From: Prochlorococcus sp. AG-363-M17 | GTDB lineage: Bacteria > Cyanobacteriota > Cyanobacteriia > PCC-6307 > Cyanobiaceae | DNA: 49,785 nucleotides | Assembly: GCA_003278365.1 (NCBI GenBank) | Contig: QCFS01000010.1 | Span: 1 to 49,785 of the forward strand | Reading direction: 5' to 3' | Part shown: one piece after another, positions 1-49,785 of the stretch | Position numbering within the stretch: position 1 is the first letter of the stretch | How the letters are laid out: each line of letters begins with the position of its first letter | Made by a program: the position numbers and the translations under genes | Notes under the pieces: model-generated | What the model was told of the DNA's origin: nothing | The model's input: the letters and a program-made list of their open reading frames with translations, nothing else | Database searches by the model: none

Positions 1-54
1 AGAGTTGTGACGGACTTAGGCAGGGTTCATTTGGGCTGGCCAATAAAAAGATGA
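1..54 (+). CDS. C-terminal tail of an upstream gene (partial)
   Basis: Frame 1 is open from the first base and ends at the TGA at 52-54, encoding about 17 residues that finish with GWPIKR. The stop overlaps the ATG of the next gene at 51 in an ATGA arrangement, the usual sign of translational coupling. That overlap is the only reason to call it coding. The fragment is too short to identify the family. Confidence 0.5.
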   Translation, partial: RVVTDLGRVHLGWPIKR

Positions 55-863
55 AGGATATTTTATTAATTAGAAGTCGCTTAATCTCTTTGCACTTTTT
101 AGTTTGTTTTTTATTGCTTTTCTTGGTTGCATTTCCTAATCCACTAGTGGCTGAAATACCCATTAAGCCTTTATTTGAACAAGCTCTTTCTGCGAGTAAA
201 GAAGGTGATTTTTCGTCTGCACTATTTCTATGGGACCAAGTACTTGAAGAATCTCCAAAGAACTCTGCTGCGTTAAGTAACCGGGGAAATGTTCGATTGG
301 CTTTAGGCGATTTTTCTGGGGCGATTGCTGATCAGAGTCATTCAATTGAATTGGATCCCTCGGAGTTGGACCCATATTTGAATCGTGGAATTGCTAAAGA
401 GGCTTTGCACCATTGGCAGTCTGCCACTGAGGATTATGAATGGGTTCTTTCGCAAGACCCAGAAAATGCTTCTGCTTTATACAACCTTGGCAATGTTCTG
501 AGTCATCAAGGTGAGTGGTTAAAGGCTGAGAATTTGTTTGATAAGGCTTCTATAGCTAGACCTGGATTCGCAATGGCCCGCTCGAGTAAAGCTCTTTGTG
601 ATTATCAAATGGGTGAATTTGATCAAGCAGAAAGTGAATTGCGCAATCTTATTAGGCGGTACCCGATGATGGCTGATGCACGAGCGGCACTGAGTGCTGT
701 TTTATGGAGAAAGGGTTTTAGTGGTGAGGCTGAGAGTCATTGGGCTGCAGCCTCCGGACTTGATGCTCGATATAGTCAGAAAGAATGGTTATCGAATATC
801 AGACGCTGGCCACCTCAACCAATAGCTGATTTGATGGCCTTTTTGGCCTTGGAAAGACCATGA
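51..863 (+). CDS. TPR repeat protein with N-terminal signal/anchor
   Basis: A 270-residue protein. Residues about 9-34 form a hydrophobic signal peptide or membrane anchor, so the rest is probably on the lumenal or periplasmic side. From about residue 40 to 250 it is built of tetratricopeptide repeats with the typical small/large residue pattern (for example ALSNRGNVRLALGDF, then ALYNLGNVLSHQGEW). TPR arrays are protein-binding scaffolds and no catalytic motif is seen. Its ATG overlaps the stop of the upstream gene, and its stop (861-863) overlaps the ATG of the M20 amidohydrolase, so the three are probably one translationally coupled operon. The partner protein is unknown. Confidence 0.85.
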   Translation: MKDILLIRSRLISLHFLVCFLLLFLVAFPNPLVAEIPIKPLFEQALSASKEGDFSSALFLWDQVLEESPKNSAALSNRGNVRLALGDFSGAIADQSHSIELDPSELDPYLNRGIAKEALHHWQSATEDYEWVLSQDPENASALYNLGNVLSHQGEWLKAENLFDKASIARPGFAMARSSKALCDYQMGEFDQAESELRNLIRRYPMMADARAALSAVLWRKGFSGEAESHWAAASGLDARYSQKEWLSNIRRWPPQPIADLMAFLALERP

Positions 864-2053
864 GGTTTTCTTCTGATTGGCAGAATCAACTTCAAAAGGC
901 TTTGCCAGATCTAATACAGATACGTAGACATCTACATGCTCATCCTGAGTTAAGTGGTCACGAACATCAAACTGCTGCTTTAGTTTCTGGAGAATTAAGA
1001 AGTTACGGTTGGAAAGTTACTGAGTCTGTTGGGCGAACAGGTGTTGTTGCAGAGTTGGGAGTTCAAAGTGGCCCTTTGGTTGGCTTAAGGGTTGATATGG
1101 ATGCCTTACCTATCGAAGAAAAAACAGATTTACCTTATGCCTCTAAGAATCAGGGTTTAATGCATGCTTGTGGCCATGATATTCATACTTGTATTGGATT
1201 AGGAGTGGCAAGGGTTTTATCACTTCTTTCAAAGGAAAATAACCCAGAGATTGGGTTTCGTTTGTTGTTTCAACCAGCTGAGGAGCTAGCGGAAGGCGCA
1301 AGATGGATGCTTGAAGAAGGAGCTACTGAAGGTTTAGATGCACTGTTTGGTGTTCATGTTTGCCCAGCTTTGCCTGTTGGAAGCATTGGGGTCAAAAGCG
1401 GACTTTTGACGGCTGAGGCAGGTGAGCTCGAAATAGAAGTTATTGGGCAAGGTGGTCATGGAGCTAGGCCACATCAATCCATTGATGCTATTTGGATTGC
1501 GGCAAGGGTGATAACAGGTCTTCAGGAGGCGATAAGTAGAAGATTGGATGCTTTGAATCCAGTAGTGATCAGTTTTGGTCGAATTGATGGTGGAAAGGCC
1601 TTTAATGTGATTGCAGATCGAGTAAATCTTTTAGGAACAGTGCGTTGTTTAGATGCTTCTTTAAATGAGACATTACCTAATTGGATTAAGGAAACTGTTG
1701 AAGGAATTTGTTCAAACTTTGGCGCTAATGCTCTTGTTCGTTATAGACGTATAACTCCGTCAGTTTTTAACGACCCTGCCTTGACAACACTATTAGAAAG
1801 AGCTGCTATTCATCAACTTGGTCAAGAGAGGGTGATTAGGCTTGAGAAGCCGTCACTTGGTGCTGAGGATTTTGCTGAGTTTTTGCAAGGTGTGAGAGGA
1901 ACAATGTTCCGGCTTGGGGTTTCAGGAACCACGGATTGTGCTCCTTTACATAATGGTTATTTTTGTCCTGATGAAAAGAGTCTGGATTGTGGAGTACAGG
2001 TAGTCATGTCTACTTTGCTTATGTGGATGGAACAAAACTCTCTTAAGGATTGA
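860..2053 (+). CDS. M20 family amidohydrolase (IAA-amino acid hydrolase/HipO-like)
   Basis: A 397-residue cytosolic metallo-hydrolase of the M20D group, which cleaves N-acyl amino acids such as hippurate or auxin conjugates. Visible motifs are HAHPELSG near residue 26, the metal-site VDMDALP near 78, HACGHD near 103, and QPAEE with the general-base Glu near 138. The C-terminal half carries GAEDFAEF and a late His in the LHNGYF segment. Length is normal for the family. The start overlaps the TPR gene by ATGA. The natural substrate cannot be read from sequence; amino-acid salvage is one possibility. Family call is firm, substrate is open. Confidence 0.9.
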   Translation: MRFSSDWQNQLQKALPDLIQIRRHLHAHPELSGHEHQTAALVSGELRSYGWKVTESVGRTGVVAELGVQSGPLVGLRVDMDALPIEEKTDLPYASKNQGLMHACGHDIHTCIGLGVARVLSLLSKENNPEIGFRLLFQPAEELAEGARWMLEEGATEGLDALFGVHVCPALPVGSIGVKSGLLTAEAGELEIEVIGQGGHGARPHQSIDAIWIAARVITGLQEAISRRLDALNPVVISFGRIDGGKAFNVIADRVNLLGTVRCLDASLNETLPNWIKETVEGICSNFGANALVRYRRITPSVFNDPALTTLLERAAIHQLGQERVIRLEKPSLGAEDFAEFLQGVRGTMFRLGVSGTTDCAPLHNGYFCPDEKSLDCGVQVVMSTLLMWMEQNSLKD

Positions 2054-2062
2054 GAGATCTTT

Positions 2063-2281
2063 ATGAAACTTTCTGGTATTCACCTTCTTTCTTTTGCAGC
2101 TCCTATGCTTGTTTTGATTTCTATTGTTGGCCTCATTCACCGCCAGGATAGTAATCGTTTGCAGTCATTGCCTGCCTTTTTGGTAGGTAGTGGGCTGGTT
2201 GTTTCGGGAGCATTTTTGCGCCGTCGCCGCAGAGCTGATTTGTTGATGTCATTAAAAAAGATGGAAGACGACACTCTGTAA
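2063..2281 (+). CDS. Small membrane protein, DUF3188-like
   Basis: A 72-residue protein with two predicted membrane helices (about residues 5-24 and 38-54), a connecting stretch HRQDSNRLQ and a strongly basic RRRRRAD cytoplasmic segment. It resembles the small DUF3188 proteins found in marine picocyanobacteria; I recognise the pattern but cannot verify it by search. It lies 9 bases after the amidohydrolase on the same strand and likely shares its transcript. Function is unknown. Confidence 0.75.
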   Translation: MKLSGIHLLSFAAPMLVLISIVGLIHRQDSNRLQSLPAFLVGSGLVVSGAFLRRRRRADLLMSLKKMEDDTL

Positions 2282-2432
2282 AACTTTAGAAGTTCTTATT
2301 CAGATGCCTTCTCGGACTTAGCGGTTTGATTAGCAGGTTCTCTTTGGCTGATCCTTCTTTGGATTTATTCAGATATTTCATGAAAAAATAGATTTGAGCT
2401 TTCAGGCAGAAATATGGCTAGGTTTTAAAAAC

Positions 2433-3968
<1,536 letters not shown>

Positions 3969-3996
3969 AATAATTTAACGGCTTATAATTTAATGG

Positions 3997-4968
3997 TTAA
4001 ATGTTTTCTTTAAACCATAGAATTGTTTTATCAAGACCTTCTTCCAAATCGACTTTAGGCTCCCAGCTTAATTCGTTTTGAGCTAGGTTGATAACTGGTT
4101 GGCGCTGAAGAGGATCGTCTTGAGGTAAAGGCTTGTTGATTAATTCAAGCTTAGGATTTATTTTTTTACGTATTAATTCAGCTAGTTTTAAAATTGTAAA
4201 TTCATTGGGATTTCCAATATTCATTGGACCTGAGTGGCTCCCATTCATAAGCCTTATCATGCCTTCAATTAGATCATCTACATAGCAAAAAGAACGTGTT
4301 TGGCTTCCGTCTCCATAGATAGTTAATGCTTCACCAAGTAAAGCTTGTACAATAAAGTTGCTTACTACTCTTCCATCTTCTGGGAGCATTCGTGGACCAT
4401 ATGTGTTGAATATTCTCATCACCCTGATCTCCGTATCATGCATTCTTTGATAATCAAAGCATAATGTTTCGGCAATTCTTTTCCCTTCGTCATAGCAACT
4501 ACGTATTCCTAGAGTGTTAACAGACCCCCGATAGGTTTCAGGTTGAGGATGTACTTCAGGGTCTCCATAAACCTCGCTTGTACTTGCTAATAAAATTTTT
4601 GCACCTACTCTCCTCGCCAGCCCAAGCATGTTATATGTTCCAAGAAAACTTGTTTTGGCTGTCTTTATTGGATTAAATTGATAATGTACGGGTGATGCTG
4701 GACATGCAAGATGCCAAATCCTATCAACTTCTAACCGAATTGGCTCAGTGACATCATGTCTTATGATTTCGAAATTGGGGTGGTTAACCCATTGTAGAAG
4801 ATTAGATTTCCGACCTGTAAAATAGTTGTCCAAGCAAATGACCTCTTCGCCTGAATTCATTAGCCTATCTATTAAGTGAGAACCTAGAAAACCTGCACCT
4901 CCAGTAACTAGATTTCTGCAACCTGTCTTGGGCGACTTGAAGTTATTTTTGGGATGGATGGTTTTCAT
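3997..4968 (-). CDS. UDP-glucuronate decarboxylase-like SDR epimerase
   Basis: A 323-residue extended short-chain dehydrogenase. The NAD-binding [10 protein letters not shown] begins at residue 22, the catalytic tyrosine and lysine are Y159 and K163 in a YXXXK motif (CYDEGKR), and NTYGPRM follows. The pattern fits UDP-xylose synthase (UXS), which oxidises and decarboxylates UDP-glucuronate to UDP-xylose; dTDP-glucose 4,6-dehydratase is the nearest alternative. It probably feeds cell-surface polysaccharide synthesis. It is convergent with thiC (28-base gap), and a separate transcript is likely because a 187-base gap with a large hairpin separates it from tkt. Confidence 0.85.
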
Positions 4969-5091
4969 TTTATCTCTATTCCTTTAGGTAATTTTTCGTA
5001 TCTTTAAGATCTTTCTAGAAGCTAGTAATGTATTTTTCCCCCAATTTGTATTTTTAAGGAAGTAAATTTTCATGAGTAGTTCATTATTTTT

Positions 5092-5152
5092 GATAAGCAA
5101 CAATATTCAACCAGCTCTAAAAAGATGTAGTTGAATATTGTTGCAGGTTATC
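5092..5152 (-). terminator. Long hairpin downstream of transketolase
   Basis: A perfect 15-bp inverted repeat (5097-5111 with 5130-5144, loop 18 bases) is extended by five more pairs, GATAA 5092-5096 with TTATC 5148-5152, across a three-base bulge. It begins 3 bases beyond the tkt stop codon on the minus strand. No clean T run follows on either strand, so it may protect the tkt 3' end or act as a terminator without a U tract. The structure is seen directly; its role is inferred. Confidence 0.6.
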
Positions 5153-5155
5153 GTT

Positions 5156-7165
5156 TTATGCAAGTAATTTTTTGGACTTGCTTAAGACATTTTCTAATGT
5201 AAATCCAAATTTTTCCATACATGTTCCCCCAGGCGCCGAGGCTCCAAAGCTACTCATCGTAATACTATCTCCATCAAGACCTATGTATTTATGCCAACCA
5301 AATGATTCAGCTGCCTCAACAACAATTCTTTTTCTAACTTCAATAGGCAGAACTTGTTCTTTATACGCCTCGCTTTGCTCTTCAAATAGTTCAACACATG
5401 GCATTGAAACTACACGAATCTTGTGGCCTTCAGCACTGAGTTTTTTGGCGGCTTGAACACAGAGGTCTAGTTCGCTGCCTGTCCCTATGAAGATGAGATC
5501 AGGTTTTCCTGAGCAGTCTTCCAGGATATATCCACCAAGGCTAACTTTGTCTATAGATGAATTGGCTTGATTAGCCATCCCTTGGCGACTGAGGCATAGA
5601 GCACTTGGTCGGTTGCGATTTTGGATAGCAACTTTGTATGCTCCACTAGTTTCATTCCCATCCCCAGGTCTAAAGACCAGCATGTTTGGTATTGCTCTTA
5701 GAGAAGGAATTGTTTCTATTGGTTGATGCGTTGGTCCATCTTCTCCAACTCCAATTGAGTCATGAGTTAGTACATAAATTACGCCTAATTCACTTAAGGC
5801 GGAGAGTCTCATTGAGCCTCTCATATAATCTGCAAATACTAGGAATGTTCCCCCATAAGGTATTAAGCCACTTTTGTGATAAGCAATTCCATTTAGAACA
5901 GCAGCCATTGCATGTTCACGAACACCAAAATGTAGATAACGTTTTTCAGGTGTTTCAGCTTGGAAGGATCCAGTTTCACCCTTGATATCTGTGTAATTAG
6001 AATGGGTTAGATCCGCAGAACCACCAATTAGTTCAGGTAGATTTGGACCTAAAGCACCTAGACATATTTGAGAGTGTTTTCTTGTTGCAAGACCTTTATC
6101 ATTTTCTGTATAAACAGGTAAATTTTGATCCCATTCTTTAGGTAATTCTCCGCGCAACATTCTTTCAAACTCTTCTGCTTCTTGGGGATATTCTTTCCTA
6201 TATTTTTCAAGAGTTTCATTCCAATCGTTTTCGAGCACTTCACCTCTTTGAATTGCTTGCCTGAATTGGTCATAAGCTTCTTGAGGAATCTCGAAAGGCC
6301 CAAAATTCCATCCCAACTCTTTACGGGTAAGTGCAGCTTCTTCTTCACCTAGGGGAGCTCCATGCACTCCAGCGGTATCACTTTTATTAGGTGAACCGAA
6401 CCCGATAGTGGTACTGATTTTGATTATGGATGGTTTGTCAGTGACTGACTTTGCAGAATTTATAGCTTCTGCAATTGCATTGATATCACTATTTCCATTT
6501 TTGACATGCTGCACATGCCATCCATAAGCTTCATAGCGCTTTAGAACATCTTCTGTGAATGAGACGTCTGTTCTTCCATCAATAGTTATTTGATTGTCAT
6601 CATAAAGAGCAATTAGTTTTCCTAATTTGAGATGTCCAGCTAATGAGCATGCTTCTGAAGAAACTCCTTCTTGATTACATCCATCACCCATGATCACATA
6701 GGTGAAATGATCAACGATAGTTGCATCTTGCTTATTGAACTTTGCAGCTAGATGAGCTTCTGCGATTGCTAGGCCAACAGCATTAGATATGCCTGCGCCA
6801 AGAGGCCCAGTTGTTACTTCAATTCCAGGTGTTTCAAATGTTTCTGGATGTCCAGGTGTATGAGATCCCCATTGCCTAAATTGCTTTATATCTTCTATGG
6901 AAACTGATTCATAACCAGTGAGGTGCAATAAGGAGTAAAGCAGCATGCATCCATGTCCTGCAGAAAGCACGAAGCGATCTCGATTGAACCAATTGGGATT
7001 CTTTGGATTGTGTCGTAGAAATTTATCCCAAAGGGTATATCCCATTGGGGCACAACCCATTGGCAGGCCTGGGTGGCCGCTGTTGGACTTGTTTACAGCA
7101 TCAACCGCGAGCATCCTGATGCTATTGATGCAGAGCGTATCTAATGAAGCAGGCGCAGCGACCAT
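5156..7165 (-). CDS. tkt: Transketolase
   Basis: A 669-residue thiamine-diphosphate enzyme that moves two-carbon units in the Calvin cycle and pentose phosphate pathway. Motifs include [10 protein letters not shown] near the N terminus, the TPP-binding GDGCNQEG (GDG with a downstream N), the GGSADL block, and the ATP/phosphate-site histidine region [15 protein letters not shown]. The ATG at 7165 (MVAAPASL) is chosen because the frame upstream adds 37 residues unlike the family. It follows fabF on the same strand with a 61-base gap. Its cofactor is the product of the thiamine pathway to which thiC nearby contributes. Confidence 0.97.
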
Positions 7166-7226
7166 GATTTTGATAGGGGTGAAAGCTGATTCAGGGGTTG
7201 AGACAGGATGAGAGTGGCAAAGCCAC

Positions 7227-8474
7227 TTAGGACATCCGACGGAAGGCAAGGCATACATTGTGGCCTCCGAACCCAAAAGAGTTCGAAAGCACCACAGTTA
7301 GCTTGTGTTCTCTAGGACTATTTGGGACGTAGTCCAGATCACATGCAGGATCAGGGTTTGAGTAGTTGATTGTTGGTGGAATTACTCCATTTTGCAGTGA
7401 AAGCACACAGGCAACAGCTTCAATCCCCCCTGATCCACCGAGAAGATGACCTGTCATTGACTTTGTAGAACTTACAGGGATTTCATTCGCTTTATTGTTA
7501 AACACATTTTTGATTGCGGCAGTTTCGTTACTGTCATTAGCGGGAGTACTTGTTCCATGAGCATTGATGTAATCAACGCATTCAGGATTAAGTTTCCCGT
7601 CTTTGAGGGCAAGTCGCATAGCTTCAGCGCCTCCAAGTCCTCCAGGAGTTGGTGATGTTATGTGATGGGCGTCACATGTTGTTCCATAACCAATAATCTC
7701 AGCATGAATTTGGGCACCACGTGATTTTGCATGTTCGAGAGTTTCCAGCACAAGTACACCTGCTCCTTCTCCAATCACAAAACCATCACGATCAGCATCG
7801 AATGGTCGACTGGCTGATGAAGGATCGTCATTGCGGAAAGATAGAGCCTTGGCACTCGAAAAGCCTGCCACACCTAATGGGGTAATGCTTGCTTCAGCAC
7901 CTCCGCAAATCATTGCATCAGCTTTGCCTAGTTGTAGAAGCCGAAAGGCATCACCAATAGCGTTAGAACCTGCTGCACAGGCGGTTGAAACAGAAGAACT
8001 TGGCCCTTGTGCACCCAGTGCGATTGCAGCTAGTCCCGTTGCCATATTAGGGATCATCATTGGCACGGTGAAAGGACTTACTCGCCCAGGACCTTTTGCA
8101 GCAAGGACGTGGGCCTGACTTTCCATAGTGAGAAGACCCCCTACTCCAGAGCCAATGATGACTCCCACTCGAGGGGCATTTTTTTCATTAATGGTCAAGC
8201 CTGCATCCTGAACTGCTTGTTTTGCGGCAACTACCCCAAACTTTGAGAATCGATCCCATCTTTTTGATTCTTTTGGTTCAAGAAAGTCTTTTGGATCAAA
8301 GTCTTTCACCTCTGCAGCAAAACGACATGCATGAGATGCAGCATCAAACAAAGTAATTGCTGCCACACCGTTTCGACCTGATGTAAGACCATCTAGGTAG
8401 TCCTTAACGGTATTCCCTATAGGTGTAATCGCACCGAGGCCCGTGACCACAACGCGATGGAGACCCTCCACCAT
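7227..8474 (-). CDS. fabF: 3-oxoacyl-[acyl-carrier-protein] synthase II
   Basis: A 415-residue condensing enzyme that extends acyl-ACP with malonyl-ACP in type II fatty acid synthesis. The active-site cysteine is C166 in STACAAGS, and the two histidines lie in [10 protein letters not shown] near 307 and GHLLGGSGG near 343. The start at 8474 ([12 protein letters not shown]) is preferred over an upstream in-frame ATG at 8549, which would overlap acpP and add 25 non-homologous residues. It lies 7 bases after acpP, so acpP-fabF is a tight operon, probably continuing into tkt. Confidence 0.97.
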
Positions 8475-8481
8475 TGTGCCC

Positions 8482-8724
8482 TCAGGATTGCTTGTCTTCG
8501 ATGTACTTGACGGCATCACCGACGGTGGCGATACCTTCAGCAGCTTCATCTGGTATCTCTATGTCAAAGGCTTCTTCAAGAGCCATGACAAGTTCAACAG
8601 TGTCTAGTGAGTCTGCACCTAGGTCATTTTGAAAGTTCGCTTCTGGCTTTACTTCGCCAGCATCAACGCTGAGTTGCTCAGCAACGATGGAACTTACTTT
8701 TTCGAGGATTTCTTCCTGGGACAT
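8482..8724 (-). CDS. acpP: Acyl carrier protein
   Basis: An 80-residue acidic carrier of acyl chains in fatty acid synthesis. The phosphopantetheine attachment serine is S39 in [10 protein letters not shown]. The start at 8724 ([10 protein letters not shown]) gives the standard ACP length; the longer frame to 8748 adds eight residues not found in ACPs. It heads the acpP-fabF operon and is divergent from psaC across 138 bases, which must hold both promoters. Confidence 0.98.
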
Positions 8725-8820
8725 AGTCATGTAGATATGACAAAGCATCCTACGAGTTCATGGTCAGGAGTTAACAACAGTGACGGAAGAGAGGTGAAAT
8801 TGTCCCAGAACGACAAATGA

Positions 8821-9108
<288 letters not shown>

Positions 9109-9166
9109 TTCTTATTTCATAATCTCCTCATAAGGGAACACTTTTTGCGTGTAACCCCATATGCTC

Positions 9167-9194
9167 AGCCCGGCGCTGTCCGGGCTTTGCTTTT
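9167..9194 (+). terminator. Intrinsic terminator of psaC, abutting the glmS start
   Basis: A 7-bp perfect GC-rich stem (AGCCCGG 9167-9173 with CCGGGCT 9180-9186), a 6-base loop, then TTGCTTTT. It lies 58 bases after the psaC stop. The T-rich tail ends only 3 bases before the glmS ATG at 9198, so it also occupies the normal ribosome-binding region of glmS. Confidence 0.9.
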
Positions 9195-9197
9195 GAT

Positions 9198-11102
9198 ATG
9201 TGCGGAATCGTTGCAGTTATAGGTTCTCGAGAAGCAGCTCCTCTGCTTCTTGAAGGATTGAAACAGTTGGAATACCGAGGGTATGACTCCGCTGGTTTAG
9301 CCACGGTTGCATCTTCTTTAGGAGATTCCAAAGGTGTTATGACATGTCAAAGAGCTGCAGGGAAACTGGTAAACCTTTCAGCATTGGTCGAGGAGAAAGG
9401 TGCTGCAGGGAATTTAGGTATTGGCCATACCAGATGGGCTACACATGGCAAACCTGAGGAACGCAATGCACATCCTCACAGAGATCAATCTGCCGAAATT
9501 GCGGTTGTACAAAATGGAATTATTGAAAATTATCGGCTTCTAAAAGAGGAACTTCAGCGGGAGGGTGTCAGTTTTGTCTCAGATACAGACACTGAAGTTA
9601 TTCCCCATCTAATTGCAAAAGAAGTTCATGAGATGAAGTTGGGAGGCCGTAATGACAGTGGTGCAATGTTGTTGGCTGCTGTTCAGAAAGTTTCTGCTCG
9701 ATTAGCTGGTGCATATGCGCTTGCAGTTGTTTGGTCAAGAATTCCAGATGCTTTGGTAGTTGCTAGAAGACAGGCACCATTATTGATTGGCTTAGGTGAA
9801 GGCGAGTTTCTTTGTGCAAGTGATACTCCAGCTTTAGCTGGATTCACTAGGACTATTTTGCCTATGGAAGATGGAGAAGTGGCATTGTTAACTCCTCTTG
9901 GAATTGAGTTATACGATTCACAAGGGAATAGAAAGCAAAGAAGTCCTGAGTTATTGAGCGGAATTGATCATTTGGCCGATAAACGTAATTTTCGTCATTA
10001 CATGTTGAAGGAAATCCATGAACAGCCTGAGACTGCAGAACTATGGGTATCTAGACATCTTCCTGCAGATCTTTCAGCAAGGACACCTGTTGCCTTCCCT
10101 TTTGAGGACTCTTTTTATCAAGGAATAGATAGGGTTCAGATTCTTGCTTGTGGTACAAGCCGTCATGCAGCTCTAGTCGGTGCACACCTCCTTGAGCAGT
10201 TTGCAGGAATTCCCACTTCTGTTTTTTATGCAAGTGAATTTCGTTATGCACCACCACCACTTGTTCCACATACCTTGACCATTGGTGTTACACAGTCAGG
10301 TGAGACTGCTGACACACTTGCAGCTCTTTTAATGGAAGCCAATCGGCGTGATGCCCATGTTGACAAAGCCTATGCTCCGCGATTGCTTGGAATAACTAAT
10401 AGATCGGAAAGTTCTATAGCTAGGCAAGTGCCAAATATTCTTGATATTGGAGCTGGAATTGAGATAGGAGTTGCTGCAACTAAGACATTTCTTGGCCAAC
10501 TTCTTTCTTTTTATGGCCTTGCCTTAATGTTTGCTGCTCGCAGGCGCAGTAGGTCTGATGAAGAAATTATGCAACTTAGTTGTGAATTAAGGGCGGTGCC
10601 TAATCAACTGAGATTGTTAGTTAAAAAGCATGATCGACTCTCAGAGGAGCTTGCTCCAAGATTTGCAGAAACCCAAGATGTCATTTTTTTAGGTCGAGGT
10701 ATTAATTATCCAATTGCACTTGAAGGGGCACTCAAGCTGAAGGAAATTAGTTATATACATGCAGAAGGATATCCTGCTGGTGAGATGAAGCATGGACCTA
10801 TTGCCTTGCTTGACCCTCGTGTTCCAGTTATATCAATTGCAACCCCAGGAAAAGTATTTGACAAGGTTTTAAGCAACGCTCAAGAAGCTAAAGCGAGAGA
10901 TGCGCAGCTTTTTGGTGTTGCCCCAGAAGGACCTGATACAGAGATCTTTGATGCATTACTTCCATTGCCTGAAGTAAGTGAATGGATTAGTCCGTTGTTT
11001 TCTGTTGTTCCTATGCAATTATTGAGCTACCACATTGCTGCACATAGAGGATTAGATGTTGATCAGCCGAGAAACTTGGCGAAGAGTGTAACAGTGGAAT
11101 AG
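9198..11102 (+). CDS. glmS: Glutamine--fructose-6-phosphate aminotransferase (isomerizing)
   Basis: A 634-residue enzyme making glucosamine 6-phosphate, the first step to UDP-GlcNAc for peptidoglycan and lipopolysaccharide. Cys2 (MCGIVAVIG), exposed by Met removal, is the glutaminase nucleophile; GHTRWATHG and the NGIIENY block complete that domain. Two SIS sugar-isomerase domains follow (CGTSRHA and TQSGETADT near 320-370; FLGRG and EGALKLKEISY near 500-530), ending in the conserved LAKSVTVE tail. No Shine-Dalgarno sequence is visible because the psaC terminator fills that site. It ends at 11102, directly against the end of the opposing manC-like gene. Confidence 0.98.
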   Translation: MCGIVAVIGSREAAPLLLEGLKQLEYRGYDSAGLATVASSLGDSKGVMTCQRAAGKLVNLSALVEEKGAAGNLGIGHTRWATHGKPEERNAHPHRDQSAEIAVVQNGIIENYRLLKEELQREGVSFVSDTDTEVIPHLIAKEVHEMKLGGRNDSGAMLLAAVQKVSARLAGAYALAVVWSRIPDALVVARRQAPLLIGLGEGEFLCASDTPALAGFTRTILPMEDGEVALLTPLGIELYDSQGNRKQRSPELLSGIDHLADKRNFRHYMLKEIHEQPETAELWVSRHLPADLSARTPVAFPFEDSFYQGIDRVQILACGTSRHAALVGAHLLEQFAGIPTSVFYASEFRYAPPPLVPHTLTIGVTQSGETADTLAALLMEANRRDAHVDKAYAPRLLGITNRSESSIARQVPNILDIGAGIEIGVAATKTFLGQLLSFYGLALMFAARRRSRSDEEIMQLSCELRAVPNQLRLLVKKHDRLSEELAPRFAETQDVIFLGRGINYPIALEGALKLKEISYIHAEGYPAGEMKHGPIALLDPRVPVISIATPGKVFDKVLSNAQEAKARDAQLFGVAPEGPDTEIFDALLPLPEVSEWISPLFSVVPMQLLSYHIAAHRGLDVDQPRNLAKSVTVE

Positions 11103-12557
11103 TTACTTTAGAGTAAGATTATTTATGCGTTTATATCTATCTTCAAAACGAATAATATCATCTTCACCAAGATATGCACCACTTTGAATTTCAATTAGCT
11201 CCATAGACATTTTCCCTGGATTTGTTAAACGATGCTTGCATCCTAAAGGAATGAAAGTACTTTCATTTTCACCTAACAATTGTTTTTCTCCATCTCTCTC
11301 AACTAAGGCAGTTCCTTTTACAACAACCCAATGTTCGGCTCTGTGATGATGAAGTTGAAGAGAAAGACTTTCACCAGGCTTTACGACAATTCTTTTAACT
11401 TGCCAGCGGCTATCTTCAACAACATTGGTATAGAAGCCCCAAGGTCTATATATTTTTCTATGTGCTTTCCCTTCTCGACTTCTCGATTGCTCTAATTGCT
11501 TAACTATATTTTTAACGTCTTGTGATTGATTTCGGTTTGCGATTAGTACTGCATCATCTGTTTCTACAACAACAAGATTTTCAATTCCTAGTCCAACTAC
11601 AAGCCTATGTTCACTCCTTAGATAGCAATTTTGACTTTTTTCAGTAATAACTCGCCCTTGAAGCACATTGCCTTGAGAGTCTTTATCTTCGGTTTCCCAA
11701 AGAGCTCCCCAACTACCGACGTCGCTCCATCCAGCATCTAAGGGAACGACTGTACCGAGTTTGGTTTTTTCCATTACCGCAACATCAATAGCCATATTTG
11801 GACAATTTGCGAAGGACTCTCTCTCAAGACGCAAAAAATCCAAATCAGTCATTTCATTTTCTAGTGCCGCTCTACAAGAACTAACAATCTCAGGAGCCAA
11901 TCTTTCTAATTCGCTCAAGATTGCACTTGCTTTAAAAAGAAACATCCCACTATTCCATGTAAAGCGCTTCTCATTCAGAAATTTTTCTGCTGTTGCTTGA
12001 TTTGGTTTTTCTACAAATCGCACAATCGGCATTGCTTTTGATTCGAAATTGTCAAAGCTTTCTTGAGCTTCGATATATCCATAACCAGTTTCAGGAGCAG
12101 TAGGAATGATTCCAAAAGTGACTAATCTTCCCTCTTCTGCATAGATACGCCCAGTTTCTATTGATTGTCGAAACTGGTTTTCGTATTTAATTAGATGATC
12201 AGCCGATAGTACTAATAGAAGAGGGTCTTTCCCCCCTTCAGTGGCTTGTAGAGCCGCAACAGTAATTGCGGGTGCTGTATTCCTCCCAATTGGTTCTAGA
12301 AAAATGGTTTGGGGCGTCACGTTTATTTGACGCATTTGTTCCGCAACGATGAATCTGTGATCTTCGTGACAAATTAAAAGAGGATCTTCTATTGATTTCA
12401 GTCCTTTTAAACGCTTTTGAGTTTGTTGCAGCAAAGTATTTGTTTGGTTGCCTCCTAGAGCCCAAAATTGTTTTGGGTAGCTAGCTCTGGAAAGAGGCCA
12501 TAGCCTAGTTCCAGTGCCACCACAAAGGATTACAGGGACGAGAGGTCGTTTTGACAC
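11103..12557 (-). CDS. manC: Mannose-1-phosphate guanylyltransferase / mannose-6-phosphate isomerase
   Basis: A 484-residue type II bifunctional enzyme for GDP-mannose synthesis. The N-terminal nucleotidyltransferase shows CGGTGTRLWPLSR (residues 12-24) with the YPKQF signature, and VEKPNQ near 195. The C-terminal cupin (about 370-475) has PWGFY, KPGESLSLQLHHHRAEHW and the metal-binding histidines expected for phosphomannose isomerase. GDP-mannose feeds surface glycans. The start codon is GTG (12555-12557). The gene is convergent with glmS with no intergenic base. Confidence 0.93.
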   Translation of the reverse strand: MSKRPLVPVILCGGTGTRLWPLSRASYPKQFWALGGNQTNTLLQQTQKRLKGLKSIEDPLLICHEDHRFIVAEQMRQINVTPQTIFLEPIGRNTAPAITVAALQATEGGKDPLLLVLSADHLIKYENQFRQSIETGRIYAEEGRLVTFGIIPTAPETGYGYIEAQESFDNFESKAMPIVRFVEKPNQATAEKFLNEKRFTWNSGMFLFKASAILSELERLAPEIVSSCRAALENEMTDLDFLRLERESFANCPNMAIDVAVMEKTKLGTVVPLDAGWSDVGSWGALWETEDKDSQGNVLQGRVITEKSQNCYLRSEHRLVVGLGIENLVVVETDDAVLIANRNQSQDVKNIVKQLEQSRSREGKAHRKIYRPWGFYTNVVEDSRWQVKRIVVKPGESLSLQLHHHRAEHWVVVKGTALVERDGEKQLLGENESTFIPLGCKHRLTNPGKMSMELIEIQSGAYLGEDDIIRFEDRYKRINNLTLK

Positions 12558-12613
12558 GTCTGTTTGCTTTAGTCTCTTAAGAATCGCGCAAATAACTTCG
12601 ATTTGTCGAATTT

Positions 12614-13144
12614 TTAGATATCTAGTAAGCCTGGAGGCGGTGTTATATGAATCCAGCCTTCTTCTATAGCTACTACAGGTACGATTTCTGTAACGAAGGG
12701 AATTAAGACTTTTTTGCCTTCTAATAGTTCAATTTCTAATAGGTCATTACCTGCAGTTTGAAGTCCTATCACTTTCCCGATTGAGGGACTTTTGGGGTCA
12801 AGTTTCACTTTTAGATTTAATAAGTCTAAAAAGTGAAACTCATTCTTTCCAAGCTTAGGTCTAAAGACTGAAGGAACCAGAAGCTCTTTCCCAATTAGGC
12901 TTTGGGCACTATCTCTATCATTAATTCCAGCAATTTTTATTATATAGATTGATTTTCCTGGCAGTTGGCGCCCAGCTAATAATTTAATTTCTCTAGGTTG
13001 CTCTGCATTGCTTTGAAGCCATCTAATGCCAGGCTTGGTAAAACGTTCTGGAAAATCAGTGCTTGGATTGACTCGTAGCTCACCTCGTAAACCTTGTGCA
13101 GCAACTAAAGTTCCAATTTTCAACCACTCAGCTGATTTTTTCAT
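12614..13144 (-). CDS. rimM: 16S rRNA processing protein RimM
   Basis: A 176-residue ribosome maturation factor that binds S19 and helps assemble the 30S head. The N-terminal beta-barrel has the hallmark IGTLVAAQGLRGELRV (residues 11-26), and the C-terminal PRC-barrel domain contains GKVIGLQTAGNDLLEI and the IPFV...V segment. Length is normal. It is divergent from ndhS (54-base gap) and lies 56 bases upstream of manC on the same strand. Confidence 0.95.
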   Translation of the reverse strand: MKKSAEWLKIGTLVAAQGLRGELRVNPSTDFPERFTKPGIRWLQSNAEQPREIKLLAGRQLPGKSIYIIKIAGINDRDSAQSLIGKELLVPSVFRPKLGKNEFHFLDLLNLKVKLDPKSPSIGKVIGLQTAGNDLLEIELLEGKKVLIPFVTEIVPVVAIEEGWIHITPPPGLLDI

Positions 13145-13198
13145 CTTTTTTAAATGGTTGGATGGATAATGGTTTGGTTAGCCAATTAGGTTCGATTC

Positions 13199-13384
13199 AT
13201 GCCTAAGACTTCTTCCCCTATTTTGCCTGGTTCTACAGTTCTTGTTAGAGATTCTTGTTCTATTTACAATGGGTATAGAGGCTTTGTTCAAAGAATTAGT
13301 GATGGTAAGGCTGCAGTTTTATTTGAAGGTGGTAATTGGGATAAGCTAATTACACTACCTTTGGAAGTTCTCGAGGTTAATTGA
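13199..13384 (+). CDS. ndhS: NAD(P)H dehydrogenase-like complex subunit NdhS
   Basis: A 61-residue SH3-like protein. It carries the cyanobacterial NdhS core: LPGSTVLVRD, then GFVQRISDGKAAVLFEGGNWDKLITL near residues 27-52. NdhS sits on the peripheral arm of NDH-1 and forms part of the ferredoxin docking site for cyclic electron flow around PSI. The ATG at 13199 is the only reasonable start. It stands alone on the plus strand between rimM and rnc. Confidence 0.9.
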   Translation: MPKTSSPILPGSTVLVRDSCSIYNGYRGFVQRISDGKAAVLFEGGNWDKLITLPLEVLEVN

Positions 13385-13455
13385 TGATTGATTCAATTTC
13401 CTAGAATTAATAAACAGCGTATTCTTTTTATTGAAATCTTTCTAGACACACTTTC

Positions 13456-14199
13456 TTATTTGAGCTTACCTAACGCTTCTCTTGCAGCTTCTTGTTCTGA
13501 TTCGCGTCTTGACTTGCCCCATCCTTGGCCTAGAAAACTATCATTAATGTAAACTTTGCAGAAGAATCTCTTGGTACTCCCATGGTCTAAGTTTCTTTCT
13601 TCACTTTGATAGTCAGGAATCCCCAACTTCTCGCCTTGACACCACTCCTGGAGTGCAGATTTGCTATTGAAATAATCTGGATTTTCTAAAAATAATTGAC
13701 TCTCTTTTACCCAAAAGGGACGTAACCAATCATGTATAGGTTCCAGATTATTCCAATATTGATAGATTGCTCCGATTAAAGCTTCTATAGTCTCACCATT
13801 TATGGTGTCTTTCGCTAAAGAATCACCAGCTGCCATTGATCCAATTATTAGGAATTCTTCTATTTTGATCTCTTTACCGACTTTAGATAACCAGCGATCA
13901 CTGACAAGATGAGCTCTTAGTAATGATCTTTCACCAACTTGCATGGCTGGGAAATTTTGCTCTATAAATTCTGACGCAACTAATCGGAGTACAGCATCTC
14001 CTAGGAATTCCAGCTTTTCATAATTTCTCTTTTGATTAGCTGATGAGTGAGTCAATGCTTCATCAATTAGATCAATTTTTCTTGAGCCAAATGCTTGGCT
14101 TTTAGTACTTGGAGGTTGGTCAATATTCAATTGGCGCATTAGGCGTTTCAACTTTTCTTTACGTTGATAGTTCGCGTTGCCTTTATTTAAGTCATTCAT
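13456..14199 (-). CDS. rnc: Ribonuclease III
   Basis: A 247-residue double-strand-specific endoribonuclease that processes rRNA precursors and structured mRNAs. The nuclease signature YEKLEFLGDAVLRLVASEF lies near residue 60, with the acidic metal ligands in ELFLGD-type context and NGETIEALIGAIY near 125. The C-terminal double-stranded RNA-binding domain (about 175-245) starts SKSALQEWCQ and ends SEQEAAREALGKL. It is adjacent to and codirectional with rnpB, so two RNA-processing genes sit together. Confidence 0.96.
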   Translation of the reverse strand: MNDLNKGNANYQRKEKLKRLMRQLNIDQPPSTKSQAFGSRKIDLIDEALTHSSANQKRNYEKLEFLGDAVLRLVASEFIEQNFPAMQVGERSLLRAHLVSDRWLSKVGKEIKIEEFLIIGSMAAGDSLAKDTINGETIEALIGAIYQYWNNLEPIHDWLRPFWVKESQLFLENPDYFNSKSALQEWCQGEKLGIPDYQSEERNLDHGSTKRFFCKVYINDSFLGQGWGKSRRESEQEAAREALGKLK

Positions 14200-14279
14200 A
14201 ATCTCTACTAAAGAGTTATTAGGTTAATAAAAATTAAGTCAAAAATTGCTTGTGTTTTTTGATTTTGCCTGAATTAGGT

Positions 14280-14663
14280 GAAAGCAGGTCATAAGCCGGG
14301 TTCTGTTCACCACTCTAAAAGTGGTGGGCGATCATCTATCTAGGACGGCCGTTGCCGGCAATCTCAAGCGGCTCAGTTCACGGAACGAGGGAGATGGCCA
14401 GCCTGCGTCCCTTAGCCTTGCTCCTAGCCGGGGTTTACCGAGCCAGCACCTCTCGATGCTGCTGGTGCGCTCTTACCGCACCTTTGCACCCTTGCCTGTG
14501 CCATTTTGGCCATTGGCGGTGTTTTTCTGTGGCACTCTCCTCACGGTCACCCGCACTGGGCGTTACCCAGCAAGCCTGGCCATCGGGGAGCCCGGACTTT
14601 CCTCAATTGAAGATAGCTGTTAAGAAACAGCTATCTTCAATCGCGATCACCTCTCCTGCTTTC
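14280..14663 (-). ncRNA. rnpB: RNase P RNA (type A)
   Basis: Read on the minus strand, the RNA begins GAAAGCAGG (14663-14655) and ends CCTGCTTTC (14288-14280), a perfect nine-pair P1 helix. Universally conserved blocks are visible: GAGGAAAGTCCGGGCTCC, GTAACGCCCAGTG, the GGTAAACCCCGG region, and the 3' ACAGAACCCGGCTTATG. It is the catalytic RNA that matures tRNA 5' ends. The P3 arm is a perfect 15-bp helix with a five-base loop (14605-14640 region). A minus-strand promoter at 14671-14699 is well placed for a start at 14663. Confidence 0.98.
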
Positions 14664-14670
14664 AGAGTCC

Positions 14671-14699
14671 ATAATGCCTTTGGAGGTAACTTCTATCAA
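14671..14699 (-). promoter_or_regulatory. Predicted sigma70-type promoter of rnpB
   Basis: On the minus strand TTGATA (14699-14694) and CATTAT (14676-14671) are separated by exactly 17 bases, and the first base of the RNA at 14663 lies seven bases past the -10 box. On the plus strand the same bases read CATAAT (14670-14675), a plausible -10 for the tRNA-Arg that starts at 14701. Confidence 0.6.
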
Positions 14700-14700
14700 T

Positions 14701-14774
<74 letters not shown>

Positions 14775-14872
14775 TCATTATCTTTTTTTTGGTTGGAGTG
14801 GCCGGTACTAAATCTGGGGGGGCTTTGCAATTCTGATACTGCCGCTAGCGTTAGATAAGTGAATCAGTCTCA

Positions 14873-15202
14873 ATGACACAGCTTCACGATTTACGTCTTC
14901 GACTCCTCGTTCAGCAGGAAAGCGAGAACATCGCGAATTCACAACCGACTGATTTAGATCTTTCGGTCGTTCAGGCACGCTGTCTTTGTTGGCTAGCCCT
15001 CTTGGCTGAAGCTCATGAAGATCAAGCAACTGATGCAGAGCGCCGAGGTGATACAGAACAGGCCATGGGATGGTTTGCTGACTCCATGCGATTACGAGAT
15101 GTCATTCAAGTTGTAACTACCATTGAAATTCCTCTTCCTGACTGCTTAGAAGCCGAAGGTGAGGAGGAGAGTTCTTCAGGAGATAGTCCTATGGCGGCCT
15201 AG
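14873..15202 (+). CDS. Conserved hypothetical protein, acidic tail
   Basis: A 109-residue soluble protein of unknown function. It is mostly helical, with a WLALLAEAHEDQATDAERRGDTEQA helical segment in two parts near residues 39-64 that reads like a single TPR-type hairpin, and an acidic Ser/Glu-rich C terminus. No known catalytic motif is visible. The neighbour 43 bases downstream on the same strand is also of unknown function, so the two may be expressed together. I believe it is a picocyanobacterial family but cannot confirm this here. Confidence 0.7.
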   Translation: MTQLHDLRLRLLVQQESENIANSQPTDLDLSVVQARCLCWLALLAEAHEDQATDAERRGDTEQAMGWFADSMRLRDVIQVVTTIEIPLPDCLEAEGEEESSSGDSPMAA

Positions 15203-15244
15203 TAGATGGCATGATGGGTTCATAGCTGTATAGGTACCAACCCC

Positions 15245-15715
15245 GTGCCTGAAGAGCCCTGTCAATGCCCAGACTGTCAAAGGTTTTATAAGGAACACGA
15301 TCGCTTGATTCGTGAGTTTCCTACTTTGCGACAGCAACAAGAGCTTAGTTGGGCTGCTTTGCAATCATTTAGAACTTTGGCTGGACGAGTGCTGGAGGAT
15401 ATTCAGAAGCAACAAGCAGCTTTGAAGTTGAACACTGATGAGACGCAAGATAAAGATGGTGTTGTTGCTTCTGGTTCAGTAGAAGAACAGGCAGATACTT
15501 TGCATCAAGCATTATCTGATTTAGAAAACATTAATGCTCATCTTTTTTCAATAGAAGTGTTGATGGAGAGAATTTTTGATGTACGAGTCCCAGATGAGGT
15601 TGAACAGAAGTTTCGTGAATTGGCTGGTGAATTAGCTCCTGACCCACTGAATGTTGATCGTTTACGTTTAAACAGACTTTTACACCAGACACCTGATCTT
15701 CCTGATCGCAATTAA
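15245..15715 (+). CDS. Conserved hypothetical protein with CxCxxC motif and coiled coil
   Basis: A 156-residue protein beginning PCQCPDCQRFYKEH, three closely spaced cysteines (residues 6, 8 and 11) that could bind metal. Residues about 20-115 are predicted helical with coiled-coil character (LRQQQELSWAALQSF; LHQALSDLENINAHL). Function unknown. The start ATG/GTG region: the frame begins at 15245, using GTG. It is convergent with glgP and separated by 28 bases, which contain only a weak AT-rich inverted repeat (15721-15740). Confidence 0.75.
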   Translation: MPEEPCQCPDCQRFYKEHDRLIREFPTLRQQQELSWAALQSFRTLAGRVLEDIQKQQAALKLNTDETQDKDGVVASGSVEEQADTLHQALSDLENINAHLFSIEVLMERIFDVRVPDEVEQKFRELAGELAPDPLNVDRLRLNRLLHQTPDLPDRN

Positions 15716-15743
15716 TAGCTATTCAACCAATATATTGAATCAA

Positions 15744-18266
15744 CTAATTCACATCACAAGTAATTTCAACAGGTAAAGGATTTACTTGCCAAATATTTTC
15801 GCAGTATTCACGTATTGATCTATCGGAAGAGAAGAAGCCTGATCTTGCAGTGTTTAGAAGTGCCATTCGATTCCATTTCTCTCTATCTATCCAAGCTCTA
15901 CTTACGTTGTCTTGTGCTCGTAAATAATCTGCAAAATCTGCCATTACGAAAAATGGATCTTCTCCAGTCAGATTATTAAGAATAGGACGAAATAGATCAA
16001 CATCTCCATTGCTAAAATGACCTAGTTCAACGAGGCGAATTGCTTCTGAGAGTTCTTGTGATGCATTTATAAATTCTTTTGGATTGTAACCATTTTTTCG
16101 TAACTCCATGATTTCGGATTCGGTTTTACCAAATAGAAAGAAGTTCTCTGCTCCTACTAACTCCCTGATTTCCACATTTGCACCATCGAGTGTTCCAATT
16201 GTTAGAGCACCATTCATTGCAAACTTCATATTTCCTGTCCCAGATGCTTCTTTTCCTGCTGTAGAAATTTGTTCTGATAAGTCGCTTGCAGGATAAACTT
16301 GCTCCCCTAATTTGACGTTATAGTCTGGCAAAAATATGACTCTTAGCAGACCATCCATGTCCGGATCTGCGTTAATTGTCTCTGCGATTCCATTAATAAA
16401 CCGTATGATTAATTTAGCCATGTAATATCCAGGAGCTGCCTTTCCTCCAAAAATGATTGTTCTAGGAGGCATTCCTTGTGATTTACCATTCTTAATTCGT
16501 AAATATTGTGTGATAATTTGCAGTGCATTTAAATGCTGTCTTTTGTATTGATGTATGCGCTTTACTTGAACATCAAACATGCTTGAAGGATCAACCAATA
16601 CACCTGTTTGGCGATGGATATAGCCAGCTAATTTTCGCTTTGCTAAAAGTTTTGTAGCTCCAAATTCCTCTAAAAAGCTCGAGTCTGACTCTTTGCTTTC
16701 TAGATTTTTTAGTAACTCCATATTGGTAATCCATTCAGGTCCTACTTCTTTGTCAAGAAGTGCAGAAAGCTCCGGATTTGCAAGAGCTACCCATCGTCTA
16801 GGGGTAACTCCATTGGTCACATTCGTAAACTTTTTGGGCCATAAAGCCGCGAATTCAGGTAAGAGTTGTCTTTTGATTAGGTTTGAGTGAAGAGCTGCTA
16901 CACCGTTTACATTTTTCGCTCCGATTGTGGCTAGATGAGCCATTCGAATTGCTTTCCCTCCTTCTTCGTCAATAATCGAAAGTTTTCTTACGATTGATTC
17001 GTTTCCTGGATGACGAAGGCGAACATGTTGAAGAAATCTACGGTTGATTTCATAGATCAATTCTAAATGTCTTGGAAGAAGACTTTTAAATAGATTTAGA
17101 TCCCATTTTTCTAGTGCTTCAGGTAGAAGAGTGTGATTGGTATAGGAGACGGACTTTGAAGTTATTTCCCATGCTGTTCCCCAGTCGAAGTGGTGAAGAT
17201 CTATGAGAAGCCTCATTAGCTCAGCAACAGCTATAGCTGGATGAGTGTCATTGAGTTGAACGGTCCAATGGTTTGCAAAATCTTCTATTGGGATGCCTCT
17301 TTTTTCAAGGCTTCTGAGCATGTCCTGAAGTGAGCAGCTAACGAAGAAATGTTGCTGTTTAAGTCTTAGTCTTCGTCCCTCATCGGTTCCATCATTTGGA
17401 TAAAGCACTTTTGAAAGAGTTTCAGATCCAACTTTTTCTTCTACAGCGCCGTAGTAATCACCAATATTAAAGGCATAGAAATCAAAGCTTTCTGTCGCAT
17501 CTGCTCTCCATAGTCTTAATCGATTACAGCTATTTACTCGATATCCAAGCATTGGAACATCATGTGGAACTCCAATTGCATGTTCGGCAGGGATCCAGCG
17601 TGAGCGATAGTTCCCTTTTTCGTCTCTGTAACTCTCTGTATGCCCTCCAAATCCAACAAAACATGTTTCATCTGGTTGAGGGAGTTCCCATGGCCAACCA
17701 CCTTTAAGCCATTTATCTGTTACCTCAACTTGCCAACCGTCACGGATTATTTGGTTGAAGATACCGAATTCATATCTAATTCCATAGCCAATGGCAGGAA
17801 CTTGGAGTGTAGCTAGTGATTCCATATAGCAGGCAGCCAGTCGACCCAGTCCGCCGTTACCCAGTCCAGGTTCTTCTTCTACTTCTAAAATGTGATTAAG
17901 GGATTCAATCCCAAAACGACGAAGTGCTTCTTCTGCTTCTTGTTGAATACCTAGATTTAAAAGGTTGTTATTAAGCTGCGGACCAATAAGGAATTCAGCT
18001 GAGAGATAAGAGACTGTTTTTTGTGGTCTAGCTCGTATTGCTTCAAGGCTTGCGAGATATCTTGTCATGAGTCGATCTCGTACTGCATAGCTCAATGCCA
18101 TATACAGGTCATGAAGACTTGCAGTTGGAGCTAGTTTGCCAAGGGTAAAAAATAAATGCTCCGTCATTCCATCGAAGACAGCATCAGCATTGATTCCTGC
18201 TCTTTCAGGATCGTCATAACAACCTGGGGTTGGCAGACGAAGATCTAGTGGTTGAGAACTGCTCAT
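15744..18266 (-). CDS. glgP: Glycogen phosphorylase
   Basis: An 840-residue pyridoxal-phosphate enzyme that releases glucose 1-phosphate from glycogen, the main night-time carbon store. The PLP-lysine signature EASGTGNMKFAMNGAL is clear near residue 665, and GNGGLGRLAACYMESLA near 130 and NDTHPAIAVAELMR near 340 are diagnostic. Length is as expected. It is transcribed alone on the minus strand, divergent from the antiporter across 317 bases. Confidence 0.98.
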   Translation of the reverse strand: MSSSQPLDLRLPTPGCYDDPERAGINADAVFDGMTEHLFFTLGKLAPTASLHDLYMALSYAVRDRLMTRYLASLEAIRARPQKTVSYLSAEFLIGPQLNNNLLNLGIQQEAEEALRRFGIESLNHILEVEEEPGLGNGGLGRLAACYMESLATLQVPAIGYGIRYEFGIFNQIIRDGWQVEVTDKWLKGGWPWELPQPDETCFVGFGGHTESYRDEKGNYRSRWIPAEHAIGVPHDVPMLGYRVNSCNRLRLWRADATESFDFYAFNIGDYYGAVEEKVGSETLSKVLYPNDGTDEGRRLRLKQQHFFVSCSLQDMLRSLEKRGIPIEDFANHWTVQLNDTHPAIAVAELMRLLIDLHHFDWGTAWEITSKSVSYTNHTLLPEALEKWDLNLFKSLLPRHLELIYEINRRFLQHVRLRHPGNESIVRKLSIIDEEGGKAIRMAHLATIGAKNVNGVAALHSNLIKRQLLPEFAALWPKKFTNVTNGVTPRRWVALANPELSALLDKEVGPEWITNMELLKNLESKESDSSFLEEFGATKLLAKRKLAGYIHRQTGVLVDPSSMFDVQVKRIHQYKRQHLNALQIITQYLRIKNGKSQGMPPRTIIFGGKAAPGYYMAKLIIRFINGIAETINADPDMDGLLRVIFLPDYNVKLGEQVYPASDLSEQISTAGKEASGTGNMKFAMNGALTIGTLDGANVEIRELVGAENFFLFGKTESEIMELRKNGYNPKEFINASQELSEAIRLVELGHFSNGDVDLFRPILNNLTGEDPFFVMADFADYLRAQDNVSRAWIDREKWNRMALLNTARSGFFSSDRSIREYCENIWQVNPLPVEITCDVN

Positions 18267-18583
18267 GAAAATTTTGGAGAGTTTGCTTGGCGCCTTTAGC
18301 TTTTTGCTTAAAAGATTTTGTTTGACTCCACTTTGATCAGACCTTGTTTCTCAAGAGCTAATAGGGATTCAGTTGACGCATCCTTTGCAAGGACTAGTTT
18401 TTTACTTGCATAACGAGAAACGAATCAAGTATTTCGATAGACGCTAGCCAGCCCTGAAAGATTCGAGAGCCCTTAATTTCAGATCAACACCTTAGGGATC
18501 TTGATACCAAAAAATTCCTTTCGCCATTATTGAGCCACTCGGTCAACTATGTTTTCTCAATAAGTCTTTAAAACATCGTTCTA
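18267..18583. other. Intergenic region between glgP and the antiporter
   Basis: This 317-base divergent gap must hold both promoters. An open minus-strand frame at 18308-18424 encodes 38 residues of protein-like composition (includes LLALEKQGLIKVES) but has no usable start codon, so it may be a gene remnant. An 8-bp inverted repeat, TTATTGAG 18527-18534 with CTCAATAA 18556-18563, ends 20 bases before the antiporter ATG and could affect its translation. No RNA gene was recognised. Confidence 0.5.
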
Positions 18584-19957
18584 ATGGTTTTGCCTTCGAT
18601 GCTTTCAGTGCTGAGCACCCATGACGTTGAGGTGGCTGAAACACTCATAGGAGTGATTAATTTCTTGCTCATTTTTGTCGCCGCAAGGACTTTCGCGGAG
18701 ATTTTGGTCAGATTGAGTTTGCCCACCATTGTTGGGGAATTATTAGCAGGTGTAGTTATAGGTGCATCTGGCTTTCATCTGTTGATGCCTCCTTCAACGA
18801 GTGCAAATTTAAACGAAGGCTTCGTAAATATGATCAGTTACGTCGCTTCGGTTCCTCCCGCAGCTGTACCAGATCTTTATTTTGAAGCATTTCCTTCTTT
18901 GCAAGCAGTGGCAACGCTTGGCTTATATGCACTTCTCTTTCTTACAGGTTTAGAAAGTGAGCTAGAAGAGTTGGTTGCGGTTGGTGCTCAGGCGTTCACA
19001 GTTGCGATGGCGGGTGTGATTTTGCCTTTTGCTTTTGGAACATTAGGTCTGATGTTTCTTTTTCAGGTGGCTTTGATTCCAGCAGTGTTTGCAGGGGCGT
19101 CTATGACGGCTACAAGTATTGGTATTACAGCCAGTGTTTTTGGCGAACTTGGTTACCTTAAAACTCGTGAAGGACAGATTGTTATTGGTGCTGCTGTTTT
19201 AGATGACATTTTGGGAATTGTGATTCTTGCTGTAGTGGTGGCTTTAGCAACAGGCGGTTCATTAGAAATAGCTCCGATCCTCAAACTTGTTCTAGCTGCT
19301 ACAGCCTTTGTAGTAGGAGCAATTGTGCTGAGTAGAACTGCAGCTCCAGCATTTGATTGGCTCTTAGAAAGATTGAAGGCTCCTGGAGCAGTTGTCGTTG
19401 CTTCCTTTGTGATATTGGTTTTAAGTTGCTTTGTTGCTACAGCGATTGGCTTGGAAGCTGCTTTGGGGGCTTTTGCGGCTGGCTTGATTCTTAGTAGTTC
19501 AAAAAACAACCATGCAATTCAGCAGTCGGTGCTTCCACTTGTCTCTCTTTTTGCAACGATTTTCTTTGTTTTAGTTGGCGCGGGAATGGACCTTTCTGTG
19601 ATCAACCCTCTTGATCCTGCTAGTCGCGGTGCACTAGTCGTAGCTGGATTTATGTTGATAGTTGCAATTGTCGGCAAAATCGCAGCAGGTTGGTCGTTTT
19701 TGATTGATAAACCTACGGATCGATTAGTTGTCGGATTGGGGATGATGCCAAGAGGTGAGGTTGGACTCATCTTCCTTGGACTTGGGACTAGTGCAGGGTT
19801 GCTTACACCTTCATTAGAGGCAGCAGTTCTCTTGATGGTTATAGGTACAACTTTTCTTGCGCCAGTTTTATTGAGGATCGTGCTTAAAGATAAAACTCCT
19901 GGAGGCGGAAACGCTATTTCAGATGATGTGGCAGCAAACCCTGTAGGACTTATTTAG
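18584..19957 (+). CDS. Cation/proton antiporter, CPA2 (NapA/KefB-like)
   Basis: A 457-residue integral membrane protein with about 12-13 hydrophobic helices across its length. The ion-binding pair Asp-Asp appears in GAAVLDDILGIVIL near residue 205, preceded by the unwound-helix signature ASMTATSIGI near 170; the double Asp points to an electrogenic Na+/H+ exchanger of the NapA type. No C-terminal TrkA-N or UspA domain is present, so it is the membrane domain only. It probably serves sodium and pH homeostasis in seawater. The exact ion is not shown by sequence. Confidence 0.88.
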   Translation: MVLPSMLSVLSTHDVEVAETLIGVINFLLIFVAARTFAEILVRLSLPTIVGELLAGVVIGASGFHLLMPPSTSANLNEGFVNMISYVASVPPAAVPDLYFEAFPSLQAVATLGLYALLFLTGLESELEELVAVGAQAFTVAMAGVILPFAFGTLGLMFLFQVALIPAVFAGASMTATSIGITASVFGELGYLKTREGQIVIGAAVLDDILGIVILAVVVALATGGSLEIAPILKLVLAATAFVVGAIVLSRTAAPAFDWLLERLKAPGAVVVASFVILVLSCFVATAIGLEAALGAFAAGLILSSSKNNHAIQQSVLPLVSLFATIFFVLVGAGMDLSVINPLDPASRGALVVAGFMLIVAIVGKIAAGWSFLIDKPTDRLVVGLGMMPRGEVGLIFLGLGTSAGLLTPSLEAAVLLMVIGTTFLAPVLLRIVLKDKTPGGGNAISDDVAANPVGLI

Positions 19958-20092
19958 GAGTTATTTAGAGCTCTCTAGCTATGGATATTGTTCTTGATTT
20001 GACTAGCTAAGCAGTTAATGGGTTAAATATTTGGACTGTCCAGATTGAATTGGGTAATTTTTTATTCCTTTTTCAGTTGATTTAAGTTTTTG

Positions 20093-21043
20093 ATGTCTGT
20101 TTTAGTTGCCACTCCAAATGCTCCTTGGAGCTATTTAGGTCATGAGGTCTATTCAGTAAGTAGTAGTCCATTGAGTTCTTTGGAAGATGCCTTGGAATCA
20201 CAGTTGCCTGCTGTTCTTCTTGTGCATGGTTTTGGAGCCTCTACAGACCATTGGCGGCATAACATCCCAGTTCTTTCTCAGTCGCATGAGGTTCATGCAA
20301 TTGATTTGCTTGGTTTTGGGAGAAGTGCAAAGCCATCAACCTTGAATTATGGAGGTGATCTATGGAAAGAACAGGTCGTTGCTTACGTAAAGGAGAGAAT
20401 TGGCAGGAGAACTGTGATTGTTGGAAACTCTCTTGGCGGTTATGCGGCTCTTGCTGCGGGCGCAGACTTGAAATCAGAATCAGCAGGAGTTGTCTTACTT
20501 AATGCTGCTGGATATTTCAGCGATGAAAAGCTTTCTTCAGCTCCCAAAGATTTAGGCGGAAGGATTCGCAGGGGGATTGGAGTAGGTCTTTCTAGGGACC
20601 TTATGGTGAAGTGGTTTGTTTATCCGTTGATCCAAAGATTAATTTTTGAGAATCTTCGAAGACCTGATGTTATTAGGAAAACTCTTAAACAGGTTTATAT
20701 CGACTCAACCAATGTAGATGATGCACTTGTAGAGTCTATTCGTAGGCCTTCTTTAGATCCAGGTGCCTTTCAAGTATTTGCCAAAGTATTTCAGGCGAGA
20801 GGACCACAGGGAAAGCCAATAGATGAATTATTTCAGAATCTTCAATCACCTCTTTTATTGCTTTGGGGAGATAGTGACCCTTGGTTGAGGAATGCAAGAG
20901 CTAAACAAGATAAATTTCGATTGTTTGCCCAACAAGCTTCATTGCAATTTAAAGAGGTTGTTTTAAATGCAGGACACTGTCCTCATGATGAGGTCCCAGA
21001 ACTTGTAAATAAAGAAATGCTAATTTGGTTGCAGTCAAATTAA
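20093..21043 (+). CDS. Alpha/beta fold hydrolase
   Basis: A 316-residue soluble hydrolase. The oxyanion-hole segment HGFGASTDHW lies near residue 47, the nucleophile elbow GNSLGGY near 113, the acid in GDSDPWL near 262, and the catalytic His in AGHCPHDEVPE near 300. These fit the esterase/haloalkane-dehalogenase-like superfamily seen in cyanobacteria and plastids, some members of which act in pigment metabolism. The ATG at 20093 is chosen; a TTG one codon upstream is less likely. It follows the antiporter on the same strand after 135 bases, probably with its own promoter. Substrate unknown. Confidence 0.87.
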   Translation: MSVLVATPNAPWSYLGHEVYSVSSSPLSSLEDALESQLPAVLLVHGFGASTDHWRHNIPVLSQSHEVHAIDLLGFGRSAKPSTLNYGGDLWKEQVVAYVKERIGRRTVIVGNSLGGYAALAAGADLKSESAGVVLLNAAGYFSDEKLSSAPKDLGGRIRRGIGVGLSRDLMVKWFVYPLIQRLIFENLRRPDVIRKTLKQVYIDSTNVDDALVESIRRPSLDPGAFQVFAKVFQARGPQGKPIDELFQNLQSPLLLLWGDSDPWLRNARAKQDKFRLFAQQASLQFKEVVLNAGHCPHDEVPELVNKEMLIWLQSN

Positions 21044-21122
21044 CTTTTTTGCATCTATATCTTGCTTAATATTTATTTTTACTCTTCATTAATCTGAAGC
21101 CTTATAGTTTTCGACTATCTGA

Positions 21123-22340
21123 TCAACTTGCTACACCAGGAAGACGACCTATTGAAAGTTGTTGATTAGGATCAAACTGTTTTTTGACTGATTGAATAAT
21201 ACTTTTAGCTGGTGAATCACTCCAGGATTCCATATAATTTTCTTTTGATGCAGGCTGTATTAAAACTGTCATTTCTCCACCTATAGAGTTAATTAATTTG
21301 CGTAGTTTTTTTACTTCTTCTAGGGAAGTATTGCAGGATGATTTCTCTTGCCAGCCTTCCCCAAGGCCTATTCCAGCTGCAATATGCCATTCCCAACCAT
21401 TTAACGCTTTTAGGAAGCTACTGCTTATTAGTTCATGTCCCTTTGATGGTGGTATGGAAATACGAATTAACCAAGGAAGATCCTTTGAAGTCACTTTAGG
21501 GAATTGATTTTTGGGAAGTGGTCCATCCCAATCATTTGTGTTTGTATGAAGTTTATAGTTTTTGGCAAGTTCTTTGATGCCTTTTAGTTGATCTTTAATT
21601 GCTTTAAGTGACACACTTGATAAGCCAATTTTTAAATGCCATGTCTTTTGAGAACCTCCAACCCAGTCAATATATTCTGGTGTAAAGCTTGAATTAATAA
21701 GGTCTTGTCGAAAGGATTCTATTGCCAGCAGAGAGCCATTTATTTCTATTTGAGAATTAGCAGGTTTGATTGGCTGTGTTCTGAGTGTTAGCTCTTTAAT
21801 AAGTGCAAGACTTCCCCAACTTCCACAGAGCAGTCTCATTAAGTCATAACCAGCAACGTTTTTGACAACCTTTCCGCCAGCATGGGCTTCTATACCATCA
21901 GTTCTCATTATGCCAATGCCAATGATTTGATCACGCACTCCTAAATGACGATGTCGCAAACTTCCAGAAAATCCTCGAGAAATTAAACCACCAATCGTAC
22001 CTGTACTTTCTTGGTTGGACTTTGGTGAACTCCCCCAAGGCCAATCAATAGCAAGCCATTGATTTTTTTCTCTCAGAGTGGCTTGAAGCTCTCCGACTGA
22101 GATTCCTGCTTCAACAGTGACGATTAGATCCTCTGGTGAAAATTTAATTACATTTCTTAGAGCTCTTGTACTTATCGCTATGGAACTCTCGTGTAGCCTT
22201 GGTCCCCAATGAACTCTTGTACACAATCCACATGGATGCCAGGGTCTGGAGTCTTCATATAACTCTGCCAGAAGTTCAGAAAAGTCTTTTGATGATTTAG
22301 GGGCCAGTGGAATGGCATAGTTTTTTGATTGAGGCTTCAC
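21123..22340 (-). CDS. glcE: Glycolate oxidase subunit GlcE-like FAD-binding protein
   Basis: A 405-residue protein with the FAD-binding domain of the VAO/PCMH type: VTVEAGISVGELQATL near residue 75, TGTIGGLISRGFSG near 113, and KVVKNVAGYDLMRLLCGSWGSL near 155 in two parts. It is the FAD subunit partner in glycolate dehydrogenase, which oxidises photorespiratory glycolate to glyoxylate. The start is a GTG (22338-22340). It lies 14 bases from, and divergent to, the acid sugar kinase. GlcF lies on the other side of that kinase; glcD is not in the window. Confidence 0.88.
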   Translation of the reverse strand: MKPQSKNYAIPLAPKSSKDFSELLAELYEDSRPWHPCGLCTRVHWGPRLHESSIAISTRALRNVIKFSPEDLIVTVEAGISVGELQATLREKNQWLAIDWPWGSSPKSNQESTGTIGGLISRGFSGSLRHRHLGVRDQIIGIGIMRTDGIEAHAGGKVVKNVAGYDLMRLLCGSWGSLALIKELTLRTQPIKPANSQIEINGSLLAIESFRQDLINSSFTPEYIDWVGGSQKTWHLKIGLSSVSLKAIKDQLKGIKELAKNYKLHTNTNDWDGPLPKNQFPKVTSKDLPWLIRISIPPSKGHELISSSFLKALNGWEWHIAAGIGLGEGWQEKSSCNTSLEEVKKLRKLINSIGGEMTVLIQPASKENYMESWSDSPAKSIIQSVKKQFDPNQQLSIGRLPGVAS

Positions 22341-22354
22341 GGCACGATGTTGTT

Positions 22355-23710
22355 ATGAAGATTGTTGTATTTGATGATGATCCGACAGGTTCTCAGACGG
22401 TTCATAGTTGCCCTTTGCTTCTTTCGTGGGATGTAGATGTGTTGCGCAGAGGTTTGCGTCACCAGTCGCCATTGCTTTTTGTATTAGCAAACACTCGCTC
22501 ATTAGTTCCTGATGAAGCTGCAAATCGTATTACTGAGATATGTAATGCTTTGAATCAGGCAATTGCTGCAGAGGATTTATCTTTTGAAAACATAATTCTT
22601 GTTAGTCGTGGAGATTCCACGTTGCGCGGGCATGGGGTTTTAGAGCCAGAAGTAATTAATAACTCACTTGGACCTTTTGATGCAACCCTACATGTTCCAG
22701 CCTTTTTAGAGGGTGGACGAACAACAGTGGATGGCATGCATTTACTAAATGGAACCCCTGTTCACAAGACTTCTTTTGCTAAAGATCATTTATTTACTTT
22801 TAGTACTAGCTATTTGCCAGATTGGCTTCATGAAAAGAGTAGAGGTGCTATTGATCCATTATCTGTCCAAAGAATTACTTTATCTCAATTAGATCAAGCG
22901 GCTTTGAGTCCCAATGGCATGATTGATTTAGAAAGATCCTTAAAAGCTCTTGTTGGAAACCAGCCGGTTGTAGTAGATGCTGTTAAGAGGGAACAGTTGG
23001 ATGTATTGGCTATAGCGGTTAGAAATTTGTCCAGCTCAAAGCGTTTTTTATTTCGTTCGGCTGCAAGTTTATTAAATTCTTTAGCTGACCTGTCTCCTAA
23101 GTCTCTTGATGCAAAACAAATTAGAGGCTTTTGTCGAAAGGATGAAATGGGACAATATCTACCAGGAATGATTTTAGTCGGCTCTCATGTAGAACTTGCT
23201 GATATTCAGTTACGAAGATTATTAGAAGTTGATAAATGTAAAGGAATCGAATTGCCTGTTGCAAAGTTAGCAAGTTTATTTAATGAAGGTTTTAAAGATC
23301 TTCACCTACCTACTTTAGAGAAACAATGGGTTGCTCAATTAGAAGAATTGTTAGAACAAGGAAAGACTCCTGTTTTATATACTACTCGAGGCGAGATTTT
23401 GTTTTCATCAGTTAGATCCAGGTTACTATTTGGTTATTATTTGGCTAATTTGATGGCTAGACTGACCAAAAATATTGCACCAAAACTTGGCTATCTTATA
23501 AGTAAAGGCGGAATTACTACGCATATACTTTTGCAAAAAGGACTAGGACTAGAAAAAGTGAATTTGGCGGGGCAGATCTTACCAGGACTCTCCCTTATAA
23601 TAGCTGGAGCAAGAAACAATAATAGTCCTTTGCCAATAGTTACTTTTCCTGGCAATCTAGGTGGAAAGAATACATTATTACAAGCTTGGGAAATTTTAAA
23701 TATTTGCTGA
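22355..23710 (+). CDS. Four-carbon acid sugar kinase family protein (DUF1537)
   Basis: A 451-residue two-domain kinase. The N-terminal domain opens with VFDDDPTGSQT (residues 4-14), the substrate-binding DDxTG signature, and has RGDSTLRGHG near 89. The C-terminal nucleotide-binding domain has SKGGITTH near 387 and VTFPGNLGGKNTL near 430. Relatives phosphorylate D-threonate, D-erythronate or related acids. The ATG at 22355 is chosen because upstream residues are not family-like. The gene lies between glcE and glcF on the opposite strand and overlaps the end of glcF by 15 bases. Substrate is not known. Confidence 0.9.
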   Translation: MKIVVFDDDPTGSQTVHSCPLLLSWDVDVLRRGLRHQSPLLFVLANTRSLVPDEAANRITEICNALNQAIAAEDLSFENIILVSRGDSTLRGHGVLEPEVINNSLGPFDATLHVPAFLEGGRTTVDGMHLLNGTPVHKTSFAKDHLFTFSTSYLPDWLHEKSRGAIDPLSVQRITLSQLDQAALSPNGMIDLERSLKALVGNQPVVVDAVKREQLDVLAIAVRNLSSSKRFLFRSAASLLNSLADLSPKSLDAKQIRGFCRKDEMGQYLPGMILVGSHVELADIQLRRLLEVDKCKGIELPVAKLASLFNEGFKDLHLPTLEKQWVAQLEELLEQGKTPVLYTTRGEILFSSVRSRLLFGYYLANLMARLTKNIAPKLGYLISKGGITTHILLQKGLGLEKVNLAGQILPGLSLIIAGARNNNSPLPIVTFPGNLGGKNTLLQAWEILNIC

Positions 23711-25042
23711 TTTAGCGAGTAATTGCATAGGGTGCATTACTTTTAAATTGCTTTCTAAATGTCGACGAATTTGAAGAGTACAGCCTATATTTGCACTTGC
23801 TATTATCTCTGCATTAGTTTCTTCTAAATCTTTAACTTTTATTGCTCCAAGTTCATTTGCGATGTCTGGTTGTAGCAGGTTATAGATACCAGCACTGCCA
23901 CAACAAACACCTGCTTCCTTGCATTCAACAAGTAGAAGTTCGGGAATTCTTTCTAAAAGTTTACGTGGTTCTTGGGAAATTTGTTGACCGTGGATCATAT
24001 GACATGCATCATGATAAGTAACTGTAATTGGTAGTTTTAGCTTGTTATTTTTGGAGGCTGTAATAGTTAGTGGTTTTAGACGTTCGAGGAAGCTTTCACT
24101 GAACCCTTCTTTAAATAAGAATTCATGAACATCAAAAACAGGTGATGAGAAGTTGTGTCTTTTATCTAGAAGATTTTTATAGGCTTTCATAGTATGACCA
24201 CACCCGGAAGCTGCTATCAGGATTGCATCTAACTCTTCTTTGTTACCGTCACTTAATCCTTCAATCGTATCGTTAAAACTTTGCACGAGTTGTTTAGCAA
24301 GGACTATGGTGGAATCCATTTCTCCTTGATGATGTGTGACAGCTCCACAGCACCCTTGGTTCTTTGGGATAACAACTTCAAATCCATTGGCTTGTAGAAC
24401 TGACAATGTTGCTTTGTTTACTTCAGGATCAAAACAACGTTGAACACAACCAAGAACTAGTCCGACTCTTCCGCGTTTTTTTTCAAAAGCTTTATTTATA
24501 ACCTTAAAGTTGTCTTGGAAGTTTTCTTCTGCTAGTTGTGGAAGTAATGCTTCCATGGCTTGTAACTCTTTTCCGAGAATTCCAGTTAGACCAATTTTCC
24601 GCATTATTTTTTGAACATGGCTTCCAGAATAGGTTCGTAGTGTAGTAAGAATTGCTCTAAGCCGGTTTGGATATGGTAAGAAAGATAAAAGAACATTTCT
24701 TAGAATTTTCTGACATGAATTACGCAGATTTCCTTGATTTAACTGAGGTCGAACTGCTTCTATCAATTGGTCATATTTAACACCTGATGGACAGGCCGAT
24801 ACGCATGCGTAACACCCTAGACATGTGTCAAAATGATGAGCAATAGTGGGATCCATTGTCAATTCATTATTATCAATAGCTTTTAAAATATGTATTCTTC
24901 CGCGAGGTGAATCCATCTCGGTACCAAGGACCCGGTAGCTTGCACATGTTGGAAGACAGAATCCACAATGTACACAAGGATCTGTGTTGTCTATAGGGAC
25001 CAAATTTTGTTGGGGTGTTAAGGATTTTTGAGTAGGATCCAT
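23696..25042 (-). CDS. glcF: Glycolate oxidase iron-sulfur subunit GlcF
   Basis: A 448-residue protein with two [4Fe-4S] ferredoxin motifs near the N terminus (CVHCGFCLPTC from about residue 23; CLGCYACVSACP from about 73) and two CCG domains (CCGAVTHH near 233 and CCGSAGIYN near 390). This is the electron-transfer subunit of glycolate dehydrogenase and of the related GlpC family. Its 3' end overlaps the opposing kinase gene by 15 bases. It lies 100 bases downstream of icd on the same strand. Confidence 0.93.
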   Translation of the reverse strand: MDPTQKSLTPQQNLVPIDNTDPCVHCGFCLPTCASYRVLGTEMDSPRGRIHILKAIDNNELTMDPTIAHHFDTCLGCYACVSACPSGVKYDQLIEAVRPQLNQGNLRNSCQKILRNVLLSFLPYPNRLRAILTTLRTYSGSHVQKIMRKIGLTGILGKELQAMEALLPQLAEENFQDNFKVINKAFEKKRGRVGLVLGCVQRCFDPEVNKATLSVLQANGFEVVIPKNQGCCGAVTHHQGEMDSTIVLAKQLVQSFNDTIEGLSDGNKEELDAILIAASGCGHTMKAYKNLLDKRHNFSSPVFDVHEFLFKEGFSESFLERLKPLTITASKNNKLKLPITVTYHDACHMIHGQQISQEPRKLLERIPELLLVECKEAGVCCGSAGIYNLLQPDIANELGAIKVKDLEETNAEIIASANIGCTLQIRRHLESNLKVMHPMQLLAKSANI

Positions 25043-25142
25043 GCTTCAGTTTTACTTCTAAAAAAACATTGTGCATTTTTGCTTACAATTCAACCTTATA
25101 TCTAGATAGATTCTTCTTGATTACTTTGATTAAATAAATTTA

Positions 25143-26567
25143 CTAAAATCTTTCAATTACCGCTTTTGCAAAACCACTGCAGCTTAACGGATCGACTGGT
25201 GGTTCCATGAGTCGAGCTAAGTCGTAGGTAACTTGCTTATGTTCAATTGATTCACTAATACCTTTAGTTATTAGATCTGCGGCTTCTTGCCAACCTAGGA
25301 ATTCAAGCATCATTACCCCACTTAGAATTACAGACCCTGGATTAATGCGATCAAGACCAGCATGTTTTGGAGCAGTTCCATGTGTAGCCTCAAAAATAGC
25401 TGCTTTATCGCCAATATTTGCCCCTGGAGCCATTCCAAGACCTCCAACTATTGCAGCTGCCGCGTCTGAGATGTAATCACCATTTAAGTTAAGGGTGGCA
25501 AGAATAGAGTATTCCTGAGGTCTAGTTTGAATTTGTTGAAAGATACTGTCAGCAATACGGTCATCAACCAAAACCATTTCTCGCCATTTATTTTTTCCAT
25601 GACTATTGCCGATTGTTTTTATTACATTCATTACCTCTAAACATATTGACTCTTTCTTTTCTGGGGTCAGTGAATCAAATCCTGGTTCTATCATTCTTGC
25701 ATTCTCTTCGTACTCTAAATTTGGATTTTTATCAGCATTTTCAAGAATCCAACTTTCTCTTTCTGTAACACAAACCTCACGGAATTCACTATTTACCAAT
25801 TCATAACCCCAGTCTCGGAAGGCACCCTCAGTAAATTTCATGATATTTCCTTTATGGACAAGTGTGACATGCCTTTTGTCTCCTTCAAGTTTTAAAGCAT
25901 GTTGAATAGCTTTACGAATATGTCTTTGACTACCTTTTTTACTAACTGGTTTAATTCCTATTCCAGAATTTTCTGGAATTTTTCGTTGACCTAACTTTCC
26001 ATTGGCAGGTATCACTTTTGTGTTTAAGTGATGTCTTAGTTGCTCACCTATTTTGTCTGAGTTTTCCCATTCAATTCCCATATATATATCTTCTGTGTTT
26101 TCTCTGTACACAATTACATCAAGGTCTTCAGGCCTTTTGTGAGGGCTTGGAGTTCCTTTGTAATACCTGCATGGACGTACGCAAGAATAAAGATCAAAGG
26201 TTTGCCTTAGAGCTACATTTAATGAGCGAATCCCTCCTCCTACAGGTGTTGTTAAAGGCCCTTTAATTGCTATTCCATAGGTTTCTATTGCTTTTAGAGT
26301 ATCTGCTGGAAGATATTCGTATGTTCCATATAGTTCGCATGCCTCGTCCCCTGCATAAATTTTGAACCATTCTATTAACCGTTTTACTCCATAGGCTTTT
26401 TTTATTGCGGCATCAATGACCATTTGGGTTGCTGGCCAAATATCCACACCTGTTCCATCACCTCTGATAAATGGGATAATTGGATTGTCAGGAACTAAAG
26501 GTTGTCCATTTACAAAGCTAATAGCTTCGCCCTTTGATGGAGCTGTGATTTTCTCGAATTGAGTCAT
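25143..26567 (-). CDS. icd: Isocitrate dehydrogenase (NADP+)
   Basis: A 474-residue enzyme producing 2-oxoglutarate, the carbon skeleton for ammonium assimilation. Substrate-site residues are visible in the region after [15 protein letters not shown] near 155, with SLNVALRQ and the RPCRYYKG segment near 130; [14 protein letters not shown] near 370 and the [17 protein letters not shown] block near 400 complete the family pattern. Length matches the usual cyanobacterial enzyme, longer than the E. coli form. 2-oxoglutarate also serves as the nitrogen-status signal in cyanobacteria. Confidence 0.98.
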
Positions 26568-26702
26568 AACAGTTCTGCTTAACTAATCTAATCTTCAGAT
26601 GAGCCTATGACTTGGTGGGGCAATTTAACTCCAGAATTTAGTTAAAGCTTTAATTAGACAAGATTTCCTTGGTTTTTAAAGTGCTGCATTTCTTTCAAGC
26701 TG

Positions 26703-27680
26703 ATGATTAAGACCTCTTTGGATCACTCAGGTATCACCGCTCAGGTTTGGGTGGTAGCAGCTTGTTTTAACGAAGCTGTAGTGATAACCCAATTTATTGA
26801 AAGAGTTATTGCAGTACCTGAAGTATCTCGATTAGTGCTGGTAGATGATGGGTCTAGTGACTCCACAGTTTCTGAGATTCTTTCTTGGCAAGAACATAAT
26901 TCAGTGGGTGAAGATCGAGTTGAGGTTGTTTTGATTGAGTTGACACGTAATTTTGGCAAAGAGGCAGCAATGCTTGCAGGAATGGACTATGCAAAAGGTA
27001 AGTGTGATGTAGTTGTTTTGATTGATTCTGATCTGCAACATCCACCTGAGTTGATTTCTGGAATGGTTTCTTCCTGGAGAGATGGTGCTGAGATCGTATC
27101 TGCTGTAAGGGATAGTCGCGATCAAGAGTCGCTATTGAAAGTGGCGACTGCCTCATGGTTTTACAAGGTTTTTAATAACGTTGTTGACTCCATACAGCTC
27201 CAAGAAGGCGCTGGTGATTACCGATTGCTCAGCGCCCCGGTAGTGGAAGCATTAACCACAATGAGGGAATCTGGACGTTTTTCTAAAGGTTTGGTTCCGT
27301 GGACTGGTTATAAAAGTGTTGATATCAGCTATAGAAGAGTAACTAGACTTGGCGGTATTAGTTCTTGGAGTCCTTATAAATTATGGAGCTATGCACTTGA
27401 TGGGATATTTTCTTTTTCAGTTTTGCCTCTGAGGATTTGGAGTTTTCTGGGCTTAACAGTCTCCATAATTAGTCTATTCTATGCAATTTTGATAATTTTT
27501 AGGACGTTAATTAATGGCATTGATGTCCCAGGATATGCCTCATTAATTGTTGCCATTTTATTCTTAGGAGGGGTCCAGCTGATTGGTATTGGTGTGCTTG
27601 GTGATTATATTGGAAGAATTTATGTTGATGCGAAAGCAAGACCTCATTATTTTGTAAGGTCTATTCATCAGGATAGATGA
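26703..27680 (+). CDS. Family 2 glycosyltransferase, GtrB/dolichol-phosphate-mannose-synthase-like
   Basis: A 325-residue membrane-bound glycosyltransferase. The GT-A catalytic domain (about 14-230) has VVAACFNEA near 17, VDDGSSDST (47-55) and the metal-binding DSDLQHPPE with D108/D110. Two C-terminal transmembrane helices (about 237-262 and 275-297) match enzymes that transfer a sugar from a nucleotide donor to undecaprenyl phosphate. Its 3' end overlaps the opposing GtrA-YdjC fusion gene by 20 bases, and the pairing suggests a shared lipid-linked-sugar pathway. Donor sugar is unknown. Confidence 0.9.
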   Translation: MIKTSLDHSGITAQVWVVAACFNEAVVITQFIERVIAVPEVSRLVLVDDGSSDSTVSEILSWQEHNSVGEDRVEVVLIELTRNFGKEAAMLAGMDYAKGKCDVVVLIDSDLQHPPELISGMVSSWRDGAEIVSAVRDSRDQESLLKVATASWFYKVFNNVVDSIQLQEGAGDYRLLSAPVVEALTTMRESGRFSKGLVPWTGYKSVDISYRRVTRLGGISSWSPYKLWSYALDGIFSFSVLPLRIWSFLGLTVSIISLFYAILIIFRTLINGIDVPGYASLIVAILFLGGVQLIGIGVLGDYIGRIYVDAKARPHYFVRSIHQDR

Positions 27681-28968
27681 TCTTAGTGTTTTTTGATTTG
27701 AATCTTCTTAAGGCATCTAATTCGATTTTTCGCCATTTTGAAGAAAAAAATCTTTTTGATAAAGGAAATCTTGATAATCTAAAAATCTCTTCTCTTATTA
27801 TTTGGTCTGACGGATGGCTTAAAATTAGAGACTGAGTTTCTCCTGGCTTAATCTTAAGAATTTGTAGCTCTTTAAAACCAAGTCTTAAGGGCTCTTCGCT
27901 CATATTTCCAGTAAATAATATCCCAGAAAACCCCGCATTTGTGCGAATCTTCGCCTTTGAAATTTTTGGCTTGGCGATTATTGTAAGCCATTGAAGTATA
28001 AACCATTTTATCAACCCACCATTGAAAAAGATTTTTCGCCAGTAATGCCAACTCAAACCGGTTGGGAGCGGCTCATAAGTGGTACGAATCCAAGTGATTT
28101 CTTTTGCTTCGGATAACTTTATTAGAATGTCTAAAACTATTGGTATTAAATGGATATGCTGATGACCATCTATACAGATTTGATTAATTGATGTAAGAAA
28201 TTTAAATTGATTAATTTGGGAATTAATTTCTTGGTATAAAGCATCTTCATAGCGTTTCCGAATTCCTAAAACCCTGGGAATAAATGATAATATCAGTAAT
28301 TTTGTAAAGCTTACTTTAAGACTTCCTTGACCATTCGTTAAACCTTTCGTATCTGAATTAGATGCTAATGCTGGCCCTTCTGTGAGGCAAAGGTGTAATA
28401 CAAGCTCTATTGACTTATTCTCTTTCCATAGTTGAATAGCTTCGTTTACTGCAGTTCCATTGACCAATAAGCTTGCACTCGCTATTTTCCCTTCTTTTGC
28501 AAGGGATATGATTGCATTATTGGTTGAAGATGTGAGGCCTAGGTCATCTGCATGAAGAATTGGTGGGTATTTTAATAAATGGTTTCTTCTTAAGCTAAAT
28601 TTTGCAGCAAAGTTCCATATTAATGCATTTACTAATGTTGGAGTGAGTATGAAAATTAATGCACTAAAACCAAGCATTTTGATGGAGGAAAATAACAAGG
28701 GTAATAGTGATGCAAGTATGATATTTGTTGAAAATTGTAAGATTAACCATCGACGTGCAAACCTTTTCCCATTAGTTTCTCTTCGAAATGTGTAAATTGC
28801 ATGACCTAGGTAACTAATTAATGATGCAACTAGGAATCCACTGAGATTGCTTATCCAAAGTGGAAAAGATTTGCTAAGTATTAATAAAACCAAAGCATGC
28901 ACAACTGCAGCCATTCCACCTATCAAGCAGTACCGAAAAACTTTTTTGCTTTTTTTAAGAATGCTCAT
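27661..28968 (-). CDS. GtrA-like flippase fused to a YdjC/ChbG-like deacetylase
   Basis: A 435-residue fusion. Residues about 8-128 form four transmembrane helices with the GtrA pattern (FRYCLIGGMAAVVHALV; YTFRRE), a family linked to polyprenyl-phosphate-sugar translocation. Residues about 136-430 are a YdjC-type carbohydrate deacetylase: HADDLG (H139, D141, D142), HLCLTEG near 192, and DGHQHIH (D267, H269, H271, H273), giving a full metal site. Both halves look intact. Overlap with the GT2 gene supports a joint role: attach a sugar to lipid, deacetylate it, flip it. Confidence 0.88.
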   Translation of the reverse strand: MSILKKSKKVFRYCLIGGMAAVVHALVLLILSKSFPLWISNLSGFLVASLISYLGHAIYTFRRETNGKRFARRWLILQFSTNIILASLLPLLFSSIKMLGFSALIFILTPTLVNALIWNFAAKFSLRRNHLLKYPPILHADDLGLTSSTNNAIISLAKEGKIASASLLVNGTAVNEAIQLWKENKSIELVLHLCLTEGPALASNSDTKGLTNGQGSLKVSFTKLLILSFIPRVLGIRKRYEDALYQEINSQINQFKFLTSINQICIDGHQHIHLIPIVLDILIKLSEAKEITWIRTTYEPLPTGLSWHYWRKIFFNGGLIKWFILQWLTIIAKPKISKAKIRTNAGFSGILFTGNMSEEPLRLGFKELQILKIKPGETQSLILSHPSDQIIREEIFRLSRFPLSKRFFSSKWRKIELDALRRFKSKNTKIIYPDE

Positions 28969-29066
28969 TCCTCCAGACTAGATATTTTTTGAATAATCGC
29001 CCGTTTGCAAGTTTGTACTGATGCTAAAGATGAAAGATACTTCAGGTAATTTTCAGAATACCTCAA

Positions 29067-29540
29067 ATGGAATTAGCATATATAAAGATTGAATTGCGAA
29101 GGTTAAGGAGTGCATTTGTGAACGCATCAGAGCATGATCAGAACTTTGTGTTTGCGCAAGCATTGGCATCATCCGCAAGTCTTGTAAGAAGTTATTTTCC
29201 TGCAGCTTCCGTTAATCTGACGCCATGGCGAGATGACCCAGAGACTCGGAGGTGGACAGAGGATGAGACACTTGATATGTCATTTCATTTCCCTGGCTGG
29301 TCCCCTCGATTGCAGTGCCGAAGCTTGCTTTTGCAATTGAGACTAAGCGGAGATGATCATGGATCGATGAAGCCTTATCTTTTGGGTGTTCTAATTCGTG
29401 GGATGACTTATGAAGGAGAACGCTGGCGATTAGCTACTGTTGGTGATTGGAGCCCCACTGGTAACTATTTACCTGATCCTTCTCAATGGGCACTTTTGAA
29501 GGAGATATGCAAAGAACTTTTTTCTCTATTCCCGCCTTAG
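29067..29540 (+). CDS. Conserved hypothetical protein upstream of the bilin operon
   Basis: A 157-residue soluble protein with no signal peptide, no membrane segment and no recognised catalytic motif. It is rich in Trp and Arg (LTPWRDDPETRRW; FPGWSPRLQCR; ERWRLATVGDWSP). It lies 90 bases upstream of the heme oxygenase gene on the same strand and may share its promoter. It probably belongs to a cyanobacterial family of unknown function; a link to bilin or light-harvesting work is only positional. Confidence 0.75.
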   Translation: MELAYIKIELRRLRSAFVNASEHDQNFVFAQALASSASLVRSYFPAASVNLTPWRDDPETRRWTEDETLDMSFHFPGWSPRLQCRSLLLQLRLSGDDHGSMKPYLLGVLIRGMTYEGERWRLATVGDWSPTGNYLPDPSQWALLKEICKELFSLFPP

Positions 29541-29630
29541 CATGAAATCTTTTAAATCTTCTCAATTACAGTGTCCTATCAATGGTTTGGTTTCTAATTT
29601 CACCATGATGCCCTTCTGCGAGCAAATTAA

Positions 29631-30350
29631 ATGGCTCTAGAACTTGCTGCGGAGTTAAGAGAAGGTACTAAAACGGCTCATACCATGGCCGAAAATACTG
29701 GCTTTGTGAGTTGTTTCTTGAAAGGAGTGGTTGATAAAAAGAGTTATCGAATGCTTTTGGCAGACCTTTATTTTGTCTATTCCGCGATGGAAGAGGAAAT
29801 CAAGCGGTTATCTGAGCAGGGCAATGTAATTATTCGTTCGGTGAATTTCCCTGAATTAGATCGAGTTCAGGCTCTGGAAGAAGATTTGTTATTTTTCTTT
29901 GGTACAAATTGGTTAGAAGAAGTAAGGCCATCTCCTTCTGCCGAGGTTTATGTACAGCGTATTCGTTATTTGGCTAGTCAATCACCAGAACTCCTATTGG
30001 GGCATCACTACACGCGTTATATGGGTGACTTGTCTGGTGGACAGATTCTGAAAAATATTGCAAAAAAAGCGATGAATCTTCATGAAAATAATGGCTTAAG
30101 TTTTTATAATTTTCCTCTGATTGATGATGAAAAATTATTTAAATCTAAATATAGCAAAACTCTTAATTCCCTTGCCCTTAGTCAAGAAGATGCAGATCGA
30201 ATAGTGGCAGAAGCAAATGATGCTTTTGGCTATAACATGAATATCTTTAAAGAACTAGAAGGGAATTTGATTGCTGTAATTGGTAAATTACTTTTTGGAA
30301 TGCTTACTAATAGCAAGCGTCAAGGAAGCACTGAATCTAATGCTCACTAG
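29631..30350 (+). CDS. ho1: Heme oxygenase
   Basis: A 239-residue enzyme that opens heme with ferredoxin and oxygen to biliverdin IXalpha, iron and CO. The proximal heme ligand is H17 in KTAHTMAENTGF, and the distal helix carries GHHYTRYMGDLSGGQIL near residue 124-140. Length is typical. It supplies biliverdin to pebA and pebB immediately downstream, so this is the first enzyme of the phycoerythrobilin branch. Confidence 0.98.
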   Translation: MALELAAELREGTKTAHTMAENTGFVSCFLKGVVDKKSYRMLLADLYFVYSAMEEEIKRLSEQGNVIIRSVNFPELDRVQALEEDLLFFFGTNWLEEVRPSPSAEVYVQRIRYLASQSPELLLGHHYTRYMGDLSGGQILKNIAKKAMNLHENNGLSFYNFPLIDDEKLFKSKYSKTLNSLALSQEDADRIVAEANDAFGYNMNIFKELEGNLIAVIGKLLFGMLTNSKRQGSTESNAH

Positions 30351-30440
30351 CCGAACAATAATTTAATGATGTCAAAGAAATTTTTAGATAATAATTTAGA
30401 TTCGATTCTCTTTAAATATCTTGAGAATTATTGCTTGTGA

Positions 30441-31190
<750 letters not shown>

Positions 31191-31195
31191 ATATT

Positions 31196-31960
31196 TTGCG
31201 AAAAATAAGTTTAGATCCTTTAAGTATTTCTGATTGGAGATGGGAACCTTTCCTTTCTCATGCTATTAATTCTTTTTCTAATCTTGATCTTTACCCATGT
31301 TCAATTGGTTTAAAATTCCTAGAGAAACAAGGTATAACTGGACCGAAGTCCAGTCCCTATAATGTTCAGACAAAGACTTGGGCAGCTAAGACTGAGAAAT
31401 TATCTAAAGTAAGAGCTGCTTGTGTAAAGGCAGGAGAAAAAACAGCGGTTTTTAACTTGGTTGCAATTCCTTCTGAGAAATTTGACATTCCTTTTTTTGG
31501 AGCTGACTTTGTGACGTTACCTTCTGGTCACCTGATAGCCTTAGATTTGCAACCAATACTCAAAAATGACTTGATTCATATGGAAAAATATCTAGATAAA
31601 ATCATGCCATCATTTAATAGCTTTAATCATTATTTTCCTGATGGTGGCAAGGTTCCTGAAAAGGCAACAAAATATTTCTCGCCTGCATTTATATGGACAC
31701 GACTTCCCTTAGGTCAAGATTCTGAGGATATAATCAATGGTCCTCTAATGTCTGCCTTTTCGGAATATTTAAATGTCTATCTTGATTTAGTATGTAATGC
31801 ACAAAGGGTTTCAACATTAAGGTCGGTTGAATTATTCTCAGGTAAACAAGATTATATGAACTACAGGGCTGAGAATGATCCTGCGCGAGGCATGCTTACG
31901 AGATTTCATGGAGCAGCATGGACTGAGGAGTATATAAAAGAAGTTCTATTTAGTATTTGA
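31196..31960 (+). CDS. pebB: Phycoerythrobilin:ferredoxin oxidoreductase
   Basis: A 254-residue ferredoxin-dependent bilin reductase that completes phycoerythrobilin from the PebA product. Family features are FFGADFVTLPSGHLIALDLQP near residue 100 in two parts, KYFSPAFIWTRLP near 158, and the C-terminal YRAENDPARGML. The predicted start is a TTG at 31196 with GAGGAG about 9 bases upstream, inside the end of pebA. The close spacing suggests translation coupled to PebA, fitting known PebA-to-PebB channelling of the intermediate. Confidence 0.96.
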   Translation: MRKISLDPLSISDWRWEPFLSHAINSFSNLDLYPCSIGLKFLEKQGITGPKSSPYNVQTKTWAAKTEKLSKVRAACVKAGEKTAVFNLVAIPSEKFDIPFFGADFVTLPSGHLIALDLQPILKNDLIHMEKYLDKIMPSFNSFNHYFPDGGKVPEKATKYFSPAFIWTRLPLGQDSEDIINGPLMSAFSEYLNVYLDLVCNAQRVSTLRSVELFSGKQDYMNYRAENDPARGMLTRFHGAAWTEEYIKEVLFSI

Positions 31961-32047
31961 TATAGTTCTTTTAGAAATTTATCTATTAATTGAAATTTCT
32001 TCTCTATACTAGGCTTTCAAGCCACTTGAAAATCATCACTTTTCTTT

Positions 32048-32527
32048 ATGACTATAAAAGTTTTATTCGTTTGCTTGGGTAATATTTGTAGGTCTCCAGC
32101 TGCAGAAGGTGTTTTCCTTTCTCTTCTTAAGAGTAAGGGCCTTGAAGGTCAATTTTTTGTTGATTCCGCTGGGACTGGTGGATGGCATATAGGGAGTACT
32201 CCAGACAAGAGAATGCAGCAAGCCGCTAATAGAAGGGGAATCAAACTTCCTAGCTTGGCACGTCAAATCACTGAGAAGGATTTAGATGATTTCGACCTTA
32301 TTCTGACTATGGACGACGAGAATTATGATTCTGTTCAAACACTTGCCAAAAGATCTAAATTAAAGGTTAGTGCAAATATTAGAAAGATGCTTAGTTATTC
32401 TAGGTTTTCGGATCTAGCCGAAGTCCCTGACCCATATTATGGAGGTGATCAAGGTTTTGAAGATGTTTTAGACCTTTTAGAAGATTCTTGTGAAGGGTTA
32501 TTAGCATCCCTTGATGTCACAAACTAG
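32048..32527 (+). CDS. Low-molecular-weight protein-tyrosine-phosphatase
   Basis: A 159-residue phosphatase. The P-loop CX5R is Cys9 to Arg15 in VCLGNICRSPAAEG, and the general-acid Asp is in PDPYYGG near residue 127. Such enzymes often control tyrosine kinases of surface-polysaccharide export, but arsenate reductase-like members share the fold. No kinase lies nearby. Its 3' end overlaps the end of the opposing panC-cmk gene by 11 bases. Confidence 0.93.
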   Translation: MTIKVLFVCLGNICRSPAAEGVFLSLLKSKGLEGQFFVDSAGTGGWHIGSTPDKRMQQAANRRGIKLPSLARQITEKDLDDFDLILTMDDENYDSVQTLAKRSKLKVSANIRKMLSYSRFSDLAEVPDPYYGGDQGFEDVLDLLEDSCEGLLASLDVTN

Positions 32528-34061
32528 GCCAAACTTCTTGAGGCACTTTTGCTTGAAAAACTTCAATTATAGAGTCTTCAACTTCTTTTATAGTCATACC
32601 ATCTGTCACTATTTCTATTGCATCCTCCGCTTTAACTAATGGTGATATTTCTCTTGTCCTGTCTAATCGATCTCTCTCTTCTATTTGCATTCTAATTGTA
32701 TCTAAGGATTCACCACCAAAACCTCTAGCCTCTATGTCTTGTGCTCTTCTTTTTGCACGCTCCTCAACGCTTGCTGTTAAAAAAACTTTTAATTCAGCCT
32801 TAGGGAATACAATGCTGCCTATGTCTCGACCTTCAGCAATTAATCCACCATTTTCTCCCATTTGTTTTTGCTGGTTAGTTAATGCTTCCCTAACGCAATG
32901 GTATGAGGAAATTGTGGAAACTATTTTTGAAATATCCTGAGTCCGTATTGCATTTGTTACATCAGAACCATTAACCATTACTTTTTGATCCCCTGATGGA
33001 GTGATGCTCAGCTCCAGCCTAAGTTCTTTAATAGCTTTTTTAATTTCTGATTCATTATGCGGGTCAATATTGTTTTGTTGAATCATCCATGTAACCCCTC
33101 TATACATTGCTCCAGTATCTAGATAAATCAGACCAAGTCTTTTGGCAACATTTTTTGTTACGGTACTTTTCCCGGCTCCAGCTGGACCATCAATTGCAAC
33201 GATTGGCTTCCGAGTCATTAGAAAAATGTGATCAATTAGGCGTGTCTTACCAGACCTTACAGCTGTAGCCAGCAGGCATAGCTTATTGCCTAGTTTGGTT
33301 GGTTCAAGTGTGTATGGATCAATTGCTTCTAAATATTCAACCTCTAATCCTTTGGCTTGTAATTCATACCTTAGTTGAGGAAGATCAATATTTTTTTTGA
33401 TCTTATATAAGACTCCTGTTTGTTTGAGTAGTTTTGGGACTTCTTGATAATCCTTCCTCTGGTTTGGACTTAGGTATGTATTCCTCGAGCTCCAAGCTAT
33501 ATCATCATGATCTCGTTGAGTAGGGACAGCCTGGATTCGAACTGGAATTGCTAAGTCAGTTAAAAGTTGCCTCAAGATGACTAATTGTTGCCAGTCTTTC
33601 TCACCAAGTACTAATACTTCAGGGCGAACTAGGCTCAGTAACCTTGCAACGACGGTAACTACTCCATCAAAATGTCCTGGACGATTAATCCCACAAAGAC
33701 GGTTTTGCAAGTTGGGTGGAGCAAGAATCTTAAAATTTTTAGCATTACCACCGGGGAAAATATCTTCAACTGAAGGTGCCCAAATTGCATTTGCCCCTGA
33801 TATTTTTGCCAGTTCACAATCTTTGTTTAGGCTGCGAGGATATTTGTCAAAATCTTCTGACGGTCCAAATTGCAGTGGGTTTACAAAAACACTTGTTAAC
33901 ACTTTTAAAGGATTCTGCAATTCCAGTCTTCTTGCAGCCTTGATAAGTGCGCAATGTCCCTCATGAAGAGCACCCATGGTGGGTACAAAGTGGACATCAC
34001 ATTGTTGTGCTTTTCGCCAACAACGTAACTCATCATTTGTGCGTAGGACGGAAAAACTCAG
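32517..34061 (-). CDS. panC/cmk: Bifunctional pantoate--beta-alanine ligase / (d)CMP kinase
   Basis: A PanC-Cmk fusion as known in cyanobacteria. The PanC half has PTMGALHEGH and the KDWQQLVILRQL segment; the Cmk half begins AIDGPAGAGKST, a Walker A. Pantothenate synthesis and CMP phosphorylation are joined in one chain. The first ATG (33977) would cut the essential strand before MGALHEGH. Upstream, the frame stays open and family-like (RCWRKAQQCDVHFVPT) back to a TGA at 34073-34071, and the only near-start codon is CTG at 34061-34059, preceded by GAGG seven bases away. I therefore use CTG, giving about 514 residues. Confidence 0.85.
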   Translation of the reverse strand: MSFSVLRTNDELRCWRKAQQCDVHFVPTMGALHEGHCALIKAARRLELQNPLKVLTSVFVNPLQFGPSEDFDKYPRSLNKDCELAKISGANAIWAPSVEDIFPGGNAKNFKILAPPNLQNRLCGINRPGHFDGVVTVVARLLSLVRPEVLVLGEKDWQQLVILRQLLTDLAIPVRIQAVPTQRDHDDIAWSSRNTYLSPNQRKDYQEVPKLLKQTGVLYKIKKNIDLPQLRYELQAKGLEVEYLEAIDPYTLEPTKLGNKLCLLATAVRSGKTRLIDHIFLMTRKPIVAIDGPAGAGKSTVTKNVAKRLGLIYLDTGAMYRGVTWMIQQNNIDPHNESEIKKAIKELRLELSITPSGDQKVMVNGSDVTNAIRTQDISKIVSTISSYHCVREALTNQQKQMGENGGLIAEGRDIGSIVFPKAELKVFLTASVEERAKRRAQDIEARGFGGESLDTIRMQIEERDRLDRTREISPLVKAEDAIEIVTDGMTIKEVEDSIIEVFQAKVPQEVWPSL

Positions 34062-34330
34062 TGGATTGCCTCAATGTTTGTTGGGTTCAACTTAACTTTT
34101 CATAGGCTTGCATAATAATCATTTTGATCGACTTCTATCGTTGAAAAGTTTGTTCTCTTATGGTGCTAATTCTTGGCGATTATTAAGTGATCTGAAAAAT
34201 AACTCTTAAAAATATTCTATAAAAAGCTTTTCTTCAAAGCATTCTAGCGACTTTGCTTTTTTGTCGACTTACCCAATTTTTGTGCTTAATCGCCTACGTA
34301 GGAGGATGATGTGAACAAGAATGAGAAGCT

Positions 34331-35368
34331 ATGGATTACAAGACTTCAGGCGTAGATGTTCAGGCAGGTAGAGCCTTCATTGATCGCATTAAGACAAATG
34401 TACAGGCTACTTACCGAAAGGAGGTTATTGGTGGGCTAGGCGGTTTTGGTGGTCTGATCAGGCTTCCAGAGGGGTTTAAGAAACCAGTGCTGGTCTCAGG
34501 TACAGATGGGGTTGGGACCAAGCTTGAATTGGCTCAGAAATACAAAGCTCATCATGGGGTTGGAATAGACCTAGTAGCAATGTGTGTGAATGACGTAATA
34601 ACAACTGGCGCTGAACCCCTCTTCTTTTTGGATTATTTGGCAACTGGAACCTTGAGTCCAGAGGATATGGGAGAAGTTGTTAATGGAATAGCAGATGGAT
34701 GTCGTTTAAGCGGATGTGCCCTTGTTGGAGGAGAGACTGCAGAGATGCCAGGTTTCTACCCTTCAGGACGCTATGACTTAGCAGGTTTTTGTGTGGGTGT
34801 GATTGAAGAAACAGATTTGATTGATGGGAGCAAGATTAGGGAAGGTGATCAAATTATTGGTATTGAAAGCAGTGGATTGCATAGCAATGGATTCAGCCTT
34901 GTAAGAAAGGTTTTGGAGATGGCTAATGCAAATGAGAAAACTAGGTTTGGAGAAACGGAATTGTTGCTTATTCGGACTCTCTTAGAACCTACTCATTTGT
35001 ATTGGCGCATACTCAAGCCTCTATTAAAGGCTGATATATCGATTAAGGGTATGGCACATATCACTGGAGGAGGGCTGCCTGAAAATCTTCCTCGATGCAT
35101 GCCAGATGGCCTACGACCATTTGTTGATAAAACCACTTGGCCTAAACCAGAGATTTTTCAATGGCTTCAAAAGACTGGTCAAATCCCAGAGGTTGATCTT
35201 TGGAACACCTTTAATCTTGGAATTGGTTTTTGCTTGATTGTTGATGCTTCAGATGTTCATGAAGTGCTTAAGAGTTGCTCTGATCAAGGATTTTCCTCGT
35301 GGCCAATAGGCTTCGTAGAAGCAGTGCAAGGACCTGATCACCAATTGATCAGAGGGCTATATAATTAA
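34331..35368 (+). CDS. purM: Phosphoribosylformylglycinamidine cyclo-ligase
   Basis: A 345-residue AIR synthetase that closes the imidazole ring in purine synthesis. Visible are [12 protein letters not shown] near residue 55, [11 protein letters not shown] near 138, [13 protein letters not shown] near 180 and [13 protein letters not shown] near 243. AIR is also the ThiC substrate, so this enzyme supplies the thiamine branch controlled at 2.4 kb. A GGAGG-like stretch lies upstream near 34300, but the ATG at 34331 is the family start. The gene is divergent from panC-cmk across about 270 bases. Confidence 0.97.
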
Positions 35369-35521
35369 AATAAATTCTTAGCAACATCTTTATTGATTAT
35401 TGCTTCGGAGTCCTACGAGTAGATGATCTCAGACCCATTTAGCTCATTTCTACAAGTAAAATCTGTTGATACATTCCGGCCCATTGGATCGGTATCAGCG
35501 TAGTTACATCTTTTTATTTCG

Positions 35522-36178
35522 ATGCCTTTTGAGAGTTCTCAACGCATAACGCGGCGACGTAGTTCTGCTGGACCAGTGCCTCCAAGACGTCCTTTACCTG
35601 GAAGCTATGACGCCAATACTGTCAATCGCCAAGGTTCAAGACCGACTTTTTTGACCCTTAGGGATCATGGAAAAGTCTATGTGGCTGATATGCCAAATCT
35701 TTCTGATGGTCAATTGGCTCATATTGGGAAAGAAGCTGAAGAGGTTTTGGAAAGTCTTGAGAGACGTCTGACTGATCTTGAGCGTGAAGTAGGTAATGGC
35801 ATGGGTGATAACGACACTCTTATTAAGGCTTCAACCAAACGTGATGTAACCAGACGATTTATAAGGGCTATTCAAGATGAGCAGGAACATAGACGTAATA
35901 ATCCAGCCTTAAGAACTGCAGCTTCAGAATCTCTTCCACGAACGTTTTTGGAGGTTGCACGACATAGGCTTCCAGGAGCAACATTCGATTCTCTCTTGCG
36001 AGAGGCATTAGCTGCTTGCTCCCCAGAAGAGGAGGAGGATCAGAAACCTATTCAGCAATCCAATGATGTAAAGGAAAAGGAGCAAAAGAAGGTAATTTCA
36101 ATAAACCCTAAAAGTGCTTCTAGTCTTCCAGTAGTAGTTAGTCCAGATCCGAACTTGTCTAAAACCGACAGTGTGTAA
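35522..36178 (+). CDS. Conserved hypothetical protein, basic N terminus
   Basis: A 218-residue protein of unknown function. The first 45 residues are basic and Pro/Arg-rich (RITRRRSSAGPVPPRRPLPG). A central segment (about 48-165) has a compact domain followed by a long helix rich in Glu, Arg and Leu (EEVLESLERRLTDLE). The C terminus is low-complexity, with Glu/Lys and Ser/Pro. No membrane segment. It resembles a picocyanobacterial family that I cannot name. It lies 153 bases after purM. Confidence 0.75.
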   Translation: MPFESSQRITRRRSSAGPVPPRRPLPGSYDANTVNRQGSRPTFLTLRDHGKVYVADMPNLSDGQLAHIGKEAEEVLESLERRLTDLEREVGNGMGDNDTLIKASTKRDVTRRFIRAIQDEQEHRRNNPALRTAASESLPRTFLEVARHRLPGATFDSLLREALAACSPEEEEDQKPIQQSNDVKEKEQKKVISINPKSASSLPVVVSPDPNLSKTDSV

Positions 36179-36271
36179 AAAAAAATTGATTGATACAATC
36201 AAAAATTAATTGCTTCATGTGGAGGCAACACTCCTATTGGTGCAAAATATTAGTCAATTAGTAATCTAGCT

Positions 36272-36445
36272 ATGCAGAGTTCACATCCGCCCAAGAATAA
36301 AAATACAACAAATCCTACAACCCCAGAAATCTTTTCAAAGGGAAGCGATATCGACCAATCAATTGTTTTATGCCCTCATTGTTTACGTACTAATACTAAT
36401 GAGAAGAGATGCTTGGGATATTGTGTAGCTGATAGTGAGTACTAG
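36272..36445 (+). CDS. Small zinc-ribbon-like protein
   Basis: A 57-residue open frame with a polar, Asn/Thr/Pro-rich N terminus and a four-cysteine C terminus (CPHC at residues 34-37, then RCLGYC with cysteines 47 and 51), the spacing of a small zinc ribbon. It is shorter than usual ORF cut-offs and easily missed. No strong Shine-Dalgarno is visible; the paired CxxC and CxxxC are the main evidence. Function unknown. Confidence 0.55.
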   Translation: MQSSHPPKNKNTTNPTTPEIFSKGSDIDQSIVLCPHCLRTNTNEKRCLGYCVADSEY

Positions 36446-36531
36446 GGATTTTGTATCTACACATGCTATTAATCATATATTTTAATTTTATAAATAATAT
36501 ATACTATAAGTGATTCAATAAAAGAAATAAA

Positions 36532-36798
36532 TTATCTCTGAGGTCTGCAACATGCAAAAATAGGTCGTTCAGGAAGTTTCGTACCTGAAGCATTATGCTC
36601 GAAGCCTATCTGATAACATCCTTTTCTAATCTTTTGCAAAAGAGGGGTTTTCCCTCTAATTAAATTATTATTTTCAACGCTTTTGGTGCCATATTTTATT
36701 TGACAAATTCTTGTTTGAGCAAAACAGTTTAATGGCAAAACTACCCATATTAATAAGACTGATGCCCACCCTCTATGTTCTATCTTTTTGAAAACCAT
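36532..36798 (-). CDS. Small predicted secreted protein with several cysteines
   Basis: An 88-residue protein starting at ATG 36798 with a good signal peptide: basic MVFKKIEHRGW, a hydrophobic core ASVLLIWVVLPLN and a likely cut after CFA. The mature part has five cysteines, including a CC near the end, and is basic, consistent with a disulfide-stabilised exported peptide or an anchored envelope protein. No family recognised. It lies in the sparse region between the zinc-ribbon ORF and the recombinase-like gene. A frame on the opposite strand overlaps its 5' end but is less protein-like. Confidence 0.5.
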   Translation of the reverse strand: MVFKKIEHRGWASVLLIWVVLPLNCFAQTRICQIKYGTKSVENNNLIRGKTPLLQKIRKGCYQIGFEHNASGTKLPERPIFACCRPQR

Positions 36799-36934
36799 TT
36801 GAGATCTCTAATAGTGCATGTGAGTTGTGGGTGTTTCTACATGTTCGTAGGACTCTGCCCTTATGTAAACCAGTATTTGCCAAATGAAGCTAGTAAAGGA
36901 TCTCCATCTGCAATGATGCCTAAAGTTGACGGCC

Positions 36935-36970
36935 TTATTTTAACTATAGTAAAAACTATAGTTAAAATAA
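36935..36970. repeat. Perfect 15-bp AT-rich inverted repeat
   Basis: TTATTTTAACTATAG (36935-36949) is the exact reverse complement of CTATAGTTAAAATAA (36956-36970), with a six-base A-rich spacer. It lies about 190 bases upstream of the recombinase-like gene. It could be a bidirectional terminator, a protein-binding operator or a recombination-site relic. Confidence 0.75.
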
Positions 36971-37043
36971 CAGTTAAAACTAGAGTTTTAGATTATGATC
37001 TTTCTAGGTTTTCTAAGCTACAACTTGAATTATAAGAGAGTTG

Positions 37044-37072
37044 TTGTCTTTTTGATGAGTATTTGATATAAT
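37044..37072 (+). promoter_or_regulatory. Predicted sigma70-type promoter of the recombinase-like gene
   Basis: TTGTCT (37044-37049) and a perfect TATAAT (37067-37072) are separated by 17 bases. It predicts a transcript start near 37079 and a leader of about 75 bases before the ATG at 37157. Seen in sequence; function inferred. Confidence 0.6.
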
Positions 37073-37156
37073 AGTTTTAACAATAAAGTCTCTACAAGGA
37101 AGTTGATACAACGCCCTGGCAAATCTTCTAGCTTTTTATCTGAGCGGGAGCCATTT

Positions 37157-37744
37157 ATGCGTTCCAGGCGCGCTCAAGTTGTTGGCTACATAAACAGCAC
37201 TCACGTTGATTCAGGAGGTGTCGCTGAATTTGACTTACTAAAAGCCCATGGCTGCAAAAATATTTTTCATGATGTGCTTCAAAAAAATAATACTCAACGA
37301 AATAGACCTCAATTATTGAGAGCGATTGATTCCCTAAACCCAGGAGATGTATTAATTATTTGCCAATTAAGAGCTCTTTCTGATAGTCCATCAGGTGTTG
37401 CCATTCACCTCAAAAAAATTCACCTTAAGGGCGTTAATATTAAATCATTAGATGGTATTTTAGATACTAGCTTATTCGGAAAAGATTCTAAAGTAATGTT
37501 TAATTTTGTATTAGAAATGCTTGCTTCGTGCGCTCAACCGAGCAAAGAAAATTTAGTAATATGCAACCCTCACACTAAACTTCCAATTAGAAACCTAGGA
37601 GGTCGCCCTAAAACTAGCAAAGTTAAATCTCAATTTGTCTTAAGGCTTAGAAGTGAAGGTTTCTCATATCGGCAGATTAGTGATCAGACTGGGTTATCAG
37701 TATCAACTATTCGAAGAATAATTCTAGAAGATAATGATATATAA
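37157..37744 (+). CDS. Serine-recombinase-like protein with degenerate catalytic site and HTH
   Basis: A 195-residue protein aligned by eye to Hin/gamma-delta resolvases: VVGYINSTH (8-16), NRPQLLRAI (49-57), GDVLIICQLRALSDS (63-77), the GGRPKTSK hinge (148-155) and an HTH (about 165-190, YRQISDQTGLSVSTIRRI). Catalytic positions look lost: the usual Arg/Ser of GYxRVS are Asn13/Thr15, and the DRLGR segment is RALSD, so Arg68 and Arg71 equivalents are Ala and Asp. The ATG at 37157 has GGGAG six bases upstream and is preferred to a TTG at 37103. It is probably a DNA-binding protein and not an active recombinase. Confidence 0.75.
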   Translation: MRSRRAQVVGYINSTHVDSGGVAEFDLLKAHGCKNIFHDVLQKNNTQRNRPQLLRAIDSLNPGDVLIICQLRALSDSPSGVAIHLKKIHLKGVNIKSLDGILDTSLFGKDSKVMFNFVLEMLASCAQPSKENLVICNPHTKLPIRNLGGRPKTSKVKSQFVLRLRSEGFSYRQISDQTGLSVSTIRRIILEDNDI

Positions 37745-37761
37745 ATCCCTTAATATTTATT

Positions 37762-38298
37762 CTATAACTTAAATTGTTTTGCTAAGCCACCAGTGTACTC
37801 ATAAAGTGTCTTCTGCTTGTTTTCTTTCTTTATTTCAATGCCATATGGATTAGTAAATATTGCAATTAATATAGATATAAATCGAACTGGATTAAATAAG
37901 CTTTTTTCCTTATTTATAAGGCAATTATTTTCACTATCTCTAAGCTCATTCTTTAATCGAATAACAATTGATTTCTCTAGTATAAAAGAATTACTTAATA
38001 GGTCTAAGGTTTCTTCTCTGACATCTTTCTTCAATACTATTAGAAGTTTCTTTAGAGCGTAGATTACATCTTTATCACCTTTTGAAAGCTCCCTTATTAT
38101 GCTTTGGTAAAGTATCTCCCATTTATATGGTTCTTCTACGAACAGCTTCAGGCTATCAGTGAAGGGAGTCTCTAAATCTACTAATACAATCCTTATCTTA
38201 TTATCTCTCTCTTTTTGTTCTGATTTCCAGAAATTTGCAAGCGGTGAGCTTTCTTTTATTGAATTATTGATCTCTTGTATTTCCCTAGATCTTCTCAT
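37762..38298 (-). CDS. Hypothetical protein, Lys/Glu-rich
   Basis: A 178-residue soluble, highly charged, mostly helical protein with no signal peptide and no recognised motif. It has a possible short hydrophobic patch near residues 138-152 (FNPVRFISILIAIF). Base composition is more AT-rich than the core genes, which fits recent acquisition or weak constraint. It is convergent with the recombinase-like gene, 17 bases apart. No function can be proposed. Confidence 0.6.
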   Translation of the reverse strand: MRRSREIQEINNSIKESSPLANFWKSEQKERDNKIRIVLVDLETPFTDSLKLFVEEPYKWEILYQSIIRELSKGDKDVIYALKKLLIVLKKDVREETLDLLSNSFILEKSIVIRLKNELRDSENNCLINKEKSLFNPVRFISILIAIFTNPYGIEIKKENKQKTLYEYTGGLAKQFKL

Positions 38299-38583
38299 CT
38301 ACCATTAGAATTTTTAAGGATTATATATAAGATTTATAAAATTATTCCCCTAGTAACATATAGAAATGAATAGGAGTTTTACTTTCCTGTTTTGAGTTAT
38401 TAATTCATTGATCTTGAATATGCCTTGCAAACCTGAGCATAGGAATAATTACTCATCCCACGCCTCTCCCTTGATCCGCTTGCTTCATTTAAGAGGTTTT
38501 GCCTAAGAACAGGTTCTTTTACTCCTGACGTATGGCCGAAGTGAAATTAGCTTGTAGGAAAAGCTTGACTATGGAGATAGATC
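38299..38583. other. Intergenic region, no gene recognised
   Basis: AT-rich stretch between two hypothetical genes. Two tiny frames occur: 38420-38506 (28 residues) and 38532-38591 (19 residues, ending just inside the next gene's start). Neither has a family pattern or a good ribosome-binding site. No hairpin with a T run was seen. Confidence 0.4.
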
Positions 38584-38814
38584 ATGGATGAGTCTTTTGC
38601 ACGAGAAGTTACGATCCGATCCTTGTTGAAGTCCAAGGGTTATTCCTTTGATGCTCAAAATCAGTATTGGGTAAGAGAGTGGACTACTAACTCCGGTCAG
38701 GAAAAGGTTTTAGAGCTTGCATTAAAGACGGAAGATGGCGAATGGAATAAATTGATGATGACTCCAGCTGGGTATATCTTCTATGCAGAGGCAATTGGGG
38801 AGGCAATCACTTAA
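38584..38814 (+). CDS. Small conserved hypothetical protein
   Basis: A 76-residue soluble protein (MDESFAREVTIRSLLKSKGYSF...). The composition and alternating strand-like core (YWVREWT; KVLELALKTEDGEW) suggest a small compact domain. The frame is unbroken and of typical codon use. It resembles a small family of marine picocyanobacteria, but I cannot name a function. It stands alone in the sparse region. Confidence 0.65.
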   Translation: MDESFAREVTIRSLLKSKGYSFDAQNQYWVREWTTNSGQEKVLELALKTEDGEWNKLMMTPAGYIFYAEAIGEAIT

Positions 38815-39118
38815 AGACACTTCTACCTGGTTGATTTTTTTTGCTGAGCACTAGTTCAGAATTGACACATATCAGTGTTCATGAAATTACCAATTATTAT
38901 GATTATCTGCATATCGCCCGCTCTTAATAAAATGTTGATTTACTGATTCTAATAAAGCATTACTCTCTTTGAAATAACTATCTGCTAGCTGATTTAATTA
39001 TATATTTATAGTGGCACATCTTTACTAACTTATGTCAGGTTTTCGGTGATCCCCGCTTTTTTTTCTCCATCTTTTGGAAATCGTTTGCGATAGCGTATCC
39101 CTAATCAAATCTAAATCC
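38815..39118. other. Intergenic region, no gene recognised
   Basis: A 304-base AT-rich stretch. A TTGACA occurs near 38865, but no convincing -10 box follows at 17 bases. A run of eight T (39059-39066) has no GC-rich stem before it. A frame opening with TTG at 39074 runs into the next gene and is better read as its leader. Confidence 0.4.
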
Positions 39119-39355
39119 ATGGGCTCTAAAGCTTCAAAAACTAACAAGTGCGGCAAGAAAAAAGGATTAATGCTTGCGTATGGGTTGATTCAGTTAGGGA
39201 CAAGAGTGATCTCGGCTTTAGCTTTAACAGCCATTGCCTGTGGTTTTTATTCTTTGAAACAGGAAGCAAAAGTTTTCACAGATTGCGTTGAAGAGGCAAC
39301 AGAAATCGGTAAAACCACTCTTGAAGGTGTTCGCTTTTGCAATGGAGGTAATTAG
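39119..39355 (+). CDS. Small conserved membrane protein
   Basis: A 78-residue protein starting MGSKASKTNKCGKKKG, a basic cytoplasmic N terminus, followed by one or two hydrophobic segments (about residues 17-47, MLAYGLIQLGTRVISALALTAIACGFYSL) and a polar tail with two cysteines (TDCVEEA; VRFCNGG). The ATG at 39119 is preferred to a TTG at 39074, which adds 15 non-basic residues. I recognise the style as a picocyanobacterial family of unknown function. A hairpin pair and terminator follow. Confidence 0.7.
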   Translation: MGSKASKTNKCGKKKGLMLAYGLIQLGTRVISALALTAIACGFYSLKQEAKVFTDCVEEATEIGKTTLEGVRFCNGGN

Positions 39356-39406
39356 AGCCCTTTTACCTAATGACGCCTGTTGGATGGCGAGTTAGACCTG
39401 TAATAG

Positions 39407-39480
39407 GAGTCAGAGCACTCAGGGTCTGAAAATAAGTGCTTGACTCAAAGGGCGGGATCGAAATACCCCGCCCTTCTTAT
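39407..39480 (+). terminator. Tandem hairpins ending in a GC-rich terminator
   Basis: First hairpin: GAGTCAGAGCACT (39407-39419) pairs with AGTGCTTGACTC (39435-39446) with a one-base bulge. Second: AAGGGCGGG (39448-39456) pairs perfectly with CCCGCCCTT (39467-39475), followed by CTTATT. The second stem is a good intrinsic terminator for the small membrane protein gene, though its T run is short. Two tandem stems after a 50-base spacer also fit a small RNA 3' end. Confidence 0.65.
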
Positions 39481-39673
39481 TGGAAATTTGTTGGTTGAAT
39501 TTTCTTGATTCTCTTTTTGTTTTATTCCATCCCTGTCTTAATAGGGGGAATTCTTGGGATAATGGAAAAAGTAATTTTTCATAGCGGTTTACCTAACATT
39601 CACTTATCGCACTGAATGAGGAAGAGAGACCTAATAATTGAAATCCTGCAGCTGATGTGCAGGAAAAAGAAAA

Positions 39674-39744
39674 AGGCGGCACCCAGATTCGAACTGGGGA
39701 TAAAGGATTTGCAATCCTCTGCCTTACCACTTGGCCATGCCGCC
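39674..39744 (-). tRNA. trnC-GCA: tRNA-Cys (anticodon GCA)
   Basis: A 71-base cloverleaf on the minus strand. Acceptor GGCGGCA (39744-39738) pairs with TGCCGCC (39681-39675); the discriminator is T (U73), typical of tRNA-Cys. The anticodon arm AGGAT-TTGCAAA-ATCCT shows GCA, and the T arm has GTTCGAATC. CCA is not encoded. An A-rich plus strand, thus T-rich on this strand, at 39660-39674 follows the 3' end and may terminate it. Confidence 0.97.
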
Positions 39745-39763
39745 ATAGAGGAGGATGAACTCC

Positions 39764-41016
39764 ATGCAGCGGATCGTATCAGTCAAGGGATCAAAGCACT
39801 ATTAGTTGTCTCGAATGGCCATGGAGAAGATTTGATATCACTTCGCATTTTGGAATCCCTGCATCAGCTTCATCCAGAGTTGCCATTAGAAGTTTTACCT
39901 TTGGTGGGTGACGGCAAAACCTTTGCAAAAGCTATTTCTTCAGGCTGGTTAAGGAAGATAGGCCCTACCGCGACTATGCCTAGTGGAGGTTTCAGTAATC
40001 AGAGTTTGAAAGGGCTTTGGGCTGATTTATTGGCTGGATTAATTTTTTTGTTTTTTAGGCAATGGAGCTCTATTCGACTTGCTTCTCAAGAAGGTAGGTC
40101 GATTTTGGCAGTAGGTGATCTTTTGCCGCTTTTCATGGCTTGGGGCAGCGGATCGTTCTTCGGCTTTATTGGAACACCTAAAAGTGATTACACCTGGCGC
40201 AGTTTTGCTAATCAAGCTTTTAGCGATTATTACCATCGCCTTAAAGGTAGTGAATGGGATCCATGGGAATGGATGTTAATGAGCTCTTCTCGTTGCAAAA
40301 TGGTTGCTGTTAGAGACACTTTGACTGCTCGAGGACTTAAGAGGCATGGAGTGCTTGCGAATGCTCCAGGCAATCCAATGATGGATGGCTTACGAAAGGA
40401 AACTTGTCCTCCTTCATTGAATGGTTATCGTCGAATTCTTTTGCTCTGTGGCAGTCGTACTCCAGAAGCTTTAAATAATTTCGTGAGACTGTTGAATTGT
40501 TTAGAAGAATTAGAGACTAATGAACCTATTGCTGTATTAGTAGCACTTGGTTCTTCTCCATCTCCCAATCGGCTTACTGAAACTCTTATCAATAAACATT
40601 ACTTAGCTATCTCCTCTCCATTTTATGACTTGAAGATGCATTCTTGTTGGCAAAAGAATTCACAGTCAGTTTTGTTAGGCCCTGGTCAATTTTTCAGTTG
40701 GGCAGGTTTAGCGGAAGTCGGACTTACTACTGCTGGAACTGCTACTGAACAATTAGTGGGATTAGGTATTCCAGCTATTTCTTATCCAGGACAAGGACCT
40801 CAATTTAAAAAAGGATTTGCTCTTCGTCAGAGTAGAATGTTGGATGGTTCAGTAAGGCCTTTTTTTGATCCTATGACTATTGCGGATCAATTGAAATTAC
40901 TTTTAGAAGATAGTCAACTCCGTCAATCATTGGGATCAAGAGGTGTAAATCGTATGGGGCGCCCAGGAGCCAGTCACCGATTAGCAGAGCTTGTATCGAG
41001 GTTGCTTTTGCGATAG
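39764..41016 (+). CDS. Lipid-A-disaccharide synthase-related protein, apparent frameshift at the 5' end
   Basis: The main frame encodes about 410 residues from ALLVVSNGHGEDL to the end, matching the LpxB-related GT-B glycosyltransferases of cyanobacteria (SNGHGED; PGNPMMDG; TTAGTATEQLVGLGIPAISYPGQGPQF). Read unshifted, the frame runs back through the antisense of tRNA-Cys, and no ATG, GTG or TTG lies between the tRNA and the conserved core. An AGGAGG (39749-39754) sits nine bases before an ATG at 39764 in the +1 frame. One extra A in the AAA at 39793-39795 would join that ATG to the core as MQRIVSVKGSKALLVVSNGHGED. So a one-base deletion, slippage or sequencing error is likely. Function is not established. 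Confidence 0.8.
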
Positions 41017-41083
41017 TTATCTTTTTTAAGTATCTTGAGCTTTATCAAAACTTGATGTTTAGCAAACCAAATCATTCTTACTT

Positions 41084-41353
41084 ATGGCTTCTATTCAGGA
41101 CCATGCATATTTAAAAATATGTGCAAACATTGCCAGTCTTTTAAGTGTTAGTCTTGCATCTGCTCGAAGAAAAGTTGAGCTCATTGCCGCTAAGGAGGGA
41201 GTGACTAGTTCTCAGGGAAGAAAAGAGATTGCAGAACGTCTACTTTTGGAAGCTCGTGCTAGTTCTGAAAAGGAAGGTGATACAGCAGCTGAAAACTTAG
41301 ATAATTTGTTAGAAGCTCTTGCTGAAGATGAGAATTTTATGGTTGAGGATTGA
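41084..41353 (+). CDS. Conserved hypothetical protein
   Basis: An 89-residue helical, acidic protein with no signal peptide. The first half (YLKICANIASLLSVSLASARRKVELIAAKEG) reads as two helices and the second half is rich in Glu and Ala, ending ENFMVED. No motif points to a function. It is 67 bases after the LpxB-related gene and convergent with the RNase D gene (7 bases apart). It is probably a cyanobacterial family of unknown role. Confidence 0.7.
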   Translation: MASIQDHAYLKICANIASLLSVSLASARRKVELIAAKEGVTSSQGRKEIAERLLLEARASSEKEGDTAAENLDNLLEALAEDENFMVED

Positions 41354-41360
41354 AGTTTTT

Positions 41361-42005
41361 TTAATGTTCAAAAATTTGAGAAAATCTCATTTGATCAAGT
41401 GAGGACATCACAGGTATGCATTTGAAGCAACTCTGAGCCAGTTCCCATCGATCTTCTCGTTTAAGCATTGCTTCTAAACGATTTTTAGCAGCAATTAGGA
41501 ATCTTGTATCGTTTGCTGCATATGCAAGCTGGGATTCAGTTAGTTCTTCCACTTTGCCCCAGTCGCTACTTTGTGCATGTTTATCAAGTTCTATCCCTAC
41601 TAGCTCTAAAACAACCTCTTTAAGCCCATGTCTAGGGCTATATGTTCGTGCAAGTTTGCTGGCAACTTTTGTACAAAAAACCGGACTGACTTGAATGCCT
41701 AAAGCGGTTGAAAGAGCAGCTATATCAAATCGAGCAAAATGAAAAACTTTTTCAATGGAGGTTGTTTCCATAAGCTTTTGCAATTTTGGTGCACTTTTTT
41801 GATGTTTTTTAATACGCACACACGCGACGTTGTCATTAGGGTCGCATATTTGTACAAGACATAGACGATCTCTGCCATGAATTAGGCCCATCGCCTCAGT
41901 GTCAATAGCTAGTGTTGATGCTTGAAGAAATCGGTTTTCCCAGGCTGTATCAAGATCTTCATCAAAAACGACAAAATCTGCAGGACTGGGAGAGAAATGT
42001 GTCAT
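41361..42005 (-). CDS. Ribonuclease D-like 3'-5' exonuclease
   Basis: A 214-residue DEDDy exonuclease. Motif I is LAIDTEAMGL (Asp and Glu near residue 36), motif II HFARFDIAALS near 90, and motif III the YAANDTRFL near 163 with Tyr and Asp. It lacks the HRDC domains of E. coli RNase D, so only the catalytic core is present, as in many cyanobacterial proteins. Expected role: trimming 3' ends of tRNAs or other stable RNAs. Confidence 0.92.
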   Translation of the reverse strand: MTHFSPSPADFVVFDEDLDTAWENRFLQASTLAIDTEAMGLIHGRDRLCLVQICDPNDNVACVRIKKHQKSAPKLQKLMETTSIEKVFHFARFDIAALSTALGIQVSPVFCTKVASKLARTYSPRHGLKEVVLELVGIELDKHAQSSDWGKVEELTESQLAYAANDTRFLIAAKNRLEAMLKREDRWELAQSCFKCIPVMSSLDQMRFSQIFEH

Positions 42006-42298
42006 GACTCACCTTAAATCTTTTTTCTTATAGATATAGTTACTACTTTGAAATAAATAGGAAATCAGTCAATAATTAGACTGATAAAAAAAACCAAGTT
42101 GAAATCTTTGGTATTTATCCTTGCCTAAGGACTTCAGTATGGTATGGATCTTGAAACCTTAGGTAAGAATTTTGATATTTGTAGAATTGTCTCAAGTACA
42201 AATAATATAATTAGTTTGGTTGATCATTAGTTTTGTATCTCTATACTTTAATATGATTTCGGAGTTCAACCCTATTCTATTACCTTTTACAGACGGAA
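42006..42298. other. Intergenic region with hairpin
   Basis: A 293-base divergent gap. CTTGCCTAAGG (42120-42130) pairs with CCTTAGGTAAG (42157-42167), 11 pairs including one G-T, with a 26-base loop. A second 7-bp stem (ATCAGTC near 42064 with GACTGAT near 42079) precedes eight A. The arrangement could be regulatory or a small RNA; no coding frame was found. Confidence 0.4.
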
Positions 42299-42853
42299 AT
42301 GCCTAAAGTTCTTTCCTCTACTCTTCTTCTGACTGTTCTCTTAGCAATAGGTCTGTTCTTTTTTCTGCGAGCTGCAAGTAAAGATCGTACAACTGTTGTG
42401 GATATTTTTTCACCAAGACCTCCCATTGAAGTTTTAGATGGAATAACTTTGTGGTTGGAAGAGAGGGGATGGATGCGAGATGGAGGTGACTTAGATAAGA
42501 GATTGTTGTCTTTTCGAGGTTCAGTTTCTTCGAGTAGGGCTTTGGCAGTTTTGTTATCTTTTTATGCCACTATTGGAGCAGCTTGTATAGGTTTAGTTTT
42601 TGTCCAGCTGTATCCCATGATGGGCTGGTGGCCATTATTGTTGGCTTGTTTAGGCCCAATAGCAGGCTTTTTTTATCAGAAAAAAGCAAATAGAACTGAG
42701 ATTGTGGAATTACGTTTAGTAAGTCCTGCTGAAAGCAATAAGAGTGCTTTAAGGGTTCGTGCACATAGAGATGAATTAATTGCTATGGAATTAGAGCTTG
42801 CTAAGAGTCTCGATCTTGCAAGTGATGGCGCACTTTTATCATCTCCTGTTTGA
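42299..42853 (+). CDS. Cofactor assembly of complex C subunit B-like (CCB1 type)
   Basis: A 184-residue membrane protein. An N-terminal helix (about residues 5-25) ends in FFLRAASKDRT, and two more helices follow near 82-125. The opening pattern STLLLTVLLAIGLFFFLRA..KDRT matches the CCB1 family that attaches the extra heme c_i to cytochrome b6 in the b6f complex; I recognise it by pattern, not by search. It shares a TTGA overlap region with the next gene, suggesting cotranscription. Confidence 0.65.
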   Translation: MPKVLSSTLLLTVLLAIGLFFFLRAASKDRTTVVDIFSPRPPIEVLDGITLWLEERGWMRDGGDLDKRLLSFRGSVSSSRALAVLLSFYATIGAACIGLVFVQLYPMMGWWPLLLACLGPIAGFFYQKKANRTEIVELRLVSPAESNKSALRVRAHRDELIAMELELAKSLDLASDGALLSSPV

Positions 42854-42876
42854 TTACTTTTAAAAATTTATCATCA

Positions 42877-43635
42877 ATGAGATTGACTAATGTGTTGAGA
42901 CTTTTTTTATTTTTACCTTTGCTATTTGTAGTTTCTAGGACTATTGCTCAAGAATTAACTAATGAAAACTCTGATTCCTTAATTGGTCCACATGTGCAAT
43001 TACGCAGTACTTGGAAAGGTAACATTAAGGCCTCAAAGACTTTGTCAATCCTTCTTTTGGCCGGTCATGCTGACTCGCAGGGCATTAGTGGCTCTGGTAC
43101 TGCGGGAGAGGCAGTGGGTTTATTGGGTGCAGAACCAATGGATCCCTTAATAACGGATGAGTTGTATTGGAACCTTAAGGTATGTAAGGAGGTAGCTAGA
43201 TTGGGTAAGATTAATGGACTGAATATTACTTTTTATGATCCTGGAGTACGAAAAATTATTGATGAAAAAGATCCAAAAACAAATTGGACAAATGGCTTTT
43301 ACCATGCAATGAATGGTGGTTACTCCCTTGAAATACATTTTGATGCTTATGGTGAATATGGATATGGCCCTGGATTAATTCCAGCACTAACTCTTAATTT
43401 GAATACGATAGATGAAAGTCTTGCAAGGAACTTTGGTCGATATCCTATTCTTTTTCGAGGTGGCCTTGGTTCTCCTAGGAGACAAATTAGAATCTTAGAA
43501 ATTGGTAAGCTAGAAGGAAAATTAGAGCAAAAACTTAGAGACAAAAGAACTAGTGATTCAACAATTAACTTAATTTCCTTGCGAATAGTAAATTCTATTC
43601 TAGAAGGAGTAGGTAGTGAAACTATCTCTAATTGA
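42877..43635 (+). CDS. Exported protein with N-acetylmuramoyl-L-alanine amidase-like site
   Basis: A 252-residue protein from ATG 42877 with a signal peptide ([19 protein letters not shown], likely cut near residue 24). Four residues fall in the order of Amidase_3 zinc and catalytic sites: H64 in [12 protein letters not shown]78 in GTAGEAVG, H154 in LEIHFDAYG and E208 in RILEIG. Overall identity to known amidases is low, so this is an inferred relation. A TTG start at 42850 overlapping the previous stop is an alternative. It overlaps the end of hemF by 8 bases. Confidence 0.6.
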
Positions 43636-44653
43636 TTGCCTGATGCTTTTCACATATTTTTTCAAGATTGCTATCATTTAACCAGTCTTGAGGCTTAGTA
43701 AAAAGGTCTGTTAAAAGTTCTTCTCTAGATCCTTTTGGAGCTTGGTAACCATATTCCCATCGGGCAAGGGGAGGAAGCGACATTAGGATTGACTCCGTTC
43801 GACCATTTGTTTGAAGTCCAAAAATAGTTCCTCTATCCCAAACGAGATTGAACTCTACATATCTTCCTCTTCTATACAATTGAAAATGACGTTCATTATC
43901 ACTATATTTTGAATCTTTTCTCTTTTTCACAATTGGTTCATAGGAAGGAAGGAATGCTTTCCCACATGCTTTGGCTAGGCTAAATAATTCCTCCCAGCTT
44001 AGTTTTTTTTCTCCTATTTCTTTTGAGATTTTCTCTGCATTACCACCTGTATTCTGACCTTTATATAATTTACCCGAACCATCCTGATAGTCATAGAAAA
44101 TTCCTCCTATACCTCTAGATTCTTTTCGATGCTTTAAATAGAAATATTCATCACACCAAGGTTTAAAGACTTTGTGAAAATCAGAATTGATTGAATCACA
44201 TGCTTCCTTATGGGTTTGATGGAAATGTTGAGCATCTTGTAAGTATGGATAGAAAGGTGTTAGATCTGCTCCTCCTCCAAACCACCAAACTGGACCTGCT
44301 TCAAAATAACGATAATTCAAATGAACTGTTGGAATATATGGATTTCTTGGATGAAGAACCATGGATGTGCCAGTAGCAAACCAAGGGTGCCCTTTTGCTT
44401 CAGGTCTTTGATTCAATATTGATGGAGGCAATTCTGCGCCATGTACTTCTGAAAAGTTCACCCCTCCTTGTTCTAAAACAGTTCCCTCTTGCAGTACTCT
44501 TGAGCGCCCTCCGCCTCCTTCTGGGCGATCCCAAGACTCTTCTTGGAACTTACCAGCCCCATCAATAGTTTCTAGGCCTGAGCAGATCTCATCTTGAAGA
44601 CCTAATAGGAGTTTGCGGGCTTTTTCACGCGAGTCCTTTGGAGGTAATTGCAA
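43628..44653 (-). CDS. hemF: Oxygen-dependent coproporphyrinogen III oxidase
   Basis: A 341-residue homodimeric enzyme making protoporphyrinogen IX for heme and chlorophyll with molecular oxygen. Signatures are the [12 protein letters not shown] near residue 120, [14 protein letters not shown]-like [13 protein letters not shown] near 170, [27 protein letters not shown] near 275 in parts, and the ending WL. Length matches cyanobacterial HemF. It is near ho1, though not in the same operon. It is convergent with the amidase-like gene, overlapping it by 8 bases. Confidence 0.97.
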
Positions 44654-44836
44654 TTGATGAGGTACCAGCGTTGACGACGTTCTAACAATAGAGCTTAAAG
44701 ATACTCAAAATGCCTTTAGAGAAAGAGAAGAAATATCTTTAAGAAAATTTTTTTAAAAAAGTTTTGATCATTTGCTATTTAGTTGGATCCTTCCATTGCA
44801 GCATTATTATCAAATACTTATATATATCAATAAGTA

Positions 44837-45913
44837 ATGAGTTTTGCTGATCAAGTCCATCAAACTCTTGAGCAGGTCAAGGATTCAGGTAGTGGACGCT
44901 CATTAATTGAGCTTGGTTGGATTGATCAGATTCGGATTGTTCCTCCTAGGGCTATTTTACGTTTGAATATTCCAAAATTTGCCATTAGCCAAAGAGATCG
45001 AATTGCTCAAGAGATTAGAGATTTACTTCATCAATTCGATGAGATAACTGATATCCAGATGGAGCTTGCAGACAACCAAGCAGCACAACCTATTGGTCAA
45101 GCAGGGCATGGGGAAGCACCTTCACTTCAATCTATAAAAGGCGTCAACAAAATTATTGCTGTTAGTAGTGGCAAGGGAGGAGTAGGGAAAAGTACGGTTG
45201 CAGTTAATTTGGCTTGTGCTTTGGGTAAGCAGGGATTAAATGTTGGCCTTTTAGATGCTGATATTTATGGGCCTAATACACCCACAATGCTTGGTGTAGG
45301 AAATCAAACTCCTCAGGTTTCTGGCACAGGGTCTGAACAGACTATTGCTCCAATAAAAATTGCTGGAATTTCTATGGTTTCAATGGGGCTTTTGATAGAA
45401 GAGAATCAGCCTGTTATCTGGCGGGGACCAATGCTAAATGGGATTATTCGGCAGTTTCTTTATCAAGTTAGTTGGGGTGAATTGGATGTCTTAATTGTTG
45501 ACCTTCCACCTGGAACTGGGGATGCACAATTGTCATTGGCCCAGTCTGTTCCAATGGCAGGGGTGGTTATTGTTACTACACCGCAGAAAGTTTCTCTGCA
45601 GGATTCACGAAGAGGACTTGCAATGTTTGTCCAGATGGGGGTCCCCATTCTTGGAATTGTGGAAAACATGAGTAAGTTCGTCCCTCCGGATCATCCGGAA
45701 AAAGCATATGAACTTTTTGGGTCGGGAGGAGGAGCCCAATTATCTAATGAAAATAATGTTCCACTTTTAGCTCAAATTCCTCTTGAAATGCCTGTTCAAG
45801 AAGGAGGAAATGCAGGAAATCCAATAGTTATAAGTCAACCCAATTCAATTAGTGCAGATGCTTTTCTTAGGTTGGCAAAACTTGTTATTGAACAGTCGGC
45901 ACAGAAGTCATAA
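44837..45913 (+). CDS. mrp: Mrp/NBP35 family iron-sulfur carrier ATPase
   Basis: A 358-residue protein: an N-terminal MIP18-like domain (about 1-85), then a P-loop ATPase with deviant Walker A GKGGVGKST at 112-120 and VDLPPGTGD near 215. Homologues carry and deliver Fe-S clusters. The usual CPxC cluster-binding pair is replaced after ENMSKFV by PPDHPEK, as in other cyanobacterial Mrp proteins. It heads a tight plus-strand set with rodA (3 bases) and the kinase-like gene (4-base overlap). Confidence 0.93.
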   Translation: MSFADQVHQTLEQVKDSGSGRSLIELGWIDQIRIVPPRAILRLNIPKFAISQRDRIAQEIRDLLHQFDEITDIQMELADNQAAQPIGQAGHGEAPSLQSIKGVNKIIAVSSGKGGVGKSTVAVNLACALGKQGLNVGLLDADIYGPNTPTMLGVGNQTPQVSGTGSEQTIAPIKIAGISMVSMGLLIEENQPVIWRGPMLNGIIRQFLYQVSWGELDVLIVDLPPGTGDAQLSLAQSVPMAGVVIVTTPQKVSLQDSRRGLAMFVQMGVPILGIVENMSKFVPPDHPEKAYELFGSGGGAQLSNENNVPLLAQIPLEMPVQEGGNAGNPIVISQPNSISADAFLRLAKLVIEQSAQKS

Positions 45914-45916
45914 AGC

Positions 45917-47194
45917 ATGGCGAGTTTGTTTTCTAGAAGGTCTAAGGCAAATGCTTTCCGGCCAGTTGCGAAAGGTAGTCAAAAAATTAACCCTAATTTG
46001 GTTTTATGGTTAGTCCCTTTTTTCCTGGTCTTTCTTTCTGGCTTATTGATTGCGAGCACTCAGCGTAATTCCAGTTTGGCTGATTGGTATCAACATTGGA
46101 TTACTGCAGGGATTGGAATGTTATTTGCTTTGGGATTAGCTAAATTATCTGTTGAGCGTTTGAAGCCTTTATTATTACCTATCTATTTGATAACAGTTCT
46201 AAGCCTTTTTGCAGTCAGATGGATAGGTGTTTCTGCGTTAGGTTCGCAACGCTGGTTAAATATTGGGGGGCTAAATTTTCAACCTTCAGAATTAGCTAAG
46301 CTTTCCGCTATCCTTTTATTAGCGGCTGTATTAGAACGTTATCCTATTCGAAGACCTATTGATTTATTAAGGCCATTAGGTGTAATTGCTTTGCCTTGGG
46401 CACTTGTTTTCTTTCAACCTGATTTAGGAACTTCACTAGTATTTGGGGCGTTGTTAATAACAATGCTTTATTGGTCTGGAATGCCTCTTGAATGGGTAAC
46501 ACTTATTTTTTCTGGATTAATTACAGCTAGCTTGTCAGGATTAGCACCTGGCCTACTTATCATTTGGATACCATTCATAGGTTTTGTTGCATATCGCTCA
46601 TTACCTTTGCGATGGAGATCTGCTTTGTTCACGCTTATTTTCCAAGTAATGATAGCGTTGTCCACACCTTGGATTTGGATGAATGGATTGAAGGCCTACC
46701 AAAGAGATAGGTTGGTTCTTTTTTTAGATCCATCTAAGGATCCCCTAGGAGGTGGTTATCATTTACTTCAAAGTACGGTTGGGATTGGTTCAGGAGGCTT
46801 ATTTGGTGCAGGGTTATTACAGGGCCAATTAACGAAGTTGAGATTTATTCCTGAACAACATACTGATTTTATTTTTAGCGCTGTTGGAGAAGAAACTGGC
46901 TTTGTGGGCTCATTATTAGTTGTTTTCGCCTTTGCAATATTTATTTTTCAACTTTTAAAAGTTGCTAGAAAAGCTCGCACTGATTTTGAGTCTTTAGTAG
47001 TTGTTGGTATAGGGACAATGTTGATGTTTCAAGTTGTAGTAAATATCTTTATGACTATTGGGCTTGGTCCTGTGACTGGTATTCCGCTCCCATTTATGAG
47101 TTATGGAAGATCAGCTTTGATGGTCAACTTTGTAGCGCTTGGGCTATGCATCTCAGTCGCTCGCCGAGCTTCATATGTTCCTGAAAAATTGTGA
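45917..47194 (+). CDS. rodA: Rod shape-determining protein RodA (SEDS family)
   Basis: A 425-residue integral membrane protein with about ten transmembrane helices and the SEDS signatures FQPSELAKLSAILLLAAVLE near residue 115 in parts, FQPDLGTSLVFGALL near 170, and the C-terminal GLGPVTGIPLPFMSYG near 385. RodA polymerises glycan strands with a class B PBP to build the cell wall. It starts three bases after mrp, and its TGA overlaps the GTG of the next gene. Confidence 0.95.
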   Translation: MASLFSRRSKANAFRPVAKGSQKINPNLVLWLVPFFLVFLSGLLIASTQRNSSLADWYQHWITAGIGMLFALGLAKLSVERLKPLLLPIYLITVLSLFAVRWIGVSALGSQRWLNIGGLNFQPSELAKLSAILLLAAVLERYPIRRPIDLLRPLGVIALPWALVFFQPDLGTSLVFGALLITMLYWSGMPLEWVTLIFSGLITASLSGLAPGLLIIWIPFIGFVAYRSLPLRWRSALFTLIFQVMIALSTPWIWMNGLKAYQRDRLVLFLDPSKDPLGGGYHLLQSTVGIGSGGLFGAGLLQGQLTKLRFIPEQHTDFIFSAVGEETGFVGSLLVVFAFAIFIFQLLKVARKARTDFESLVVVGIGTMLMFQVVVNIFMTIGLGPVTGIPLPFMSYGRSALMVNFVALGLCISVARRASYVPEKL

Positions 47195-48570
47195 CTTATA
47201 AATATAGCCTTAAAGGTATTCAACAGCGAATGGCCCAAGATCTTTTGCCTGGTAAGGGTAATGAGGTAACTGTTAGACGCCTATGGTGGGCTGCTTTAGA
47301 GACTCTTCAAGATGATATTTTGCTGCCTATGAATCTTTCTCAAGGTTTGTGGATAGCGGCCCCTCTTCCAGCACTATATGAACCGCGACTACTTAATCGA
47401 CTTCAAGGCTGGGTATGGGCACCTGAAGAATTAAACAGTTTATATACACCTCAAAGTAGTTTTTTGCTTCCTAGTCGAACTAGAGCTTATGCACAAAAAG
47501 CAATTGTTCCTGGAAATGAACATTTTAGGCGAATACCTTTGAGAAAAAAGGATGGTAGAGATCCATTACTAATAATCATTACTCCGGAGATTCAGGTTGC
47601 TCTTGGGTTACATGGAAACGATGGATCACGTCAATTAGTTATGCGAAGTGATCCCGAGACTATTGCTGATCTGTTGATGATTTTGGATGCAAGAATCAAG
47701 GATGAAGTTAATGTTGAGGCGATTGAGCTAGGAAAGGCGTTAGAGGGTTTAGGACAAATAGAAAGTAACCAAGGCATTGAAAAGCTTTTTTGGCCCCGAT
47801 TAGCAGAACGACTTGCGGTAATGGCGCCCAGTGTGCATTTGCAGGCAATGCCAGACAAAGAGATCAAATCGGATTCCACTACAAATTTAACTTCTGAACT
47901 TTCGCTTCTTGAGGCCTTGACTCATGAAGTTAGAACTCCACTGGCGACAATACGCACATTGATTCGCTCTTTATTAAGACGTGATGATCTATCTGATCTT
48001 GTAGAGAGCCGTTTAAAACATATTGATAACGAGTGCACAGAACAGATTGATCGATTTGGGTTGATTTTTAATGCTGCGGAGTTGCAGCGCCAGCCTAAAG
48101 AAACTTCAAGGCTTGCAAAAACAGATTTAGGCGCAATGTTGAAATTAATGTATCCAGTGATTTGTTCTCAGCTTGAGAGAAGGGGTGTACAACTCCTTAT
48201 GGATATAGCTTCCGATCTGCCAGAGGTTCTCAGTGATCCAGAACGCCTTGAGTTGATGTTAGGAGGACTTGTAGACCGAACTGGCAGGGGATTGCCATCA
48301 GGGGGAAGCTTGACTCTTAAGCTTCGACCTGCAGGTAATCGATTAAAACTTCAAATTTTGAGTGAAATTCCAAACTCTCAATTACAAGGGATTGAGAGTC
48401 AGGAGCAAAATGCCGAGCTTGGACCCGTGCTTAGTTGGAACCCTAATACTGGAAGTTTGCAATTAACTAAGGCTGCTACGCAAAGGCTCTTGGCTAGCCT
48501 GGGAGGGCGTTTAGCGGATAGACGTGATAGTGGATTAACTGTCTTTTTCCCAGTAGCAGAAGTAAATTAA
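47191..48570 (+). CDS. Histidine-kinase-like protein with degenerate ATPase domain
   Basis: A 459-residue soluble protein starting with GTG (47191), overlapping the rodA stop. Residues 1-230 are an unrecognised N-terminal domain with no membrane segment. The dimerization domain has an intact H-box, THEVRTPLATIR with H245. The ATP-binding part (about 305-455) keeps DPERLELML (349-357), but its N-box is GGLVDRTGRG (Asn absent) and no DxGxG G1 box is seen, only LSEIPNSQ. It may therefore be a pseudokinase that binds partners. Position after mrp and rodA suggests a link with cell wall growth. Confidence 0.8.
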   Translation: MTYKYSLKGIQQRMAQDLLPGKGNEVTVRRLWWAALETLQDDILLPMNLSQGLWIAAPLPALYEPRLLNRLQGWVWAPEELNSLYTPQSSFLLPSRTRAYAQKAIVPGNEHFRRIPLRKKDGRDPLLIIITPEIQVALGLHGNDGSRQLVMRSDPETIADLLMILDARIKDEVNVEAIELGKALEGLGQIESNQGIEKLFWPRLAERLAVMAPSVHLQAMPDKEIKSDSTTNLTSELSLLEALTHEVRTPLATIRTLIRSLLRRDDLSDLVESRLKHIDNECTEQIDRFGLIFNAAELQRQPKETSRLAKTDLGAMLKLMYPVICSQLERRGVQLLMDIASDLPEVLSDPERLELMLGGLVDRTGRGLPSGGSLTLKLRPAGNRLKLQILSEIPNSQLQGIESQEQNAELGPVLSWNPNTGSLQLTKAATQRLLASLGGRLADRRDSGLTVFFPVAEVN

Positions 48571-48594
48571 TAACTTATGGAATATCTCATATTG

Positions 48595-48623
48595 TTGACG
48601 GGTGTGAAGGTTGTCCTTAATAA
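48595..48623 (+). promoter_or_regulatory. Predicted sigma70-type promoter of psaD
   Basis: TTGACG (48595-48600) and TAATAA (48618-48623) are separated by 17 bases. A start near 48630 would give a leader of about 60 bases to the psaD ATG at 48692. It lies 24 bases after the kinase-like gene ends. Confidence 0.6.
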
Positions 48624-48691
48624 GTGTCATCTGAGACAAAACTCAGTGCTACTTTCAACATGTACTTGCTAGCCGAATTTCGAGAACAGCA

Positions 48692-49117
48692 ATGGCAGAG
48701 GCACTCAAAGGAAATCTTCCCAAGTGCATCGGAAGTACCGGTGGACTTTTAAATTCAGCTGAGACTGAGGAGAAGTATGCAATCACTTGGTCTAGTTCTA
48801 AAGAGCAGGCTTTCGAATTGCCTACTGGTGGTGCAGCACTCATGAATGAGGGTGACAACCTCATGTATTTTGCCCGCAAGGAACAATGTCTTGCTCTCGG
48901 TACTCAATTCCGAACTTTTAAGCCAAGGATTGAAGACTACAAGATTTATAGAGTTTTTCCTGGGGGTGATACAGAGTTTCTCCATCCGAAAGATGGAGTC
49001 TTCCCTGAGAAGGTCAATGAGGGCCGTCCTATTGTGAATCACAATCCACGTCGGATAGGTGAGAACCCTAATCCTGCAAGTATTAAATTCAGTGGTCGCA
49101 ACACATACGACGCCTGA
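48692..49117 (+). CDS. psaD: Photosystem I subunit II
   Basis: A 141-residue stromal PSI subunit that anchors PsaC and docks ferredoxin. The cyanobacterial PsaD pattern is clear: GSTGGLL near residue 14, EKYAITW near 28, [11 protein letters not shown] near 40, [11 protein letters not shown] near 64, [25 protein letters not shown] near 78 in parts and the ending [15 protein letters not shown] promoter is predicted 69 bases upstream. It is monocistronic, with trpE 69 bases downstream. Confidence 0.98.
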
Positions 49118-49186
49118 TATTTTTCGCTGACATAAAATTCCGATTGGGATTCATCACTTCACGGCAAAGGCTGGGAAGATGTTTTA

Positions 49187-49785
49187 ATGGTCAGTTCTGA
49201 TAAGGCTTTTTTTGAGGCCGCCAAAATCGGTTTCAATTTCATTCCTTTGGCTCATAGTTGGCCAGCGGATTTAGAAACACCTCTTTCGACTTGGCTGAAA
49301 GTAGGTCACGGAAATCCCCCAGGTGTTTTGTTGGAATCTGTTGAAGGGGGTGAAATACTCGGTAGATGGAGTGTGGTTGCTAATAATCCCTTGTGGACTG
49401 CCACAGCAAGAGGAAACCGCCTTGAACGAAAGTGGCGCAATGGCAAAACGGACGAGTATTTAGGGAATCCATTTGAGGGCCTTCGTCTTTGGTTATCTGC
49501 TTATAGGACGGTTCCTTTGCCTGGGCTTCCACCAATAGGACAGCTTTATGGAATGTGGGGCTATGAATTGATCCGTTGGGTAGAACCTACTGTTCCAGTG
49601 CATGAATGTGCCAGTGAAGATCCTCCTGATGGCATTTGGATGTTAATGGATAGCATCTTGATAGTTGATCAAGTTAAAAGACAGATCACTGCTTTGGCCT
49701 ATGGAGATTTAACCGCTGTCCAAACTCCTCAAATTGCACATGAGAAAGCTTTAAAAAGATTGCAGGAGTTAGAGAGTCTTATGTC
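49187..49785 (+). CDS. trpE: Anthranilate synthase component I, N-terminal part (cut by the window end)
   Basis: The frame from ATG 49187 is open for 199 codons to the end of the window. The first residues (SDKAFFEAAKIGFNFIPLAHSWPAD) and ETPLSTWLKVGHGNPPGVLLESVEGGEILGRWS in parts fit the N-terminal domain of TrpE, which makes anthranilate from chorismate. The segment IGRLYGMWGYELIRW-like IGQLYGMWGYELIRW follows. The catalytic C-terminal domain is outside the window, so full function is inferred. Confidence 0.9.
   Translation, partial: MVSSDKAFFEAAKIGFNFIPLAHSWPADLETPLSTWLKVGHGNPPGVLLESVEGGEILGRWSVVANNPLWTATARGNRLERKWRNGKTDEYLGNPFEGLRLWLSAYRTVPLPGLPPIGQLYGMWGYELIRWVEPTVPVHECASEDPPDGIWMLMDSILIVDQVKRQITALAYGDLTAVQTPQIAHEKALKRLQELESLM

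Follow-up and report, generated by a model that had tools for sequence, protein, structure and literature searches.

What does a picocyanobacterium do with a family 2 glycosyltransferase (GT2) whose neighbour carries a GtrA-type membrane domain and a YdjC-type deacetylase domain in one chain? The question is raised by two genes in a 49,785-nucleotide stretch of a Prochlorococcus sp. AG-363-M17 contig (QCFS01000010.1), which we call the window. A sequence-only reading of the window had proposed that the pair loads a sugar onto a carrier lipid, deacetylates it and flips it across the membrane. The pair and its surroundings are laid out as follows.

25143-26567, minus strand: icd, flanking the GT2/fusion pair (named by eye)
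26703..27680, plus strand: GT2 gene, predicted GtrB-type polyprenyl-phosphate glycosyltransferase of 325 aa, with a GT-A domain and C-terminal membrane helices
27024..27041, plus strand: DxD metal motif of the GT2, D108-S-D110-L-Q-H113 (from an alignment of GT2s)
27661..27680: 20 bp overlap of the convergent 3' ends of the GT2 and fusion genes
27661..28968, minus strand: GtrA-YdjC fusion gene, 435 aa, a single open frame with two Pfam domains
27706..28560, minus strand: predicted YdjC deacetylase domain, residues 137-421, active site D141, D142, H192, H269, H385, R413
27814..27816, minus strand: H385 codon, predicted catalytic acid (alignment to ChbG)
28162..28164, minus strand: H269 codon, predicted metal ligand in a DGHQHIH motif (alignment to ChbG)
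28393..28395, minus strand: H192 codon, predicted metal ligand (alignment to ChbG)
28543..28548, minus strand: D141 and D142 codons, predicted catalytic base and metal ligand (sequence; alignment to ChbG)
28606..28935, minus strand: GtrA/DPMS membrane domain, residues 12-121, helices 3-31, 37-64, 72-92 and 99-127
29067 onward, plus strand: short conserved gene, then a heme oxygenase homologue, on the other flank of the pair (names by eye)

An operon was rejected as a description of the pair: the genes lie on opposite strands, tail to tail, with overlapping 3' ends. In 13 relatives these ends are separated by -46 to +9 bp, as overlap or gap. Since they are convergent, the two genes do not form one transcript and their co-regulation is not guaranteed. 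Scans for promoters and terminators in this region yielded no more than shuffled sequence.

The GT2 resembles GtrB

The GT2 matches Pfam PF00535 (E 7.6e-24). Its nearest solved structure is Synechocystis GtrB sll0501 (E 4.7e-83, 44% identity), followed by ArnC at about 2e-35. Synechocystis GtrB makes undecaprenyl-phosphate-glucose from UDP-glucose (PMC4728340). Its residues D94, D96, R122, K132, Y140, D157, R200 and R290 correspond to D108, D110, R136, K146, Y154, D172, R215 and R305 of the window GT2. Eight of the nine GtrB positions compared, the DxD included, are invariant in all 14 GT2s aligned, the sole exception being R139 (R125 in GtrB), which varies. Among the invariant residues are the equivalents of the two lipid-phosphate arginines (R136 and R215), of the catalytic D157 (D172) and of the juxtamembrane K132 and Y140 (K146 and Y154); in GtrB, mutation of D157, R122, R200, K132, Y140 or R290 inactivates the enzyme. 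By these residues the GT2 is intact as a polyprenyl-phosphate glycosyltransferase of the GtrB type, in keeping with the initial suggestion that it resembles enzymes that put sugars on undecaprenyl phosphate. Identity as an ArnC equivalog was rejected, as the ArnC profile PRK10714 gave 141.5 bits, far under its cut-off of 529.

One chain carries a GtrA domain and an intact YdjC active site

Both domains of the neighbouring protein scored above their Pfam cut-offs in one open frame, as had been read from the sequence: PF04138 (GtrA/DPMS) at residues 12-121 with 39.9 bits (cut-off 26.1) and PF04794 (YdjC) at residues 137-421 with 131.7 bits (cut-off 29.7). In the AlphaFold model (mean pLDDT 90.3, pTM 0.83) four long helices are followed by a barrel, which aligned to the YdjC-family deacetylase ChbG (7vi8) with a VIA-align Z of 24.4 and an rmsd of 2.7 over 243 residues. 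ChbG uses D11, H61 and H125 as metal ligands, D10 and H206 in catalysis, and R223 (PMC9402603). In the alignment, D10, D11, H61, H125, H206 and R223 become D141, D142, H192, H269, H385 and R413 of the fusion, R413 being the arginine near the acetate. Each of the 36 proteins aligned has all six, even though identity among fusion proteins falls to about 37%, and we take the fusion to be under selection. The metal site thus proved intact in relatives as well as in the window. By fold and active site the protein belongs to the YdjC/ChbG family, with deacetylase activity predicted, and by Pfam and its four helices the N-terminal domain belongs to the GtrA family of putative translocators. Identification as an HpnK equivalog (TIGR03473) was rejected, the score of 100.5 bits lying far under the cut-off of 232.6.

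The charge of the GtrA domain bears on its orientation. Net charges of +2.9, +3.8 and +4.1 are found at the N-terminus, in the helix 2-helix 3 loop and behind helix 4, whereas the other two loops are near zero (+0.6 and -0.1). This pattern places the positive segments, and with them both ends of the domain, on the cytosolic side of the membrane, where the YdjC domain is therefore expected as well.

The pair is conserved across picocyanobacteria

The fusion was found in 46 of the 201 genomes of the picocyanobacterial family and is therefore no assembly artefact (G206 has the GtrA piece only, and a few copies carry stops). A complete or almost complete copy is present in 14 genomes of our first sample, the window's own included, and the fusion occurs in 21 picocyanobacterial GenBank loci from Prochlorococcus, Synechococcus, Cyanobium and Vulcanococcus. 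A GT2 orthologue accompanies the fusion in 44 genomes; these orthologues share 55-76% identity and stand well apart from the next GT2s, which reach at most 48%. Two genomes have only the fusion and one only the GT2. The co-occurrence has a Fisher p of 9e-41 across the 201 genomes, a value inflated by shared ancestry and so not a probability of chance. In all 43 relatives that have both, the two genes are convergent. Most members keep the pair in the slot beside icd, and the arrangement is also kept in the RCC307, Vulcanococcus and Cyanobium settings. We conclude that the GT2 and the fusion form a conserved two-gene unit of marine picocyanobacteria.

Exceptions to this arrangement indicate which parts belong together. 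In G077 (L126) the fusion is intact but its GT2 orthologue is missing; a GT2 that is no orthologue (31%) occupies the place and is also convergent. Both genes are decayed or gone from the slot in G023 and G036. The GT2 and GtrA parts were kept and the YdjC domain lost in G153 (L128); in G143 (L130) YdjC is broken and the other two are intact. G206 has a stand-alone GtrA beside a different GT2 and no YdjC. Taken together, G153, G143 and G206 suggest that GtrA goes with the GT2 and that YdjC can be lost later, so that the deacetylation step would be dispensable in G153 and G143.

A phage or plasmid origin of the fusion was rejected: no full-length match to it was found among 50,697 phage records or 72,556 plasmid records, and viral contigs gave only two matches, both to YdjC alone. 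In one genus an extra gene upstream of the fusion encodes a nucleosidase-type protein (PNP_UDP_1); it was rejected as a new component of the system and is probably a bystander.

Separate-gene cassettes and known systems

The same three functions recur outside cyanobacteria. GT2, GtrA and YdjC each have their own gene, side by side, in Methylophilales, Herminiimonas and a further proteobacterium (L104, L077 and L088). They stand together with a PMT_2 or ArnT-type gene in L106 and in the Alcaligenaceae loci L070, L084 and L097 (partly in L085), and PMT_2 or ArnT-type genes are present in many such cassettes. In an uncultured lake bacterium (L066) a reverse-order YdjC-GtrA fusion immediately follows a GT2 gene and a PMT_2 gene.

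Two characterized pathways come closest. In Francisella, NaxD, a member of the YdjC superfamily, deacetylates undecaprenyl-phosphate-GalNAc, and the Francisella/Acinetobacter NaxD pathway likewise combines a polyprenyl-phosphate transferase with a YdjC deacetylase acting on an undecaprenyl-phosphate-N-acetylhexosamine (PMC11279074). The three Francisella loci retrieved hold YdjC, GT2 and ArnT-like genes together; no GtrA partner was detected beside their YdjC. Bordetella lgmA-D places glucosamine on lipid A phosphates, with lgmA-C required for glucosamine on lipid A (PMC4993483, PMC11895810). The same functions plus an acceptor transferase occur in the Alcaligenaceae loci, which are likened to lgm by kinship and not by direct comparison. 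In both pathways, unlike here, the genes are separate: lgm spreads over four genes what the pair would do with two, its deacetylase and flippase are unfused, and its GT2 and YdjC belong to other clades.

The trees place the picocyanobacterial proteins apart from both pathways, although they have long branches and moderate support in places. YdjC domains of the fusion form their own clade (100/99), which a 100/100 branch separates from the NaxD/Lgm-type clade. The GT2s of the pair group with the cyanobacterial GtrBs (sll0501, L039-L041) and one further Francisella GT2 (86/87), outside the main group of proteobacterial GT2s found beside NaxD/Lgm-type YdjC. Since both proteins fall outside the NaxD- and Lgm-type clades, the picocyanobacterial module was probably assembled independently for the same chemistry.

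Other systems share parts of this logic. GtrA-GtrB-GtrC (P22 gtrABC) and GtcA-CsbB-YfhO also pair a GT-A enzyme making a C55-P-sugar with a GtrA-type protein, a class described as putative flippases of GT-A/GtrA/GT-C systems (PMC8035078). The GT-A synthase and GtrA-type flippase of multi-component transmembrane glycosylation are thus matched here by family; no deacetylase is listed for those systems, however. Pseudomonas aeruginosa GpgSDF makes GlcN-phosphatidylglycerol, an amino-sugar lipid, with a transferase, a deacetylase and a predicted flippase (PMC12713373), but these are a GT4, a COG3233 and an AglD2/YbhN-type protein, all separate. The initial comparison was with ArnC, ArnD and ArnE/F. 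Its order of events stands, a sugar going onto undecaprenyl phosphate, an acyl group coming off and the product being flipped, whereas the components differ: YdjC against a CE4-type ArnD, GtrA against EmrE-like ArnE/F, and a GT2 distant from ArnC. The Arn resemblance is an analogy only, and NaxD and Lgm are the closer parallels. A literature search found no paper with both GtrA and YdjC, nor a description of the fused arrangement. The 'gtrA' of one paper is a TRAP glutamate transporter gene, a clash of names.

Candidate acceptor transferases

Pfam scans of window ORFs detected no PMT-type acceptor transferase, in line with the first reading, and pairs located in the icd slot have none linked to them. 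Candidates of the GT-C type (PMT_2 or DUF2079) lie beside the pair in eight relatives outside that slot. In L055, L056 and L129 a PMT_2 gene is directly upstream of the fusion on the same strand; a DUF2079 gene overlaps the GT2 on its strand in L058 and is adjacent in L057, L061, L059 and L133. A further contig of the window's genome (C4, L035) carries three DUF2079 genes behind a PMT-like/GT2-GtrA/PMT_2 cluster, unlinked to the pair. Of the 14 first-sample genomes that bear the pair, 9 also have the PMT_2 of this cluster, as do several pair-less genomes. DUF2079 occurs in 13 of the 14 and also in about ten pair-less family members, counts that gaps in MAGs and shared ancestry may affect. As both families also occur in genomes that lack the pair, we did not adopt the C4 cluster as its dedicated partner. 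A profile comparison of DUF2079 with PMT_2 proteins gave only 35% probability for a shared GT-C fold, and the DUF2079 AlphaFold model (pLDDT 41.7) was too poor for a structure search.

The acceptor should differ from that of Lgm and NaxD, because marine Synechococcus LPS is reported to lack lipid A phosphate, its sugars including some glucosamine and galacturonic acid (PMC4515613). A lipid A phosphate acceptor would be impossible here if the host LPS is of that kind.

A proposed route to an exported amino sugar

The module probably loads a sugar onto a carrier lipid, deacetylates it and transports the amino sugar through the membrane, one protein handling both deacetylation and transport. In the scheme that we favour, the GT2 would transfer an N-acetylhexosamine, most simply GlcNAc from UDP-GlcNAc, to undecaprenyl phosphate at the inner membrane face. 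The YdjC domain, held at this face by the GtrA helices, would use a divalent metal ion to deacetylate the sugar, and the GtrA domain of the same chain would move the undecaprenyl-phosphate-hexosamine to the outer face. There, a GT-C transferase encoded elsewhere would attach the hexosamine to a surface glycan or lipid. We judge this whole sequence, from GT2 through YdjC and GtrA to GT-C with undecaprenyl-phosphate-hexosamine as product, reasonably likely; within it, we infer the identity of the sugar, the order of steps, the flipping and the acceptor. It is proposed because the active sites are intact, the GT2 and fusion are paired in convergent order and decay jointly, separate-gene cassettes exist, GT-C candidates adjoin the pair in some relatives, the GT2 donor site carries a histidine (see below), the charge pattern fits, and NaxD, Lgm and GtrA systems provide precedents. 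The logic of lipid-linked sugar, deacetylation and translocation first read from the window is thus supported by conserved active sites, 44 of 46 pairings and the proteobacterial cassettes.

Several points count against the scheme. The closest characterized relative of the GT2 uses UDP-glucose (PMC4728340), YdjC is lost in G153 and broken in G143, no acceptor transferase was found in the window or linked to the icd-slot pair, and the flippase activity of GtrA is putative even in model systems. Convergent genes need not be co-regulated, and common descent inflates the co-occurrence statistic. A more specific version, which we offer tentatively, is a deacetylate-and-flip enzyme that couples both steps, with YdjC sitting at the inner mouth of GtrA, so that only the deacetylated, positively charged undecaprenyl-phosphate-hexosamine would be exported and would feed a cationic surface decoration.

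Alternative explanations

The donor sugar separates our scheme from its first rival, in which the GT2 and GtrA would export undecaprenyl-phosphate-glucose or another neutral sugar and YdjC would act on a different acetylated substrate, fused for tethering only. The grouping of the GT2 with the UDP-glucose enzyme GtrB sll0501 (44% identity) fits this, as does the survival of GT2 and GtrA after YdjC loss or decay. However, the window GT2 has a histidine (H113) after DxDxQ where the known UDP-glucose GtrB enzymes have an aspartate, the residue seen in both GtrBs checked (sll0501 and P22). This histidine is found in 79 of 81 GT2s with a YdjC gene within 4.5 kb, the other two being an aspartate (second GT2 of a Francisella locus) and an unreadable truncated frame. 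Aspartate occupies the position in 7 of 10 GT2s without a nearby YdjC, including sll0501 relatives and P22 GtrB; of the remaining three, two come from genomes with a lost or broken YdjC and the third is close to the end of a contig. These counts are a correlation only, from sequences that are not independent. The replacement GT2 of G077 has the histidine, while the GT2 beside the YdjC-less GtrA of G206 has the aspartate. We take the histidine as a hint against glucose as the donor sugar. Glucose would also be an unlikely fit because the deacetylase would have no acetyl group to act on. Moreover, GT2 is again associated with YdjC in unrelated Proteobacteria and in the independent reverse-order fusion, and we consider neutral-sugar export rather unlikely.

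The GtrA domain could instead serve to anchor or dock the deacetylase at a tetrameric GT2 in the membrane, with flipping left to another protein such as the C4 GT2-GtrA fusion or a flippase from a different family. In favour of this are the Pfam family name, GtrA/DPMS TM, as the small subunits of DPMS assist a transferase, and a second GtrA domain in the window's genome (G000:C4:4381-4734). Against this, GtrA stays with the GT2 when YdjC is lost or broken and is encoded separately, next to GT2 and YdjC, in Proteobacteria. GtrA would thus not be solely a tether for YdjC, which makes this reading unlikely.

A third possibility dispenses with GT-C: the GT2 would glycosylate phosphatidylglycerol or a hopanoid, YdjC would deacetylate the product and GtrA would flip the aminoglycolipid. 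GpgSDF does make such a lipid with comparable parts, HpnK is itself a YdjC protein against which the fusion scores, and the window has no acceptor transferase. But GpgS and its flippase belong to other families, the HpnK score is far under its cut-off, the GT2 has both GtrB arginines for the lipid phosphate, and GT-C candidates adjoin the pair in eight relatives. We regard this route as very unlikely. Finally, convergent genes without a shared transcript in a slot conserved in most members might be unrelated neighbours beside icd, but their association in at least three other settings, their joint decay (G023, G036) and the GT2 replacement (G077) make this barely credible.

Significance

The new elements here are the translocator and deacetylase domains in one chain, the picocyanobacterial setting and the apparent independent origin. 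The fusion makes two questions testable in one polypeptide: whether GtrA is a flippase, and at which membrane face, and at what point in the sequence of steps, the acetyl group is removed. DUF2079 gains a candidate role as an acceptor transferase. If our scheme is true, Prochlorococcus and Synechococcus would put free amino sugars on their surface by a route that we did not find described in the literature searched, and these sugars would give the surface positive charge. In these most abundant of phototrophs, phage attachment, grazing and adhesion are all influenced by surface sugars.

A candidate specificity residue and gene changes around the pair

Among about 90 GT2s, the choice between H and D at position 113, the residue following DxDxQ (window 27039-27041), tracks whether a YdjC gene lies nearby. 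From the sequences compared, position 113 is possibly a donor-specificity residue.

In G077 (L126:8589-10883) the GT2 convergent with the GtrA-YdjC fusion is non-orthologous, at 31% to the window GT2, and the original partner appears from sequence to have been replaced by another GT2. In G153 (L128:8824-10210) a stand-alone GtrA gene is convergent with the GT2, and the YdjC domain is absent. Within the slot, one genus has a nucleosidase-like PNP_UDP_1 gene as well, upstream of the fusion (L049:3799-4545), and L131 has an additional 254-aa gene (L131:9360-10124), without a Pfam match, between the GT2 and the fusion.

Other frames of the window

Besides the pair, the window holds:
9198-11099, a protein with glutamine amidotransferase and two SIS domains, the domain set of GlmS, which catalyses the first step towards UDP-GlcNAc
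32517-33977 (-), a single 486-aa frame joining, as read by eye, pantothenate synthetase-like and cytidylate kinase-like sequence
39616-41016 (466 aa) and 47191-48570 (459 aa), long frames with no Pfam match at 1e-5

Related clusters

The window's own genome carries a second GT2/GtrA cluster, separate from the window pair (L035, G000:C4:1958-11340), whose members are:
a PMT-like protein, 545 aa
a fused GT2-GtrA protein, 370 aa
a PMT_2 protein, 510 aa
three consecutive DUF2079 proteins

Outside the picocyanobacteria, an uncultured lake bacterium (CAIOKC010000029.1, L066:5980-7236) has the fusion in reverse order, with YdjC N-terminal and GtrA C-terminal, immediately after a GT2 and a PMT_2 gene. 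This YdjC-GtrA protein is an independent joining of the two functions found in GtrA-YdjC.
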